From NCBI RefSeq assembly GCF_031458255.1, contig NZ_JAVDYC010000001.1:7302501-7366500 (forward strand): a DNA stretch of 64,000 bases, in the 5' to 3' direction. The notes beneath the pieces were generated by a model. That model saw only the letters and a program-made list of their open reading frames with translations. It did no database searches and was not told the origin of the DNA. The position numbers and the translations under genes are program-made. This DNA comes from Catenuloplanes niger. Its GTDB lineage: Bacteria > Actinomycetota > Actinomycetes > Mycobacteriales > Micromonosporaceae. Shown here in pieces: positions 1 through 64,000 of this stretch (its first letter is position 1; each line of letters opens with the position of its first letter).

Positions 1-1318
<1,318 letters not shown>

Positions 1319-1401
1319 ACACAAACTTTGAAAGTATGCTCGCGTCCACTGTGTGATATCTGAACAAACAACCGTGAAGGTACCCGGTTAAGTTCATAGT
1401 G

Positions 1402-1518
1402 TTACGGCGGTTATAGCGAGAGGGAAACGCCCGGTTACATTCCGAACCCGGAAGCTAAGCCTTTCAGCGCCGATGGTACTGCACTCGGGAGGGTGTGGGA
1501 GAGTAGGACACCGCCGGA
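1402..1518 (+). rRNA. rrf: 5S ribosomal RNA
   Basis: About 117 nt beginning TTACGGCGG and ending CCGCCGGA, so the two ends pair as the 5S helix I. The conserved loop CCGAACCCGGAAGCTAAG and the GAGAGTAGG segment are present. It lies about 85 nt after the 23S rRNA, the usual actinobacterial spacing. End positions are estimated from pairing. Confidence 0.95.
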
Positions 1519-1532
1519 CTTCTTTACAATTG

Positions 1533-1568
1533 AGGGCCACCCTTCCCGGGGCGGCCCTTAGTTGTATT
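1533..1568 (+). terminator. rrn operon terminator
   Basis: AGGGCC (1533-1538) pairs with GGCCCT (1553-1558), with a further CCC/GGG pairing inside, followed by the T-rich tail TTAGTTGTATTT. It lies right after 5S rRNA and is the natural end of the rRNA transcript. Confidence 0.75.
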
Positions 1569-1653
1569 TACGGGCTCGCCCGGGGTCGGGCGTCTTCGAA
1601 CCGACAGTTTCGTCGGCGCTGCGAGCGGCAGCGCCCCCAGGAAGGATGTACTC

Positions 1654-4600
1654 GTGAACCCAGGACCGGACGGCGACAACCCGCGTTCCCGGCGGGATGA
1701 CGGCCGCGACGGGCGGGGCCGCGACGACGCGCGCGGCAACCGCGACTCTCGAGGCGGCGACCGCGACTTCCGGGGCGGCGACTCCCGCGGTGGTGACTCC
1801 CGCGGTGGTGATTCCCGCGGCGCCGGCTTCCGCAGCGGCGGCGGTGACCGCGGCTCCAGCGGTGGTGGCTTCCGTTCCGGCGGTGGCGACCGTGACTCGC
1901 GTGGCGGTGGCTTCCGGTCCGGTGGTGACCGTGCCGGCGGCGGCTTCCGCAGTGGCGGCGATCGGGACTCCCGCGGTGGCGGCTTCCGGTCCGGCGGTGG
2001 CGACCGTACCGGCGGCGGGTTCCGTTCGGGCGGCGACCGCGACGGTGGTTTCCGTTCCGGTGGCGACTCCCGCGGTGGCGATTCCCGCGGTGGTGACTCG
2101 CGTGGCGGCGGCTTCCGCAGCGGTGGTGACCGCGGTGCCGCCGGCGGCGGTTTCCGGTCCGGCGGCGGCGACCGTGACTCGCGTGGCGGCGGTTTCCGCA
2201 GTGGCGGCGACCGCGACAGCCGCGGTGGCGGCTTCCGCAGCGGTGGCGGCGACCGTGAGGGCGGCTTCCGCGGCGGTGACTCGCGCGGCGGCGGCTTCCG
2301 GGACCGTGAGGGTCAGGGCGGCGGCTTCCGGTCCGGCGGTGACCGCGACTCCCGTGGCGGTGGCTTCCGGTCCGGCGGCGACTCCCGCGGGGGCGGCTTC
2401 CGCAGTGGCGGCGACCGTGACTCCCGGGGTGGCGGCTTCCGCAGCGGTGGCGACCGGGACGGCCAGGGCGGCGGCTTCCGCAGTGGCGGCGGCGAGCGCA
2501 CCGGCGGCTTCCGGGGTGGCGACCGTGAGGGCGGCTTCCGCGGCGGTGACCGTGACTCGCGCGGCGGTGGCTTCCGTAGCGGCGGCGACCGGGACGGCCA
2601 GAGCGGCGGCTTCCGTGGTGGCGATTCGCGTGGCGGCGGCTTCCGGGACCGTGAGGGTCAGGGCGGCGGCTTCCGTGGCGGCGACTCGCGCGGTGGCGAC
2701 TCGCGTGGCGGTGGTTTCCGGTCCGGCGGCGACCGTGACTCCCGTGGCGGCGGTTTCCGGTCCGGCGGTGACCGTCCGACCGGTGGCTTCCGCGGTGGTG
2801 ACCGTGACTCGCGCGGCGGTGGCTTCCGCAGTGGTGGCGACCGGGACGGCCAGAGCGGTGGTTTCCGCAGCGGCGGAACCCGGGACGGCCAGGGCGGTGG
2901 CTTCCGCAGCGGCGGTGGCGAGCGCACCGGCGGCTTCCGGGGCGGCGACCGTGAGGGCGGCTTCCGGGGTGGCGACCGTGACGGTGGCTTCCGGTCCGGT
3001 GGCGACAACCGCGGTGGCGACTCGCGTGGCGGCGGCTTCCGCAGTGGCGGCGACCGTGACTCGCGCGGTGCCGGGTTCCGGCCCGGCGGCGACCGCGACT
3101 CCCGCGGTGGCGGCTTCCGGTCCGGCGGTGACCGTGAGGGCGGTTTCCGCGGTGGTGACCGTGACTCGCGCGGCGGTGGCTTCCGCAGCGGTGGCGACCG
3201 GGACGGCCAGAGCGGTGGTTTCCGCAGCGGCGGAACCCGGGACGGCCAGGGCGGCGGCTTCCGCAGCGGCGGTGGCGAGCGCACCAGCGGTGGCGAGCGC
3301 ACCGGCGGCTTCCGGGGCGGCGACCGTGAGGGCGGCTTCCGCGGTGGCGACCGTGACTCGCGCGGTGGCGGCTTCCGCGACCGCGAGGGCCAGAGCGGTG
3401 GCTTCCGCGGTGGGGACCGGGACTCGCGTGGTGGCGGTTTCCGGGAGCGTGAGGGCGGTGCCCGCGGCGGTGACTCGCGGGGCGGCTTCCGGGAGCGCGA
3501 AGGCGGCTTCCGTAACGACCGGGGCGGGTTCCGGGAGCGCGAGGGCCAGGGGTTCCGCGGCGGTGAGCGGAGCGACGAGCGCGTCGAGGCGACCCCGGTC
3601 GCGCCCACGATCCCGGACGAGGTCGAGGCGACCGAGCTGGACCGTGACGTACGCGCGGAGCTGCTCTCGCTGAACAAGCCGGTGCAGGAGAGCGTGGCCC
3701 GGCACCTGGTGATGACCGGCCGGCTGATCGACGAGGACCCGGAGCTCGCGCTCGCGCACGCGCTCGCGGCCCGGCGTCTGGCATCCCGGATCGCGGTCGT
3801 GCGGGAGGCCGTGGGGCTCGCCGCGTACCACGCGGGAGAGTGGCAGACCGCGATCGCGGAGATCCGGACGTACCACCGGATGACCGGGAAGCAGTCGCAC
3901 GTGGCCGTGCTGGCGGACTGCGAGCGGGCGCTCGGCCGTCCGGAGCGGGCGATCGACCTGTTCCGGAACACGGACAGCGCGACGCTGCCCAAGGACACCG
4001 CCGTGGAGCTGCTGATCGTGGCCGCCGGCGCGCGTGGTGACATGGGCCAGAACGACGCGGCCGTGTCGATGCTGCAGGTTCGTGAGCTGACCGCGGAGGG
4101 CAAGATCGAGCCGTGGACGGCCCGGTTGCGCTACGCCTACGCGGACGCGCTGCTCAAGACCGACCGCCGCGAGGAGGCCCGGGAGTGGTTCGCCCGCGCC
4201 GCGACCGCCGACGAGGACGCGGTCACCGACGCGGCCGAGCGGCTGCTGGAGCTCGACGGCGTCGAGATCGAGGGCGATGACGAGTCCGGCGAGGACTCCG
4301 CCACGTCCGCCACCTCGGCCGCCGCCGACCGCGACGCGGACGACGACGAGTCGGACGACGACGAGTCGGACGACGACGACGCGGACGACGACGACGCGGA
4401 CGACGACGACGCGGACGACGACGACGCGGACGACGACGACGCGGACGACGACGACGCGGACGACGACGCGGACGACGACGATGACGACGACGACGATGAG
4501 TCCGACGCGGATGACGACGACGAGTCGGACGACGATGACGACGATGAGTCCGACGACGACGATGACGATGAGTCCGACGACGATGACGACGATGACGACG

Positions 4601-4809
4601 ACGAGTCGGATGACGACGATGAGTCGGACGAGGACGAGGACGAGGACGAGGAGCTGACGGGCGCCGGCGCGGAGTCCGAGGCCTCGGAGACCGTTGTGGA
4701 GACGGCTGCGGACGACGAGGACGCGAAGCTGAAGGCCAAGGAGGCGGAGGAGGAGTCCACCTCGCCGCGTGACCTCGGCCCGAAGTTCAACGACGGCAGC
4801 ACCCGCTGA
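1654..4809 (+). CDS. RGG-repeat / TPR-like / polyAsp protein
   Basis: A 1051-residue protein in three parts. Residues ~1-645 are low-complexity repeats of GGFRSGGDRDSRG, GGFRGGD and FRDREGQ type, rich in Gly, Arg, Asp, Ser and Phe, resembling eukaryotic RGG/FRGG RNA-binding tails. Residues ~655-880 form a helical, TPR-like domain, e.g. ALAHALAARRLASRIAVVRE and YADALLKTDRREEAREWFAR. Residues ~890-1010 are almost only Asp with Ala, Ser and Glu, ending in a mixed acidic tail. By position just before the HAD phosphatase and tlyA, the middle domain appears to be the Rv1691-type TPR protein family; the long disordered flanks are the oddity. GTG start with GAAGGA upstream. No signal peptide, so probably cytoplasmic. 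RNA binding and condensate formation are inferences. Long open frames on the opposite strand are composition artefacts. Confidence 0.88.
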   Translation: MNPGPDGDNPRSRRDDGRDGRGRDDARGNRDSRGGDRDFRGGDSRGGDSRGGDSRGAGFRSGGGDRGSSGGGFRSGGGDRDSRGGGFRSGGDRAGGGFRSGGDRDSRGGGFRSGGGDRTGGGFRSGGDRDGGFRSGGDSRGGDSRGGDSRGGGFRSGGDRGAAGGGFRSGGGDRDSRGGGFRSGGDRDSRGGGFRSGGGDREGGFRGGDSRGGGFRDREGQGGGFRSGGDRDSRGGGFRSGGDSRGGGFRSGGDRDSRGGGFRSGGDRDGQGGGFRSGGGERTGGFRGGDREGGFRGGDRDSRGGGFRSGGDRDGQSGGFRGGDSRGGGFRDREGQGGGFRGGDSRGGDSRGGGFRSGGDRDSRGGGFRSGGDRPTGGFRGGDRDSRGGGFRSGGDRDGQSGGFRSGGTRDGQGGGFRSGGGERTGGFRGGDREGGFRGGDRDGGFRSGGDNRGGDSRGGGFRSGGDRDSRGAGFRPGGDRDSRGGGFRSGGDREGGFRGGDRDSRGGGFRSGGDRDGQSGGFRSGGTRDGQGGGFRSGGGERTSGGERTGGFRGGDREGGFRGGDRDSRGGGFRDREGQSGGFRGGDRDSRGGGFREREGGARGGDSRGGFREREGGFRNDRGGFREREGQGFRGGERSDERVEATPVAPTIPDEVEATELDRDVRAELLSLNKPVQESVARHLVMTGRLIDEDPELALAHALAARRLASRIAVVREAVGLAAYHAGEWQTAIAEIRTYHRMTGKQSHVAVLADCERALGRPERAIDLFRNTDSATLPKDTAVELLIVAAGARGDMGQNDAAVSMLQVRELTAEGKIEPWTARLRYAYADALLKTDRREEAREWFARAATADEDAVTDAAERLLELDGVEIEGDDESGEDSATSATSAAADRDADDDESDDDESDDDDADDDDADDDDADDDDADDDDADDDDADDDADDDDDDDDDESDADDDDESDDDDDDESDDDDDDESDDDDDDDDDESDDDDESDEDEDEDEELTGAGAESEASETVVETAADDEDAKLKAKEAEEESTSPRDLGPKFNDGSTR
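4371..4660 (+). repeat. GAC-rich microsatellite encoding polyAsp
   Basis: Near-pure (GAC)n with a 15-bp unit GACGACGACGACGCG repeated in the first third, then GAC/GAT/GAG/TCG mixtures. It keeps frame throughout. Such tracts are prone to slippage in steps of 3 or 15 bp, which would change tail length without shifting the frame. Confidence 0.85.
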
Positions 4810-4830
4810 CCCGCACCCGTCACTGACCCC

Positions 4831-4864
4831 AGAACGGCCCCGGCCACCAGGCCGGGGCCGTTCT
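4831..4864. terminator. Bidirectional terminator hairpin
   Basis: Perfect 15-bp inverted repeat AGAACGGCCCCGGCC / GGCCGGGGCCGTTCT around the tetraloop ACCA. It lies between the convergent ends of the RGG-TPR gene and the first MerR gene and can serve both. There is no long T-tract. Confidence 0.85.
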
Positions 4865-4887
4865 GCATGCCGGCCGGTGGGCCCGGA

Positions 4888-5289
4888 CTACGAGACGGCG
4901 GCGAGCGGGGTGGAGAGTTCCGGAGCGACGTGGTGGACGCAGCCGGCCGGGTTCTGCGAGTCGGCGATGACGGCGTCGAGCCGGTCCCGGGTGGTGATCA
5001 GCTCCTGGATCTGGCGGTCGATGCGGTACCGCTCGGCGCGCAGGATCGCGGCCGACTCCTCGGTCGACTCGTTCGCGTCGACGCACGGCAGCAGCGCCGC
5101 GATGTTCCGGCTGGACAGGCCGGCCGCGTAGAGCTGCTGGATCAGCCGCACCCGCTCGACCGCGGCCTCCGGGTAGTAGCGCTGGCCGCTGGCGCTGCGC
5201 GTCGCGTACAGCAGGCCCTGCTCCTCGTAGTAGCGCAGCGCGCGAACGCTCACGCCGCCGCGGGTGGCCAGGTCGCCGATGCGGATCAT
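4888..5289 (-). CDS. MerR-family transcriptional regulator (copy 1)
   Basis: 133 residues. The N-terminus MIRIGDLATRGGVSVRALRY is the MerR winged helix-turn-helix (about residues 1-70: IGDLA, RALRYYEEQGLL, GQRYYPEAAVERV). It is followed by the dimerisation coiled coil (ILRAERYRIDRQIQELITTR) and a short C-terminal tail with one Cys. There is no large effector-binding domain, so the sensed signal is unknown. The ATG at 5289 has a GGAGGAG-like ribosome site; the frame stays open upstream but codes for nothing recognisable. It is paralogous to the next gene upstream (5412-5801), and both have related inverted repeats before their starts, suggesting cross- or autoregulation. Confidence 0.88.
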   Translation of the reverse strand: MIRIGDLATRGGVSVRALRYYEEQGLLYATRSASGQRYYPEAAVERVRLIQQLYAAGLSSRNIAALLPCVDANESTEESAAILRAERYRIDRQIQELITTRDRLDAVIADSQNPAGCVHHVAPELSTPLAAVS

Positions 5290-5344
5290 GCGGAACTCCT
5301 CCGGGAGCGGAACGGCGGGGGCACCGCCCCCACGAGACATGCCT

Positions 5345-5360
5345 CTGACGTCAACGTCAG
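5345..5360. promoter_or_regulatory. MerR-type operator upstream of MerR copy 1
   Basis: Perfect inverted repeat CTGACGT-CA-ACGTCAG, 55 bp before the MerR copy 1 start, followed on the plus strand by TAGCGTAGC. A nearly identical block precedes MerR copy 2 (5844-5859), also followed by TAGCGTAGC. Shape and size fit operators of MerR regulators; binding is inferred. Confidence 0.65.
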
Positions 5361-5411
5361 CTCGAATAGCGTAGCTCCCGGCGGGAGACGGGCGTCCGGC
5401 CCGCGTGGGTA

Positions 5412-5801
5412 CTACTCCCCGGAGGACGGGTAGACCAGGTGGCCGCAGGTGGCCGGCGTCGCGGTGGTGCACGCGACGATCACCTCGCTCAGGCGGTCGC
5501 GGGTGGCGGCCAGCTCCTCGATCTGCCGGTCGATGCGGTCCCGTTCGGTGCGCAGGAGCGTGACCGCCTCGTCGGTGGCCTCCCGGGCGTCGACGCACGG
5601 CAGCAGCACGGTGAGCGAGCGGCTGGACAGCCCGGCCGCGAACAGGCCCTGGATCAGGCCGACCCGGTCGACCGCCGCCTCGGGGTAGAGCCGCTGGCCA
5701 CCACCGGTGCGGGCGGCGGGCAGCAGACCCTGCTCCTCGTAGTAACGCAGCGCGCGGGTGCTCACGCCGGTCCGGGCGGCCAGGTCGCCGATGCGGATCA
5801 T
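5412..5801 (-). CDS. MerR-family transcriptional regulator (copy 2)
   Basis: 129 residues with the same layout as copy 1: MIRIGDLAARTGVSTRALRY helix-turn-helix, GQRLYPEAAVDRV wing, a coiled coil (LLRTERDRIDRQIEELAATR), and a C-terminal tail with two Cys (CTTATPATC). The central motif LLPCVD is shared with copy 1. The start is ATG at 5801. The gene is divergent from the short-chain dehydrogenase at 5906, with the operator-like repeat between them, so it probably regulates that gene and itself. The ligand is unknown; redox or electrophile sensing by the Cys residues is speculation. Confidence 0.88.
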   Translation of the reverse strand: MIRIGDLAARTGVSTRALRYYEEQGLLPAARTGGGQRLYPEAAVDRVGLIQGLFAAGLSSRSLTVLLPCVDAREATDEAVTLLRTERDRIDRQIEELAATRDRLSEVIVACTTATPATCGHLVYPSSGE

Positions 5802-5843
5802 GTGGGACTCCAGGTCGTGTAACGCCGGTCACGCGACTTGCCT

Positions 5844-5859
5844 TTGACGTCAACGTGAA
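5844..5859. promoter_or_regulatory. MerR-type operator between MerR copy 2 and SDR gene
   Basis: TTGACGT-CA-ACGTGAA, an inverted repeat with one mismatch, the same core as at 5345-5360. On the plus strand the TTGACG could be a -35 with TAGCGC (5869-5874) as -10 at the 19-bp spacing typical of MerR-activated promoters, driving the dehydrogenase gene. Inference from spacing only. Confidence 0.6.
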
Positions 5860-5905
5860 GTTTTAGCGTAGCGCCACGGGATTCCCCCGATTGAGGAGCT
5901 ATGCC

Positions 5906-6604
5906 ATGAATCTGAAGAATTCGGTTGCGTTGGTCACCGGCGCGAACCGCGGGCTGGGCCGGCACTTCGCGCAGGAGCTGCTGGCGCGCGGCGCCGCCCG
6001 GGTCTACGCGACCGCGCGCCGGCCGGAGTCGGTCGACCTGCCGGGGGCGACGGTGCTGCGGCTCGACGTCACGGACCGGGCCTCGATCGCGGCCGCGGTG
6101 GACGCGGCGCCGGACGTGACGGTGCTGGTCAACAACGCGGGCAACTCGTCGTTCGCGAACCTGGTGGACGGCGACGAGGCGGAGATCCGGGGGCAGCTGG
6201 ACGCGTTCTTCTGGGGGCCGCTGTGGCTGGTGCGCGCGTTCGCGCCGATCCTGCGGGCGAACGGCGGCGGCGGGATCCTCAACATCAACTCGGCGATGTC
6301 CTGGGTGTCCGGTGACCGGGCGAACGCCTATCACGTCGCGAAGGCCGCGCAGTGGGCGATGACCAACTCGGTGCGTGCCGAGCTGGCCGGTCAGGGCACG
6401 CACGTGGCGGGCGCGTACTTCGGCATGACGGACACCGGGCACCAGGACTTCTGGACCGGGCCGCTGAACGACGCGGCGGAGATCGCCCGGCGCACGCTGG
6501 CCGCGTTCGAGGAGGGCCAGATCGAGATCATTCCGGACGAGCTGGGCGCGGCCGCGAAGGCGATGCTGGCCGGCCCGCCGCAGGCCTACCCCACGGCGGG
6601 CTGA
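5906..6604 (+). CDS. Short-chain dehydrogenase/reductase (SDR)
   Basis: 232 residues of the classical SDR fold. It has the cofactor motif TGANRGLGRHF near residue 12, NNAGN near residue 80, and the catalytic Ser-Tyr-Lys set in INSAMSW...AYHVAKAAQW near 130-150. The acidic/basic pattern after the second strand (TARRPESVDLP) suggests NADP(H). The substrate cannot be told. ATG at 5906 is chosen because GAGGAG lies 7 nt upstream; an in-frame TTG lies at 5891. It is divergent from MerR copy 2 and probably under its control. Confidence 0.85.
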   Translation: MNLKNSVALVTGANRGLGRHFAQELLARGAARVYATARRPESVDLPGATVLRLDVTDRASIAAAVDAAPDVTVLVNNAGNSSFANLVDGDEAEIRGQLDAFFWGPLWLVRAFAPILRANGGGGILNINSAMSWVSGDRANAYHVAKAAQWAMTNSVRAELAGQGTHVAGAYFGMTDTGHQDFWTGPLNDAAEIARRTLAAFEEGQIEIIPDELGAAAKAMLAGPPQAYPTAG

Positions 6605-6660
6605 CCCGCGGGCGCGCCTGGAATGATCGGGGGCGGAACCGCAACGGCCGAGGAGGCAGC

Positions 6661-7485
6661 GTGAGCGATCGTCTGATCGACGGGTACGACCTGGTGATCT
6701 TCGACCTGGACGGGGTGGTCTACCTGATCGACGAGCCGATCCCCGGCGCGGTCGAGGCGATCGCGCGGCTGCACGAGGCGGGGATACCGGTCGCCTACGC
6801 CACGAACAACGCGTCCCGGCGCGCCGCCGACGTGGCCGGGCTGCTCACCGGCATGGGCATCCCGGCCACGCCGGACGAGGTGCTGACCTCGGCCGGCGCG
6901 TCCGCGGCCGTGCTCGCGGAGCGGCTCCCGGCGGGCGCGAGGGTGCTGGTGGTCGGCGCGGACGCACTGCGGGCCGAGATCGAGGCGGTCGGGCTGACCG
7001 TGGTGAGCAAGGCGGAGGACCGGCCGGAAGCGGTCGCGCAGGGCTACGGTCCCGCGGTCGGCTGGGCGGACCTGGCCGAGGCGAGCGTGGCGATCCGGGC
7101 CGGCGCGATGTGGCTGGCCACGAACACGGACAAGACGCTGCCCAGCCCGCGCGGCCCGCTGCCGGGCAACGGCTCGCTGGTCGCGGCGCTGCGGCACGCG
7201 CTCGGCCGGGACCCGGACGTGATCGTCGGCAAGCCCGCGCCCGCGCTGTTCACCACCGCGGCCGAGCGGGTCGGCGCCACGAAGGCGCTGGTCGTCGGCG
7301 ACCGGCTGGACACGGATCTGGAGGGCGCGGTCCGGGCCGGCATGGACGGCCTGCTCGTGCTCACCGGCGTGCACACGGTCGAGGACCTGCGCGCAGCCCC
7401 GGCCGAGCAGCGGGCCACGTTCGTCGCCCCGGACCTGAGCGGCCTCTTCGCACCGGCGGTCAAGGCGGACGACTACAAGGCCTGA
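6661..7485 (+). CDS. HAD-superfamily hydrolase (NagD/Rv1692-like phosphatase)
   Basis: 274 residues. HAD motif I DLDGVVYLIDEPIPGA (nucleophile Asp) is near residue 15, motif II ATNNASRR near 44, and late motifs GKPAPALF and VGDRLDTDLEGA lie near 190-220. The cap region between them is of the NagD/PGP class. The position upstream of tlyA matches Rv1692, a family linked to phosphatase activity on small phosphates such as glycerol phosphate; the exact substrate here is inferred only at family level. GTG start preceded by GAGGAG. It begins the long plus-strand core cluster. Confidence 0.88.
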   Translation: MSDRLIDGYDLVIFDLDGVVYLIDEPIPGAVEAIARLHEAGIPVAYATNNASRRAADVAGLLTGMGIPATPDEVLTSAGASAAVLAERLPAGARVLVVGADALRAEIEAVGLTVVSKAEDRPEAVAQGYGPAVGWADLAEASVAIRAGAMWLATNTDKTLPSPRGPLPGNGSLVAALRHALGRDPDVIVGKPAPALFTTAAERVGATKALVVGDRLDTDLEGAVRAGMDGLLVLTGVHTVEDLRAAPAEQRATFVAPDLSGLFAPAVKADDYKA

Positions 7486-7617
7486 AACGGTCCGGGGGTA
7501 CGCCGTGCGGTGCGGGCGACCGGAGAAGGCGGGCCGGCCGGACACGCCTCTGGGTCTGGCCGGACCTGTCCTCGCCGGGAGTGGCGCCGGGCCGGAGGGG
7601 CGCGGCGACGACCGGAA

Positions 7618-7953
7618 CTACAGCAGCTTGCGGAGCTTGAGGAGGTCGAAGGGGTTGGCGCCGATCTTGACCTGGCCGGAGCCGATCGCCTTCATCACGT
7701 CGAGCCGGCCGTTGACCAGCGCGATCAGGTCGTCGCTGTTCGCGGTGAGGGAGATCTTGGCCTTCGGGTCGTCGCCGTCCGCGATGTCGACCAGGCGGCC
7801 GTCCACCAGGGTGCCGTGGAAGGCGGTGCCCAGGTCCGGGACGCGTGCGGCGAGCGTGCGGTTGAGGTCGATGCGCTGCTGGGCGTCCGCGTTCGCGGCG
7901 AGCCGCGCCGCGAGGGTGTTCAATGCCGCCCGAACCTCGTCTACGCTGGCCAC
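7618..7953 (-). CDS. SCP2 sterol-binding domain protein
   Basis: 111 residues from a GTG start. The second half (DIADGDDPKAKISLTANSDD, LIALVNGRLDVMKAIGSGQV, KIGANP) is the SCP2 hydrophobic-ligand-binding fold seen in many single-domain actinobacterial proteins. No signal peptide. It probably binds lipids or acyl chains in the cytoplasm. It is the only minus-strand gene inside the plus-strand core cluster, divergent from the phasin-like gene at 8078. Confidence 0.82.
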   Translation of the reverse strand: MASVDEVRAALNTLAARLAANADAQQRIDLNRTLAARVPDLGTAFHGTLVDGRLVDIADGDDPKAKISLTANSDDLIALVNGRLDVMKAIGSGQVKIGANPFDLLKLRKLL

Positions 7954-8077
7954 GCCTGATCCTCTCCACGCCGGTCACCGATCTCCCGCACGGTACCGCA
8001 CGGGTCCGGCGACGTCGCCCGGTAGCGTGGCACGCGCGGGGGACCTGAGCGTATCGGAACAGTGAAGGGACGACCGG

Positions 8078-8791
8078 ATGCCGAAGGAAGCGTGGCGGGC
8101 CTACCTGGACCTCGCCCTGGGACTGACCGAGAGTTCCCGCAAGCAGGCCACCAAGACCGCGATGAGACTGGTCGGCAAGGGCGGCGCGACCGCGGTCCAG
8201 CTGCAGGCGCTGGTCGAGGACGCGCTGGCGGCCGGCACCGCGAACCGGGCCGTGGTCGAGCGCCTGGTCCGCACCGAGGTCGACCGGGCGCTGACCGTGG
8301 TGGGACTGGCCAAGTCCGATGAGGTCGCGGCGCTGCGGCAGCGCGTCGCCGAGCTGGAGGACCGGCTCGCGGCCCGGCCGGCGGACGTACCCGGTGATCT
8401 GCCCGTCGAACCCGCGGTCGAGGCCGCGGCCGCGGCGTCCGTGGCGGAACCGGCCGCGGCACCGGTGAAGAAGGTCGTCGCGAAGAAGACGGTGGCGAAG
8501 AAGGCGGTCGCGAAGGCTCCGGGCGGCGGCACCGCGGTTCCGGACGCGCTGGCCGCGCCCGCGGTCCCGGCGGCGGACGAGCCGGTCGCCGAGGTGCCGG
8601 CGCCGGCCCGGACGATCACGCCGCCGCGCAAGGCCGCCAAGAAGGTGCCCACGATCAAGGCCGCGCCGCCGGCCGGCCGGAAGGCGGTGCCGACGCCCGC
8701 CGACCTGCCGCCCGCGGTCAAGAAGGCGCCGGCCAAGCGCGCGAAGAAGGTCGTGCCGCCGCTCTTCGACGACGGGACGCCCGGCCGATGA
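8078..8791 (+). CDS. Phasin-like / histone-H1-like helical protein
   Basis: 237 residues. Residues 1-105 are amphipathic helices with a heptad coiled coil (EVAALRQRVAELEDRLAARP), similar to poly(3-hydroxyalkanoate) granule-associated proteins of the PhaF/PhaI type. Residues ~125-237 are a Lys/Ala/Pro/Val tail with KKVVAKKTVAKKAVAK and KKAPAKRAKK motifs, resembling histone H1 or the nucleoid-binding tail of PhaF. No PHA synthase gene is visible in the window, so granule binding is not supported by context. It overlaps the next gene by 4 bp (ATGA), showing translational coupling. Confidence 0.7.
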   Translation: MPKEAWRAYLDLALGLTESSRKQATKTAMRLVGKGGATAVQLQALVEDALAAGTANRAVVERLVRTEVDRALTVVGLAKSDEVAALRQRVAELEDRLAARPADVPGDLPVEPAVEAAAAASVAEPAAAPVKKVVAKKTVAKKAVAKAPGGGTAVPDALAAPAVPAADEPVAEVPAPARTITPPRKAAKKVPTIKAAPPAGRKAVPTPADLPPAVKKAPAKRAKKVVPPLFDDGTPGR

Positions 8792-9027
8792 GCACGCCGT
8801 TCCCGGTGCCGCGCCCGCCGGCCGCGCCGCGGCCGCCGACGCCGGCGTACGCGCCGCCGGTGCGGATGACCGAGCCCGGCGACGGGACCACCGGGCATCC
8901 GGCCGTGGACGCGATGCTGGCCTCGCTGGCCAACGCGGCATCGCTGTCGCCGGCCGACCAGATCGCCGAGTACGAGGCCGCGCACCAGATCCTGCGCGAG
9001 ACGCTCGCCACCATCGACCAGGCCTGA
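8788..9027 (+). CDS. Small Pro-rich conserved protein (Rv1693 position)
   Basis: 79 residues. The N-terminal third is Pro-rich; the C-terminal half is helical (HPAVDAMLASLANAASLSPA, EYEAAHQILRETLATIDQA). The start overlaps the upstream stop. Position just before tlyA corresponds to the small gene Rv1693 in mycobacteria. No function is recognisable; the helix suggests a protein-interaction peptide. Confidence 0.72.
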   Translation: MSTPFPVPRPPAAPRPPTPAYAPPVRMTEPGDGTTGHPAVDAMLASLANAASLSPADQIAEYEAAHQILRETLATIDQA

Positions 9028-9073
9028 CCGAACCGACCGGACCTCCCCCCGAAAGACACGTGAAGAAGAGCGC

Positions 9074-9958
9074 ATGGCACGCCGCATCCGTCTAGACGCC
9101 GAACTCGTCCGCCGCGGCCTGGCCCGCTCCCGCGAGCAGGCCGCCGCGCTCATCGAGGCCGGCCGGGTCGAGGTCCGGGGCGTGGTCGCCCGCAAGGCGG
9201 CCGCGCAGCTCGACCCCGCCGAGCCGATCGTGGTCACCGGCGCGGACCCGGTCGACGAGTACGTGTCCCGCGGCGGGCACAAGCTGGCCGGCGCGCTGGC
9301 CGCGTTCGGGCCCCGCGGCCTGGCGGTGGCCGGGCGGCGGGCGCTGGACGCGGGCGCGTCCACCGGCGGGTTCACCGACTTGCTGCTGCGCGCGGACGTG
9401 GCCGAGGTGGTCGCCGTGGACGTCGGCTACGGCCAGCTCGCCTGGAAACTCCGTACCGACGAGCGGGTGCGGGTCTTCGAACGCACGAACGTGCGGACGC
9501 TCACGCCGGAGGCCATCGGTGGCCCGGTCGACCTGGTCGTGTCCGACCTGTCGTTCATCTCGCTGCGCCTGGTACTGCCCGCGCTGGCCGGCTGCGCGCT
9601 GCCGGACGCCGACCTCGCGCTGATGGTCAAGCCGCAGTTCGAGGTGGGCAAGGAACGGGTCGGCGAGGGCGGCGTGGTGCGCGACCCGGCGCTGCGCGCG
9701 GAGGCGGTCCTGGACGTGTGCGCGGCGGCGCTGGAGCTGGGGCTCGGGCTGGCCGGGGTGGCCGCGAGCCCGCTGCCCGGACCGAGTGGCAACGTCGAGT
9801 TCTTCGTGTGGCTGCGGCGCGGTGCGCCGGCCGCGGACCCGGTCCACGTGCGCGCGGTCGTCGAGGCCGGACCCACGGGTACGGTGGCGGAGCACGCGCC
9901 GGAGCCAGGCGCGGAATCGCTTGTTGACAGGGGAGTGACGAGTGACGAGCACCGCTAA
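9074..9958 (+). CDS. tlyA: TlyA-type rRNA 2'-O-methyltransferase
   Basis: 294 residues. An S4 RNA-binding domain occupies residues 1-60 (RLDAELVRRGLARSREQAAA). The rest is an FtsJ/RrmJ-like methyltransferase: conserved SRGGHKLAGAL, the AdoMet loop LDAGASTGGFTD, VSDLSFISLR, and MVKPQFEVGKERVG. In M. tuberculosis the enzyme 2'-O-methylates 16S C1409 and 23S C1920, which makes ribosomes capreomycin sensitive. An older literature calls TlyA a hemolysin. ATG with weak purine-rich upstream sequence. It overlaps nadK by 17 bp. Confidence 0.93.
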   Translation: MARRIRLDAELVRRGLARSREQAAALIEAGRVEVRGVVARKAAAQLDPAEPIVVTGADPVDEYVSRGGHKLAGALAAFGPRGLAVAGRRALDAGASTGGFTDLLLRADVAEVVAVDVGYGQLAWKLRTDERVRVFERTNVRTLTPEAIGGPVDLVVSDLSFISLRLVLPALAGCALPDADLALMVKPQFEVGKERVGEGGVVRDPALRAEAVLDVCAAALELGLGLAGVAASPLPGPSGNVEFFVWLRRGAPAADPVHVRAVVEAGPTGTVAEHAPEPGAESLVDRGVTSDEHR

Positions 9959-10844
9959 CCGGTCGGCGCTGCTGGTGACCCACACGGGCCGCCGGCACAG
10001 CACGGAGCACGCGGCGTCGATAGCGAACGACCTCGTACGCGCGGGCTTCGAGGTGCGGGTGGTGGCCTCCGAGATCGGCGATCTGGACCTGCCGCCCGGC
10101 GTGACGCCGGTGTTCGGACCGTCCGCGGCCGAGGGCGTGGAGATCGTGTTCGCGCTCGGCGGGGACGGCACGTTCCTGCGCGCGGCCGAGCTGGCCCGGC
10201 CGAACAAGGCGCCGCTGCTCGGCATCAACCTCGGCAAGGTGGGCTTCCTGGCCGAGGCCGAGATCAGCGACATCGACCAGGCCGTGGCGGACGTGGTGCG
10301 CGGTGCCTACACCGTGGACGAGCGGCTCACGCTGGACGTCAAGGCCGAGCTGGACGGTGAGCTGATCGCGGAGAGCTGGGCGCTCAACGAGGTCACGGTG
10401 GAGAAGGGCCAGCGGGCGCAGATGCTGGAGCTGCGCGTGGACGTGGACGGCCGGCCGCTGTCCCGGTACGGCTGCGACGGCGTGGTCTGCGCGACCCCGA
10501 CCGGCTCCACCGCGTACGCGTTCTCGGCCGGCGGCCCGGTGGTCTGGCCCGAGGTGGAGGCGCTGCTGCTGGTGCCGGTCGCCGCGCACGCGCTGTTCAG
10601 CAAGCCGCTCGTCACCGCGCCCACGTCGACGTTCGTGATCACGGTGGATCCGTACACGTCGGTCGCCACGCTCTGCGCGGACGGGCACCGCGTCTTCGAC
10701 CTGCCGCCGGGTGCGAAGGTCACTGTCCGGCGCGGCGCGCAACCGGTGCGTGTGGTTCAGCTGACGCCGCGGCCGTTCACCGATCGGCTGGTGGCGAAAT
10801 TCGACCTCCCGGTTCTCGGCTGGCGGGGTACGAAGCGGCGGTAA
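9942..10844 (+). CDS. nadK: NAD kinase
   Basis: 300 residues, the usual bacterial length. It shows the catalytic GGDGTFLRAAELA near residue 73, NLGKVGFLAEAE, the NE motif in WALNEVTVEK, and the substrate loop TPTGSTAYAFSAGG. It phosphorylates NAD to NADP using ATP or polyphosphate in the cytoplasm. The GTG start lies inside the end of tlyA, so the two are translationally coupled. Confidence 0.95.
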   Translation: MTSTANRSALLVTHTGRRHSTEHAASIANDLVRAGFEVRVVASEIGDLDLPPGVTPVFGPSAAEGVEIVFALGGDGTFLRAAELARPNKAPLLGINLGKVGFLAEAEISDIDQAVADVVRGAYTVDERLTLDVKAELDGELIAESWALNEVTVEKGQRAQMLELRVDVDGRPLSRYGCDGVVCATPTGSTAYAFSAGGPVVWPEVEALLLVPVAAHALFSKPLVTAPTSTFVITVDPYTSVATLCADGHRVFDLPPGAKVTVRRGAQPVRVVQLTPRPFTDRLVAKFDLPVLGWRGTKRR

Positions 10845-10917
10845 TCACGGTCTTCTCCGCAATTGGCGCACCGCTCGGCTGGAAATGTGTCAGAGGACGC
10901 GGCTACTGTCTTTGCCT

Positions 10918-12675
10918 GTGCTGGAAGAGCTGCGTATCACCGGCCTGGGCGTCATCGAGGACACCACACTGCCGCTGACCGGCGGCATGAACGTGATAAC
11001 CGGTGAGACCGGCGCCGGGAAGACCATGGTCGTGACCGGCCTCGGCCTGCTGTTCGGCGGGCGGGCCGATGCCGGTCGCGTGCGATCCGACCCGGGCCGC
11101 GCGGTCGTCGAGGGACGGTTGCGCCTGAAGGGCGCGATCGCCGACGCCGTGCTGGCCCGGATCACCGACGCGGGAGCGGAGGCGGACGACGACGGTGCGG
11201 TCATGCTGTCGCGCACCGTCACGATCGAGGGCCGCTCCCGGGCCCACGTCGGCGGCCGGTCCGCGCCGGTCGCCGTGCTCACCGACGTCGGTGAGCGGGT
11301 GCTGGCCGTGCACGGCCAGTCCGACCAGCTGCGCCTGCTGCGGCCGGCGGAGCAGCGCGCCGCGCTCGACCGGTTCGCCGGGCCCGAGCACGAGAAGCTG
11401 CTGGAGACGTTCCGGGAGACGTTCACGAAGTGGCGGCGGACCGCGGACGACCTCGCGGACCGGCGCCGCAACGCGCGCGACCGCAACCAGGAGGCGGACC
11501 TCCTCAAGCTCGGGCTGGACGAGATCACCCGCGTCGACCCGCAGCCGGGGGAGGACGACGAGCTGAAGGCGGAGGCGCAGCGCCTCGAGCACGCGGAGGG
11601 GCTGCGGACCGCGGCCGCGATCGCCTACCAGTCGGTGGCCGGCGGGTCCGAGGCCGCCGACGAGACGCCGGACGCGACCAGCCTGCTCGGCACCGCGCGC
11701 CGCACGCTGGAGGGGCAGGCCGCCGTCGACGCGAAGCTCGGCGACCTCGCGGCCCGCATCGAGGAGGCGGCCACGCTGGTCGCGGACGTCACCGCGGAGC
11801 TCTCGTCGTACCTGGACGCGCTGGACGCGGACCCGAACCGGCTGGCCGCCATCTACGAGCGGCGGGCGCTGCTGCGCGGGCTCACCCGGAAGTACGCGGA
11901 CGACATCGACGGTGTGATCGCCTGGGCGGAGACCGCGCGGACCCGGCTCGGCGAGCTCGACACGTCGGACGAACTGCTCGAGGAGCTGGAGAAGGAGCGC
12001 CAGCGGCTCGAGGCGGAGGTCGCGGAGCAGGCGGCCCGACTCACCGCGGCCCGGACCGAGGCGGCGGGCCGGTTCGCCGAGGAGGTCAGCGTCGAGCTGG
12101 CCGGGCTGGCGATGCCGCACGCGCGGGTCGAGGTGGCGGTGCTGCCGCGGAGCGCGGGAAAGAGCGAGCCGTCGGTGACCGTGGACGGCACCGAGGTCGG
12201 CGTGACCGCGGACGGCGCGGACGAGGTCGAGCTGCGCCTGCTGGCCCACCCGGGCGCACCGGCGCTGCCGCTGCAGCGCGGGGCGTCCGGCGGTGAGCTG
12301 TCCCGGGTGATGCTGGCGATCGAGGTGGTGTTCGCCGGGGCCGGTGGCCCGCCGACGCTGGTCTTCGACGAGGTCGACTCCGGCGTGGGCGGCACCGCGG
12401 CGGTGGAGATCGGGCGGCGGCTGGCCCGGCTGGCGCGCAGCCACCAGGTGCTGGTGGTGACGCACCTGCCGCAGGTGGCCGCGTTCGCGGACCGGCACCT
12501 GGTGGTGGCGAAGGACACCGGGGGCGCGGTGACGACCAGCGGGGTGCGGGTGGTGGAGGACACCGACCGGGCCCGGGAACTGTCCCGGATGCTAGCCGGC
12601 CTGCCCGACTCGGACCTGGGCATCGCGCACGCGGAGGAGCTGCTGGCGGTCGCCGACCGGGAGAAGCGCCGCTGA
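10918..12675 (+). CDS. recN: DNA repair protein RecN
   Basis: About 585 residues. Walker A GETGAGKT lies near residue 30, the central part is a long coiled coil (ERQRLEAEVAEQAARLTAAR), and the C-terminal ATPase half has the signature GASGGELSRVMLAIE and Walker B TLVFDEVDSGVGG. It is an SMC-like ATPase for double-strand-break repair. The GTG at 10918 (VLEELRITG) gives the family N-terminus; an in-frame ATG at 10885 would add 11 non-conserved residues. It is the last gene before the repeat array at 12.7-13.1 kb. Confidence 0.93.
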   Translation: MLEELRITGLGVIEDTTLPLTGGMNVITGETGAGKTMVVTGLGLLFGGRADAGRVRSDPGRAVVEGRLRLKGAIADAVLARITDAGAEADDDGAVMLSRTVTIEGRSRAHVGGRSAPVAVLTDVGERVLAVHGQSDQLRLLRPAEQRAALDRFAGPEHEKLLETFRETFTKWRRTADDLADRRRNARDRNQEADLLKLGLDEITRVDPQPGEDDELKAEAQRLEHAEGLRTAAAIAYQSVAGGSEAADETPDATSLLGTARRTLEGQAAVDAKLGDLAARIEEAATLVADVTAELSSYLDALDADPNRLAAIYERRALLRGLTRKYADDIDGVIAWAETARTRLGELDTSDELLEELEKERQRLEAEVAEQAARLTAARTEAAGRFAEEVSVELAGLAMPHARVEVAVLPRSAGKSEPSVTVDGTEVGVTADGADEVELRLLAHPGAPALPLQRGASGGELSRVMLAIEVVFAGAGGPPTLVFDEVDSGVGGTAAVEIGRRLARLARSHQVLVVTHLPQVAAFADRHLVVAKDTGGAVTTSGVRVVEDTDRARELSRMLAGLPDSDLGIAHAEELLAVADREKRR

Positions 12676-12722
12676 CGCGCGACCGCCGGGCCTCCGATCG
12701 GGAGCCCGGCGGTCCGGTCCTC

Positions 12723-13143
12723 GGCCACGCCGGATGCGGCGGTCCGTCATCGGGCCGCGCCGTTTCCGGCGGTCCGTTTCCGGCACGCCGCGCCCGGCGG
12801 TTTCGGAATCCGGCCACGTCGGGTCCGGCGGGTTCGGGATTTTGGCCGCGCCGCGTCCGGCGGTGCGGGATTTGGCCGAGCCGCGCCCGGCGGTGCGGAA
12901 TCCGGCCACGTCGAGTCCGGCGGGTTCGGGATTTGGCCGCGTCGCGTCCGGCGGTGCGGGATTTGGCCGCGCCGGGTCCGGCGGGTTGGGGATCCGGCCA
13001 CGTGGGGTCCGGCGGGTTCGGGATTCGGCCGCGCCGCGTCCGGCGGTGCGGAATCCGGCCGCGCCGGGACCGGCGGGTTGGGATTGGCGTGCCGGGTCCG
13101 GCGGTTCGGAGCGGGCCACGCCGGGACCGGCGGGTTCGGGCTC
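12723..13143. repeat. Tandem array of a ~30-bp repeat (14 units)
   Basis: Unit GGCC(G/A)CG(C/T)CG(C/G)G plus TCCGGCGG(T/G) plus (G/T)CGGGATTT or GGAATCC. Unit starts are at 12723, 12753, 12782, 12812, 12844, 12874, 12904, 12935, 12965, 12996, 13027, 13057, 13086 and 13114. Spacing drifts between 28 and 32 bp, which argues against coding. Units abut directly, so this is not a CRISPR. Confidence 0.85.
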
Positions 13144-13154
13144 TTCGCGCCGGG

Positions 13155-13230
13155 ACCGGCAAGGAGGAGCGCCGGCGACGACTGGTGCCCGCGGGAGCAT
13201 GCGGAACGTCACCACGCCGGAGGTGGGCGG
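13155..13230 (+). repeat. Dispersed ~75-bp repeat, copy A
   Basis: Contains GGTGCCCGCGGGAGCA, then a CGG-ACG segment, then CCACGCCGGAGGTGGG. A clearly related copy is at 56909-56986 with the same order and spacing of these blocks. Non-coding in both places. Confidence 0.7.
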
Positions 13231-13351
13231 CGAAAAGACGCAGCGTGACGTGACCGCGGACACAGCGGAAATCTATTTGGCCGGGAATCTGCTGGTCAAA
13301 GCCGATTTGTCGGCATGTCGTGCGAACACGAGGTCGAGTCAACGTGTCACG

Positions 13352-14539
13352 ATGATGGCGATGCGCCTACCCACTCTTCGCCGCACCCGGGCCGCCGAAC
13401 CCGGGATCGTCGCCGGCACCGCTCGGCTCGATCGCCGCACGAAGCGGCTGACCGGTCGGCTGCGCCCCGGTGACATCGCCGTGATCGACCATGTCGACCT
13501 GGACCGGGTGGCCGCCGACTCGCTGGTCGCGGTCGGGGTGGCCGCGGTGCTGAACGCGAAGCCGTCGATCTCCGGGCGGTACCCGAATCTGGGCCCCGAG
13601 GTGCTGGTCAAGGCCGGCATCCCGCTGCTGGACGATCTCGGCGAGGGGCTGTTCCAGCAGATCCGGGAGGGCGACACGGTCCGGATCGACGGCAACACCG
13701 TGTACGCCGGGGCCGAGGCGCTGGTGCACGGCACCCGGCAGGACGCCGAGACCGTGGCCAAGGCGATGGCGGACGCGCGCGAGGGGCTGTCGGTGCAGCT
13801 CGAGGCGTTCGCGGCGAACACCATGGACTACCTCAAGCAGGAACGTGACCTGCTGCTCGACGGCGTGGGCGTGCCGGAGATCGAGACCCGGATCAGCGGG
13901 CGCCACGTGCTGATCGTGGTGCGGGGCTACGACTACCGCGCCGACCTGGACGTGCTGCGGCCGTACATCCGGGAGTACCGGCCGGTGCTGATCGGTGTGG
14001 ACGGCGGCGCGGACGCGCTGATCGAGGCCGGCTACACGCCCGACATGATCATCGGCGACATGGACTCGGTGAGCGACGACGTGCTGCGCTGCGGCGCGGA
14101 GATCGTGGTGCACGCCTATCCGGACGGCCGGGCGCCGGGCCTGCCGCGCGTGCACCAGCTCGGCGTGCCGGCGATCACCTTCCCGGCCGCGGCGACCAGC
14201 GAGGACATCGCGCTGCTGCTGGCGGACGAGAAGGGCGCCGAGCTGATCGTGGCGGTCGGCACCCACTACACGCTGGTCGAGTTCCTGGACAAGGGGCGCG
14301 GCGGCATGGCGTCGACGTTCCTGACCCGGCTGCGGGTCGGCGGCAAGCTGGTCGACGCGAAGGGCGTGAGCCGGCTCTACAAGCAGACCATCCCGGGCTC
14401 GTCGCTGCTGCTGCTCGCCGGGTCGGCGATCGCGGCGATGACGGCGGCGGTGACGGTCTCCACCGTGGGCAAGGCGTACCTCGGTGTGGTCTCCGAGTGG
14501 TGGGACAATCTCGTGTTCCAGCTCGGTCAGCTGTTCTAG
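13352..14539 (+). CDS. steA: Cytokinetic ring protein SteA
   Basis: 395 residues of the SteA/Rv1697 family. It has GTARLDRRTKRLTGRLRPGD at the N-terminus, SGRYPNLGPEVLVKAGIPLL, a thiamine-pyrophosphokinase-like middle (IGVDGGADALIEAGYTPDMI, GDMDS), SSTFLTRL-type RVGGKLVDAKGVSRLY, and a C-terminal membrane segment. In Corynebacterium, SteA works with SteB in septal peptidoglycan hydrolysis and division. ATGs lie at 13352, 13355 and 13361; no strong ribosome site decides between them. The frame stays open upstream through the repeat array, but that is not homologous sequence. Confidence 0.9.
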   Translation: MMAMRLPTLRRTRAAEPGIVAGTARLDRRTKRLTGRLRPGDIAVIDHVDLDRVAADSLVAVGVAAVLNAKPSISGRYPNLGPEVLVKAGIPLLDDLGEGLFQQIREGDTVRIDGNTVYAGAEALVHGTRQDAETVAKAMADAREGLSVQLEAFAANTMDYLKQERDLLLDGVGVPEIETRISGRHVLIVVRGYDYRADLDVLRPYIREYRPVLIGVDGGADALIEAGYTPDMIIGDMDSVSDDVLRCGAEIVVHAYPDGRAPGLPRVHQLGVPAITFPAAATSEDIALLLADEKGAELIVAVGTHYTLVEFLDKGRGGMASTFLTRLRVGGKLVDAKGVSRLYKQTIPGSSLLLLAGSAIAAMTAAVTVSTVGKAYLGVVSEWWDNLVFQLGQLF

Positions 14540-14556
14540 AGCAGAAAGCGCTACCT

Positions 14557-15489
14557 GTGATCAATTTCCGGTACCACGTCGTGTCGCTCACCGCGGTCTT
14601 CCTCGCGCTGGCGATCGGGCTGGTGGTCGGCACCGCCGCGCTGAACGGGCCGGCCGTCGACGCGCTGGACGGCCAGGTGCAGAAGCTCAGCAAGGACAAC
14701 AGCCAGCTGCGGGACAGCGTCGGCCAGCTGCAGAACGAGGTCAACTCGCAGGAGGACTTCGCGGTCGGCGCGGCGCCGATACTGCTCGGCGGCAAGCTGA
14801 CCGGCCGGCGGGTGGCGCTGGTGGTGCTGCCGACCGGCGGTGACTACGCGGAGCAGCTGCGCACCATGCTGGCCACGGCCGGCGCGACCGTGACCGGCCG
14901 GGTGGACGTCCAGGAGAGTTTCACCGACCCGGACAACAGCGTGAACCTGCTGGACCTGGCGCACCGCGCGGTGCAGACGTCGCTGCCGGCCGCCGGGCTG
15001 CCCAGCAACGCGGACGGCGTGGAGACCTCGGCGGCGCTGCTGGCGACCGCGCTCTACGACCGGACGCCGCCGGCCACCGACTCGGACCGCAACGCGGTGC
15101 TGGCGGCGTACGCGGCCGCGAACTACATCACGGTCGAGGACGATCGGGTCGCCGGCCCGGCCGAGGCCGTGGTGATCGTGGGCGGGCTGCCGCCGACCGA
15201 CGAGCGCGCGGACGAGAAGAACACCTCCACGGTGACGCTGGTCGCCCAGTTCGACGCGGCCGGGAAACTGGTGGTGGGCGGCAACGGGGTCGGCGACGGC
15301 AACGTGGTCGCGGCGATCCGCGGCGACGCGGCACTGTCCAAGACGATCGCGACCGTGGACAACGTGAACACCGCGCAGGGCTCGGTCGTCACCTGCCTGG
15401 CGCTGACCGACCTGCTCGGCACGAACAAGGTCGGCCACTACGGGCTCGGCGCGGGCGCCACGTCGATACTGCCCACTCCGGCACAGTGA
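14557..15489 (+). CDS. steB: SteB / MctB-family copper transporter-like protein
   Basis: 310 residues. The GTG start gives VINFRYHVVSLTAVFLALAI, one N-terminal membrane helix followed by a coiled coil (LDGQVQKLSKDNSQLRD) and an extracytoplasmic domain with MVLPTGG-like and VVIVGGLPPTD segments. This is the Rv1698/MctB family, reported as a copper-resistance outer channel in mycobacteria and as the SteA partner SteB in corynebacteria. It lies 17 bp after steA, so the pair is one operon. Confidence 0.88.
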   Translation: MINFRYHVVSLTAVFLALAIGLVVGTAALNGPAVDALDGQVQKLSKDNSQLRDSVGQLQNEVNSQEDFAVGAAPILLGGKLTGRRVALVVLPTGGDYAEQLRTMLATAGATVTGRVDVQESFTDPDNSVNLLDLAHRAVQTSLPAAGLPSNADGVETSAALLATALYDRTPPATDSDRNAVLAAYAAANYITVEDDRVAGPAEAVVIVGGLPPTDERADEKNTSTVTLVAQFDAAGKLVVGGNGVGDGNVVAAIRGDAALSKTIATVDNVNTAQGSVVTCLALTDLLGTNKVGHYGLGAGATSILPTPAQ

Positions 15490-15513
15490 GTGCCCGGTTC
15501 CTAGAATCGCGTC

Positions 15514-16356
15514 ATGCCCGTTCCTAGGATTCTGGTGTTCGCCGCCGGCGCGCTCGCCGCGCGTGCCGCGCTGACCGCGGTCCGCCGCAGTTCGGTCAAC
15601 CCGTCGCTGGAGCGGGCCAACTTCCGCGGCCGCACGGTCACGCTGGCCGGCGGCCCCGCGCTCGCCGCCGGTGCCTCGATCGCGGCCGCGGCCGGTGCGT
15701 CCAGCGGCCCGGCCGCCGCGGCCGCGCTGACCGCCGGGCTCACCTCCGGCGCGGTCGGCCTCTACGACGACGTGGTCGGCAACCGGCCGGAGCAGAAGGC
15801 GGCCAAGGGCTTCGCCGGTCACCTGCGCGCGCTGCGCCAGGGCCGGGTCACCAGCGGGCTGGTGAAGATCGCCGGGGTCGGCGGCGCCGGGCTGGCCGCG
15901 TCCGCGCTGCTCGCGCTGGACCGGCCGGGCCGGTCCCGGTGGGGCACGCTGACCGACGTGGCGCTGGGCGCGGGCGTCATCGCGGGTACGGCGAACCTGG
16001 TCAACCTGCTCGACCTGCGCCCCGGCCGGGCGATCAAGGCGAGCGCGCTGATCGCCGCGCCGCTGCTGTCCACGACCGCCGCGGGCGGGCTGGCCGCCGG
16101 AGCGGCCGGCGCCGCGGCCGGGCTGCTGCCGGACGACCTGGACGAGCGGATCATGCTGGGCGACTCCGGCGCGAACGCGCTGGGCGCGCTGCTCGGCGTC
16201 GCGATCGCGGCGAAGGCCGGGCCGATCGGCCGCGCGGTGATCTTCGCGGGCCTGGCCGGGCTGACCGCGGCCAGCGAGCGGGTCAGCTTCACCGCGGTCA
16301 TCCAGCGCACCCCCGGCCTGCGCGAACTCGACGAGCTCGGGCGGCGGCAGAGCTGA
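15514..16356 (+). CDS. MraY/PNPT-like membrane protein
   Basis: 280 residues, strongly hydrophobic (Ala/Gly/Leu-rich, about 7-8 membrane segments). Motifs in order resemble the polyprenyl-phosphate N-acetylhexosamine-1-phosphate transferase family: [11 protein letters not shown] near residue 77 (the DD motif), [15 protein letters not shown] near 160 (NxxNLxD), and [15 protein letters not shown] near 210. The family's later His-rich loop is not evident and the protein is shorter than MraY (~360), so catalytic activity is uncertain. It sits between steB and the MurJ-like flippase, so a role in lipid-linked precursor handling is plausible. Confidence 0.72.
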
Positions 16357-16357
16357 C

Positions 16358-18001
16358 GTGGCGTCCGGCCTGAGGTCGCGGACCGTCGTCGGAGCCGCCG
16401 CGCTGATCGCGGTGCTCACCGTGGTCAGCCGCGTGGCGGGCTTCGCGCGGACCACCGTGTTCGCCTGGACGGTCGGCCCGACCGACCTGGGCGACACCTA
16501 CCTGGCGGCGAACACGCTGCCGAACGTCATCTTCGAGCTGGTCGCCGGCGGCGCGCTGGCCGGCCTGGTGGTGCCGCTGCTGGCCAGGGCCGTGGAGGCG
16601 GGCGACCGGGAGCGGGTCGGGAGGATCACGTCGGCGCTGCTCGGCTGGGTGCTGGTGCTGCTGGTGCCGGTCGCGGTCCTGGTGGCGCTCGCGGCCGGCC
16701 CACTGGTCGAGGTGATCATGCCGCTGGCGTCGCCCGCCGAGCTGGAGACCGGCGCCCGCATGCTGCGGGTGTTCGCGCCGCAGCTGCCGCTCTACGGCGT
16801 CGGCGTGGTGCTCACCGGCGTGCTCCAGTCGCACCGCCGGTTCGCCTGGCCGGTGATCGCACCGCTGCTGTCCAGTCTCACGGTGATCGGGGTCTACGCG
16901 GCGTTCGGGCTCGCCGAGGGCACCCGGACCGGCATCGCGGACGTGTCCGGTGCCGGGGAGCTGATCCTGTCCGCCGGCACGACCTGCGGCGTCGTCGTGC
17001 TGTCCGGGTGCCTGCTGATCCCGGTCTCCCGGCTGCGGCTGCCGCTGCGCCCCACGCTCGGCCTGCCGGCCGACGCCCGGGAGCAGGTCGTCAGGCTCGG
17101 CTGGGCCGGACTGGTCACGGTCGGCGCGCAGCAACTCGCCCTGCTGGTCCTGATCGGTCAGGCGAGCGGCGGGCCGGACGGCACGACCGTGCTGTTCAAC
17201 CTGGCGCAGACCGTGTTCCTGCTGCCCTGGGCGGTGCTCGCGGTGCCGCTCGCGACCGCGGCGTACCCGGGCCTGACCACCGCGGACGACGCCGGGTACC
17301 GATCGCTGCTGGCCCGGACCGCCCGGCAGACCGCTCTGGTCAGCTGCCTGGGCGCGGCGGGCCTGGTCGCGGTCGCGATCCCGGCGACGGCCGTGCTCAC
17401 CGGCGGTCAGGCGATGACCCCGGGCGTGGTCGCGTTCGCGCCCGGACTGATCGGTTACGGACTCTTCGCGCTGCTGTCCCGCGCGCTCTACGCCCGCGGG
17501 CGGACCGCCGCCGTGGCCGGTGCGACCGCGGCCGGGTGGGCCGTCGTCGCGTTCCTCGCGGCCGTCCTCGGCGCGGTGACCGCGCCGGAGCACCGGGTGC
17601 TCGTGCTCGGCCTGGCGCACACCGCCGGCATGCTGGTCCTGGGCGCGCTGCTGCTGGCAGCGGTCCGGCGCACGGCCGGGCCGGCCGCGCTCGCCGGTCT
17701 CGCCCGCACGCTCCCGGCCGGGCTGGCCGGTGCGGTCGCCGCAGGTGCCGCCGGGTACGCGCTGGCCGCGCTCACCGACCCGACCCCGGCGCCCGGCTTC
17801 GCGGTGTTGCAAGGCATGCTGTGCGGGTTCGTCGGGGTCGCGGTGTTCCTCGGTGTCGCCTTCGTGCTCGACCGGGACCAGGTCACGAAACTCGCCCGGC
17901 GTGGCGGCGCGCGGCCCGGTGCGCCCGAGTCGGGTACCTTGCCGGACGGTGAGAACGACGCGCGGACTCCCGCCGCGCGGGACGGAGGGGACCGTACGTG
18001 A
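16358..18001 (+). CDS. murJ: MurJ-like lipid II flippase
   Basis: 547 residues with about 13-14 membrane helices. The N-terminus has RVAGFARTTVFAWTVGPTDL and ANTLPNVIFELVAGGALAGL, the hallmark MurJ/MviN start with its conserved Asn-Pro and Gly-rich helix ends; HRRFAWPVIAPLLSS lies further on. The C-terminal tail (~30 residues) is soluble and charged. It would flip lipid-linked peptidoglycan precursors. Other MurJ paralogues may exist elsewhere in the genome. GTG start 1 bp after the preceding stop. Confidence 0.85.
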   Translation: MASGLRSRTVVGAAALIAVLTVVSRVAGFARTTVFAWTVGPTDLGDTYLAANTLPNVIFELVAGGALAGLVVPLLARAVEAGDRERVGRITSALLGWVLVLLVPVAVLVALAAGPLVEVIMPLASPAELETGARMLRVFAPQLPLYGVGVVLTGVLQSHRRFAWPVIAPLLSSLTVIGVYAAFGLAEGTRTGIADVSGAGELILSAGTTCGVVVLSGCLLIPVSRLRLPLRPTLGLPADAREQVVRLGWAGLVTVGAQQLALLVLIGQASGGPDGTTVLFNLAQTVFLLPWAVLAVPLATAAYPGLTTADDAGYRSLLARTARQTALVSCLGAAGLVAVAIPATAVLTGGQAMTPGVVAFAPGLIGYGLFALLSRALYARGRTAAVAGATAAGWAVVAFLAAVLGAVTAPEHRVLVLGLAHTAGMLVLGALLLAAVRRTAGPAALAGLARTLPAGLAGAVAAGAAGYALAALTDPTPAPGFAVLQGMLCGFVGVAVFLGVAFVLDRDQVTKLARRGGARPGAPESGTLPDGENDARTPAARDGGDRT

Positions 18002-19125
18002 CCGCAGGCGACTGGGCCGGTGGGGTGGCGCTCGTGCTCGCGTCCAGCACCGGCGGCGTGGGGCAGCACGTGGCCTCGCTGGTCCGGGGACTGACCGCGG
18101 CCGGCATCACGGTCACGGTCTGCGGGCCGGACGCGACCGAGCGGCTGTTCCACTTCTCCGAGCTGGGCGCGCGGTTCGTGCCGGTGGAGATCCCGGCCAA
18201 CCCGGCGCCGTCGGACGCGCGCGCGGTCAGCGCGCTGCGCGCCGCGCTCGCCGCCGACGGCATCGACGTGGTGCACGCGCACGGCCTGCGCGCCGGGTTC
18301 GTGGCCACGCTCGCCCGCCCGCGCCAGCCGCTGGTGGTCACCTGGCACAACGCGATGCTCGCCGGTGGCCTGCGCGGCCGGGTCGCCCAGCTGCTGGAGC
18401 GCGCGGTCGCGGCCGCGGCCCGGGTCACGCTCGGTGCCTCCGAGGACCTGGTCGACCGGGCCCGCGCGGTCGGTGCCCGGGACGCCCGGCTCGGCCCGGT
18501 CGCCGCGCCCGCGCTCGGCCCGGCCCGACGCACCCGCGCGGCCGTGCGCGCCGAGTTCGGCGTCGGGCCGGACACGCCGCTGATCCTGTCCGTCGGCCGG
18601 CTGCACCCGCAGAAGCGGTACGACGTGCTGGTCGCCGCGGCCGGGCGGTGGCGCGAGCGCCGCCCCACGCCGGTGGTGCTGATCGCCGGCACCGGCCCCA
18701 GCTACCTGCCGCTGGCCGCCAGCATCTCCGCCGCGCACGCGCCGGTCACGCTGCTCGGTCACCGCACCGACGTGGCGGACCTGCTGGCCGGCGCGGACCT
18801 CGCGGTCGTCACCAGCGACTGGGAGGCCCGGCAGCTGTTCGCGCAGGAGGCGTTGCAGGCCGGCCTGCCGCTGGTCGCGACCGCGGTCGGCGGCCTGCCC
18901 GGCCTGGTCGGCGACGCGGCCGTGCTGGTCCCGGCCGGCGACGTGGACGCGGTCGACGCGGCCGTGCGCCGCCTGCTCGACGACCCGGGCCTGCGCCAGG
19001 ACCTGAGCACCCGGGCCCGCGCGCACGCGGCCGCGTGGCCGACCGAGACGGACACGGTGGACGCGGTCCGGGCGGTCTACGCGGAACTGGCCCCGGCACC
19101 GGCGCCACGCGAGGACCACGGCTGA
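17998..19125 (+). CDS. GT4-type glycosyltransferase
   Basis: 375 residues, GT-B fold. The N-terminal domain begins VLASSTGGVGQHVASLVRGL (Gly-rich donor loop) and has VVHAHGLRAGFVA. The C-terminal domain has SVGRLHPQKRYDVLV and the GT4 donor site SDWEARQLFAQEALQAGLPL. It probably transfers a sugar to a membrane or envelope acceptor. It overlaps the murJ-like gene by 4 bp and the next gene by 1 bp, so these three are coupled and likely share an envelope role. Confidence 0.85.
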   Translation: MTAGDWAGGVALVLASSTGGVGQHVASLVRGLTAAGITVTVCGPDATERLFHFSELGARFVPVEIPANPAPSDARAVSALRAALAADGIDVVHAHGLRAGFVATLARPRQPLVVTWHNAMLAGGLRGRVAQLLERAVAAAARVTLGASEDLVDRARAVGARDARLGPVAAPALGPARRTRAAVRAEFGVGPDTPLILSVGRLHPQKRYDVLVAAAGRWRERRPTPVVLIAGTGPSYLPLAASISAAHAPVTLLGHRTDVADLLAGADLAVVTSDWEARQLFAQEALQAGLPLVATAVGGLPGLVGDAAVLVPAGDVDAVDAAVRRLLDDPGLRQDLSTRARAHAAAWPTETDTVDAVRAVYAELAPAPAPREDHG

Positions 19126-21545
19126 TGCTGCGCCGCCTCACACCGTGGCTGATCGTGCTGGCCGTGGTGATCGGCAGCATGGTCGCGCTCAGCGTCCGCC
19201 CGGTCTCCGCCACGGTGGACACCGAAGCCGACTACGTGGTGATCGTGGGCGTGCCCGGCCTGCGCTGGGACGACCTCGACCCGGCCGGGACACCGGCGCT
19301 GTGGGCGCTCGCCGAGCGGGGTGCGATCGGCGCGCTGTCCGTGCGGTCCGCGAGCGAGCCGACCTGCCCGGTCGACGGCTGGCTGACGCTCGGCGCCGGC
19401 AACTTCGCCAGCTGGGGTGACGAGTCCGACGGCGCGGCGGTCTGCGCGCCGCTCGACGTGGAGATCGAGGAGCCGGACGGCATCGGCGCGAACGTGTCGC
19501 GCCAGCCGGTCGCCGTCGACTACAACGGACGCCAGCCGTGGGGCGCGGTGCCGGGCGCGCTCGCCGAGTCGGTCCGCTGCACCACCGCGGTCGGGCCGGG
19601 CGCGGCGGTCGCGGCGGCCCGCCCGTTCGGCCGGGTCGACCGATACCAGGCGACGTTGCCGGCCGACGCCGCGACCGTGCTGTCCCAGTGCGTGCTCAGC
19701 ATCGTGGACGCCGGCACGGTCGCCGGGGACGGTGCGGCGCGCACGGCCGCGGTCGCGGCCGCGGACGACGTGCTCGGCCGGGTGCTCGCCGCCCGCCCGG
19801 ACCGGTCGCTGGTGCTGGTCGCCGGCCTCGCCGACACCGGCGCGGACCAGCGGCTGCACGTGGCGATCGCGGACGGGCCGGGCTGGGACCGGTCCTGGCT
19901 CACGTCCGCGAGCACGGTCCGGGACGGCTACCTGGCGCTGGTCGACCTGGCGCCGACCGCGCTGACCGCGCTCGGCCGGGAGCTGCCGGCCGGCCGGTTC
20001 GACGGGCACGCGGCCACGACCGCGGACGGCCGCCCGGACGGGCTCGCGGACGCGATCGCGCGACCGGCGGACGCGGACCGGGAGGCGCGGGCCCAGGGCC
20101 GCACCTCGGAGTGGTTCTTCTCGATCCTGACCGCCACCCAGATCGCGCTGTACGCGCTGCTGGTGCCGTTGCTGCGGCGCACCTGGGCGCACAGCGGGCC
20201 GCCCGGCCCGCCGCTGCCGCCGCGCTGGCTGATGGACGGGGCGGAGCTGGCGCTGATCGCGGCCGCGCTGGTCACGCCGGCCGCGCTGGTCGCGGACCTG
20301 GTGCCGTGGTGGCGGGCGAGCCGGCCGTCGCTGGTGTTCGCGGCCGTGACGGTGGCGCTGACGCTGGCCGGCACGCTCGCGGTGCGGCTGGCCCGCCCGT
20401 ACCGGTCGACGCTGTGGCCGCTCGGCACGGTCGCCGCGATCTCCGCCGTGGTGGTCGTCGCGGACGTGCTCTCCGGGTCGACGCTGCAGCTCAACGGCGT
20501 GGCCGGCTACTCCACGCTGGCCGGCGGCCGGTACGCCGGGATCGGCACGGTCGGGCTCGGCCTGCTCACCGCCGGCATCCTGCTCGCGGCCGCCGCGCTC
20601 GGGCAGATGATGCGGCACCTCCGTCCGCTGATCATGGTGGTGCTCGGCGGCGCGGCCGTGATGGTGGTCGGCAGCCCGTTCCTGGGCGCGCACGCGGTCG
20701 GCGCGGTCGCGCTGACCGCCGGCGTCTGCGTGGCGACCGCGCTCTCCACCGGCGGCTGGATCGGCTTCGGCCGGATCGCGGCCACCTCCGCGGCCGGCCT
20801 GGTGGTGACGTTCGGCTTCGCGCTGCTGGACGTGCGCCGCCCGGAGGCGGAGCGCGGCAGCCTCGGCCGGATCCTGGCCGCGCTGGTGGACGGCACCAGC
20901 GGCATCGCGGTGCAGCGCGCCACCGGGTCGAACGTGGTGGCCCTGGTCAGCCCGCTGACGTTGCTGGTGCTGACCGTGGCCGTGCTGGTCTGGTTCGTGC
21001 TGCTGCGGCCGTGGGGCGGTCTCAAGCGCCTGTTCGGGCTCAAACCGGCGGTCCGGGCCGCGCTGGCCGGCACCGCGGTCACCACGCTGGCGGCGGGGGT
21101 GCTGGGCGGGTCGGCGCTGCACGTCGCGGGCGCGGCCGCCGCGGTGGCGGGCCCGTTGGCCGCGCTCACCGCGCTGCGCGTGCTCGACCACGCGGCGATC
21201 CGGACCCGGCCGCCGATGGCAGCGATGACCGAACCCCCGAACCGGGCCGAGGGTACGGGCGGGGACAGCGCGACCGGCACCACGAGCAATGCGTCCCCGA
21301 GCGGCGGGACCGGTGCGGCGGAGCCCGGTGGTGACCCGCCCGGCGCCCCTGCCGGGAGTCCCGGGAACGCGCCCGGTGCCGGTGTCGCTCCCGGCGACGG
21401 TGTCGTTCCCCGCGACGGCGACGGCGACGGCGACGCGACCGGCCCGGCGATCATCGACCGCGATGTGGCCGCCGGAACCCAACGGGACGGCGACGTCACG
21501 ATCGGTGACGACGTGGCCGTGAGTAACAAATCCGACGAGAACTGA
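19125..21545 (+). CDS. Large actinobacterial membrane protein with phosphatase-like ectodomain
   Basis: 806 residues. Residues 1-30 are a signal/anchor (PWLIVLAVVIGSMVALSVRP). Residues ~38-320 are extracytoplasmic and start VVIVGVPGLRWDDLDPAGTP, similar to the opening of alkaline-phosphatase/nucleotide-pyrophosphatase-superfamily domains, though a full metal site is not visible. About 8-10 membrane helices follow (residues ~335-680), then a disordered Gly/Thr/Pro/Asp tail. The ATG overlaps the glycosyltransferase stop, so it belongs to the envelope operon. The family is common before pyrG in actinobacteria but uncharacterised as far as I know. Confidence 0.75.
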   Translation: MLRRLTPWLIVLAVVIGSMVALSVRPVSATVDTEADYVVIVGVPGLRWDDLDPAGTPALWALAERGAIGALSVRSASEPTCPVDGWLTLGAGNFASWGDESDGAAVCAPLDVEIEEPDGIGANVSRQPVAVDYNGRQPWGAVPGALAESVRCTTAVGPGAAVAAARPFGRVDRYQATLPADAATVLSQCVLSIVDAGTVAGDGAARTAAVAAADDVLGRVLAARPDRSLVLVAGLADTGADQRLHVAIADGPGWDRSWLTSASTVRDGYLALVDLAPTALTALGRELPAGRFDGHAATTADGRPDGLADAIARPADADREARAQGRTSEWFFSILTATQIALYALLVPLLRRTWAHSGPPGPPLPPRWLMDGAELALIAAALVTPAALVADLVPWWRASRPSLVFAAVTVALTLAGTLAVRLARPYRSTLWPLGTVAAISAVVVVADVLSGSTLQLNGVAGYSTLAGGRYAGIGTVGLGLLTAGILLAAAALGQMMRHLRPLIMVVLGGAAVMVVGSPFLGAHAVGAVALTAGVCVATALSTGGWIGFGRIAATSAAGLVVTFGFALLDVRRPEAERGSLGRILAALVDGTSGIAVQRATGSNVVALVSPLTLLVLTVAVLVWFVLLRPWGGLKRLFGLKPAVRAALAGTAVTTLAAGVLGGSALHVAGAAAAVAGPLAALTALRVLDHAAIRTRPPMAAMTEPPNRAEGTGGDSATGTTSNASPSGGTGAAEPGGDPPGAPAGSPGNAPGAGVAPGDGVVPRDGDGDGDATGPAIIDRDVAAGTQRDGDVTIGDDVAVSNKSDEN

Positions 21546-21723
21546 CCAGCACCCGGGCGGGTGAACGCCGCCGCGCACGGGCGTACCGGCGCACGGTGTT
21601 GATCTTTAGGGGTCTGACCTGCGGAAGTGTTCCGAGCTGCGGATCGACGTGAAGCGATCATGGTGGCCGGGCCGGGGGGTCGCCCGCGGATGGTGTTACC
21701 GTGGAATCCCGTGGATCGCGTGA

Positions 21724-24170
<2,447 letters not shown>

Positions 24171-24184
24171 AACAAGATATGCCG

Positions 24185-24216
24185 ACGGCCGACGTTTCCT
24201 TCGAAACGTCGGCCGT
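24185..24216 (+). terminator. Terminator after pyrG-NUDIX operon
   Basis: Perfect 14-bp stem ACGGCCGACGTTTC / GAAACGTCGGCCGT with tetraloop CTTC. No clear T-tract follows. It separates the pyrG operon from ald. Confidence 0.8.
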
Positions 24217-24314
24217 GGCGCGTTCTGCCTTCATGATCTAAAGTGCGCGTCGGAGAGCGGGGGTCACCGTTCGCTCGTAGACTGCGGATAAACGCGCGTG
24301 AAAGGGTCATCGAC

Positions 24315-25430
24315 GTGAAGGTCGGCATTCCCCGCGAGGTCAAGAACAACGAGTTCCGGGTCGCGATCACGCCGGCCGGCGTGCACGAGTTCACCCGTCA
24401 CGGCCACGAGGTCTTCATCGAGGCCGGCGCGGGTGCCGGCTCGTCCATCACCGACGAGGAGTACACCTCGGCCGGCGCGACGATCCTGCCGTCCGCGGAC
24501 GAGGTCTGGGGCACGGCCGAGCTGGTGCTCAAGGTCAAGGAGCCGATCGCGGAGGAGTACCACCGCATGCGCGCGGGGCAGGTGCTCTTCACCTACCTGC
24601 ACCTGGCCGCGTCGAAGGAGTGCACGGACGCGCTGATCGAGCGCGAGGTCACCGGCATCGCGTACGAGACGGTGGAGACGCCGGACCGGCAGCTGCCGCT
24701 GCTGGCGCCGATGTCCGAGGTGGCCGGCCGGCTCGCCCCGCAGGTCGGCGCGTACCACCTGATGCGCTCCGGCGGCGGGCGCGGCGTGCTGCTCGGCGGC
24801 GTCTCCGGCGTCTACGCGGCCAAGACCGTGGTGATCGGCGCCGGCGTCTCCGGGATGAACGCGGCCGCGATCGCGCTCGGCCTGCAGTCCGAGGTGCTGC
24901 TGCTGGACATGAACATCAACCGGCTGCGCGGCGCGGACGCGATCTACCGCGGGCACCTGCAGACCGTGGCGTCCAACGCGTACGAGGTGGAGCGCGCGGT
25001 GCTGGACGCGGACCTGGTCATCGGCGCGGTGCTGGTGCCGGGCGCGAAGGCCCCGACGCTGATCTCCAACGAGCTGGTCTCCCGGATGAAGCCGGGCAGC
25101 GTGCTGGTCGACATCTCGATCGACCAGGGCGGCTGCTTCGAGGACTCGCGGCCGACCACGCACGCGGACCCGGTCTACCGGGTGCACAACTCGATCTTCT
25201 ACTGCGTGGCGAACATGCCCGGCGCGGTGCCGCACACCAGCACGTACGCGCTGACCAACGTGACGCTGCCGTACGCGCTGGCGCTGGCCGACCGGGGTTG
25301 GCGGGACGCGCTGCGCGCGGACGCGTCGCTGGCCAAGGGGCTCAACACGCACGCGGGCGAGGTCACCTACGGCCCGGTCGCGGAGGCGCACGGGATGACC
25401 GTGCGACCGCTGGCCGAGGTGCTCGCCTGA
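24315..25430 (+). CDS. ald: Alanine dehydrogenase
   Basis: 371 residues, the family length. It starts [20 protein letters not shown], has the substrate-side KVKEP and HLAAS motifs, the Rossmann loop [19 protein letters not shown], and [20 protein letters not shown]. It catalyses reversible oxidative deamination of L-alanine to pyruvate with NAD. GTG start with AAAGGG upstream. It has its own leader after the terminator at 24185-24216, so it is separately transcribed. In M. tuberculosis ald is elsewhere, so this is a lineage-specific placement. Confidence 0.94.
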
Positions 25431-25464
25431 GTTCATGTCGTACCGGTCGTCTATGGTCAGCGGC

Positions 25465-26397
25465 GTGTTGGCGACCGACCGGGCCGTGCGCGGCTACCTC
25501 GACCACCTGACGGTCGAGCGCGCGCTCTCGGCGAACACGCTGGTGTCGTACCGGCGGGATCTCGATCGTTATCTGGAGTTCCTGGCCGGCGCGGAGATCG
25601 ACACGCTCGGCGCCGTCACCGCGGGCGATCTGACCCGGCACCTGAGCGCGCTGCGGACCGGCGACGACGAGCACCCGCCGCTGTCCGCGTCGTCCGCCGC
25701 GCGCGCCATGTCCGCGGTGCGCGGCCTGCACCGGTTCGCGGTCCGCGAGGGGATCGCGGCCGACGACCCGTCCCGCGAGGTCAAGCCGCCGGTCCCGCCG
25801 CGCCGGCTGCCCAAGGCGCTGGAGGTGGACGAGGTCGAGCGGCTCCTCGCGGTCCCGGTCACGGACACGCCGCGCGGGCTGCGCGACCGGGCGCTGCTGG
25901 AGTTCCTCTACGGCACCGGCGCGCGCATCTCCGAGGCGGTCGGCGCCGCCGTCGACGACGTCGACCTGGACGACGCCACGGTGCTGCTGCGCGGTAAGGG
26001 CGGCCGGTCCCGGCTCGTCCCGATCGGCGGCTACGCGCGGGAGGCGCTCGCCGCCTACCTGGTGCAGGGCCGCCCGACGCTGGTCCAGGCCGGTCGTGGC
26101 ACGCCGGCGGTGTTCTGCAACGCGCGCGGCGGGCCGCTGTCCCGGCAGAGCGCCTGGACCATCCTGCACCGCGCGGCCGAGGCGGCCGGCCTGCCGGTGG
26201 ACGGCCCGCGCGCGGTCTCCCCGCACACGCTGCGCCACTCGTTCGCCACCCACCTGCTCGACGGTGGTGCCGACGTCCGGGTGGTCCAGGAGCTCCTCGG
26301 CCACGCCTCGGTCACCACCACGCAGATATACACCCTGGTCACCGTGGACCGGCTGCGCGAGATCTACGCCACCGCGCACCCTCGCGCGCTCGCCTGA
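25465..26397 (+). CDS. xerD: Tyrosine recombinase XerD
   Basis: About 310 residues from GTG 25465; ATGs at 25435 and 25453 are in frame. The N-terminal SAM-like core-binding domain has [20 protein letters not shown]. The catalytic domain has the Arg in [12 protein letters not shown], Lys in [20 protein letters not shown] (His-x-x-Arg), [14 protein letters not shown] with the nucleophile Tyr. It resolves chromosome dimers at dif together with XerC. It lies 34 bp after ald and begins the chromosome-segregation group. Confidence 0.92.
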
Positions 26398-26569
26398 ACC
26401 GGACTGTATACACCGTTGCCGAGCGCGACACGCCGGGAAGGGTGGGCGGTGTGTGGGCGGGTCGTGTCGTAGAGTCGGGAATCGGCGTGGATCTCATGGA
26501 GTGCGCCGGTCGGCTGAGACGCTCACCAGGGTGTAGCGTCGGGCAGTCGTGGGAGGGGGCGCAGAGGAC

Positions 26570-27502
26570 ATGGCGGGCAGTGGTGACCGTGCCGAGGCGT
26601 GGACCTCGGTCCTCCGAGAGCAGCAGAGTTCCCTGGACATCGGCGCCGAGCTGGGGCCCGCCGATCCCGCGGCCTACACGATGCGCAAGCCGATCCCGGA
26701 ACCGATGCCCACCGACCGGCACGGCCCCGCGCGGATCATCGCGATGGCGAACCAGAAGGGCGGCGTGGGCAAGACCACGACCACCATCAACCTGGGCGCC
26801 GCGCTCGCGGAGTACGGGCGGAAGGTCCTGGTCGTCGACTTCGACCCGCAGGGCGCGCTCTCCGTCGGCCTCGGGGTCAACCCGCACAATCTCGACCTCA
26901 CGGTCTACAACCTCCTGATGGAGAGCGACGTCACGGCCGAGGACGTCGTGATCAAGACCGACGTGGCGGGCCTGCACCTGCTGCCGGCCAACATCGACCT
27001 GTCCGCGGCCGAGATCCAGCTGGTCAACGAGGTCGCGCGGGAGATGGCGCTGGCCCGGGTGCTGCGCACGGTCCGCAAGGAGTACGACTACATCCTGATC
27101 GACTGCCAGCCCTCGCTCGGCCTGCTCGCGATAAACGCCCTCACCGTCGCGCACGGTGTCCTGATCCCGCTGGAGTGCGAGTTCTTCAGCCTCCGCGGTG
27201 TGGCGTTGCTGCTCGACACGATCGACAAGGTCCGCGAGCGGCTCAACTTCGACCTGGAGCTGGAAGGCATCCTCGCCACCATGTACGACTCCCGCACCAC
27301 GCACTGCCGCCAGGTGCTGCAGCGCGTCGTGGAGGCGTTCGGCGACAAGGTCTACCAGACCGTGATCACCAAGACCGTGAAGTTCCCGGAGTCGACCGTG
27401 GCCGGCGCGCCGATCACCTCGCTCGACCCGGCGTCCTCCGGCGCCCGCAACTACCGCCAGCTGGCCCGAGAGGTCATCGCGGCGCAGGCCGAGCGCGGGT
27501 AA
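26570..27502 (+). CDS. ParA-family ATPase of the SMC-Scp cluster
   Basis: 310 residues. About 50 N-terminal residues are variable, then IIAMANQKGGVGKTTTTINL (deviant Walker A), VVDFDPQGALSVGLGV, YDYILIDCQPSLGLLAINAL and PLECEFFSLRGVALLL. This is the Soj/ParA fold that dimerises with ATP on DNA. No parB lies beside it; the position before scpA matches Rv1708, distinct from the origin parAB. ATG 26570 is preferred (GAGG just upstream); GTG 26549 is an alternative. Confidence 0.88.
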   Translation: MAGSGDRAEAWTSVLREQQSSLDIGAELGPADPAAYTMRKPIPEPMPTDRHGPARIIAMANQKGGVGKTTTTINLGAALAEYGRKVLVVDFDPQGALSVGLGVNPHNLDLTVYNLLMESDVTAEDVVIKTDVAGLHLLPANIDLSAAEIQLVNEVAREMALARVLRTVRKEYDYILIDCQPSLGLLAINALTVAHGVLIPLECEFFSLRGVALLLDTIDKVRERLNFDLELEGILATMYDSRTTHCRQVLQRVVEAFGDKVYQTVITKTVKFPESTVAGAPITSLDPASSGARNYRQLAREVIAAQAERG

Positions 27503-27505
27503 CGC

Positions 27506-28213
27506 GTGCTCTTCTCGCTCGGCCAGCCCATCTCGTTCGCCGGGTTCGTCGTCTCGTTCCTGATCGCGGTCGCGGTGCGGGCGACGGTCATGCGGCTCAC
27601 CATGCGCGCGGTCGGGCTGGCGCCGCGCCGGCCGGTGCCGATCCGCTTCCACCCGCGCCGGGACTTCGACGTGTTCGGCGTGGTCGCCGCGCTGATCGGC
27701 GGGCCCGGCTGGGGCAAGGGGCTGGACGTCGACGAGGTCTCCGCGCACCGGGGCCGCGGCCGGCGCGCGCTGGTCTACGGCTCCGGCCCGCTGTCGGTCC
27801 TCCTGCTCTCCCAGGTGTTCCTGCTGATCGTGGCGCTCGGCTCCGACCGGGTGACGCTGTACGAGCCCAGCCCGGTCGACGTGCGCGGCGGCGTGGCGCT
27901 GCTCGCGACCGGCGACACCGCGGCCGGCGGCTTCACCATGCTGATCGAGTTCCTCGCCGCGATCGGCGTCGGGCTGTTCTGCTTCGCGCTGTTCGACCTG
28001 ATCCCGCTGCCGCCGCTGGACGGGTGGGGCCTGCTCTGGAGCAGCCTGCGCCAGCCCGGCTCGGCGGCGCAGACCGCGCGGACGTGGCTGGTCGAGAACA
28101 ACCTCGGCGTCGCGATCCTGCTGGCACTGATGTTCCTGCCGTTCAGCACGCCGCTGGTCTTCGTGGTGCTGGACGTGGTGGGTGCGCCGCTGCTGGGCGT
28201 CTGGGCCTGGTGA
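27506..28213 (+). CDS. Degenerate site-2 protease (M50-like) membrane protein
   Basis: 235 residues with about 5-6 membrane helices. It follows the M50/S2P layout: a first helix (FVVSFLIAVAVRATVMRLTM), FGVVAALIGGPGWGKGLDVD (the GWGKPV region), YGSGPLSVLLLSQVFLLI, and FDLIPLPPLDGWGLLW, the equivalent of the NPxxDG motif. The HExxH zinc motif expected in the first helix is absent, so proteolysis is unlikely. It starts 3 bp after parA and ends 7 bp before scpA, so it is locked into the condensin operon. Confidence 0.72.
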   Translation: MLFSLGQPISFAGFVVSFLIAVAVRATVMRLTMRAVGLAPRRPVPIRFHPRRDFDVFGVVAALIGGPGWGKGLDVDEVSAHRGRGRRALVYGSGPLSVLLLSQVFLLIVALGSDRVTLYEPSPVDVRGGVALLATGDTAAGGFTMLIEFLAAIGVGLFCFALFDLIPLPPLDGWGLLWSSLRQPGSAAQTARTWLVENNLGVAILLALMFLPFSTPLVFVVLDVVGAPLLGVWAW

Positions 28214-28220
28214 GCGCCCG

Positions 28221-29207
28221 GTGAGCGTCGATCACGTCACCGGCCAGGGTTCGGAGCCCGTCGGGGATGACAGCGTCGGCTACGGTCAGCCGGTGGCAGA
28301 CGCGCCGGTCCGGGAGGACCACCGGGACACCGCCGACGACGGTACGCCGAGCGGTGGCTTCCGGGTCCGGCTGCACAACTTCGAGGGGCCGTTCGACCTG
28401 CTGCTCCAGCTGATCGGCAAGCACAAGCTGGACGTCACCGAGATCGCGCTGCACACGGTCACCGACGAGTTCATCGCGTACATCCGGGCGATGGGCGACG
28501 ACTGGGACCTGGACGAGACCAGCGAGTTCCTGATCATCGCGGCCACGCTGCTGGACCTGAAGGCGGCCCGGCTGCTGCCCGCGGCCGAGGTGGAGAACGA
28601 GGAGGACCTCGCGCTCCTCGAGGCCCGCGACCTGCTCTTCGCCCGGCTGCTGCAGTACAAGGCGTACAAGGAGGCGTCCGCGGTCATCGCGGACCTGGAG
28701 CGCGACGGCGCCCGCCGCTACCCGCGCGCGGTCAGCCTGGAACCGCGCTACGCCGAGGCGCTGCCCGACCTGATCTTCGGGTTCGGGCCGGAGCGGCTGC
28801 TCAAGATAGCGATCAAGGCGTTCACGCCGAAGGTGCCGCCGACCGTGGCGGTCCACCACATCCACCAGGTGCGGGTCAGCGTGCGCGAGCACGCGGACAT
28901 GGTGCAGAACATGCTGCGCCGGGTCGGGATCGCCACGTTCGACGTGCTCTGCGCGGACTGCGAGAACACCCTGGAGATGGTGGCCCGGTTCCTGGCGCTG
29001 CTGGAGCTCTACCGGGAGGGCCTGGTCGAGTTCGCGCAGCCGGAGTCGCTGGGCGTGCTGACCGTGAAGTGGACCGGCGGCGACTCCGACGTCGACCTGG
29101 AGGTCGACGACTACGAGGGCACCAAGGAAGTCGACACGGCGAAGGACGACCCGAACGCACCGGCCGCGGCCGGCGACGAGGCGCGGGAGACGGAGGGCGA
29201 GGCGTGA
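28221..29207 (+). CDS. scpA: Segregation and condensation protein A
   Basis: 328 residues from GTG 28221 (GTG 28293 would give 304). The kleisin core starts RVRLHNFEGPFDLLLQLIGK, then HKLDVTEIALHTVTDEFIAY, LLDLKAARLLPA and the C-terminal winged helix ending in VEFAQPESLGVLTVKW. An acidic tail follows. ScpA bridges the two SMC heads with ScpB. It overlaps scpB by 4 bp. Confidence 0.92.
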   Translation: MSVDHVTGQGSEPVGDDSVGYGQPVADAPVREDHRDTADDGTPSGGFRVRLHNFEGPFDLLLQLIGKHKLDVTEIALHTVTDEFIAYIRAMGDDWDLDETSEFLIIAATLLDLKAARLLPAAEVENEEDLALLEARDLLFARLLQYKAYKEASAVIADLERDGARRYPRAVSLEPRYAEALPDLIFGFGPERLLKIAIKAFTPKVPPTVAVHHIHQVRVSVREHADMVQNMLRRVGIATFDVLCADCENTLEMVARFLALLELYREGLVEFAQPESLGVLTVKWTGGDSDVDLEVDDYEGTKEVDTAKDDPNAPAAAGDEARETEGEA

Positions 29208-30289
29208 CCACGGACGACGATCGCGGGTCGCTGGCGGATGCGGCGGCCGCGTGGGTGCCGCCCTGGGACCGCCCGAAGCCGCCGCCGGCCTCCGAGCAGG
29301 AGCCGGAGGACGGGTCCCGAGCCGAATCCGCGCCCGAGGCGGGGCCTGAGCCAGAGGCGCGAGCCGGGCATGAGGACGAGACCGAGGTCGCGCCGGAGCT
29401 CGATCTCGCGCCGGAGACCGTGGTCGAACCGGAGACCGTGGCCGGGCCGGGGACCGTGGCCGGGCCGGAGAGCGAGCCGCGGGCCGATGCGGAGCCGGCG
29501 GCCGGGCGGACGGCGGCCGGGGCGGGGACGGACACCGCGCCCGCCGGCGCCGTCGAACCCGAGGTCGCGCCGCCCGGGAGTGTCACGGTCGAGCCGTCCG
29601 GCGCGCCTGCCGTACCCGCGCAGAAAGGAAAGCCGGGGGCGAGCGGGACGGAAGCGGCTGACGGGACGACACCGCCGCCGGCCGCGCCGAAGCGGCGCCG
29701 GGCGAAGCCCAAGCCGGCGGAGCCGGAACCGGATCCGGTGTCGCTGATCGACGACGCGGAGCTGCGGGGCGCGCTGGAGGCGATCCTGCTGGTCGTGGAC
29801 GAGCCGGTTGCCGAGGTGATGCTGTCCCAGGTGCTGGAGCAGCCCACCGAGCGGGTGACGCAGATGCTGTACCTGCTGTCCGGCGAGTACACCGATCGGG
29901 GGCACGGCTTCGACCTGCGCCGGGTGGCCGGTGGCTGGCGCCTGTACACCCGTCCGGAGTACGCGGCGTACGTCGAACGGTTCGTGCTGGACGGGCAGAC
30001 CGCGCGGTTGACGCAGGCCGCGCTGGAGACGCTCGCGGTCGTCGCCTACAAGCAGCCGTGCAGCAGGTCACAGGTCTCCGCCATCCGCGGTGTGAACTGT
30101 GACGGCGTGATGCGTACGCTTGTCACCCGGGGGCTCGTGGAGGAGTGCGGCGCGGACGTGTCCGGCGCCTACCTCTACAAGACCACCACCCTGTTTCTCG
30201 AGAAACTCGGCATCGACTCGGTCGCGCAGCTTCCCCCGCTCGCGCCGTTCCTGCCGGACAATGTGGAAGAGATCGTTACCGATGCCTGA
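29204..30289 (+). CDS. scpB: Segregation and condensation protein B with long N-terminal extension
   Basis: 361 residues. The tandem winged-helix core occupies only residues ~180-361 (SLIDDAELRGALEAILLVVD, ALETLAVVAYKQPCSRSQVS, IRGVNCDGVMRTLVTRGLVE). The first ~175 residues are low-complexity Glu/Pro/Ala (VAPELDLAPETVVEPETVAG style). The GTG at 29204 overlaps scpA, favouring the long form; an internal GTG near the core could yield a normal ~180-residue ScpB. It recruits and dimerises in the SMC-ScpAB complex. Confidence 0.88.
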   Translation: MTTDDDRGSLADAAAAWVPPWDRPKPPPASEQEPEDGSRAESAPEAGPEPEARAGHEDETEVAPELDLAPETVVEPETVAGPGTVAGPESEPRADAEPAAGRTAAGAGTDTAPAGAVEPEVAPPGSVTVEPSGAPAVPAQKGKPGASGTEAADGTTPPPAAPKRRRAKPKPAEPEPDPVSLIDDAELRGALEAILLVVDEPVAEVMLSQVLEQPTERVTQMLYLLSGEYTDRGHGFDLRRVAGGWRLYTRPEYAAYVERFVLDGQTARLTQAALETLAVVAYKQPCSRSQVSAIRGVNCDGVMRTLVTRGLVEECGADVSGAYLYKTTTLFLEKLGIDSVAQLPPLAPFLPDNVEEIVTDA

Positions 30290-31016
30290 GAACGACGGTG
30301 CCGAACGGCTGCAGAAGGTCATGGCCGTGGCCGGTGTCGGGTCGCGCCGCGCCTGCGAGACGTTGATCGCGCGGGGCAAGGTCACCGTGGACGGGCGGCT
30401 CGCCCGGCTCGGTGACCGGGCGAACCCGGCGACCTCCGTGATCATGGTCAACGGCGAGCGGCTCGCCGCCGACCAGACGCTGGTGTACCTGGCGATGAAC
30501 AAGCCGCAGGGCGTGGTGTCGACCATGGCCGACGAGAAGGGGCGCTCCGCGATCTCCGACTTCCTCGGCCGGGTCGAGCAGCGCGTCTACCACGTGGGGC
30601 GGCTCGACCAGGACTCCGAGGGCCTGCTGCTGCTCACCAACGACGGCACGCTCGCGCACAAGCTGACCCACCCGTCGTACGGCGTGGCCAAGACCTACCT
30701 GTGCGAGGTCGCCGGCCCGCTGCCGCGCGCGGTCGGCCGGCGGCTGCTCGCCGGTGTCGAGCTGGAGGACGGCCCGGCGAAGGCGGACGCGTTCAAGCTG
30801 GTCGACACGCTGGGCAAGACCGCGCAGATCGAGATCACGCTGCACGAGGGCCGCAAGCACATCGTGCGACGGCTGATGGACGAGGTCGGGCACCCGGTGT
30901 CCCGGCTGATCCGCACCTCGATCGGCCCGATCAAGCTGGGTGACCTGCGCTCCGGCCGCACCCGCCGGCTGAACAACGGCGAGATCGCGGCGCTGTTCGC
31001 GGCCGTGGAGGACTGA
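30282..31016 (+). CDS. rluB: rRNA pseudouridine synthase, RluB/RsuA family
   Basis: 244 residues. N-terminal S4 domain (RLQKVMAVAGVGSRRACETL, KVTVDGR). The catalytic domain has MNKPQGVVSTM and GRLDQDSEGLLLLTNDG with the catalytic Asp, then TYLCEVAGPL and EGRKHIVRRLMDEVGHPVSR. It converts a specific uridine in rRNA, likely 23S, to pseudouridine. It overlaps scpB by 8 bp, the same order as Rv1710-Rv1711. Confidence 0.9.
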   Translation: MPENDGAERLQKVMAVAGVGSRRACETLIARGKVTVDGRLARLGDRANPATSVIMVNGERLAADQTLVYLAMNKPQGVVSTMADEKGRSAISDFLGRVEQRVYHVGRLDQDSEGLLLLTNDGTLAHKLTHPSYGVAKTYLCEVAGPLPRAVGRRLLAGVELEDGPAKADAFKLVDTLGKTAQIEITLHEGRKHIVRRLMDEVGHPVSRLIRTSIGPIKLGDLRSGRTRRLNNGEIAALFAAVED

Positions 31017-31088
31017 CCCGGCTCCTCCGTGGGCCGGGTCACCGGGCATGATTGGAGAGTTGTCCGGGGCATGGCGAGTGGAGGAACG

Positions 31089-31760
31089 GTGGAAGAAAAC
31101 GGGCGATGTGTGGTGGCCGTCGACGGGCCGTCCGGGTCCGGGAAGTCCACCGTGTCGCGGCGGCTGGCGACGGCGCTCGGCGCGCGCTACCTGGACACGG
31201 GAGCGATGTACCGGGCGGTGACCTGGGCCGTTCTGCGGTCCGGCGTCGCGGTTCCGGACGCCGCCGCGGTCGCGTCGGTGGCCGCTGCCGTCAACCTTGA
31301 GGTCGGTACCGACCCGTCCGCGCCGTTCGTCCGGGTGGACGGCGTCGCCGTCGACGGCCCGATCCGTGGCGCCGAGGTGACCGCTGCCGTTTCCGCGGTC
31401 GCGTCGGTCGCGGCGGTCCGACAGCAGCTGGTCGCCCAGCAGCGGGCGATCATCGCGGACGCCGGCCGGATCGTGGTCGAGGGCCGGGACATCGGTACGG
31501 TGGTGGCGCCGGACGCGTCGCTGAAGGTGTACCTGACCGCGTCCGCGGAGGCGCGTGCGCAGCGGCGCAGTCTGGAGAACGCGGCGGACGTCGCGGCCAC
31601 CCAGGCCGACCTGGCGCGGCGCGACAAGATCGACTCCAGTCGTGCGGTGGATCCGCTCACCCAGGCGGAGGACGCGGTCGTGCTGGACACCACCGCGATG
31701 GGCATCGACGAGGCCGTGGCGCGTCTTCGCGAGCTACTTGATACGCGGGTGACCGCATGA
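31089..31760 (+). CDS. cmk: Cytidylate kinase
   Basis: 223 residues from GTG 31089 with GGAGG 4 nt upstream; ATG 31071 in frame is an alternative. P-loop [19 protein letters not shown], then [38 protein letters not shown] and [20 protein letters not shown]. It phosphorylates CMP and dCMP. It overlaps der by 4 bp. Confidence 0.93.
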
Positions 31761-33157
31761 CGTCAGTTGAGGTTTCGGAAATGTCGGAAATAGTGGATGC
31801 CCCCGCCGCGGTGGCCGTGGTCAATCCGGTCGTGGCCGTGGTCGGTCGCCCGAACGTGGGCAAGTCGACGCTGGTCAACCGGATCATCGGCCGCCGTCAG
31901 GCGGTCGTGCAGGACACCCCGGGCGTGACCCGCGACCGGGTGCCGTACGACGCGGAGTGGCTCGGCCGCCAGTTCACCGTGGTCGACACCGGCGGCTGGG
32001 AGCCGGACGCGAAGGACCGCGCCGCCGCCATCGCCGCCCAGGCCGAGGCCGCGATCGCCACCGCCGACGTGGTGCTGTTCGTGGTCGACGCGGTCGTCGG
32101 CAGCACGAACGTGGACGAGGCCGCGGTCAAGATGCTGCGCCGCAGCCACAAGCCGGTCATCCTGGTGGCGAACAAGGTCGACAACCAGAACCTCGAGGTC
32201 GAGGCGACCAGCCTGTGGTCGCTCGGGCTCGGCCAGCCGTACCCCGTCTCCGCGCTGCACGGCCGGGGCTCCGGCGAACTGCTGGACGCGCTGCTCGACG
32301 CGATGCCCGACGCGCCGCGCCTGGTCGAGGAGACCGAGCGTGGCCCGCGTCGCGTCGCGCTGGTCGGCCGGCCGAACGTCGGCAAGTCCAGCCTGCTCAA
32401 CCGGCTGGCCAAGGAGGAGCGCGCGGTCGTCGACTCGGTCGCCGGCACCACGGTCGACCCGGTGGACAGCCTGGTCGAGCTGGGCGGCGAGGTCTGGCAG
32501 TTCGTCGACACCGCCGGGCTGCGCAAGCGCGTCGGCCAGGCCAGCGGCACGGAGTACTACGCGTCGCTGCGCACCAACGCGGCGCTCGAGGCCGCCGAGG
32601 TCGCGGTCGTGCTGCTCGACGCGTCCGAGGTGATCAGCGAGCAGGACCAGCGCATCCTGAGCATGGTCGTCGAGTCCGGGCGCGCGGTGGTCATCGCGTT
32701 CAACAAGTGGGACCTGGTCGACGACGACCGCCGCCACTACCTGGACAAGGAGATCGAGCGCGAGCTGCGCCGCATCCCCTGGGCCGTCCGGGTCAACGTC
32801 TCCGCGAAGTCCGGGCGTGCGGTCGACAAGCTGGCACCGGCGATCCGCAAGGCGCTGGCCAGCTGGGAGCTGCGCGTGCCGACCGGGCACCTCAACCAGT
32901 GGCTGACCGCGCTCACCCAGGCCACGCCGCACCCGGTCCGCGGCGGTCGCGCGCCGCGCATCCTGTTCGCCACCCAGCCGGGCGTCGCGCCGCCGCGGTT
33001 CGTGCTGTTCACGACCGGGCCGCTGGACGCCGGCTACCAGCGATTCGTGGAGCGGAAGCTGCGCGAGGAGTTCGGGTTCGAGGGGTCGCCGATCGAGATC
33101 GCGGTCAAGCCCCGCAAGCAGCTCGGCCCGGGCGGGCGCGGCAAGGCGCACGGCTGA
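31757..33157 (+). CDS. der: Ribosome-assembly GTPase Der (EngA)
   Basis: 466 residues with two tandem GTPase domains, each with G1 GRPNVGKS (near residues 32 and 205), G3 DTGG / DTAG, and G4 NKVD / NKWD. A KH-like C-terminal domain follows ([20 protein letters not shown]). Der is essential for 50S subunit maturation. It ends the conserved plus-strand core and is followed by a strong hairpin. Confidence 0.95.
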
Positions 33158-33174
33158 CCCGTCCCACCGACGAC

Positions 33175-33208
33175 CGAAAGGCCACGCCGTTCCCGGCGTG
33201 GCCTTTCG
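33175..33208. terminator. Bidirectional terminator after der
   Basis: Perfect 15-bp stem CGAAAGGCCACGCCG / CGGCGTGGCCTTTCG with tetraloop TTCC. On both strands the stem ends in a CTTTCG-type T-rich step. It lies between the converging der and the oxidoreductase remnant. Confidence 0.85.
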
Positions 33209-33231
33209 TCCGTTCGTCGCGGGTGGCCCGA

Positions 33232-33612
33232 TCAACGCAGGTCGAGGGTCAGCTTGCCGTGCGGGTGACCGCGCTCGCTCTCCGCGTGCGCGGCGGCGGC
33301 CTCGGCGAGCGGGTAGCCGCGCCGGTGCGCGATCCGGACGCCGCGGTCGGTGACCCATCGTGCGGTCTCCGCCAGGAACTCCGGTGTCTGCTCGCCGCCG
33401 GTGGAGAACGGGATGCCGAGTGCGAACGCGTCCGGGTCGGCGATCGTGACGATCCGGTCCGTGGTGCCGCGCAGCGCGATCGAGCCGGGCAGCATGCCGT
33501 GGCCGGAGGCGTCCAGCACCGCGTCCACGCCCCGCGGCGCGACCGCGCGGACCCGGTCCGGCCAGCCGGCGCCGTAACCGACCGGGACCACGCCGGTCGA
33601 CCGGCCGGCCAC
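33232..33612 (-). pseudogene. C-terminal remnant of an MDR-type NADP oxidoreductase
   Basis: About 125 residues match the end of medium-chain dehydrogenase/quinone-oxidoreductase proteins: PVGYGAGWPDRVRAVAPRGV then DAVLDASG, ALRGTTDRIVTIADPDAF, and the typical ending YPLAEAAAAHAESERGHPHG. The GroES-like N-terminal half and the cofactor GxGxxG loop are absent. Upstream of about 33612 the frame stays open but is the shadow of another gene on the opposite strand. The 5' half has therefore been lost at a junction near 33600-33615. Confidence 0.75.
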
Positions 33613-34066
33613 CACCCGGGTGCGGGCCTCCTGGCGGGTCGACGGCGCGGCGCTGCGGATCACGGTTCGCGACGACTGCCCGGGCCCGGACGGGTACGCC
33701 GGTCCGGGTGCCGCGGACGACGTGACGCGACGGGTCGCCGCGGCCGGTGGCCGCTGGGAGACCGACGTGGTGCCGGGGTGGGGGACCACGGTCACCGCGA
33801 CGCTGCCGCTGGCCGCCGGTGGCGCCGAGGCGGTCGCCGCGACGTGGCCGGCCGCGGCGTCCGGCGCGGTGCGGCGGGCCCGGCTCAACGCGCGGGAGCT
33901 GGAGGTGCTGGACGGGATCGCGCGCGGGCTGCGCAACCGGGCGATCGCGGCGGAGCTGCGGCTGAGTGAGCACACGGTCAAGTTCCACGTCCGCAACCTC
34001 CTGGAGAAGCTGGGCGTGAGCTCGCGCGGCGAGGCCGCCGCGCTCGTGCGTGTCAACCAAGGTTGA
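33605..34066 (+). pseudogene. C-terminal remnant of a LuxR-type sensor/regulator
   Basis: The frame starts abruptly inside a histidine-kinase-like ATPase domain (ATTRVRASWRVDGAALRITV, RDDCPGPDG as a G1-like box, GRWETDVVPGWGTTVTATLP) and continues into a complete LuxR HTH (LNARELEVLDGIARGLRNRA, LSEHTVKFHVRNLLEKLGVS). An in-frame TAA lies at 33575, and no N-terminal sensor or His-phosphoacceptor region remains. A GTG at 33620 could start a 148-residue product containing the HTH. Together with the adjoining remnant it marks a deletion between two divergent genes. Confidence 0.65.
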
Positions 34067-34067
34067 C
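34052..34067. promoter_or_regulatory. Operator 1 of the HTH/Clp-N pair
   Basis: GTCAAC-CAAG-GTTGAC, perfect 6-bp arms. It overlaps the -35 box TTGACG (34063-34068). Its centre is 28 bp from that of operator 2. Confidence 0.65.
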
Positions 34068-34091
34068 GAACGCGATGCTGTCAACTACGGT
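34063..34091 (+). promoter_or_regulatory. Promoter of the HTH/Clp-N pair
   Basis: -35 TTGACG (34063-34068), 17-bp spacer, -10 TACGGT (34086-34091). The expected transcription start falls at about 34098-34099, the A of the ATG, so the mRNA is predicted to be leaderless. Confidence 0.65.
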
Positions 34092-34098
34092 TGACAGC
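34077..34098. promoter_or_regulatory. Operator 2 of the HTH/Clp-N pair
   Basis: GCTGTCAAC-TACG-GTTGACAGC, perfect 9-bp arms around 4 bp, sharing the GTCAAC-N4-GTTGAC core with operator 1. It covers the -10 box and abuts the ATG at 34099. Its position predicts repression, most simply by the HTH protein it precedes. Confidence 0.7.
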
Positions 34099-34329
34099 AT
34101 GAGTGAGGGAACGGATCTCGCCACCGCGGCGGCCGGGCCCGACGTGAAGGTCGGGCTGCGGGCCACGGTGGCGCTGCGGAAACTGGCCGAGCGCCTGGAG
34201 GCGCTCCAGGTGGCCAACGCACGACGCCAGGGCTGGTCCTGGCAGGAGATCGCCGACGCGCTGGAGGTCTCCCGGCAGGCCGTGCACAAGAAGCACGCCG
34301 GACGAGCGAGGGGGAACGGGGATGTTTGA
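34099..34329 (+). CDS. Small helix-turn-helix protein
   Basis: 76 residues from ATG 34099, immediately after a perfect palindrome. The C-terminal half is an HTH (ARRQGWSWQEIADALEVSRQ, AVHKKHAGRARG). The N-terminal half is a helix (LRKLAERLEALQVANARRQG). No ribosome site exists upstream, consistent with leaderless translation. It overlaps the Clp-N-domain gene by 8 bp. It probably binds the two GTCAAC-N4-GTTGAC sites and represses both genes; the inducer is unknown. Confidence 0.8.
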   Translation: MSEGTDLATAAAGPDVKVGLRATVALRKLAERLEALQVANARRQGWSWQEIADALEVSRQAVHKKHAGRARGNGDV

Positions 34330-34894
34330 GCGATTCACCGCCGAGGCGCGGGCCGTGGTCATCCAGGCCCAGGTCGAGGCGCGCGAGCTGGGGCACCCGA
34401 GGATCGGCACCGAGCACGTGCTCCTCGCGCTGCTCGGCGCGGACGCGGGCGAGGCCGGATACGTGCTGCGCGGCGCCGGTCTCGACCGCGACACCGTGCG
34501 GGCGCGCATCCAGGCGCTGCGCAACCGGTCCACGCTCGGGCCGGAGGACGCGGTCGCGCTGCGTGCGATCGGCATCGACCTGGACGCGGTGCTGGCCCGG
34601 ATGGACGAGACGTTCGGCGTGCAGCCGGTGGACCCGCGACCGGAGCCGGGCCGCAAATGGTGGCAGCTGCCGAAGGGCGGGCACATCCCGTTCAGCCCAC
34701 CCGCGAAGAAGACGTTGGAGCTGGCGTTGCGCGAGGCGCTCGCGCTGCGCTCCCGGCAGCTGCGGCCGGAACACATCCTGCTCGGCCTGCTGCGCGAGGA
34801 GCAGGGGCTGGGCCCGCGCGTGCTGGTCGACGCGGGCCTCGACCTCCAGGTGCTGCGTCAGGACGTGCTGGCCGCGCTTCCCGAGGCGGCCTGA
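34322..34894 (+). CDS. Stand-alone Clp N-terminal domain protein
   Basis: 190 residues with two Clp-N repeats: FERFTAEARAVVIQAQVEAR with GTEHVLLALLG at residues 1-70, and FSPPAKKTLELALREALALR with RPEHILLGLLREEQGLG at ~125-175. A linker lies between them. No AAA+ domain or Walker motifs follow, so it is not a ClpC/ClpB chaperone. It may bind Clp substrates or adaptors, or act as a decoy; this is inference. It forms a two-gene unit with the HTH protein. Confidence 0.82.
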   Translation: MFERFTAEARAVVIQAQVEARELGHPRIGTEHVLLALLGADAGEAGYVLRGAGLDRDTVRARIQALRNRSTLGPEDAVALRAIGIDLDAVLARMDETFGVQPVDPRPEPGRKWWQLPKGGHIPFSPPAKKTLELALREALALRSRQLRPEHILLGLLREEQGLGPRVLVDAGLDLQVLRQDVLAALPEAA

Positions 34895-34899
34895 CCGGG

Positions 34900-34950
34900 C
34901 CGGGGCCGGCGGCACCCCCGCCGGTCCCGGTCCGCGGGGCCGCCGCCCCG
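34900..34950. terminator. Two hairpins between convergent Clp-N and esterase genes
   Basis: Hairpin 1: CCGGGGCCGGCGG (34900-34912) with CCGCCGGTCCCGG (34918-34930), 13 bp with one G-T. Hairpin 2: CGGGGC (34935-34940) with GCCCCG (34945-34950). Confidence 0.65.
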
Positions 34951-34954
34951 GATC

Positions 34955-36913
34955 TCAGAGCAGCGGCGTCAGGCGGTCGGCGATCAGGCGGTGGCCCAGG
35001 TCGTTCGGGTGGACGCGGTCGGTCAGCCCCTCGGGCGGCAGCCAGCCCGTGGTGTCGACGAAGCTCGTGCGCGGGTCGTTCACCAGTGCGACCGCGGCTT
35101 CCGTCTCCGGCAGGTAGCGGCCCGCGAACGTACCGAGGACCAGGATCTTCGCCCTGGGGTGGACGGCCCGCACGTCGCGCAGGAACCGCACGTAGCCGGC
35201 CTGGAAATCGGCGGCCGGCACCCGGTGGCTCAGGTCGTTCGTGCCCAGGTTGATCACCACGGCGTCGGCGTGGTAGCGGGAGAAGTCCCAGGGCGGCGAA
35301 TCGGCCGCGAAGCCGGAGCGGAAGTAGCGCTCCCGCATGCCCGCGCACCCGTCGGCCGCCGAGATCAGGCAGCCGCCACCGTACGCGATGTGCGTGTGGC
35401 GGGCGCCCAGCCGCTCGCCGGCCAGCCAGCCGTAGCTGGTCAGCGTGGTCATGCTGGACGTGCTGCCGCGCGTGATCGAGTCGCCGACGAACTCGATCAG
35501 CCGCCGCGACGTCCACGGCGCCGTGCGCGCGCCCGGCTCGAGGGCGAGCCCCTGGAACGCCGCGTCGCCACGGTAGGACCCGTCCACGTTGCGATAGGCC
35601 ACCCGCAGCGTGTGCCAGGGCCGGGCGGACGGCGGCGAGGGCAGCCCGACCCGTCCGCTCACCCCGGCCAGCAGCTGGTCCGGACCGCCGTCGACGCTCA
35701 CCCACACGTCGATCGTGCCGCGCAGCAGCAGCGCCGCCGTAGCGCCGGAGTAGCGCGTGGTCAGGTAGGACCCGGCCCAGTTCGCCCGGTACGTCGCCGG
35801 ATCGGACGTGTCCCAGCGGCCGGTGAACGTCAGGTTCGGGTCGGTCGGCGCACCCGCCAGCCGCAGCCCGAGGTGTCCCGCGACGACCGGTGCCAGCCGC
35901 TCCGCGATCTTCGCGTGCCCGGCGTCCGTCGGGTGCCCGCCGTCCACGTAGTCCGCCTCGGCCAGCCACCCCTCGGTGCTCACCCAGTGCACCCGCGGGT
36001 CGGCGACCGCCCGCACCGCGGCCTGGGTCTCCGCCACGTACCGCCGGCGAAGTGTCTCGAGCGCGAAGACGTGCGCCGACGGGTGGGCCGCGCGCACCTC
36101 ACGCAGCAGCCGTTCGTAGGCCGCCTGGAAGTCCGCCCCGGAGACGCCCCGGCCGGCGTCGTTCGTGCCGAGATTGATCACCACCGCGTCCGCGCGGTAC
36201 CGGGAGAAGTCCCAGTCCACCGTGCCGGCGATGGCCTGTTTCCGGTAGTTGGCCCCGATGCCGAAGCAGGTGCCCGGGATGTCGACCAGGCACGCGCCGG
36301 AGCGGGCGATGTTGGTACGGTCGGCGCCGAGCCGCTCACCGGTCTGCCAGGCATAGCTGGTGAGCGAGTTCCTGCTGGACAGCGCGCCCACCGTGATCGA
36401 GTCGCCGACGAACTCGACGAGCGTGCGCGGGTTCCGTCGCGGCAGCGTGCGCTCGCCGCGGCCCAGCACGAATCCCTGGAACGTCGCGCACGGCGCCGGC
36501 CAGGTGGCGCAGCTCGGGACGTCACCGGTGCGGTAGGAGAGCCGCACCGTGTGCACGCCGGGCCGCAGCCGCGCGGGCGTGAGGTCGACCGCACCGCGCA
36601 CGTTCTCGTGCAGCGTGTCCGCGCCGCCGTCGATGCTGACGTAGAGGCTGACCGTGTCGCGGACCCGCGCGGTCAGCGTGCTGCCGGTGAACGTGGCGGT
36701 GACGTAGGGCGCGCCCCAGTTGCCGACGTACGTGCCCGGGTCGCCGGTGTCCCACCGGCCGGCGAAGTGCAGGTTCGGGTCCGCGAGCGAGCCCGGGGCG
36801 GGACCGTGCGCGACGGCCGGCGCCGCGGGCAGGAGCAGGACCGCGAGCACCAGGATCGCGAGGCGCTTGAGAATCGACATGCGTCGATTCTGGGCACGGT
36901 TGAACCGGTTCAT
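34955..36913 (-). CDS. Secreted tandem CE2-like SGNH esterase
   Basis: 652 residues. A signal peptide (LKRLAILVLAVLLLPAAPAV) is followed by two homologous halves. Each has a jelly-roll-like CE2 N-domain (HFAGRWDTGDPGTYVGNWGA; TFTGRWDTSDPATYRANWAG) and an SGNH hydrolase domain with EFVGDSIT (nucleophile Ser), VVINLGTND, and a His motif (DGGHPTDAGH; DRVHPNDLGH). Both active sites look intact. The family (carbohydrate esterase 2) deacetylates xylan or other polysaccharides. ATG at 36913 or 36880. It is an internal duplication; the halves have diverged clearly. Confidence 0.85.
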   Translation of the reverse strand: MNRFNRAQNRRMSILKRLAILVLAVLLLPAAPAVAHGPAPGSLADPNLHFAGRWDTGDPGTYVGNWGAPYVTATFTGSTLTARVRDTVSLYVSIDGGADTLHENVRGAVDLTPARLRPGVHTVRLSYRTGDVPSCATWPAPCATFQGFVLGRGERTLPRRNPRTLVEFVGDSITVGALSSRNSLTSYAWQTGERLGADRTNIARSGACLVDIPGTCFGIGANYRKQAIAGTVDWDFSRYRADAVVINLGTNDAGRGVSGADFQAAYERLLREVRAAHPSAHVFALETLRRRYVAETQAAVRAVADPRVHWVSTEGWLAEADYVDGGHPTDAGHAKIAERLAPVVAGHLGLRLAGAPTDPNLTFTGRWDTSDPATYRANWAGSYLTTRYSGATAALLLRGTIDVWVSVDGGPDQLLAGVSGRVGLPSPPSARPWHTLRVAYRNVDGSYRGDAAFQGLALEPGARTAPWTSRRLIEFVGDSITRGSTSSMTTLTSYGWLAGERLGARHTHIAYGGGCLISAADGCAGMRERYFRSGFAADSPPWDFSRYHADAVVINLGTNDLSHRVPAADFQAGYVRFLRDVRAVHPRAKILVLGTFAGRYLPETEAAVALVNDPRTSFVDTTGWLPPEGLTDRVHPNDLGHRLIADRLTPLL

Positions 36914-36959
36914 AGGGGCGCGGCGGTGGACGGTGGCCGCGCTGCGCCGAGCGGCGGCC

Positions 36960-37154
36960 TCACGCCTCGATCAGGTCGTCCGCGGCCAGCTCGCGCGCGA
37001 CCAGCCAGGCACCCAGTTCCGGAATGCCGCGCAGCGTGCGCCCGTGCGCCGACACGCTGACGCCGAGCAGCTCGAACACCCGGATCCGCCGCTCCTCGAT
37101 CTGGATCCGCCATCGCCGCCCGTCCCGGTCCGGCGGCGTGATCAACACGCGCAC
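36960..37154 (-). CDS. Small hypothetical protein
   Basis: 64 residues, GTG start. Sequence such as PPDRDGRRWRIQIEERRIRV and GRTLRGIPELGAWLVARELA looks like a small beta-plus-helix domain with normal actinobacterial codon use. No family recognised. It lies 46 bp before the esterase gene on the same strand and could be cotranscribed. Confidence 0.5.
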   Translation of the reverse strand: MRVLITPPDRDGRRWRIQIEERRIRVFELLGVSVSAHGRTLRGIPELGAWLVARELAADDLIEA

Positions 37155-37419
37155 CGCGGCAGCCTAACCCTCCAAAATCCCAAAAATCAGGAAATTTCGA
37201 GGGTACGGACTGGCCGCGCGGCGATCCGGCGGAAAAAAGCGGCCGTGCCGGTCAGACTCCGCGTCGTCCCTGGTCAGAGCCGCCTTCGGCGGGTTCACGC
37301 CGCCGCCGCTCTCGTCGCTGATGTGGTGGATCGTGGCGTTTGTGGCGTGCCGATCCCGGCGTATCGGTCTAGGGTGGACGTCGCGGGGAAGGACTGAGGA
37401 GGCGACCGGGGAGGCTCTC
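37155..37419. other. Intergenic, low-GC patch
   Basis: Begins with an AT-richer stretch (CCAAAAATCAGGAAATTTC at 37178-37196) unusual for this genome, likely promoter DNA for the small minus-strand gene. The remainder shows nothing recognisable except the GGGGAGG ribosome site of the next gene. Confidence 0.4.
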
Positions 37420-37830
37420 GTGGCGGTACGGCCGTGGCATCTGTTCGGGGTGATCGTCGCGTTCGGCGTCGGCCCCGCGGTCTGGATCGGCGGCAGCCTG
37501 GTCCCGGAGCCGGCGTCCGGCACCACACCGTCGCCGCCCACGACCAGCACACCCGGGTCACCGAGCCCGTCGGCCAGCACCGCACCGGCCACCGCCGACG
37601 CCACCGCGCCCGCGGCCGGCGTGCCCGGCACCTGGGCGCCCACCACGACCCCGGCACCCACCAGCGCCGCGCCGAGCCCCAGCCGCCCGCCGGCCACGCC
37701 CGCCGCGCCGACCGGCACACCGAGCCCCAGCCGCCCACCGGCCACCGGCTCGCCGCGGCCCTCCTGGTCGATCATCCTGCCGCCGATCTTCCCGGCCCCG
37801 AGCACCCCGCCGGACGACGACACGCCGTGA
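37420..37830 (+). CDS. Small membrane-anchored Pro/Ser/Thr-rich protein
   Basis: 136 residues from GTG 37420 (GGGGAGG upstream). A single N-terminal hydrophobic segment (WHLFGVIVAFGVGPAVWIGG) is followed by ~100 residues of Pro/Ser/Thr/Ala repeats (SPSRPPATP twice), ending in an acidic DDDTP. Likely a surface-exposed, possibly glycosylated anchor protein. No family recognised. Confidence 0.55.
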   Translation: MAVRPWHLFGVIVAFGVGPAVWIGGSLVPEPASGTTPSPPTTSTPGSPSPSASTAPATADATAPAAGVPGTWAPTTTPAPTSAAPSPSRPPATPAAPTGTPSPSRPPATGSPRPSWSIILPPIFPAPSTPPDDDTP

Positions 37831-38188
37831 CGCACCACCGTCCCCGGCCGCCGCGCGACGGCGCGGGACCCGCGTGCGTCACCGCCGCCCGGACCGCGAA
37901 GCGGGCGCCCTACCGCGCCCTGGCTCGCGGACGAGCGCGCTAGGCGTCGCACCGGTTCGCGGATGGCCGCACCGGTTCGTGGACGGGCGCACCGGTTCGT
38001 GGATGGCCGCACCGGTTCGTGGATGGCCGCGCCGGTTCGCGGACGGGCGCACCGGTTCGCGGACGGGCGCACCGGTTCGCGGACGGGCGCACCGGTTCGT
38101 GGACGGGATGCGTCACCGCCGCACCGGTTCGTGGATGGGCGCGCTACCGCCGTCCGGCCCGCGGACGAGGGGGCGGGCTCGCGCGGCG
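37831..38188. other. Gene-free region with tandem array
   Basis: 358 bp. The first ~115 bp are ordinary GC-rich sequence. The 20-bp array (37950-38141) fills the rest. All reading frames through the array are artefacts, because the 20-bp period shifts the frame each unit. Confidence 0.65.
37950..38141. repeat. Tandem array of a 20-bp repeat (9 units)
   Basis: Unit CACCGGTTCG(C/T)GGA(C/T)GG(G/C)CG. Unit starts are at 37950, 37970, 37990, 38010, 38030, 38050, 38070, 38090 and, after a 12-bp insertion, 38122. Each holds the palindrome ACCGGT (one copy has GCCGGT). The exact 20-bp phase is about two helical turns. Units abut, so it is not a CRISPR. Confidence 0.88.
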
Positions 38189-38740
38189 TCAGTCGTCGGC
38201 GGCGCCGGAGTCGTGCTGCACAGGTAGGCCGGCGGAGCAGCGGATCCGCAGCTCGGACTCGGACTCCGCGTTCTCGAACTCGACCCGTGCCTCGCGGGCC
38301 GGGCCGCGCTCCACCCGCGCGATGGACCAGCCCGGCGCCGCCGACCAGGTGATCAGTTCCGCGCGGCCGTCCGGGGCGCAGCCGGCCACGGCCGTGCCAC
38401 CGGACACCGCGAAGGACCTCCGCCGGTCCGGCGCCGGTGACGCGTCCGGCGCCGGTGACGCGTCCGGCGCCGGTGACGCGGACGGCGCCGGTGACGCGGA
38501 CGGCGCCGGTGACGCGGGCGTCGACAGCGACGGCGCGGCCGGTGACGGGTGCGCGGCGGACGGCGACGCGGGCGGGGACAGCGAGTCCAGCGCGGCCAGC
38601 ACCTCCCGCTCGGAGAGCACGCCGCCGGGCGTACCGGTGATGCTCTCGCCGATCAGGCGGACGGCCGCCAGGCCGATGAGCGTGGCGACGACCGCGGCGG
38701 CCAGCCACCCGGCCACGGCGAGCACGGTACGGCGACTCAT
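38189..38740 (-). CDS. Membrane-anchored protein with SPAP repeats
   Basis: 183 residues from ATG 38740. An N-terminal membrane anchor (RTVLAVAGWLAAAVVATLIG) is followed by a Pro/Ala/Ser linker encoded by an 18-bp tandem repeat (ASPAPS/ASPAPD units), then a ~70-residue C-terminal domain with two Cys (GGTAVAGCAPDG...LRIRCSAG) that may form a disulfide outside the membrane. Function unknown. It is divergent from the response regulator (102 bp apart) and could be part of its regulon. Confidence 0.68.
   Translation of the reverse strand: MSRRTVLAVAGWLAAAVVATLIGLAAVRLIGESITGTPGGVLSEREVLAALDSLSPPASPSAAHPSPAAPSLSTPASPAPSASPAPSASPAPDASPAPDASPAPDRRRSFAVSGGTAVAGCAPDGRAELITWSAAPGWSIARVERGPAREARVEFENAESESELRIRCSAGLPVQHDSGAADD
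38432..38521. repeat. 18-bp coding tandem repeat
   Basis: Five or more copies of GGCGCCGGTGACGCG(T/G)(C/A)C inside the minus-strand gene 38189-38740, keeping frame and encoding the ASPAP linker. Copy number can change in 6-residue steps. Confidence 0.75.
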
Positions 38741-38842
38741 GTCCCGACTATGCCGCACACCCCGCTAACGGACGGACAGGCCGGGGATAAGGGACGGTTA
38801 AGACGGCCGGGACCGGCGCGCGCAGCGGCTAACCTGCCAGGC

Positions 38843-39523
38843 GTGGCCCGACTGCTCCTGATCGAGGACGATCTGACGATCCGCCTGCCGTTGGTCCGCG
38901 CGCTCACCGAGCGCGGGCACGCGGTCGCGGCGGCCGGCACCGCGTTGGACGGCGTCCGCCTCGCGCTCGACGAACGGCCCGACCTCGTCGTGCTCGACCT
39001 GGGACTGCCCGATCTGGACGGCCGCGAGACGCTGCGCATGGTGCGCGCGGTCAGCGCGGTCCCGGTGATCGTGGCCACCGCGCGCGACGACGAGACCGAG
39101 ATCGTCCGGGTGCTCGACGCGGGCGCGGACGACTACCTGGTCAAGCCGTTCAGCGCGGCGCAGTTGGACGCGCGGGTGCGCGCGGTGCTGCGGCGCGGCG
39201 CACCGGCCGGCGACGCCGACGCCACGATCACGGTCGGCGAGCTGCGCATCGACCCACGCGCGCGGGTGGTCACGCTCGCGGGTGCGCCGGTCGAGCTGAC
39301 GCCGCGCGAGTTCGACCTGCTGCACCATCTGGCCGGGCGGGCCGGTGAGGTGGTCACCAAGCGGGACCTGCTCACCGAGGTGTGGCGGATCCCGTACGGC
39401 GGCGCGGACAAGACCGTCGACGTGCACATCTCCTGGCTGCGCCGCAAGCTCGGCGAGAACGCGGCCGCGCCCCGCTACCTGCACACGGTCCGCGGCGTCG
39501 GCGTGCGGCTGAGCGCACCGTGA
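38843..39523 (+). CDS. OmpR-family response regulator
   Basis: 226 residues from GTG 38843. Receiver domain: LLLIEDDLTIRLPLVRAL (acidic pair), phosphoacceptor Asp in LVVLDLGLPDLDG, Thr in VATARDD, Lys in YLVKPFS. DNA-binding winged helix: GAPVELTPREFDLLHHLAGR, DKTVDVHISWLRRKLGE, YLHTVRGVGVRL. Forms a two-component pair with the overlapping kinase (4-bp overlap). Confidence 0.93.
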   Translation: MARLLLIEDDLTIRLPLVRALTERGHAVAAAGTALDGVRLALDERPDLVVLDLGLPDLDGRETLRMVRAVSAVPVIVATARDDETEIVRVLDAGADDYLVKPFSAAQLDARVRAVLRRGAPAGDADATITVGELRIDPRARVVTLAGAPVELTPREFDLLHHLAGRAGEVVTKRDLLTEVWRIPYGGADKTVDVHISWLRRKLGENAAAPRYLHTVRGVGVRLSAP

Positions 39524-40806
39524 GGGGCCGGCTGGCGCTGCTGGTCGCCGCGACCACCGGCCTCACCATGATCGCGTTCCTGGTGCCGTTGGCGATGCTG
39601 CTGCGCGACGTCGCGGCGGACCGGGCCACCGTCACCGCGACCGCGGACGCGCAGGCCATCGTGTCCGTGGTCGGCGCCGCCGACGCGCCCACCGTGCGCC
39701 TGACCGTGGACCGGCTCGCGCTCGCCGCCGGCCGGCCGGTGACCGTGTTCCTCGCGGACGGCACGGTGCTGGGCGACCCGGTGGCGCCCACGCCCGCGAC
39801 CCGGCTCGGCGCGACCGGCCGCAGCCTCACGGCCCGGACCGCGGACGGCGGCCGGGAGATCGTCATCGCGGTCCAGGGCCGAGCCGAGGGTACGGCCGTG
39901 ATCCGCACGCTCGTCCCGGCCGCCGAACTGCACCGGGGCGTGCTGCGGTCCTGGCTGCTGCTGGCCGTGCTCGCGGCGGTGCTGGCGCTGCTCGGGCTGG
40001 CCGTCGCGGACCGGCTGGCCCGCGCGCTGGTCCGGCCGATCGTGGCGCTCTCCGAGGTCTCGCACCGGCTGGCCGGCGCGGAGCTGACCGCGCGCGCCCA
40101 GCCGGCCGGGCCGCCCGAGGTGCGCGAGGTCGCCGGCGCGCTGAACCACCTGGCCGGCCGCATCCAGGAGCTGCTGCGGGCGGAACGGGAACACGTGGCC
40201 GACCTGTCCCACCGGCTGCGGACGCCGCTGACCGCGCTGCGGCTGGAGGCCGAGTCGATGCGGGACCGCGACGAGGCCGCGCGGATCCAGGCCGCGGCGG
40301 ACGGCGTGGAGAGCGCGGTCACCGCCGTGATCCGGGCCGCGCGCGCCGCGACCTCGGCCGGCGCGGTGACCGCGGGGGAGTGCGACGCCGCGGCCGTGGT
40401 CGCGGACCGCGTCGAGTTCTGGAGCGTCCTGGCGGAGGACACCGGCCGGGGCGTGACCACCGAGATCGCGCCCGGCCCGCTGCCGGTCGCGCTGACCGCG
40501 GACGATCTGGCGGCCGCGGCCGACGCGCTGCTCGGCAACGTCTTCGCCCACACGCCGGACGGCACCCCGTTCACGGTACGGCTGCGCCGCGCGCCGGCCG
40601 GCGGCGCGACGCTCACCGTGGCGGACCGGGGCCCGGGCATCCCGGCCGGACCGGTCCGCCGCGGCGCGAGCGGCGGCGGTTCGACCGGCCTCGGCCTGGA
40701 CATCGCCCGCCGCGCGGCACAGGCGGCCGGTGGCCGGCTGGACCTGGCCGCGCCCGACCACGGCGGCGCCGCGATCACGCTGCACCTCGGCCCGCCGCGC
40801 GCCTGA
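39520..40806 (+). CDS. Sensor histidine kinase
   Basis: 428 residues. Two membrane helices (near 5-25 and 145-165) enclose a ~115-residue extracytoplasmic sensor. Then HAMP, the H-box ADLSHRLRTPLTALRLEAES with phosphoacceptor His, and an ATPase domain with N-box-like ALLGNVFAHTPDG, DRGPGIPAG (G1) and GGGSTGLGLDIARR (G2). The signal is unknown. It is coupled to the response regulator and faces a PepSY protein gene. Confidence 0.92.
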   Translation: MRGRLALLVAATTGLTMIAFLVPLAMLLRDVAADRATVTATADAQAIVSVVGAADAPTVRLTVDRLALAAGRPVTVFLADGTVLGDPVAPTPATRLGATGRSLTARTADGGREIVIAVQGRAEGTAVIRTLVPAAELHRGVLRSWLLLAVLAAVLALLGLAVADRLARALVRPIVALSEVSHRLAGAELTARAQPAGPPEVREVAGALNHLAGRIQELLRAEREHVADLSHRLRTPLTALRLEAESMRDRDEAARIQAAADGVESAVTAVIRAARAATSAGAVTAGECDAAAVVADRVEFWSVLAEDTGRGVTTEIAPGPLPVALTADDLAAAADALLGNVFAHTPDGTPFTVRLRRAPAGGATLTVADRGPGIPAGPVRRGASGGGSTGLGLDIARRAAQAAGGRLDLAAPDHGGAAITLHLGPPRA

Positions 40807-40954
40807 GCCCGGCTGTGCCGGCCGGCCCGGTGGCGCTCGCCACGGCACCGGTGGGACCGGTCCGGCCTGCGGTGGCGCCGGTGGCCGGTGGCCGGCTGGG
40901 CCTGGCCGGCCGACACCGGCGGGGGACGGCGTGGGCCGGTCCCGTCGCGGGTCG

Positions 40955-41455
40955 TCAGTCGTCGTCGCCGTGGCGTCCGCCGTGGTCGTCGTCGCTGTCG
41001 CGGCCGCCGCGGTCGTCGAGCTCGTCGTTGATCACTCGGCCGGTGGCCTTCTCGACGTCGATCTCGCGGCGGCCGTCGCCCGTGGTGAACTCCACCTTCC
41101 AGGTGGGGACGTCGTGGACGTCGTCGCTCTCCACCTCGCGCACGGTCCCGAAGCCCAGGTAGGCCCGCGCGATCGCCACCGCCCGCTCCCGGCTCACCGG
41201 CCCACCGGCGACCGGCGCCGGCGCCGACGAGGCGGACGCGGACGAGGCGGACGAGGACGGCGTGGCGGACGAGGGAGTGGACCGGGGCGTGACCGGGCCG
41301 CCGGTGGTCGGGGGCGCGGACGGCGTGGCTGCCGCGCCCAGGCCGCTGGTGGCGCTGCCGGAGTCGTCGCTCAGGCCGGCGGCCACCGCGGTGCCGCCGA
41401 AGCCCAGCACCAGCGCGGCCCCGGCCACCGCGGCCAGCATCGTCGTGCGCTTCAT
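40955..41455 (-). CDS. Secreted PepSY-domain protein
   Basis: 166 residues. Signal peptide (TMLAAVAGAALVLGFGGTAV), a Ser/Thr/Pro/Ala linker, and one PepSY domain (SRERAVAIARAYLGFGTVRE, DVPTWKVEFTTGDGRREIDV, TGRVINDELDD), with a His/Asp-rich C-terminal tail that could bind metal. PepSY proteins are often linked to protease inhibition or to two-component systems; the adjacent convergent RR/HK pair fits that association. Confidence 0.85.
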   Translation of the reverse strand: MKRTTMLAAVAGAALVLGFGGTAVAAGLSDDSGSATSGLGAAATPSAPPTTGGPVTPRSTPSSATPSSSASSASASSAPAPVAGGPVSRERAVAIARAYLGFGTVREVESDDVHDVPTWKVEFTTGDGRREIDVEKATGRVINDELDDRGGRDSDDDHGGRHGDDD

Positions 41456-41556
41456 GGTCGTACCTCCGTGGGTTGATCGGTCGTCGTGGTGTCGACGACC
41501 ACCAGAGGTTCGCCCGTGACGGGATAGCGGCGCGCTGTGCGACGGGTAAGGCGAGG

Positions 41557-42048
41557 TTAAGACATCAGCGCGGCGATCAGCATCAGCGCGACCGACAGCG
41601 TGGTCGCGACGGTGCGCAGCGCGTGCCACCGGGCCCACGGCTCCTCGAACCAGCGGCGCACCGAGCTGGCCTCCGCGTCGGTCGCGGAGACCAGGTCGAC
41701 CGCGTCCAGCCGGTTGTTCAGCGGGATGTTCGCGCCGACCGTGACGCCGAAGCCGCCCACGATGTAGAGCACGGAGGCGGCGAGCAGCAGGCCGCCCACG
41801 GCCGACCAGCCGTCCTGCAGGCGGAGGATCAGCGCCAGCGGCAGCAGCACCAGCGGTCCGAGGAAGGCGACCAGGAACACCGGGTTCACGATCGCCACGT
41901 TGATCGACTGCATGGCGCGCAGGTAGCCGGTGTCGCCGAGCCGGCCGAGGCCCCGGTTGGTGACGAACGAGAACGAGAAGAACAGGCCGGCGATGAGCGC
42001 GGTCAGCGTACCGGCCAGCACCAGCGTCGCGTCGGCGAGTAGATCCAT
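41557..42048 (-). CDS. DUF1772-family membrane protein
   Basis: 163 residues from ATG 42048, four membrane helices. LFFSFSFVTNRGLGRLGD, AMQSINVAIVNPVFLVAFLG and GANIPLNNRLDAVD are features of the DUF1772/anthrone-oxygenase-like family. Activity unknown. It is divergent from the LysR regulator across 127 bp and is its likely target. Confidence 0.82.
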   Translation of the reverse strand: MDLLADATLVLAGTLTALIAGLFFSFSFVTNRGLGRLGDTGYLRAMQSINVAIVNPVFLVAFLGPLVLLPLALILRLQDGWSAVGGLLLAASVLYIVGGFGVTVGANIPLNNRLDAVDLVSATDAEASSVRRWFEEPWARWHALRTVATTLSVALMLIAALMS

Positions 42049-42175
42049 GGCAGGGACGGTACGCGGCCGAGTCACGCCCGGCGTACCCGCGAAGGTGTGT
42101 GTTTACCGGCCGAACGTCCATCCGAATCGATCGACATGCTTGTCTCCGTCAGGACGGCGGTAGCAGAATCGGCGG

Positions 42176-43084
42176 ATGGGCGACCGCCGTGAGCCGAGCA
42201 TCCACCAGTTGCGGCTGCTCCTCGGCCTCGCCGCCCACCTCCACTTCGGACGCGCGGCCGAGGCGCTGCGGATCAGCCAGTCCGCGCTCAGCATGCAGAT
42301 CCGCGCGCTGGAGGACCGGCTCGGCGTGCGGCTGGTCGAGCGCACCAGCCGGACCGCGGAGCTGACCACGGCCGGGCGCGCGCTGCTGCCGGCGATCGAG
42401 GAGACCGTGGCGGCCGTCGACCGGCTGCTCGAGGCGGCCGCGGCCCGCAGCGCCGACCTGGACCGCGAGCTGATCGTCGGCGCGGTCGACACCGAGGCCG
42501 CGATGCCGCACACCGCCGCGATCCTGCGCCGGGTGCAGACCGGTGAACCGCCGATCCGGGTGAGCGTGCGCAGCATCGGGTTCGTCGACCAGATCCGCGC
42601 GCTGACCAGTGGCAAGGTGGACGTCGCGTTTCTCCGGCCGCCGCTGCCGCCGGGCATCGAGTCGCTGCAGCTGGCCACCGAGCCGCGCGTCGCCTGCCTG
42701 TCCGCGAACGATCCGCTCGCCCGCGCGGGCCGCCCGGTGCCGCTGGCCCGGCTGGCCCGGCACCCGGTCCTGGACGTGCCGGCCGGCGTACCGCGGGACT
42801 GGTGGTCGTTCTGGGCCGCCGACCCGCGGCCGGACGGGGCGCCGGTCACCTACGGCCCGGTCGTCGGCGACCTGGAGACGCTGTTGCGGGCGGTCGCGGA
42901 GGGGCGCGGCATCGCGTTCCTGCCGGCGGCGGCGCGCACCATGTTCGCCCGGCCCGGTGTGACCTATGTGGACGTCACCGGCCTGCCACCGTCCACCTCG
43001 GCGCTGGCCTGGCTCGCGGAGAACTCGTCCGCCCCGGCGATCGCGGCCATCCGCGCGGCCGCCTGGAGTCTGCTGAAGACCTGA
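42176..43084 (+). CDS. LysR-family transcriptional regulator
   Basis: 302 residues. N-terminal HTH: LRLLLGLAAHLHFGRAAEAL, ISQSALSMQIRALEDRLGVR, LVERTSRTAELTTAGRALLP. The effector-binding domain is a periplasmic-binding-protein fold (VDVAFLRPPLPPGIESLQLA). The ligand is unknown. The ATG lacks a strong ribosome site. It should control itself and the divergent DUF1772 gene. Confidence 0.9.
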   Translation: MGDRREPSIHQLRLLLGLAAHLHFGRAAEALRISQSALSMQIRALEDRLGVRLVERTSRTAELTTAGRALLPAIEETVAAVDRLLEAAAARSADLDRELIVGAVDTEAAMPHTAAILRRVQTGEPPIRVSVRSIGFVDQIRALTSGKVDVAFLRPPLPPGIESLQLATEPRVACLSANDPLARAGRPVPLARLARHPVLDVPAGVPRDWWSFWAADPRPDGAPVTYGPVVGDLETLLRAVAEGRGIAFLPAAARTMFARPGVTYVDVTGLPPSTSALAWLAENSSAPAIAAIRAAAWSLLKT

Positions 43085-43099
43085 GATCCGGCCCGCCGC

Positions 43100-43142
43100 C
43101 GCGCCCGCCGTCCCGCCACCCGTTGGCGGGACGGCGGGCGCG
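43100..43142. terminator. Strong bidirectional hairpin after LysR gene
   Basis: Perfect 19-bp stem (43100-43118 with 43124-43142) with a 5-nt loop CCCGT, between the convergent LysR gene and the membrane protein gene at 43149. The longest perfect stem seen in the window. Confidence 0.85.
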
Positions 43143-43148
43143 CCCCCG

Positions 43149-44258
43149 TCAGAACCAGCCGGACGTGTCGTCCAGCCGGTCCGCGAACTCGAGACCGGCG
43201 ATCACCTCCAGCGCCTCCGCCTGGGTGCCGGACACGCCGTCGGACTCGGTGTTCGCCAGGATGCGTACGTTGCGGTGCGTCATGTCGACGCTCCAGCGAT
43301 CGCCGTCCGACTGCGCGGACACCCGGTACGGCCCGGCCGTGTGCGTGTGCGGCCGGTCGTCCGCGGTGGTCGTGCCGTGGCCCTCGAACAGCAGCCGCCG
43401 CCGGCCGTCGCCGACGCCGATCGTGCCGTACATGAACGGGACGACATCGCTGTCCGACCGGAGCGTGACCGCGCGTTCCCGCACGGCCATCCCGGCCGGC
43501 AGGCCGGTCACCCGGAACGGCAGCCGGACGAGACGGGACCGGTCGAACCGCACCCGCAGGACGTGCGCGACGGCCTCGTCCTGCGTGCCGGCCTGCACCG
43601 TCGCCCGCGCCCACAGCCCGTCCACCGGCTGCCAGGTGATCCAGAACAGGCCGGGGAACGCCCGCACGACCGCGGGCCGGCCGCCCACGCCGGCGTCGAC
43701 GCCCGGCGGTGTCTCGCCGCCCGGATCGGGCCGCCCGAACGACGCGGTCTCCGGCGGCAGGTCCGCCTCGTCCCGGGCGAGTGTCACGGCGAGGCGGAAC
43801 TCCGGCAGCGCGGCCACCACCGCACTCTCCACGCCGGGACCGGAGCTCAGCGTGGTTTCGAACGCGGCACCGGCCAGTGCGTCCACCGAGAAGTGCACGA
43901 CGCCGGGGTCGGTGCCGACCAGGTCGGGGCGGGTGATCGCACCGGGCTGCCCGGCGTCCGGCATCAGCGCGAGGTTCTGGTTCACCGGTTGCGGCCGGAC
44001 GTAGGGCGCCGGCGACGGCGGCACGGACGAGACGGCCGGGACCGCGGTGGGCCGGCGCGGCAGCACCGTGGCCGCGGCCGCGCCGACCGTGACCACGGCC
44101 GCCGCCGCGAGCGTCGCGCCGAGGATCTGCCGCCGGGTCCGCCTCCGCCGGCCGCGTACCAGCGCGGCGCTCAGCAACAGCCCGGCCTCGATCGGCCGTC
44201 CGGCGTCCGCGCGGGCCCGGAGGCTCTCGGACAGCAGCGTCTCACGATCGGCGGACAT
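43149..44258 (-). CDS. Single-pass membrane protein, partner of SigE-family sigma factor
   Basis: 369 residues. A short cytoplasmic N-terminus (~50 residues, with a basic stop RGRRRRTRRQ), one membrane helix (LGATLAAAAVVTVGAAAATV), and a large extracytoplasmic beta-rich domain (DSDVVPFMYGTIGVGDGRRR, GPYRVSAQSDGDRWSVDMTH). The start overlaps the sigma-factor gene by 17 bp, so it may be its anti-sigma or regulated partner, but no zinc-binding anti-sigma motif is seen. No family recognised with certainty. Confidence 0.72.
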   Translation of the reverse strand: MSADRETLLSESLRARADAGRPIEAGLLLSAALVRGRRRRTRRQILGATLAAAAVVTVGAAAATVLPRRPTAVPAVSSVPPSPAPYVRPQPVNQNLALMPDAGQPGAITRPDLVGTDPGVVHFSVDALAGAAFETTLSSGPGVESAVVAALPEFRLAVTLARDEADLPPETASFGRPDPGGETPPGVDAGVGGRPAVVRAFPGLFWITWQPVDGLWARATVQAGTQDEAVAHVLRVRFDRSRLVRLPFRVTGLPAGMAVRERAVTLRSDSDVVPFMYGTIGVGDGRRRLLFEGHGTTTADDRPHTHTAGPYRVSAQSDGDRWSVDMTHRNVRILANTESDGVSGTQAEALEVIAGLEFADRLDDTSGWF

Positions 44259-44739
44259 CGGCGGTCTCCCCTCGGCCGGTCAGGGTCTGCAACCTGTCCA
44301 GGGCGCGTTTCGCCTGGGTGCGGACGGTGCCCTGACTGCACTGCAACAGTTCCGCGATGGTCGCGTCGTCGTAGTCCTCGTAGTACCGCAGCACGATCAC
44401 GGTCCGCTGCCGTGGTGACAGCCGGGTGACCAGCCGCCACATCGCGTCCCGTTCGTCGGTCTCGGCCGCGGCGTCCCGCACGCTCGGGGTCTCCCGCACC
44501 GTGTCCACGCTGACCTCACGGTTCATCAGCCGGCGCCGCCACGAGTGGTGCGCGTTGACCAGCATCCGCCGGACGTAGAGGTCCGGCCGGTCCACCGCGC
44601 CCACCCGCCGCCATCGCACGTAGGCGGTGGCGAGCACGTCCTGCACCAGGTCCTCGGCCCGGTGCTCGTCGCCCGTCAGCAGCCGCGCGAACCGCACCAG
44701 GGCCGGGCCCCGCGCCAGCACGTACTCATCGAACGTCAC
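44242..44739 (-). CDS. SigE-family ECF RNA polymerase sigma factor
   Basis: 165 residues, GTG start. Region 2: ALVRFARLLTGDEHRAEDLV, QDVLATAYVRWRRV; region 4: RLSPRQRTVIVLRYYEDYDD, IAELLQCSQGTVRTQAKRAL. This is the short actinobacterial SigE-type ECF class. It lies 16 bp after an aminotransferase gene on the same strand and overlaps its downstream membrane partner. Confidence 0.88.
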   Translation of the reverse strand: MTFDEYVLARGPALVRFARLLTGDEHRAEDLVQDVLATAYVRWRRVGAVDRPDLYVRRMLVNAHHSWRRRLMNREVSVDTVRETPSVRDAAAETDERDAMWRLVTRLSPRQRTVIVLRYYEDYDDATIAELLQCSQGTVRTQAKRALDRLQTLTGRGETADVRRS

Positions 44740-44755
44740 GCCCCATGAAACGCGG

Positions 44756-45892
44756 TCAGCCGGCCGCCGCGTAGACAGCCCGGCGAGAAATCCTGGACAG
44801 GATCTCGGTGAGGACGTCCGGCGCGGTCGCGAAGTTGATCCGGATGAAGCCGGCCGTCGCCGGGGAGAACTCCGCGCCCGCGCTCACCGTGACGCCCGCG
44901 TGCCGGAGCAGGTCGCCGGCCGGGTCCGGGCCGAGTGGTGAGCCGGTGCAGTCGAGCCAGGCGAGGTAGGTCGCCTCCGGCGCGCGGTAGCCGGCCGCCC
45001 ACGGCAGCGTCGCCGCCCACTCGGTGACCCGGTCGCGGTTCTCGGTGAGCAGCGCCATCAGCCCGTCCAGCCAGGGGCCGGCCTCCCGCCAGGCCGTGAC
45101 GGTGGCGACCCGCCCGTGCAGGCCGGGCTGGCCGAGGTAGTCGAGCGGCAGCGCGGCCAGCGCCGTCCACAGGCCGGCGTGCCCGACGTGGGCGACCGCG
45201 CAGCGTACCCCCGCAATGTTGAAGGCCTTGGTGGCGGACGTCGCGGTGATCGTGCGGGCCGCGGCGTCCGCGGAGAGCGACGCGAACGGCAGGTGCCGGT
45301 GCGGCGCGTAGACCAGGTCGGCGTGGATCTCGTCCGCGAGGACCACCAGGTCGAGTTCCGCGGCGGCGGTCGCGAGCGCGTCCAGCTCCGCGCGGGTGAA
45401 GACGTGGCCGGTCGGGTTGTGCGGGTTGACCACGACCAGCATGGCGCAGCCGCGCAGCGTCCCCAGGAGATCGAAATCATCCGGCGGTACGACCGGGAGC
45501 GGTACGACGTGCCGGCCGGCCCGGGTGATCGAGGCCAGGAACGGCGGGTAGTTCGGCACGTGGATCGCGATCCGGTCGCCGGGCCGGGTCGCGTGCTCGA
45601 TCACGACCTGCAGCGTCTGGATCAGGTCGGAGAAGATCCGGGTCCGGCCCGGCGCGGGCGTCCAGCCGTGCCGCGCCGCCATCCGCTCCTCGAACGCGGC
45701 GATCACCGGGTCGCCGTCCGGCCAGTGCGGGTAGCCGAGGTCGGTGAGTTCGGCGAGGCGCCGGCGGATGACCGGGGCGGGCGCGAAGTCCATGTCCGCG
45801 ACCCAGGCGCCGAGCGTGCCGGGCGGCAGCGAGCCCCATTTGACGCCGTGCCCGGACCGCAGCCGGGCGGTGTCCACCGCGAAGTCGCTCAC
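44756..45892 (-). CDS. MalY/PatB-type PLP-dependent aminotransferase / C-S lyase
   Basis: 378 residues, class I/II aminotransferase fold. GVKWGSLPPGTLGAWVADMD at the start is typical of MalY/PatB cystathionine beta-lyases; NPHNPTGHVFTRAELDALA and DEIHADLVY hold the cofactor Asn/Asp, and TATSATKAFNIAG carries the PLP-binding Lys. Likely cleaves C-S bonds of cysteine conjugates. It overlaps the upstream DinB-like gene by 4 bp. Confidence 0.88.
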   Translation of the reverse strand: MSDFAVDTARLRSGHGVKWGSLPPGTLGAWVADMDFAPAPVIRRRLAELTDLGYPHWPDGDPVIAAFEERMAARHGWTPAPGRTRIFSDLIQTLQVVIEHATRPGDRIAIHVPNYPPFLASITRAGRHVVPLPVVPPDDFDLLGTLRGCAMLVVVNPHNPTGHVFTRAELDALATAAAELDLVVLADEIHADLVYAPHRHLPFASLSADAAARTITATSATKAFNIAGVRCAVAHVGHAGLWTALAALPLDYLGQPGLHGRVATVTAWREAGPWLDGLMALLTENRDRVTEWAATLPWAAGYRAPEATYLAWLDCTGSPLGPDPAGDLLRHAGVTVSAGAEFSPATAGFIRINFATAPDVLTEILSRISRRAVYAAAG

Positions 45893-46356
45893 GACCGGAC
45901 CCCGCTCCGCAGCGCGTCGCGCAGGATCTCCATCTGGCCGTGGTGCTGGGCCAGTTCCTCCAGCACGTGCAGCAGCGCGCCGCCGCGGGTCAGTGTGCGC
46001 GGCGGCCCGGCGTAGGCGGCCGGGGGAGTGCCGCGCAGCGGTGCGTCACCGGTCAGGCCGGCGACGTCCGCGGCGAGCCGGTCGCGCAGCGCGCGCACCT
46101 CGGCCAGCAACGGCGCGACCGGACCGGTCGCGGTGAACTCGGCGTCCCGGTCGCGCGGGACGGCCCGGCCCGCGACGAGCGCGCCGGACCAGTAGTCGGC
46201 CACGCCCACGCAGTGTGTCAGCAGCGCGAACGGCGAGTTGGCACCGGGCAGCGGCGGCGTCGTGTTGGCCAGCTCGTCGCCGAGCTCCGCCACGATCGCG
46301 GACATCCCGCCGAGCGCGCGTCCGGCGAAGTAGAGGTAGTCATCCGTTGATATCAA
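45889..46356 (-). CDS. DinB-like / DUF664 protein
   Basis: 155 residues, four-helix bundle type. His residues at helix positions (LLTHCVGVADYWSGALVAGR; LEELAQHHGQMEILRDALRS) match the three-His metal site of DinB/mycothiol-dependent maleylpyruvate isomerase-like proteins. Members with known function act in thiol-dependent (mycothiol, bacillithiol) detoxification. Directly upstream of, and overlapping, a C-S-lyase gene, which fits thiol-conjugate metabolism. It is divergent from the CGNR regulator. Confidence 0.8.
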   Translation of the reverse strand: MISTDDYLYFAGRALGGMSAIVAELGDELANTTPPLPGANSPFALLTHCVGVADYWSGALVAGRAVPRDRDAEFTATGPVAPLLAEVRALRDRLAADVAGLTGDAPLRGTPPAAYAGPPRTLTRGGALLHVLEELAQHHGQMEILRDALRSGVRS

Positions 46357-46422
46357 TCCGGCCTCCGGGCGTCTGCGTCACCGCCTCAGCCGGTGACGGC
46401 AAGAACCATTGCGCGGGTACGC

Positions 46423-46443
46423 GTCACCTGTCAAGGTGGTGAC
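46423..46443. promoter_or_regulatory. Palindrome over the CGNR gene ribosome site
   Basis: GTCACC (46423-46428) and GGTGAC (46438-46443) with inner ACCT/AGGT pairing (46426-46437), directly before the GTG at 46444. It could be an operator for autoregulation or a hairpin masking the ribosome site. Confidence 0.45.
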
Positions 46444-47001
46444 GTGGAGTTCGTGTTCATCGGCGGGAACCTGGCGCTCGACCTGCTCGGCACGCTCAAG
46501 TGGCGCCGCACCGAGCCGCTCGAGGGGCTGCGCACGCCCGACGACGCCGCGCGCTGGGCGGTCGAGGCCGGGCTGGTCACGGTCCCCCCGGCGCTGACCC
46601 CGGCCGACGTGGAAGCGCTCCGCGCGCTCCGGGAGAGCGTCTATCGCCTGGTCGAAGCCGTGCGGGTGGGCACGCCGATCCCGCCCGCCGACCGGGCCGC
46701 GGTCAACGCGGCCGCGGCCGGCCCGCGCGTCCTGGTCAGCCTCGCCGGCCTGGACGCCCGCCGCACCGGCGCGGCCGCGGCCATCGGGGCCGAGGTGGCC
46801 GTCGCCGCGATCACGCTGGTCGCCGACCTGCACGCCGGCCGCGGGCCGCACCTGCGGGAGTGCGAGCGGCAGGACTGCACCCGGCTGTTCCTCGACCGGT
46901 CGAGGGGCCGCACCCGCACCTGGTGCGGCATGAGCGAGTGCGGCAACCGGGTCAAGGCGGCGGGCTACCGCGCCCGCAAGGCCGCGGTCCGCGGCGCGTG
47001 A
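46444..47001 (+). CDS. CGNR zinc-finger transcriptional regulator
   Basis: 185 residues from GTG 46444 (AAGGTGG upstream). The N-terminal ABATE-type stress-sensing domain starts FIGGNLALDLLGTLKWRRTE. The C-terminal CGNR finger has CERQDCTRLFLDRSRGRTRT then WCGMSECGNRVKAAGYR, with four Cys. Such proteins are predicted single-component regulators. It is divergent from the DinB-MalY operon (87 bp), its likely target. Confidence 0.88.
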   Translation: MEFVFIGGNLALDLLGTLKWRRTEPLEGLRTPDDAARWAVEAGLVTVPPALTPADVEALRALRESVYRLVEAVRVGTPIPPADRAAVNAAAAGPRVLVSLAGLDARRTGAAAAIGAEVAVAAITLVADLHAGRGPHLRECERQDCTRLFLDRSRGRTRTWCGMSECGNRVKAAGYRARKAAVRGA

Positions 47002-47074
47002 CACGACGGACCCCGTGTCCGTCGCTGACCGCCGGCCGCGCGGCCAGGATGAGGCGCGAGGGAGAGGAGCACCC

Positions 47075-47863
47075 GTGACCGGCACCATCGACGCGCGGTT
47101 GGCCGCCGTCTACCGCTACGAGATCCTGGACACCCCCCGGGACGGCACGTTCGAAGGATTCGCGCGGGTCGCCGCACGCCAGTTCCGCGTGCCGATCGCG
47201 ACCGTGACCATCGTGGACGCCGACCGGGTCTGGTTCGCGGCCGCGGAGGGCCTCCCCGGCGTCGCGCAGATCGGCACCGAGCCGGGTCTGTGCGCGTCCG
47301 CGGTGCTGCGCGCCGGGCCGTACGTGGTGAACGACGCGCTGGTCGACCCGCGCACGATGGACCACCCGCTGGTCCGCGGCGAACTCGGCCTGCGCTTCTA
47401 CGCCGCCGCGCCGATCACCACCCGCGACGGTCACCGGCTCGGCACGGTCAACGTCATCGACTCCGCGCCCCGCGACGTCACCGAGGACGAGACCACGCTG
47501 CTCACCGACCTGGCCGGCCTGGTCGCCCAGCACCTCGAACTGCGCCTGGCCACGCTGCTCGCGGTCCGCGCGGAACAGGCCCTGCGCCACGACGCGGATG
47601 CCCGCGCCACCGCCTCCGCCGCGCTGGTCAACCGCATGCGCGCGGCCGGCGCCGCCCAGCGCGACGCCGGCCTGCTCCCGCAGTCCTGCCAGCTCGGCGG
47701 CCTCGGTGGCTGCACCGCGCCGGCCGAGCTCAAGGTCGCGGACACCTGGGGCGACCACGCCTGGGGCTGCCCGGCGCACGTCGAGGAGGTCCTCACGCAC
47801 GCCTCCTCGGTCTTCCTGGCCAGTCAGGAACTCAACGGCCTGGCCGGTTACCGCGCCCGCTGA
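47075..47863 (+). CDS. GAF-domain signalling protein
   Basis: 262 residues from GTG 47075 (GGAGAGGAG upstream). The GAF domain spans residues ~15-165 (AARQFRVPIATVTIVDADRV, FYAAAPITTRDGHRLGTVNV). A C-terminal ~90-residue tail has three Cys/His-containing segments (PQSCQLGGLGGCTAP, WGCPAHVEEV) that may bind metal. There is no output domain, so it may act by protein contact. Ligand unknown. Confidence 0.78.
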   Translation: MTGTIDARLAAVYRYEILDTPRDGTFEGFARVAARQFRVPIATVTIVDADRVWFAAAEGLPGVAQIGTEPGLCASAVLRAGPYVVNDALVDPRTMDHPLVRGELGLRFYAAAPITTRDGHRLGTVNVIDSAPRDVTEDETTLLTDLAGLVAQHLELRLATLLAVRAEQALRHDADARATASAALVNRMRAAGAAQRDAGLLPQSCQLGGLGGCTAPAELKVADTWGDHAWGCPAHVEEVLTHASSVFLASQELNGLAGYRAR

Positions 47864-47900
47864 CCCCCGCCGGCTCCCCTCGGCCGCCGGGCGGGGCCGC

Positions 47901-48917
47901 TCACGGCATCCAGGCGGTCGCGAAGACCACGAAGTCGGTGGCGGCCACCGCGTCGGTCAGCACGAAGGCGAGGCTGAGCAGCCCCAGCGCGATCAGGCCC
48001 GCGCGGGTGCGCCGCGTCGTCACCGCCGGATCGGTCATCGCCCGGACCCGGCCCAGCGCGTGACCGGGCCGCGACCCGTGCATGCCGGCCACCCCCGGCG
48101 TCTGCGGTCCGCGTGCCCCGCCCGGCCCGGCGAGCGCGTGCGCGGCCGCGTCGCCCGCCGCGCCGGCCGTGCGGTCGTGGCGCGGCCCGGTGGCCGGGAC
48201 CGCGGCAGCGACGGGACGGTCGAGCGTGGCGAGCGCGGCCTTGGCGACGCTGCGGGCCGTGAGGTGGCGGTCGCCCACCTCGGTCGCGGCCTCCTCGTCG
48301 GCCCAGCGCTCGACCAGGTAGGAGACGGCGTCGCGGGCCGGCAGCAGGATCGGGTTGAGGGCGGCCGCGGTGGAGGCCATGGCGATCAGCCGGTGGTGCC
48401 GGCGGGCCAGGTGCGCGCGTTCGTGGGCGAGGACGACGCGGCGTTCGTCCGCGGTGAGCAGACGGATCATGCCGGTGGTCAGCAGGACGTGGCCGGGCCG
48501 GCCGGGGATCGCGACCGCGAACGGGGCGGCCCAGTCGGCGACGACCACGCCGTCGTCGCCGGGACGGCCGGCCGCGCGGAGGCCGCGGTGGACGGCGTCC
48601 CGGCGGCGCACGTCCACGCCGTAGCGGACCAGGGCGATCATCAGCAGCACGACCGCGGTGATCGCGACCACGTCCGGGACCGGTTCGGGGAGCCGGGGAC
48701 GCCCGGGCTCGTTGCGGGCGACCAGCGGCGGCGGCAGGCGGTCGAGCAGCGTGGCGACCAGCAGGATCAGCGACGCGGTCGAGGTCACGGCCGCGATCAG
48801 CGCGGCACGGGCCAGCGCGCGGGCCGCGGCGGCGGGGGCGGATCCGGCCGCGATCGGCCGGGCCAGCAGCGCGAGTGCGGCGGACAGCACGATCGGGACG
48901 TAGACCCACACGGTCAC
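47901..48917 (-). CDS. M56-family (BlaR1-like) membrane metallopeptidase
   Basis: 338 residues from GTG 48917. Three N-terminal membrane helices, then the gluzincin site LAHERAHLARRHHR (HExxH) near residue 165 and a downstream Glu-rich helix (RWADEEAATEVGDR), and a last membrane helix near the C-terminus. It has no penicillin-sensing domain, so the signal is unknown. It overlaps the BlaI-like gene by 4 bp; in such pairs the protease triggers loss of the repressor. Confidence 0.87.
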   Translation of the reverse strand: MTVWVYVPIVLSAALALLARPIAAGSAPAAAARALARAALIAAVTSTASLILLVATLLDRLPPPLVARNEPGRPRLPEPVPDVVAITAVVLLMIALVRYGVDVRRRDAVHRGLRAAGRPGDDGVVVADWAAPFAVAIPGRPGHVLLTTGMIRLLTADERRVVLAHERAHLARRHHRLIAMASTAAALNPILLPARDAVSYLVERWADEEAATEVGDRHLTARSVAKAALATLDRPVAAAVPATGPRHDRTAGAAGDAAAHALAGPGGARGPQTPGVAGMHGSRPGHALGRVRAMTDPAVTTRRTRAGLIALGLLSLAFVLTDAVAATDFVVFATAWMP

Positions 48918-49279
48918 GGGCGGCCCGCCTCCAGGAACGCGCGCAGCGCCGCCGCGTCCGCGTCGTCGAGCGTGGCCGCGAACTGCTGCAACACCCGTTC
49001 CCGGTCCGGCCGGCCGGCCAGCGTGGCGCGCATCGCCTCGGCGGCGAACGCGGCCTCGTCCTTGACGGGCCAGTAGACGTGCCCGCGCCCTTCCGGCCGC
49101 CGCATCAGCCGGCCCTTGTCCTGGAGCCGGCCCAGGATGGTGAGCACCGTGTTGTACGCCAGCGTGCCGCCCAGCGCGGCCTGCACCTCGGACGGTGTCA
49201 GCGCACGGTCGGCCGCCCAGAGCGCGGCCATCACCTCCGCCTCCAGCGCACCCGGTGCCCGTCGTCCCGCACCGCTCAC
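48914..49279 (-). CDS. BlaI/MecI/CopY-family repressor
   Basis: 121 residues. Winged helix: LEAEVMAALWAADRALTPSE, VQAALGGTLAYNTVLTILGR, LQDKGRLMRRPEGRGHVYWP. The C-terminal dimerisation helix includes FAATLDDADAAALRAFLE. First gene of the repressor-protease operon and likely autoregulated. The resistance or envelope genes it controls are not evident here. Confidence 0.9.
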   Translation of the reverse strand: MSGAGRRAPGALEAEVMAALWAADRALTPSEVQAALGGTLAYNTVLTILGRLQDKGRLMRRPEGRGHVYWPVKDEAAFAAEAMRATLAGRPDRERVLQQFAATLDDADAAALRAFLEAGRP

Positions 49280-49301
49280 CGCACACCTCCCCAGGTTTCC
49301 G

Positions 49302-50504
49302 TCACTGTAGCGCCGCGCGCCGCCGGTGCAGGAAGGCCCGGGCCGGGCCGTTCCCCGTGCGCGCGATCGCCTCGTCGTAGGCCGCGACCGCCTCCGCCGC
49401 GCGCCCGAGACGGCGCAGCAGGTCGGCCCGGGCCGCGTGGAACGGCTGGTAGTCGTGCAGCGGCAACGCGTCGACCAGCGCGAGCGCGGCCGCGGGGCCG
49501 TGCACCTCGGCGACCGCGATCGCGCGGTTCAGCTCCGCGACCGGGCCGGGCGCGACGACCAGCAGCTGGTCGTAGAGCGTCACCACCTGCGCCCAGTCCG
49601 TCTCGGCCGCGGTGTGCACCGCGTTGATCGCGGCCTGGATCTGGTACGGCCCCGGCCGCCCGGCGCGCAGGCAGGCCCGCACCAGGTCGTGGCCCTCGGC
49701 GACCAGCGCGGCGTCCCAGAGTGCCCGGTCCTGGTCGGCGAGCAGCACGAGGTCGCCGTCCGCGTCGACGCGCGCGGGCCGGCGGGCCTCGGCGAGCAGC
49801 ATCAGCGCGAGCAGCCCGGTCGCCTCCGGCTCGTCCGGCATCAGGTGCACCAGCAGCCGGCCGAGCCGGATCGCCTCGGCCGCGAGGTCGTCCCGGGTGA
49901 GCGCGTCCCCGGCGGTGGCGGTGTGCCCCTCGTTGAAGATCAGGTAGATCGCCGCGAGCACCGCCGCCAGCCGTTCCGGCAGCTCGTCGCCGGCCGGGAT
50001 CCGGTACGGGATGCGCGCGTCCCTGATCTTCGCCTTCGCCCGCACCAGGCGCTGCGCCATGGTCGGCTCCGGCACCAGGAACGCGCGGGCGATCTCGCCG
50101 GTGCCCAGCCCGCCGAGCAGCCGCAGCGTGAGTGCCACCCGGGCCGGCAGGAGCAGCGCCGGGTGGCAGCAGGTGAAGATCAGCCGGAGCCGGTCGTCGC
50201 CGTAGTCGTCGCCGGGTGACGGCGCGCCGGACGGGGCCGGCTCGGACGAGGCCAGCAGCGCCAGCTTGTCCCGGCCGACCGCCTCGCGCCGCAGCCGGTC
50301 GACGGCCCGGTTCCGCGCGGCCGTGATGATCCAGCCGGCCGGGCTGGGCGGCGGCCCGTGCGTGGTCCAGCGCCGTGCCGCCGCCGCGAACGCGTCCTGC
50401 ACCACGTCCTCGGCCAGGTCCAGATCGCCGTAGGCGCGGGTGAGCACGGAGACGGCCCGCCCGTACTCCGCCCGGTAGATCGCGTCGAGTTCGCTCGCCC
50501 TCAC
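49302..50504 (-). CDS. ECF42-type RNA polymerase sigma factor (copy 1)
   Basis: 400 residues, GTG start. Regions 2 and 4 occupy residues 1-165 ([40 protein letters not shown]). The C-terminal ~230 residues are a TPR-like extension with the signature [10 protein letters not shown] and [20 protein letters not shown]. This architecture is the ECF42 group, whose extension is needed for activity and whose genes neighbour DGPF/YCII proteins, as here (58 bp after one). No anti-sigma gene is seen. Confidence 0.9.
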
Positions 50505-50562
50505 CGGGCCGACCCTGCCATCCCCGCCTGGGAGATTCCTGCCGGTGCCGGCGTGGCCGGGG

Positions 50563-50895
50563 TCACGACCAGTGGAACGCGCGCACCTCGATCGGCAGGC
50601 CCATGACCGAGGCCAGGCGCTTGGTCCAGTGCAGCGCGGTGTCCAGGTCCGGCACGTCGATGACGGTGATCCCGCCGAGGTGTTCCTTGCCCTCGACGTA
50701 CGGCCCGTCGGTGATCATCGTGTCGCGCACGACGGTCGCGGACTCCGGCGCGGTGAGGCCGCCGCCGAAGACCCAGATGCCGGCCTCGCGCATGGCGTCC
50801 CGGATCGCGCCGACCTCCCGCATGATCGGTTCGAGGATCTCCGGCTCCGGCGCGGGACCGTCCGGCTGTTCGATGCTGAGCAGGTACTTCGGCAT
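50563..50895 (-). CDS. DGPF/YCII-related protein (copy 1)
   Basis: 110 residues from ATG 50895 with GGAGGACGAC upstream. YCII/DGPF fold: [40 protein letters not shown] (the DGPF-like motif as DGPY), [20 protein letters not shown]. Biochemical role unknown. It precedes an ECF42 sigma factor, the usual partner. Confidence 0.88.
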
Positions 50896-50909
50896 GTCGT
50901 CCTCCGACG

Positions 50910-50940
50910 GTTCGTGGGTGCTTCCACCACCTACACGAAC
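50910..50940. promoter_or_regulatory. Inverted repeat before DGPF copy 1
   Basis: GTTCGTG (50910-50916) and CACGAAC (50934-50940) with an inner GGTG/CACC pairing, 15 bp upstream of the gene. Candidate operator or leader hairpin. Confidence 0.45.
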
Positions 50941-50986
50941 GAGCGGGGCCCCGATCGACACGCGGCCCGGAAAAAGCCGGAAAAAA

Positions 50987-51016
50987 GATGGGGCCGCCCC
51001 GGAGGGCGGCCCCATC
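50987..51016 (-). terminator. Intrinsic terminator of the DUF2752-RDD operon
   Basis: Perfect 13-bp stem GATGGGGCCGCCC / GGGCGGCCCCATC, loop CGGA as read on the plus strand. Read on the minus strand it is followed directly by TTTTTTCCGGCTTTTT, a true T-tract. It lies 8 bp after the RDD gene stop. Confidence 0.9.
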
Positions 51017-51023
51017 GGGAAGA

Positions 51024-51764
51024 TCAGCGCGCCGAGACGACGACCGTCTTCATGATCTTGTCAGCGAAGGTCTGGTTCTTGTCGTCCCAGATCGGCCACA
51101 GGTAACCGATGTAGCACGGGAAGCTGTCCAGGATGTGCACGATGCCGCGGACGAAGACGAGCAGCGGGCCGATCGGCTGGCCGTCGTTCTCGCTGATCAG
51201 CTTGATGCCGAGCGCCTTCTTGCCCCAGCTCTGACCGGTCTTGCCCTGCAGCCAGATCTGGTTGTAGATGCCGAGCAGACCGCCGAGCGCGAGGAAGATG
51301 AAGTACAGCGCGTTGGGCGTGGTCGGGGTCGCAACGCCGGTGGTCGGGTCGACCTGGGTGGAGAACGAGCCGCCGAGGATCACGGCCAGGATCGAGAACG
51401 GCGCGACGACCAGGCCGTCGACCAGCGTGGCGCCGACCCGGTGGAACCAGCTCGCGTACTCCTGCGGCGCGCCGTAACCGCCGCCGTAGCCGCCACCGCC
51501 CTGCGGGGTGCCGTACGCGGGCTGACCGTACGCCGGCGACTGCGGCTGCCCGTACGACTGCGGCTGCTGCCCGTAGGACGGCTGCTGCGGCTGCCCGTAC
51601 GACTGCGGCTGCTGCCCGTAGGACGGCTGCTGCGGCTGACCGTACGACGGCTGCTGCGGCTGCTGCCCGTACGACGGCGGCTGCTGCCCGTAGCCCGGCT
51701 GCTGGCCCTGGCCGTAGTTGGGCTGCTGCCCGTACGGCTGGCCCTGGTTCGGCGGGTATGTCAC
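51024..51764 (-). CDS. RDD-family membrane protein with Q/Y/P/G-rich N-terminus
   Basis: 246 residues. Residues ~1-100 are repeats of PSYGQQPQ type (encoded by a degenerate tandem repeat at ~51540-51740), cytoplasmic and disordered. The RDD domain follows ([20 protein letters not shown] with the Arg and Asp, [20 protein letters not shown]), with three membrane helices. RDD proteins are poorly characterised; some are ion transporters. It is 18 bp after the DUF2752 gene and ends at a strong terminator. Confidence 0.87.
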
Positions 51765-51782
51765 GTGAAGCTCCTTGAAGGA

Positions 51783-52193
51783 TCAGCTCAGAACGAGCCG
51801 GTTCAGTTGGAACACCCAGCTCGCCACGGCGAGGAGAGCGGCACTCGCCCCCAGCCACCGTCGCGCGGCGCCCCCGATGGGCCGCGGCGCCGCCATGATC
51901 CCTGCGGCCCGCAGTGCCAGCAACGGCACCACGGAGATCGCGAGCGCCGCCAGGGCCAGAACGCCCGGGTTGGCGGCGGCCGCGCCGGCCACGTCACCGT
52001 GGACCAGCGCGACGGAGGCGGTCGTCAGACCGCAGAACGGGCAGGGCACGCCGGTCACCGTGTAGAGCGGGCACGGCGCACCCAACCCGGTCGCGGAGGT
52101 GAACATGGGCCACCCGGCCGCCGCGACGCCGGCGGCGAGGCCGACGAGGCCGAGCCGTTCCGGTACCGAGACATACCGCGCTTTCACGTTCAT
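51783..52193 (-). CDS. DUF2752 membrane protein
   Basis: 136 residues, three membrane helices. The family motif VTGVPCPFCGLTTASVALVH is intact. Function unknown. First gene of a two-gene operon with the RDD protein; this pairing is common in actinobacteria. Confidence 0.87.
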   Translation of the reverse strand: MNVKARYVSVPERLGLVGLAAGVAAAGWPMFTSATGLGAPCPLYTVTGVPCPFCGLTTASVALVHGDVAGAAAANPGVLALAALAISVVPLLALRAAGIMAAPRPIGGAARRWLGASAALLAVASWVFQLNRLVLS

Positions 52194-52271
52194 CCGTCCT
52201 GCTCAGGTGGAAGGGGCGACTGATAGTAGGACAACGATCACTGCATCGGCCACCCCATACACCTGGTGAGG

Positions 52272-53696
52272 TCAGGGTGTCCGCCACAGCCACTGCTGGT
52301 TGGCCCCACCATTACAGCCGTACTGCGCAAGTCTCGCGCCGTCCGAGGTCGAGGCACTGATCACATCGAGGCAGCGGCCGCTGTGCCGGGCCACCAGCCG
52401 CACATAGCCGGAGCCGGCGTCCTGCACCTGCCACTGCTGATTCGTGCCGAGCCCGCACGCGTACTGGATGACCCGGGCGCCGTCCGCGGTGTTGCCGGAC
52501 GTGACGTCCAGGCAGCGCGCGCTGTGCCGGGCCTGGAGCTGCACGTACCCGTTGCCCAGCGGCTTGAGGAAGAACTGCTGGTTGTGCCCGGTGCCGCAGG
52601 CGTACTGCACGGCCTCCGCGTTGTTCGCCGAACTGCCGTTCACCACGTCCACGCACCTGCCGGAGTGCCGTGCGGCGAGGGTGACGTAACCGGACGTGAG
52701 CCCGGACACGGTGCCGGCGGCCGCGTCGATCGACAGCTCCGGGTAGTAGGACAGGCTCATCGTGGTCGAGGACGGGAACGAGACCGGCAGCCACACGTAC
52801 TGCGAGTCGTTGACCGTGCCGCCGATCGAGTTGCCCCAGCGGTCGCCCAGGTACAGGAACGCGTTGCCGACCGGCAGCACGAACGTGCTCTGCGACCCGA
52901 ACGTCACGCTGTCGCCCACGTTCTGCCAGGCGCTCCACGTACCCGTGATGGAGGTGGCCGTGGAGTACCTGGCCTGGTTCGGGTTCCAGCCGGTGGCGCC
53001 GGAGGTGAGCATGAAGTAGACGCCGTTGCGCTTGAACAGCGCCGGTGCCTCGCGGTGGTCGCCCGGCCAGGAACGCACCAGCGCGGCCGTGTTCGTGTAG
53101 TCCGCGGTCAGCCGGTAGACGTGCAGGTCGTAGTTCTCGTTCGCCGCCGAGATCATGTAGCCGGTGCCGTCGGTGTCCACGAACGCGGTGATGTCCCGGG
53201 ACATGTGCTGGCCGAGCGGCCGGAAGCTGCCGCGGTAGGTGTAGTCGCCGTCGACCGTGGCGGAGACCGCGACGGCCGCGCGCGCCTCGCCGTAGTCGAC
53301 GCCGTTCTCCTTGTGCATCCACATCACGAACTGGCCGGTGCTCGCGTTGTAGATCACCTTGGGTCGTTCGATGTTCGCGACCTGCAGCTCCGCGGCCGAC
53401 GACTGGGTCAGCACGTCGTTGCGGAACTCCCAGGTGCGCAGATCCGTGGAGCGGTAGACCGAGACGGCCCGGAACGTGTTGTTCGCGTTCCGGTTCTCGC
53501 CGAACCAGTAGTAGTAGGAGCCGTGCTTGAGGATGCCGCCGCCGTGCGCGTGCACGGGGTTGCCGGCGGTGTCGCGGAACTGCACCGCGTTGGTGACCGT
53601 GACGGGGGCGGCCGAGGCGGGAGCGACGGGAGCGAGGAGCGCCGCCGACGCGGCGAGAACCGCGAGAGCAGCGAGGGTACGGGTACGGGCGGACAC
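52272..53696 (-). CDS. Secreted GH43-like galactanase with ricin-type lectin domain
   Basis: 474 residues from GTG 53696 (GGAGG upstream). Signal peptide (LAALAVLAASAALLAPVAPA). The five-bladed propeller has HAHGGGILKHGSYYYWFGEN, NIERPKVIYNASTGQFVMWM and REAPALFKRNGVYFMLTSGA, typical of the GH43 exo-beta-1,3-galactanase type. The C-terminus is a beta-trefoil with three Q-x-W repeats (ARHSGRCVDVVNGSSANNAE, NQQWQVQDAGSGYVRL, NQQWLWRT). It is 19 bp downstream of the DUF2264 gene, in the same operon. Confidence 0.87.
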   Translation of the reverse strand: MSARTRTLAALAVLAASAALLAPVAPASAAPVTVTNAVQFRDTAGNPVHAHGGGILKHGSYYYWFGENRNANNTFRAVSVYRSTDLRTWEFRNDVLTQSSAAELQVANIERPKVIYNASTGQFVMWMHKENGVDYGEARAAVAVSATVDGDYTYRGSFRPLGQHMSRDITAFVDTDGTGYMISAANENYDLHVYRLTADYTNTAALVRSWPGDHREAPALFKRNGVYFMLTSGATGWNPNQARYSTATSITGTWSAWQNVGDSVTFGSQSTFVLPVGNAFLYLGDRWGNSIGGTVNDSQYVWLPVSFPSSTTMSLSYYPELSIDAAAGTVSGLTSGYVTLAARHSGRCVDVVNGSSANNAEAVQYACGTGHNQQFFLKPLGNGYVQLQARHSARCLDVTSGNTADGARVIQYACGLGTNQQWQVQDAGSGYVRLVARHSGRCLDVISASTSDGARLAQYGCNGGANQQWLWRTP

Positions 53697-53715
53697 GCCG
53701 ACCTCCAAGTGGGCG

Positions 53716-55650
53716 TCATGGGACGGTCGGATCCCAGGTGATGGACGGCCCGCCGCCCGGTGGCGGACGGCGGGAGTATCGGGGGGCGTCGCCGAGGCGC
53801 ACGCGGATCTCCTCCCCGTCCGCGAAGACCGCCACCACCTCGTCCCCGTCGTGGGTGACCCGCACGTCGGCGCCGGGCCGGCCGGTGGAGAGCGTGACCA
53901 GGGCGGCGAAGTACGCGGTCCCGGCGAGCGGCGCCGCGGTCAGGTAGGGAGTGGCCGACCGGTTCCCGAACGCGTTCGCCCCGGACATCCGCTGCACGCC
54001 CGCGGCCGACCAGCCCAGCAGCCCCACCACCCGGCTGGTCGGCCCGTCCGGGCCGGTGACCTCGGCGGTGCGTTCGTGCGCGCGTCCCGCGGGGGTCTCC
54101 GCGCCCGCGATCGCGAACCCGCCGGTCCGCGGCATCCACCCGGCCGGCCCGGTGATCCGCTCGATCCGCAGCTCGCCCGCGTCCCGGTGCAGCACGCTCG
54201 CGGTCTCCACCCGCACGTCGCCGTCCGTGTAGTACGACGCGGCGAACCGGTCCGCGCACCCGATCCGGTGGATGCGCCGCCGCCGGGTCACCGCGCCGCC
54301 GCCCGGCGGCACCAGCCCGGTGTGGCCGTCCACGTCCGCCTCCCACGCGCGCGCCTCGGTCTCCGGCGCGGTGTGCGTGCTGTACCCGATCTTGGCGTAG
54401 TGCGGGTCGTCCCGCTCCGGGTCGTCGCCCAGCTCGGCCGGCACCTTGATGTGGTCGCTGCCGTGGTTGTAGAGCCGCACCACGCCGTCCGCCCGGGTGC
54501 CGTGCAGCAGCCAGCCCGGCGCCGGCAGCGTCCGGGTGAAGTCGCCGCGTTCGACCGCGGCCGGCTCCTCGGTCGCGGTCCACACCGGATGGTCCGCCGG
54601 CAACAGCAACCCCACGAAACCCTTGGCCGCCCAGTACGGCGAGGCCGGACCGGAGTACGGCTGCGTGATCGGTAGGAACTGGCCGTGGTACCCGAGCCGC
54701 AGCAGCCCGGCCTCGTCCGGCGCGCCGCGGTCCGCGAAGTAGCGCAGCGTGCCGGACGCGAGCCGCCGTGTCTCGCCGGGCGGCAGCGGTGTGGCGTCCG
54801 CGAGCGCGCCGGTCCAGAGCGCGGCCGCGGCCGCGTACCGGTAGGTCAGCGACCGGCCCTGGTGCATCGGTGCGCCGTCGGCGCCGAACATCAGCCGGAA
54901 GTCGTCGAGGAACGCGTGCAGCCGCTCCCGGTAGCGCGCCACCCGGTCGCTGCCGGCCGCGCCCGGCATGCGGGCCCAGAGCAGCGGGTAGAGGTGCATG
55001 GCCCAGCCGGTGTAGTGGTCGTAGTGCTGGCCGGCGCCGTCCGAGTACCAGCCGCCGCCCCGGTACCAGTCCTCGATCGCGTCCAGGCCGCCGTCGATCT
55101 CCTTCTGCCGGAAGCGGCCGCCGGTGTCCGCCAGGAACTGCTCGACGATCACCTGGAACAGCAGCCAGTTGCACGGCCACGGGCGCTTGCCGACGATCTG
55201 CTCCAGCCAGCGGTGCACCGACCGCTGGGTGTCGTGGCCGAGCCGGTCCCACAGCCAGGGGCGGGTCTCGGCCAGCATCAGCGCGACGGACGCCGCCTCC
55301 ACGATCGGCTGCGAGTAGTCCTCGATCGGCGGCCAGGCGTACCGGTGGCGCGGATCCGTCCCGGCGGCCAGGCCCTCGGCGTACCGCTCGATCAGGGTCC
55401 GGGCTCTGGGGGTCTGTCCCCGTTCGCCGGCGATGCGCGCGCCGGCCAGCAGGAACGTGCGGGCGAACCCCTCGAAGCCGTCCGACTCGACGCCGGCCCA
55501 GCTGGTCCGGCCGGGCAGCCGGAACTGGGCGAAACCGGGCACCGCGAACGGGACGACGGACTCCAGCAGGTGGTCGGCCATCGCCTCCCAGTGCGCGCGT
55601 GTCCAGCCGGTGTACGGCGAGCGGGTCCGGTCTTCCGCGGGGAGGTCCAC
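53716..55650 (-). CDS. DUF2264 family protein
   Basis: 644 residues, no signal peptide, GTG start. The N-terminal ~360 residues form an (alpha/alpha) barrel-like region (SPYTGWTRAHWEAMADHLLE, DYSQPIVEAASVALMLAETR, WYSDGAGQHYDHYTGWAMHL) and the rest is beta-rich, as in polysaccharide-active enzymes. DUF2264 activity is not established to my knowledge. In operon with a galactanase and divergent from a ROK regulator, it is a candidate cytoplasmic sugar-acid or oligosaccharide enzyme. A predicted leaderless promoter precedes it. Confidence 0.85.
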   Translation of the reverse strand: MDLPAEDRTRSPYTGWTRAHWEAMADHLLESVVPFAVPGFAQFRLPGRTSWAGVESDGFEGFARTFLLAGARIAGERGQTPRARTLIERYAEGLAAGTDPRHRYAWPPIEDYSQPIVEAASVALMLAETRPWLWDRLGHDTQRSVHRWLEQIVGKRPWPCNWLLFQVIVEQFLADTGGRFRQKEIDGGLDAIEDWYRGGGWYSDGAGQHYDHYTGWAMHLYPLLWARMPGAAGSDRVARYRERLHAFLDDFRLMFGADGAPMHQGRSLTYRYAAAAALWTGALADATPLPPGETRRLASGTLRYFADRGAPDEAGLLRLGYHGQFLPITQPYSGPASPYWAAKGFVGLLLPADHPVWTATEEPAAVERGDFTRTLPAPGWLLHGTRADGVVRLYNHGSDHIKVPAELGDDPERDDPHYAKIGYSTHTAPETEARAWEADVDGHTGLVPPGGGAVTRRRRIHRIGCADRFAASYYTDGDVRVETASVLHRDAGELRIERITGPAGWMPRTGGFAIAGAETPAGRAHERTAEVTGPDGPTSRVVGLLGWSAAGVQRMSGANAFGNRSATPYLTAAPLAGTAYFAALVTLSTGRPGADVRVTHDGDEVVAVFADGEEIRVRLGDAPRYSRRPPPGGGPSITWDPTVP

Positions 55651-55656
55651 GACCGC

Positions 55657-55718
55657 ACCTTAGTTCTCACGTCCGAAACACTTCAATGCTTGACGAATGA
55701 AAGTCCATTGATTAGCGT
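55657..55718. promoter_or_regulatory. Divergent promoters, DUF2264 operon / ROK gene
   Basis: Minus strand: -35 TTGAAG (55686-55681), 18 bp, -10 TAAGGT (55662-55657), then 6 nt to GTG. Plus strand: -35 TTGACG (55690-55695), 17 bp, -10 TAGCGT (55713-55718), then 8 nt to ATG. Both transcripts should be leaderless or nearly so. The -35 boxes are only 3 bp apart, so one bound regulator could block both. Confidence 0.6.
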
Positions 55719-55726
55719 GCCCGTCT

Positions 55727-56866
55727 ATGGATCGCCGGTCATCGATCACTGTGATCGTCCGGTCGGTGCTCGCGGCCGGCCCGCTGCGCCGCGCCGACCT
55801 GGAGGCACGGACCGGCCTGTCCCAGCCGACGATCGCGAAACTGACCCGGGCGCTGATCGACGCCGGCTATCTCACCGAGACGACCGCGGGCGGCGGGCCG
55901 GGGCGGATCGGCCGGCCGGCGGCGACGCTCGACGTGCATGCCGACCGTGAGTTCTTCGCCGGGGTCAAGGTCACGCCCGGCGAGCTGATCGGCGTGGTCA
56001 CCGACCTGCGTGCGGTCGTCCGGGTCACCGCGCACGCGCCGCTCGGCGACGCCCGCACGCCACCCGACGTGGTCCGCGCGATCGCCCGCCTGGTCACGGA
56101 GCTGCGCGGCGGTGCGGCGCGGCCGGTGCGCGGGCTCGGCGTCTCGGTCGCCGGTGACGTCGACCGGACCACCGGGCTGGCCCGCTACGAGCCGTTCCTC
56201 GGCTGGCACGACGTGCCGCTCGCCGCGCTGTGCACCGCCGAGACCGGCCTGCCCACGGTCGCGGACAACGACATCCGCGCGCTCACCGAGGCGGAGAACT
56301 GGTTCGGCGCGGGCGCGGACGCCCGGTCGTTCCTGCTGGTCGCGGTCGGCTCCGGCGTCACCAGCGGCCTGGCCGTCGACGGCCGGGTGCTGACCGGGGC
56401 GCACGGGGTCGCGGGCGAGCTGGGCCACGTGCCGGTCGACCGGCGTGGCCCCAAGTGCTACTGCGGCGCGCGCGGCTGCCTCGAGGCGATCGCGTCCGAG
56501 CCCGCGCTGCTGCGGCGCGTCGCCGAGATCACCGGCATCCCCGCGATCACGCTGGGTCGCGCCATCGAGCTGGCCCGTCTCGGCGACCCGCGGGTCGGCG
56601 AGGCATTCGCCGAGGCGGGCCGGGCCATCGGGCAGGCGGTCGGCGGGGTGATCAACCTGCTCGGCCCCGAGCTGGTGGTCTTCTCCGCCGACCACCTGGA
56701 CGGTTTCGCGCTCCTCGACCCGCACATCCGCGCCGCCATCGACACCCACGCGTTCGGTGCCGCCGCCCGGGCCACGGTCGAGGTCCGCCCGCTCCCGTTC
56801 GCGCAGTGGGCCCGCGGCGCCGCCACCGTCGCCATCGCCCGCCACCTCACCTCCGTGACGGTCTGA
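55727..56866 (+). CDS. ROK-family transcriptional regulator
   Basis: 379 residues. N-terminal winged helix (RADLEARTGLSQPTIAKLTR, DAGYLTETTAGGGPGRIGRP). The ROK sugar-kinase fold has GVSVAGDVDRTTGLARYEPF, VADNDIRALTEAENWFGAGA, and the zinc motif GPKCYCGARGCLEAI with the upstream His in ELGHVP. Typical of repressors of sugar-use genes. It likely senses a sugar or phosphosugar and controls the divergent DUF2264-GH43 operon. The ATG lies 8 nt after the -10, so it is probably leaderless. Confidence 0.9.
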   Translation: MDRRSSITVIVRSVLAAGPLRRADLEARTGLSQPTIAKLTRALIDAGYLTETTAGGGPGRIGRPAATLDVHADREFFAGVKVTPGELIGVVTDLRAVVRVTAHAPLGDARTPPDVVRAIARLVTELRGGAARPVRGLGVSVAGDVDRTTGLARYEPFLGWHDVPLAALCTAETGLPTVADNDIRALTEAENWFGAGADARSFLLVAVGSGVTSGLAVDGRVLTGAHGVAGELGHVPVDRRGPKCYCGARGCLEAIASEPALLRRVAEITGIPAITLGRAIELARLGDPRVGEAFAEAGRAIGQAVGGVINLLGPELVVFSADHLDGFALLDPHIRAAIDTHAFGAAARATVEVRPLPFAQWARGAATVAIARHLTSVTV

Positions 56867-56881
56867 CGCCCGCCGGTGGCG
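56867..56881 (+). terminator. Short hairpin after ROK gene
   Basis: CCCGCC-GGT-GGCGGG immediately after the stop codon; short stem, weak candidate. Confidence 0.4.
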
Positions 56882-57176
56882 GGTCGGGGTGTTCGGTGAC
56901 CGGCCACCCGGCCGGCAGGGAGGCCGCCCGCGGCCGACCGGTGCCCGCGGGAGCACTCGGGACGCGGCCACGCCGGAAGTGGGAAGAGGGGCCCGGAGCC
57001 TTTGATCTTTGTGGGGGTGCTGAGGTTTTCGGGTCCCGTGCGCGGGCAAGAGGATCTACGCTACCTCGGTGGATCGATGAAGATCCGCGGTAGGTCGGCC
57101 GGGTGCGGGTCTGTGCGGAAAGCCGAATGAAACGCGCCGGCCTGCCGATCGGAAGGGTGTTCATCGACCTTCAGGG
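56882..57176. other. Gene-free region before the GGDEF-EAL gene
   Basis: Holds the dispersed repeat copy B (56909-56986), then an AT-richer segment TTTGATCTTTGTGGGGGTGC around 57001 and a structured stretch (57050-57170) that is probably the promoter and leader of the c-di-GMP gene. No gene recognised. Confidence 0.5.
56909..56986 (+). repeat. Dispersed ~75-bp repeat, copy B
   Basis: GGTGCCCGCGGGAGCA followed by CGGGACG and CCACGCCGGAAGTGGG, the same block order as copy A at 13155-13230. The preceding ~30 bp (CGGC-AGGGAGG-CCGCCC) also align. Confidence 0.7.
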
Positions 57177-59447
57177 GTGGGACGGCTGAGCGGACGAGCG
57201 GGAGCGGACGGCGGCGACCGGTGGCGTAACCGGTTGTGGTGGATGTTCGCGCTCGTCGGCGCGGTGGCCACCGGGCTGTACGTGGCCGGCATCGCCCCGC
57301 TGGTGGACTTCGCGCTGATCGGTGCGGGCGCGATCGCGGCCTGCTTCGCCAGCCCGTCCATGCACGACATCCGGCCGGCTCGCGCCTGGCACACGCTCGG
57401 CGTCGCCGGCGCGTTCATGCTGACCGGGGCGATCCTGCGGCCGATCGTGGTGCCGTACGGTGCGGCGCTGTCGGCGGAGGCGTTCACCGTGCCGGGATAC
57501 GTGCTGATGATCGCGGCGCTGGCCGACTTCGCGTACGGGCGGCGGGCGATCGACCGGCACTCGGTGATCGACGGCCTGATCGTCTGCGTCGGCGCGACCA
57601 CCGTGTTCACGCTGCTCTTCGCGATTCCGGCGATGTCCATCCCGGGCCGGCCGGTGGTGATCTCCGCGCTGGCCGGGCTCTACCCGACGTTCGACGCGAT
57701 CCTGGTGCTGCTGGTGGTGATGCTGGCGTTCAGCACGGCCGCGCGGCAGGCCTCGTTCCGGCTGCTGCTCGGCATGATGGTGCTGATCTTCATCGGGGAC
57801 CTGGCCTACGCGATCATCGGCAACCAGGGCGAGTTCTACACGTCGCCGGTGCTGGACGTGCCGTTCCTGCTGGCGTTCACGCTGGGCGGCGCGTCCGCGC
57901 TGCACCCGACCGCGCGTGAGCTGGTCCGGACCGTGCCGCTGCCGGTGCAGCCGTGGTCGCTCGCCCGGCTCGCGGTGATCATCCCGGCGGTGGCGGCGCC
58001 GTTCGTGCTGACCGTCGCGGGCGCGCCGGGCACCGCCGTGGAGCGCTGGATCGTCGGCGTGGGCGGCGCGGTGATCGTGCTGCTGCTGATCCTGCGGGCG
58101 ATCAGCGCGGTGCAGGCGAACGCGGTGGCGCAGGCCCGGTTCGAGTACCAGGCCACGCACGACGAGCTGACCGGGCTGCCGAACCGGCGGCGGCTCACCC
58201 AGATCCTGGAGGAGCTGCTCGCGGACCCGGCCGGGCGCGGCGCGGTCTGGGTGTTCTTCCTCGACCTGGACGGCTTCAAGTTCGTCAACGACTCGTGGGG
58301 TCACCCGGCCGGTGACCGGCTGATCCGGTCGATCGGCCAGCGGCTGCGGGACACGCTGCCGCCGGAGGCCTCGATCGCGCGGATCGGCGGGGACGAGTTC
58401 GTGGTGGTCCGGCGCGGCACCGAGGCGGAGGCGCTGGAGCAGGCGCAACAGATCGTGGAATGCGTGGAGCCACCGACCCGGGTCGGGCCGGCCGAGGTGG
58501 TGATCACCGCCTCGATGGGGATCGTGGCCGCGACCCGGCCGGACGACACCGCGGACTCGCTGATGCGGGACGCGGACACCGCGATGTACCGGACCAAGGC
58601 GGCCGGCCGCGGGAAGTGGACCGTGTTCGACGCGTCCATGCGCGAGGCCGTGCAGGAGCGGCTGGAGATCGAGAGCGCGCTGCGCGCCGCGCTGGCCGGC
58701 GACGAGCTGCAGGTGTTCTACCAGCCGATCGTCGACCTGGAGACCGGGCGGCCGCGCGGCGCGGAGGCGCTGGTCCGGTGGGAGCACCCGGAGAAGGGCC
58801 CGATCGGGCCGAACGTGTTCATCCCGGTCGCGGAGGAGTCCCGGCTGATCACCGGCATCGGCGCGTTCGTGCTGCGCGACGCCGTGCGGCAGCTGGCCGC
58901 GTGGCGGGCCGCGGGCGTGGTCGGCGACGACTTCTGGATGTCGATCAACGTGTCGCCGCGCCAGCTCACCGAGCCGGGCTTCACCGGGATGGTGGCGGAG
59001 GCGTTACACACCCACGGCGTACCGGCGCGGTGCGTGGCCCTGGAGATCACCGAGTCGGTGATGGTGGAGGGCGGCGACATCAGCGAGGGCGCGCTGCGTG
59101 ACCTGCGCGCGCTCGGCGTCTCCATCTCGGTGGACGACTTCGGCACCGGCTTCTCGTCGCTCGGCTACCTGCGGCGCCACCCGGTGACCAGCGTGAAGAT
59201 CGACCGTTCGTTCGTCTCCGGGCTCGGCGCCAGCAACTCGGACGAGGAGATCGTCCGCGCGGTGGTCGCGATGAGCACCGCGCTCGGGCTGGCCGTGGTG
59301 GCCGAGGGCGTGGAGACCACGGCGCAGCGCGACGTGCTCGGCCGGCTCGGCGTGCGGCTCTGCCAGGGCTGGCTGTGGGGGAGGGCGGTGGACGCGCGCG
59401 CGTTCGCCGACACGTGGGGCAGCCGGGAGCGCTCGGCAGTCTCTTGA
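57177..59447 (+). CDS. Membrane GGDEF-EAL protein (c-di-GMP turnover)
   Basis: 756 residues. Residues 1-310 hold about 9-10 membrane helices (integral membrane sensor). GGDEF domain: LTGLPNRRRLTQILEELLAD, ARIGGDEFVVV intact; no RxxD inhibitory site at the usual place. EAL domain: YQPIVDLETGRPRGAEALVR, INVSPRQL, LEITESVMVEGG, DDFGTGFSSLGYL, VKIDRSFV and VAEGVETTAQ, all main catalytic residues present. It can be a cyclase, a phosphodiesterase or both; with an intact EAL, hydrolysis of c-di-GMP is likely. GTG start at 57177. Confidence 0.9.
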   Translation: MGRLSGRAGADGGDRWRNRLWWMFALVGAVATGLYVAGIAPLVDFALIGAGAIAACFASPSMHDIRPARAWHTLGVAGAFMLTGAILRPIVVPYGAALSAEAFTVPGYVLMIAALADFAYGRRAIDRHSVIDGLIVCVGATTVFTLLFAIPAMSIPGRPVVISALAGLYPTFDAILVLLVVMLAFSTAARQASFRLLLGMMVLIFIGDLAYAIIGNQGEFYTSPVLDVPFLLAFTLGGASALHPTARELVRTVPLPVQPWSLARLAVIIPAVAAPFVLTVAGAPGTAVERWIVGVGGAVIVLLLILRAISAVQANAVAQARFEYQATHDELTGLPNRRRLTQILEELLADPAGRGAVWVFFLDLDGFKFVNDSWGHPAGDRLIRSIGQRLRDTLPPEASIARIGGDEFVVVRRGTEAEALEQAQQIVECVEPPTRVGPAEVVITASMGIVAATRPDDTADSLMRDADTAMYRTKAAGRGKWTVFDASMREAVQERLEIESALRAALAGDELQVFYQPIVDLETGRPRGAEALVRWEHPEKGPIGPNVFIPVAEESRLITGIGAFVLRDAVRQLAAWRAAGVVGDDFWMSINVSPRQLTEPGFTGMVAEALHTHGVPARCVALEITESVMVEGGDISEGALRDLRALGVSISVDDFGTGFSSLGYLRRHPVTSVKIDRSFVSGLGASNSDEEIVRAVVAMSTALGLAVVAEGVETTAQRDVLGRLGVRLCQGWLWGRAVDARAFADTWGSRERSAVS

Positions 59448-59456
59448 TCACGGTCC

Positions 59457-59470
59457 GAGAGAACGCTCTC
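59457..59470. promoter_or_regulatory. LacI-type operator upstream of GH64 gene
   Basis: GAGAG-AACG-CTCTC, also readable as GAGAACGCTCTC, one mismatch from GAGAGCGCTCTC-type LacI/CebR-like operators of actinobacteria. It sits 128 bp upstream of the glucanase gene, followed by TTGACC at 59510-59515 as a possible -35. Confidence 0.5.
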
Positions 59471-59597
59471 AGATTTAGGGTTACTTAGGGCGCAGACCCG
59501 TTGACCTGCCATTGTGCGGTTGGACAGACTCGCTTACGTCCAATTCAGCTGAGTCGCCGGAAAATTGGCGACTTGTGTGGTAAGAGGCGGTTTGCAC

Positions 59598-61250
59598 ATG
59601 GCGTCCCGGAGAAAGTTCCTCGGCCTCGCGGCGATCGGCGCGGTGGCGGTCGGCGCCCCGCTCGTGGCCACGGCCATCAACTCGCGGGCGTTCGCCGCCG
59701 ACGGTCTGCCGATGACGATCGTCAACTCGTCCGGGACGTTCGGCAACGGCGAGATCTTCGTCTACATCGTGGGCACCGAGCTGGCCACCGGCCGCCAGGG
59801 CTACGTCAAGCAGAGCGGCGTCTTCACGCCCTGCTCGCCGTCGGACAACGGTGCGGACGGATTCGCCGACCTGGCCGTGCGCCTGAACGCGACCGGCACC
59901 ACCACGATCAACCTGCCGAAGATGTCCGGCCGCGTCTACTTCGCGATCAAGGACAAACTGAAGTTCAAGGTCGTCACGGACGGCGCCGGCAACTCCGCGC
60001 TGCAGTACCCGGCCGGCTGGGTGGCCAACGACCCCAGCTACCAGGTGCTGCACGACTGCGTCGAGTTCACCCACAGCGACGCCGGCATGTTCTGCAACTC
60101 GACCATGGTCGACATGTTCAGCATCCCGCTCGGGATCAAGCTGACCGGGTCGAAGGAGCAGGTCACCGGCGTGCTCAAGCCGGGCGGGCGGGACGCGATC
60201 TTCGCGGCGGCACGGGCGCTGCCGGACTTCCGGCGCCTGGTCGTCGGCGACAACCTGCGGGTGATCGCGCCCGGTCACGGCATCGGCGCCGGCCTGTTCT
60301 CCGCGTCGTACTTCGACTCCGCGATCGACGAGGTGTGGGCCAAGTACGCCACCACGGACCTCAGAGCCACCACCAACGCGGGTACGTTCACCGGCCGCGT
60401 CACCGGCGGGCTGTTCACGTTCGACAAGGGCGTCAAGGCGTTCGCAAAGCCGACCACGAAGGACGTGCTCTTCTGCGACGGTGCGCTGGCCGCCCCGAAC
60501 GACGGCATCACCGGCCCGGTCGCGGCCATCCTCGGCGCCGGCTTCAACCGGTCCACGCTGATCAGCCAGCCGAACCAGCCGAGCACCGACCCGTCCACGT
60601 TCTACCGCGCCCCGATCAGCAACCACTACTCGCGGATCATCCACGAGCAGACGGTGGACGGTAAGGCGTACGGGTTCGCGTTCGACGACGTGGTGGACTT
60701 CGCGTCCTACATCCAGGACACCGCGCCGCGGGCGTGGGAGGTGACGATCGAGCCGTTCGGGACCTCGAACCCGAACCCCGGGCCGTCCGCCGCCGCCTCC
60801 GCGGTCGCCACCGCCACGGCCACCGCGACCGCGTCCGTCCCGGCGGCCGGCACCCGGAGCGCGTTCTCCGCGCTGCAGGCCGAGACCGCGGACGCGCAGG
60901 CCGGCACGCAGGTCGAGGGCAGCTCCGTGGCGTACGTCGCGAACGGCGACTGGCTGCGCTTCGACAACGTGGCGTTCGGCAACGACCCGGTCCGGCAGTT
61001 CACGGTCCGGGCCGCGTCCGGCGCGCCGGCCGGCGTCTCCGGCCTGATCGAGGTGCGCCTCGACGCGCGCTCCGCCGCGCCGGTGGGCACGATCGCGGTC
61101 GGCGGCACCGGCGGCTGGCAGTCCTGGCGCTCGATCGCCGGCGCGCTCGGCGGCGCCGGCGTCACCGGCACCCACACGGTCTTCCTGACGTTCGCCAGCG
61201 GCCAGCCGGCCGACTTCGTGAACGTCGACTGGCTTCAGTTCGCCCGCTGA
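59598..61250 (+). CDS. Secreted GH64 beta-1,3-glucanase with C-terminal CBM6-like module
   Basis: 550 residues from ATG 59598 (AGAGGCGG upstream). Twin-arginine signal (ASRRKFLGLAAIGAVAVGAP). GH64 domain: FVYIVGTELATGRQGYVKQS, KMSGRVYFAIKDKLKFKV, HDCVEFTHSDAGMFCNSTMV, GLFSASYFDSAIDEVWAKYA, YGFAFDDVVDFASYIQD. An Ala/Thr linker leads to a CBM6-type module (ALQAETADAQAGTQVEGSSV, DFVNVDWLQFAR). It releases laminari-oligosaccharides from beta-1,3-glucan (fungal wall or laminarin). Confidence 0.9.
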   Translation: MASRRKFLGLAAIGAVAVGAPLVATAINSRAFAADGLPMTIVNSSGTFGNGEIFVYIVGTELATGRQGYVKQSGVFTPCSPSDNGADGFADLAVRLNATGTTTINLPKMSGRVYFAIKDKLKFKVVTDGAGNSALQYPAGWVANDPSYQVLHDCVEFTHSDAGMFCNSTMVDMFSIPLGIKLTGSKEQVTGVLKPGGRDAIFAAARALPDFRRLVVGDNLRVIAPGHGIGAGLFSASYFDSAIDEVWAKYATTDLRATTNAGTFTGRVTGGLFTFDKGVKAFAKPTTKDVLFCDGALAAPNDGITGPVAAILGAGFNRSTLISQPNQPSTDPSTFYRAPISNHYSRIIHEQTVDGKAYGFAFDDVVDFASYIQDTAPRAWEVTIEPFGTSNPNPGPSAAASAVATATATATASVPAAGTRSAFSALQAETADAQAGTQVEGSSVAYVANGDWLRFDNVAFGNDPVRQFTVRAASGAPAGVSGLIEVRLDARSAAPVGTIAVGGTGGWQSWRSIAGALGGAGVTGTHTVFLTFASGQPADFVNVDWLQFAR

Positions 61251-61265
61251 TCACCCGCATCCGCC

Positions 61266-61298
61266 GGGACCCGGCCGCAGTGGGCGGCGGCCGGTCCC
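61266..61298 (+). terminator. Terminator after GH64 gene
   Basis: GGGACCCGGCCGC (61266-61278) pairs with GCGGCCGGTCCC (61287-61298), 12 bp with one bulged C, 15 bp after the stop codon. The rest of the gap to 61528 shows no gene. Confidence 0.7.
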
Positions 61299-61528
61299 CA
61301 TGCCACAACTGTGGGCAGTGGCCGATCCCTCCGGGGTGGCGGGAGCGGGTGGGGCGGGGTTGATGGCGGCACCCGGCATCGTCGATCGGTCAGGATCGGC
61401 GGGCCGGGTGCCGCCGCTCTTCGCCGGGCCGGCGGCGATAATTCTCCTCCGGGTGGTGTCCGGTTCCGGCGGGTGGCTCCGACGTCTCCGCTGCAACCGG
61501 CACACCGACGCACCGGAGGAGATCCGCG

Positions 61529-61954
61529 ATGAAGTACATGATCCTCAGCTACGCCGCGCAGCTCGACTACGACGAGATGGGTGGCCGGGACACCGGGCGG
61601 CCCGCCTGGACACCGGAGGAGATGGCCGCGATGGGCGAGTTCATGACCGCGTTCAACCAGCGGCTGGCCGAGTCCGGCGAGCTGGTCGAGACGCGCGCGC
61701 TCGCCGCGCCGGTGCTCACCCGCCGGGTCGCGCCGAACCTGGCGACCGGGCTGCCGGTCGTCACGGACGGGCCGTACGCGGAGACCCAGGAGGTCCTCGC
61801 CGGCTACTGGATCGTCGACGTGGACGGCATCGACCGGGCCACCGAGATCGCCGCCATGCTCAACGACACGCCGGCGCCGGCGCACATCCGGGCCGGGGCG
61901 TACGCGGACGTCCGCCCGCTGATGGACGAGCGCGCCGAGCTGCTCGAGCCGTGA
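61529..61954 (+). CDS. DGPF/YCII-related protein (copy 2)
   Basis: 141 residues, ATG with GGAGGAG upstream. MKYMILSYAAQLDYDEMGGR at the start, PVVTDGPYAETQEVLAGYWI (DGPY in place of DGPF) and VDGIDRATEIAAMLNDTPAP. Longer than copy 1 (110). It overlaps the sigma-factor gene by 4 bp. An inverted repeat CCGGTT (61460-61465) / AACCGG (61495-61500) lies in its upstream region. Confidence 0.9.
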   Translation: MKYMILSYAAQLDYDEMGGRDTGRPAWTPEEMAAMGEFMTAFNQRLAESGELVETRALAAPVLTRRVAPNLATGLPVVTDGPYAETQEVLAGYWIVDVDGIDRATEIAAMLNDTPAPAHIRAGAYADVRPLMDERAELLEP

Positions 61955-63147
61955 CCGTCCCGCTCGGGGACCTGCTGCGTGAACTGGCGCCGCAGGTCCT
62001 CGGCGCGGTGGTCCGCCGGTACGGCCACTTCGACACCGCCGAGGACGCTGTGCAGGAGGCGCTGCTCGCGGCGGTCGCGGACTGGCCGCGCCGGGGCCGG
62101 CCGGACGACCCCCGCGCCTGGCTGATCACGGTGGCGGCGCGGCGGCTGACCGACCTGCTGCGGGCGGACTCGGCGCGGCACCGTCGCGAGTGGACCGTGG
62201 CACTGCGCCGGGAGGCACCGCAGGTCCCGGACTCGGACGACTCGCTGGTGCTGCTGTTCCTCTGCTGTCACCCGGCGCTGTCCGTACCGGCGCAGCTGTC
62301 CCTGACGCTGAAGGCGGTCGGCGGGCTGAGCACGGCCGAGGTGGCCCGCGCGCTGCTGGTGCCGGAGGCCACGATCGGCCGCCGGATCACGCGCGCGAAG
62401 ACCGCGATCCGGGACAGCGGCGCCGCGTTCCGGCTGCCGTCGCGCGCCGACTGGGACGGCCGGCTCGCGGTCGTCCTCCGGGTGCTGTACCTGATCTTCA
62501 ACGAGGGGTACGCGAGCACGGCCGGCCCGGCGCTGCAACGCGTCGAGCTGGCCGCCGAGGCGATCCGGCTCACCCGGCTCGTGCACCGCCTGCTGCCCGC
62601 GGACAGCGAGGTGACCGGGCTGCTCGCGCTGATGCTGCTCACCCACGCCCGGCGCGCGGCCCGGACCGCACCGGACGGCGCGCTGATCCCGATGGACGCG
62701 CAGGACCGCACGCTCTGGGACGCGGCCGCGATCGAGGAGGGCATCGCGCTGATCACGGCCGCGCTGCCCGCCGGGCCGACCGGCCCGTACCAGCTGCAGG
62801 CCGCGATCGCGGCGGTGCACGACGAGGCGCCGACCGCGGCGGACACGGACTGGCCGCAGATCGAGGCGCTCTACGGTCTGCTGCTGCGCGTCGACGCGTC
62901 CCCGGTCGTCCGGCTCAACCACGCGGTCGCGGCCGCGATGGCCCGGGGGCCGGCCGCCGGGCTCGCGCTGCTCGACGACGTGCCGCCCGCGTCCCACCGC
63001 TGGTACGCGGCCCGCGCGCACCTGCTGGAGAAGGCCGGTGACGTGCGCGGCGCCCGGGACGCGTACCTCGAGGCCGCGACCCGCACCGCCAGCCTGCCGG
63101 AACGCGACTACCTGCGGGAACGTGCCCGGCGGCTGACCGGCGAGTGA
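61951..63147 (+). CDS. ECF42-type RNA polymerase sigma factor (copy 2)
   Basis: 398 residues, GTG start overlapping the DGPF gene. Region 2 (RYGHFDTAEDAVQEALLAAV), region 4 (LTLKAVGGLSTAEVARALLV), and the TPR-like C-terminal extension with YLIFNEGYAS and DWPQIEALYGLLLRVDASPV. Clearly paralogous to copy 1 at 49302-50504, but diverged enough to be an old duplication or separate acquisition. It probably transcribes its own DGPF operon. Confidence 0.9.
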   Translation: MTVPLGDLLRELAPQVLGAVVRRYGHFDTAEDAVQEALLAAVADWPRRGRPDDPRAWLITVAARRLTDLLRADSARHRREWTVALRREAPQVPDSDDSLVLLFLCCHPALSVPAQLSLTLKAVGGLSTAEVARALLVPEATIGRRITRAKTAIRDSGAAFRLPSRADWDGRLAVVLRVLYLIFNEGYASTAGPALQRVELAAEAIRLTRLVHRLLPADSEVTGLLALMLLTHARRAARTAPDGALIPMDAQDRTLWDAAAIEEGIALITAALPAGPTGPYQLQAAIAAVHDEAPTAADTDWPQIEALYGLLLRVDASPVVRLNHAVAAAMARGPAAGLALLDDVPPASHRWYAARAHLLEKAGDVRGARDAYLEAATRTASLPERDYLRERARRLTGE

Positions 63148-63600
63148 AAGGTGGTGCCGTTGGGTAACCGGGTGTTCACCCTCACACGTGCGACCATCGA
63201 GGTGGCGACCATGGTCACGGACCGAGACGGGGAGCCATCCAGCCGACCGGTGCCGAACCGCCCGCGGATGACGACGACCTCGCCGCCCTGCGGCGCCGGG
63301 TCGCGGAGCGCGCGGGCGAGATCGAGCGCCTCAGCGCCCGGATCAACGACCTGCACGGACAGATAGAGGCCTACCGCCGGCGGCGCGGCTCATGACCGCG
63401 CCGGACCGGTGCCGGAGTTGCCGGCGGCCCGGGTCACCATCGGACGATGGGATCTCGGCAGGGCGAGGCGGACGCGCTCTGCGCGGCGCGTGACGTGGCA
63501 GGGCCGGCGAAGCCGCCGCACGTCCACGGGCGGCGGCTCCGAGCGGCCGCCGGACGGCTCTTGTCGTCCGGGACGGTGCGGCGGCCCACGGGATGTCAGC
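63148..63600. other. Region with a start-less coding remnant
   Basis: No complete gene. It contains a strongly coding-like segment (63237-63395, see that entry) and, from 63396 to 63600, GC-rich sequence with hairpin potential and no recognisable feature. Confidence 0.45.
63211..63395 (+). pseudogene. Small coiled-coil protein, apparently frameshifted
   Basis: From 63237 to the TGA at 63393 the frame encodes about 52 residues (DDDDLAALRRRVAERAGEIE, RLSARINDLHGQIEAYRRRR) with strong third-position G/C and a clear heptad coiled coil. No ATG, GTG or TTG exists in this frame after the upstream TAA at 63165. An ATG at 63211 in another frame reads MVTDRDGEP and would join smoothly with a one-base change near 63232-63237. 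Either a frameshift (true or a sequencing error) or a non-standard start is needed. Confidence 0.5.
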
Positions 63601-64000
63601 ATGCCGGGCATGGATGCGGAACATCTGCTCGCCGAGATCCGGGCCGCCGCCGCGCCCGGGCCGAACCCGCTGGTCGACGCGGTCGCGGCGGGCCGCGCGC
63701 CGCTGACGGCCGTGGCCGCGCTCGCCGCCGAGGAACAGCTCATCATCCCCAGCGACCGGCGCAGCTTCCTGATCCTGGCCAGCCGCGCGGACGACCCGGA
63801 GTTCTTCGTCAGCCTGGCCCGGGGCGAGGACCTGGTGCTACCGCTGGCCGGGCGGCTCGCCGCCGCGACCGGCGTGGACCTGCGCGGTTACCGGCCGCAG
63901 GCCGGCTGCCAGGGCTACGCCGCCTACGTCGCCTGGCTGGCGCTGAACGCGGACCCGGCCGAGGCCGGGCTCGCGCTGGTGGCGAACTTCGCGGCCTGGG
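63601..64000 (+). CDS. TenA/heme-oxygenase-like fold protein, 5' part
   Basis: At least 130 residues, running off the window end. ATG 63601 or 63610. The all-helical sequence (AALAAEEQLIIPSDRRSFLI, FFVSLARGEDLVLPLAGRLA, GCQGYAAYVAWLALNADPAE) resembles TenA/PqqC-like proteins, with the EEQ motif and a G-Y-A-Y helix where TenA has its active-site region. Thiaminase or another role cannot be decided from half the protein. Confidence 0.65.
   Translation, partial: MPGMDAEHLLAEIRAAAAPGPNPLVDAVAAGRAPLTAVAALAAEEQLIIPSDRRSFLILASRADDPEFFVSLARGEDLVLPLAGRLAAATGVDLRGYRPQAGCQGYAAYVAWLALNADPAEAGLALVANFAAW

Follow-up and report, generated by a model that had tools for sequence, protein, structure and literature searches.

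The window, that is, the whole stretch of 64,000 nucleotides of the Catenuloplanes niger genome that was analysed, opens on the end of an rRNA operon, followed on the same strand by a gene that joins an Arg/Gly-rich flank, a TPR core and an acidic tail in one chain (Table 1). The reading frame starts with a GTG codon behind a AGGAAGGA-type Shine-Dalgarno sequence. The host genome is a single contig of 9.74 Mb in which the gene is present once, and neither a second copy of the core nor one of the repeat tail was matched elsewhere in it. The first-pass annotation had described a TPR core flanked by a basic tail of RGG type and a polyanionic one, encoded beside rRNA genes, and the reading frame, the composition of its product and the Rfam matches agree with this description. 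An assembly artefact as the source of the repeats was rejected, since the genome is one contig with one gene copy and the architecture recurs in many other assemblies.

Table 1. Position of the rRNA genes, the TPR gene with its parts, and the downstream cluster within the window
Feature	Position	Strand	Basis
23S rRNA, 3' part	1..1320	+	Rfam RF02541
5S rRNA	1403..1519	+	Rfam RF00001, 95 bits
Strong hairpin between 5S and gene, without U-tract	1525..1566	+	Included in the fold of 1520-1665 (-70.2 kcal/mol, z -3.35)
Complete gene for 1051 aa with RGG flank, TPR core and acidic tail	1654..4809	+	ORF and translation; sole genome match
N-flank, 644 aa (aa 1-644), FRSGG/FRGG/DSRGG-type repeats, net +33	1654..3585	+	Composition; codon-position test
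TPR core, aa 651-874	3604..4275	+	
C-flank (177 aa, net charge -103), with its densest block at 4333-4653	4276..4806	+	Composition
HAD phosphatase domain (Rv1692-type; 5' boundary approximate), usual downstream neighbour	6652..7485	+	Pfam
TlyA-type S4/FtsJ methyltransferase, NAD kinase and RecN, rest of the conserved cluster	9074..12675	+	Pfam

Behind the gene follow two MerR-type reading frames, an SDR gene, the HAD phosphatase, a reading frame without Pfam match, a phasin-like reading frame, TlyA, NAD kinase and RecN. The order TPR-HAD-TlyA-NadK-RecN, by which the Rv1691 family is recognised, is thus present with insertions in the window, and it is compact in many other loci. The corresponding unit of Mycobacterium tuberculosis, lprJ-Rv1691-Rv1692-Rv1693-tlyA-ppnK-recN, is treated as one operon in the available excerpt of a published study (PMC3072309), and this synteny bears out the proposed Rv1691 type of the core, the assignment being made by gene order and not by comparison with the Rv1691 sequence itself.

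The predicted structure of the core consists of tandem helix-turn-helix repeats, and we predict with confidence that they form a TPR superhelix. No function could be read from the fold, as structure comparison matched nothing but generic TPRs, their Z values being tied, and a profile search of solved structures returned designed or consensus TPRs only; the generic superhelices (Rap/NprR sensors, LGN, TTC0263, YrrB) share 11-18% identity with the core, with many families tied. Likewise, no specific family model for the protein was found, the Pfam matches being of TPR type only and those in NCBIfam weak and to TPR-containing families. The same two collections yielded no RNA-binding domain besides the RG tail and no RRM, KH or helicase domain in this protein; such domains often accompany RGG/RG-motif proteins but are not obligatory.

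Homologues of the core, mostly in single copy, were present in 143/150 genomes of the family, 336/348 of the order and 315/345 of the class, and in 100 of the 246 genomes of a phylum sample, 21 of these 100 being class members; among the named loci, Catenuloplanes japonicus has the core of highest identity (88%). Nine positions (R62, R67, E68, Y75, D105, R108, E135, D146, R174) are conserved at 95-100% in 80 cores and lie, in the predicted fold, in or beside the first helices of successive repeats, while R92, as conserved as the rest, sits in a second helix. TPR grooves are lined by the first helices of the repeats, and we therefore counted this distribution in favour of a groove that would hold a partner.

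Linkage to the rRNA operon

For the phylum-wide comparison we selected 79 core-positive genomes with 80 loci, taking mostly complete ones from a range of genera; 69 loci come from 21 families of the class and 11 from 8 families outside it. In 66 of the 80 loci a 5S gene precedes the first possible start codon by at most 500 nt (median 100 nt), a count that includes nine loci whose frame stays open into the 5S, so that here, as in the window, the TPR gene stands directly behind the 5S and in the same direction, as a read-through cistron would. Among the other 14 loci, seven have the 5S at a distance of 0.6 to 4.9 kb, three end with the contig and four have none, Rfam having detected no rRNA in their fetched stretches; two of these four (L219, L223) belong to family f8, probably the mycobacterial family, and yet have kept the gene. 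One genome (G490) carries two copies, each behind an rRNA operon, and on the core tree linkage changes nine times by parsimony over the rows so labelled. A weak control is provided by 26 rrn copies of 8 genomes, where genes shared across genomes amounted to 4 pairs for the 7 copies with the TPR gene and to 2 pairs for the 19 without it, the flanks of about 1.5 kb often falling short of the core, the TPR copy of G519 being absent, L322 having almost no flank and 5S being excluded.

The adjacency to an rRNA operon noted in the first-pass annotation is therefore no local coincidence. The linkage is a stronger finding than the flanks, and the observation is larger than first stated. It reads as the result of constraint, with common descent of the gene order as a real alternative; linkage is not obligatory, and the order could be inherited without function.

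The spacer bears on how the gene might be transcribed. The gene had been placed 86 bp past an rrn terminator; the distance is accurate, the start codon lying 87 nt past the hairpin, but the hairpin has no U-tract and no terminator consensus was matched. A consensus scan of positions 1320-1720 gave neither terminators nor promoters. We compared 57 Micromonosporaceae loci with a visible 5S end, that of the present genome included. A Shine-Dalgarno sequence and start codon were recognised by pattern in 49 of the 57, with the start codon at a median of 85 nt past the 5S and 39 nt (20-95) past the base of the best-scoring stem, and fewer than five T followed the stem within 8 nt in 51/57. Seven of the eight loci without a recognised start belong to more divergent genera, so the short spacer applies mainly to close genera. 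By eye, a hairpin follows the 5S in the spacers of this family that were inspected. In some spacers of other families U-tracts follow the hairpin, which would limit read-through there. With a start codon tens of nucleotides past a hairpin that mostly has no U-tract, read-through from the rRNA operon is plausible, and the short spacer leaves little room for a separate promoter; from this arrangement we infer that the gene may be read at least partly by read-through.

The main rival to a role connected with rRNA, doubtful in our estimation but the best placed of the alternatives, holds that the rRNA neighbourhood is inherited gene order and that the TPR protein serves the HAD/TlyA/NAD kinase/RecN cluster, perhaps by scaffolding or regulating the HAD enzyme, and would have no particular tie to rRNA. 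The HAD match indeed begins at most 200 nt past the TPR stop codon in 36/80 loci, with overlapping ends in several, TPR and HAD are fused in two genomes (L222 of G409 and L126 of G023), the M. tuberculosis genes are treated as the single lprJ-recN operon mentioned above, and the linkage to rrn is not seen in the 14 loci described. However, the rrn-TPR pair persists without a HAD match within 200 nt in 35 of the 66 loci that show it, three genomes (G489, G507, G973) keep the order TPR-TlyA-NadK-RecN without a HAD match, and the near-constant Arg-rich flank described below would be left unexplained. On the other side of the operon, tyrS was seen in 23/40 stretches, about 5.5-15 kb upstream of the core (two at 32-34% identity; 8/40 stretches partly masked). 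With the HAD gene so often not adjacent and tyrS seen in this share of the stretches, the rrn-TPR pair appears to outlive its neighbours. According to the excerpted text of one report, rrnB lies behind tyrS in some species of mycobacteria only (PMC10218544); in genome G181 the rrn operon stands directly upstream of the TPR gene, as it does here, and tyrS lies beyond it.

Flanks of the TPR core

The N-flank (aa 1-644) contains 257 G, 134 R, 81 D, 65 S and 50 F, with 43 RGG and a median spacing of 12 residues between Phe, and thus shows the clustered RGG/RG with aromatics by which RGG/RG-motif proteins are recognised. Nucleolin and fibrillarin are eukaryotic proteins with RGG/RG tails. The N-flank resembles tails of this type in its RGG repeats, interspersed Phe and low complexity, but differs in the many Asp between the repeats, in being joined to a TPR core instead of an RRM or methyltransferase domain, and in being bacterial, and we claim no homology. 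At the DNA level, all 955 of 955 pairs of 36-nt windows with at least 75% identity share the reading frame (the windows overlap, and the pairs are not independent), and mismatches between repeats amount to 0.11/0.12/0.34 at the three codon positions. A frame-free DNA repeat was rejected on these grounds. With repeats in frame and drift at third positions, the protein sequence of the N-flank looks selected.

For Micromonosporaceae we took 80 loci of public genomes, which represent the best 80 of 244 relatives. The repeat unit differs by genus (e.g. FRGGDRREGG, GGYQGGGDRGG) and the composition is kept: all 69 measurable N-flanks have at least 20% G, at least 15% R and a net positive charge, the remaining 11 loci (L006, L012, L014, L016, L020, L024, L027, L040, L067, L073, L081) having been left out because the flank was short, truncated at a contig end, or interrupted by gaps or frame breaks. 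The 33 N-flanks uncut by a contig end have a median length of 553 aa (range 280-731), which is an upper bound, as length was counted from the earliest start codon that could be used behind a stop. Where the flank appeared odd or absent, RG-rich sequence lies upstream in seven loci (L006, L014, L020, L027, L040, L081, L129), broken by N runs or frame breaks; in L128 there is no more than a short stretch, rich in Gly and poorer in Arg, which lies close to the contig start in another frame. Outside the family, 79 loci from 29 families have an N-flank of at least 30 aa; 78/79 of these flanks reach 15% Arg or more, and 78/79 are net positive. Length is far less stable, with 16 changes between long and short flank by parsimony on the core tree (98 rows) and only 42-95 aa in 8/9 loci of f8; the flank is still Arg-rich in G489 and G507, whose genomes measure 1.3-1.4 Mb.

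As for the C-flank, about 110 residues of almost pure Asp had been announced. A polyanionic block of 107 residues (aa 894-1000) is present, its purity having been slightly overstated, with 77 D, 13 E, 9 A and 8 S. Asp and Glu make up at least 25% of the C-tail in 79/80 Micromonosporaceae loci, the exception (L056) having 1% as read. Among the phylum-wide loci, 40/80 have a C-tail of at least 25 aa and 38 of these are clearly acidic; on the core tree (98 rows) the acidic tail changes 15 times by parsimony. Its presence goes with a long N-flank at a Spearman coefficient of 0.53 (78 loci), the tree-based pair test giving a median p of 0.25, and we do not claim that the two co-evolve. In the present protein the negative charge of the tail exceeds the positive charge of the flank, and the tail would therefore oppose RNA binding unless displaced.

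The flanks had been taken for a lineage elaboration. This is apt for flank length, repeat unit and acidic tail, all of which vary, and does not fit the Arg-rich N-flank, since 78/79 flanks are Arg-rich against the 15-16 changes counted for acidic tail and tail length. Judged from these sequences, the Arg-rich N-flank is an old, near-constant element of the family, and the acidic tail is not.

It is improbable that the long flanks are passive low-complexity expansions, produced by repeat slippage in a GC-rich genome and without a role, with the TPR core working alone. Such an origin would agree with the turnover of repeat number, unit and tail length recorded in the parsimony counts and with the short flanks of f8, but it is at odds with the concentration of mismatches at third codon positions, with a composition and charge sign that stay constant while the repeat unit changes, and with the Arg-rich flank that persists in the small genomes of G489 and G507. 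A nucleolus-like condensate scaffold, in which RGG flank and Asp tail would phase-separate with rRNA at the operon, is more improbable still: an eukaryotic-RGG-like composition with Phe about every 12 residues, blocks of opposite charge in one chain, the linkage to rRNA genes and the discussion of bacterial RNAP clusters in fast growth as nucleolus analogues (PMC9312465, in excerpt) speak for it, but condensates are unlikely as the ancestral function because several families have short flanks and a C-tail of at least 25 aa is lacking in half of the phylum-wide loci.

Relatives and a possible role

Rv1691 and its M. smegmatis orthologue MSMEG_3754 resemble the present gene in a core that is homologous by profile match (f8 genomes) and in the order HAD-TlyA-NadK-RecN. 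The f8 proteins differ from that of C. niger in the N-flanks, short in eight of the nine loci with at most seven RG/RGG counts, and in the C-tail, which reaches 25 aa in just 2/9 loci, one of them a HAD fusion. TlyA, the neighbour in the cluster, is an rRNA methyltransferase. An affinity purification with RNAP-beta lists MSMEG_3754 among its high-confidence proteins, and no DNA association was found for it (PMC7092591); it also appears in a ClpC1 interactome table (PMC10433963, in excerpt) and may thus be a common pull-down contaminant. For Rv1691, another source has one table row, with no function given (PMC11754781). A full-text search of the open PMC literature, subscription papers being outside its scope, found no paper on the rrn-TPR linkage and no other specific function for an Rv1691-type protein.

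The comparisons made here establish the linkage in most loci examined and an Arg-rich flank that is net positive almost throughout; the core is confidently predicted as a TPR superhelix, and the C-tail is acidic in Micromonosporaceae and in several further families. The reading we prefer, tentatively and with a probability of roughly 0.4, is that this conserved actinobacterial protein is an accessory factor that assists either in the synthesis of rRNA or in ribosome assembly, and that it would bind RNA and be made in step with rRNA through read-through. A role with rRNA is favoured because of the linkage in 66/80 loci, the near-constant Arg flank, the presence of TlyA in the cluster and the RNAP-beta purification of MSMEG_3754. 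Under the preferred reading, read-through from the rRNA operon would let the supply of the protein track that of rRNA, and the disordered Arg/Gly/Phe tail might make many weak contacts with nascent rRNA. The TPR groove could hold another protein and thereby bring it to the transcript, the candidates being RNA polymerase, ribosomal proteins and assembly factors. Where there is an Asp tail, it may rival RNA in binding the Arg tail and thereby limit trapping or aggregation. With tails of several hundred residues, as in Micromonosporaceae, this could go as far as the formation of condensates, although the model does not depend on them.

A bolder version, which we consider improbable, would make the gene the effective last cistron of one rRNA operon in Actinomycetota, with a basic tail coating nascent rRNA and a TPR groove recruiting RNA polymerase or assembly factors, the Micromonosporaceae version being a self-regulating nucleolus-like scaffold dosed by rRNA.

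A gene that keeps its place next to an rRNA operon over much of a phylum, and that no specific model in Pfam or NCBIfam matches, offers a strong lead, through guilt by association, to a ribosome-biogenesis or rRNA-transcription factor. The family moreover constitutes a natural series in which the roles of such tails in bacteria can be tested: on one conserved core, the Arg-rich tail varies in length between about 40 and over 700 residues, and some members have an acidic tail while others lack it.

Genes downstream of the TPR gene

In the window, the TPR gene is separated from its usual neighbour, the HAD phosphatase gene, by two adjacent MerR-type ORFs and an SDR gene (4888-6604), and further downstream a phasin-like ORF immediately precedes TlyA. 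A single reading frame holding both the TPR core and the HAD phosphatase was observed at two of the fetched loci, L126 (genome G023) and L222 (genome G409), and these two genomes belong to different families.

Features located between the TPR gene and TlyA (window coordinates)
Feature	Position	Strand	Basis	Location
MerR-type ORF	about 4888-5290	minus	by eye only	
MerR-type ORF	5412-5801	minus	Pfam	
SDR gene	5891-6604			between TPR gene and HAD
Phasin-like ORF	8078-8791	(+)	Pfam match under curated cut-off	

The start codon of the TPR gene

The GTG start is overlapped by a four-codon mini-frame, ATG-TAC-TCG-TGA (window 1646-1657). Comparison by eye revealed the same ATG...TGA layout in 13 of 14 Micromonosporaceae relatives, the exception being the family locus L078, where the ATG lies in frame. 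Since the Shine-Dalgarno spacing suits the GTG, the mini-frame is probably a by-product of the conserved Shine-Dalgarno spacer.

Linkage of the TPR gene to the rRNA operon

The 23S-5S end of the window has five full matches in the C. niger genome, and the TPR core accompanies only one of them, the window's own copy. Genome G490 carries the TPR gene in two copies (L255 and L256), which have the same flank composition and are each preceded by a 5S gene 66 nt upstream; tyrS is found upstream of one copy and the HAD-TlyA cluster downstream of the other. This pattern looks as if the rrn-TPR unit had been duplicated.
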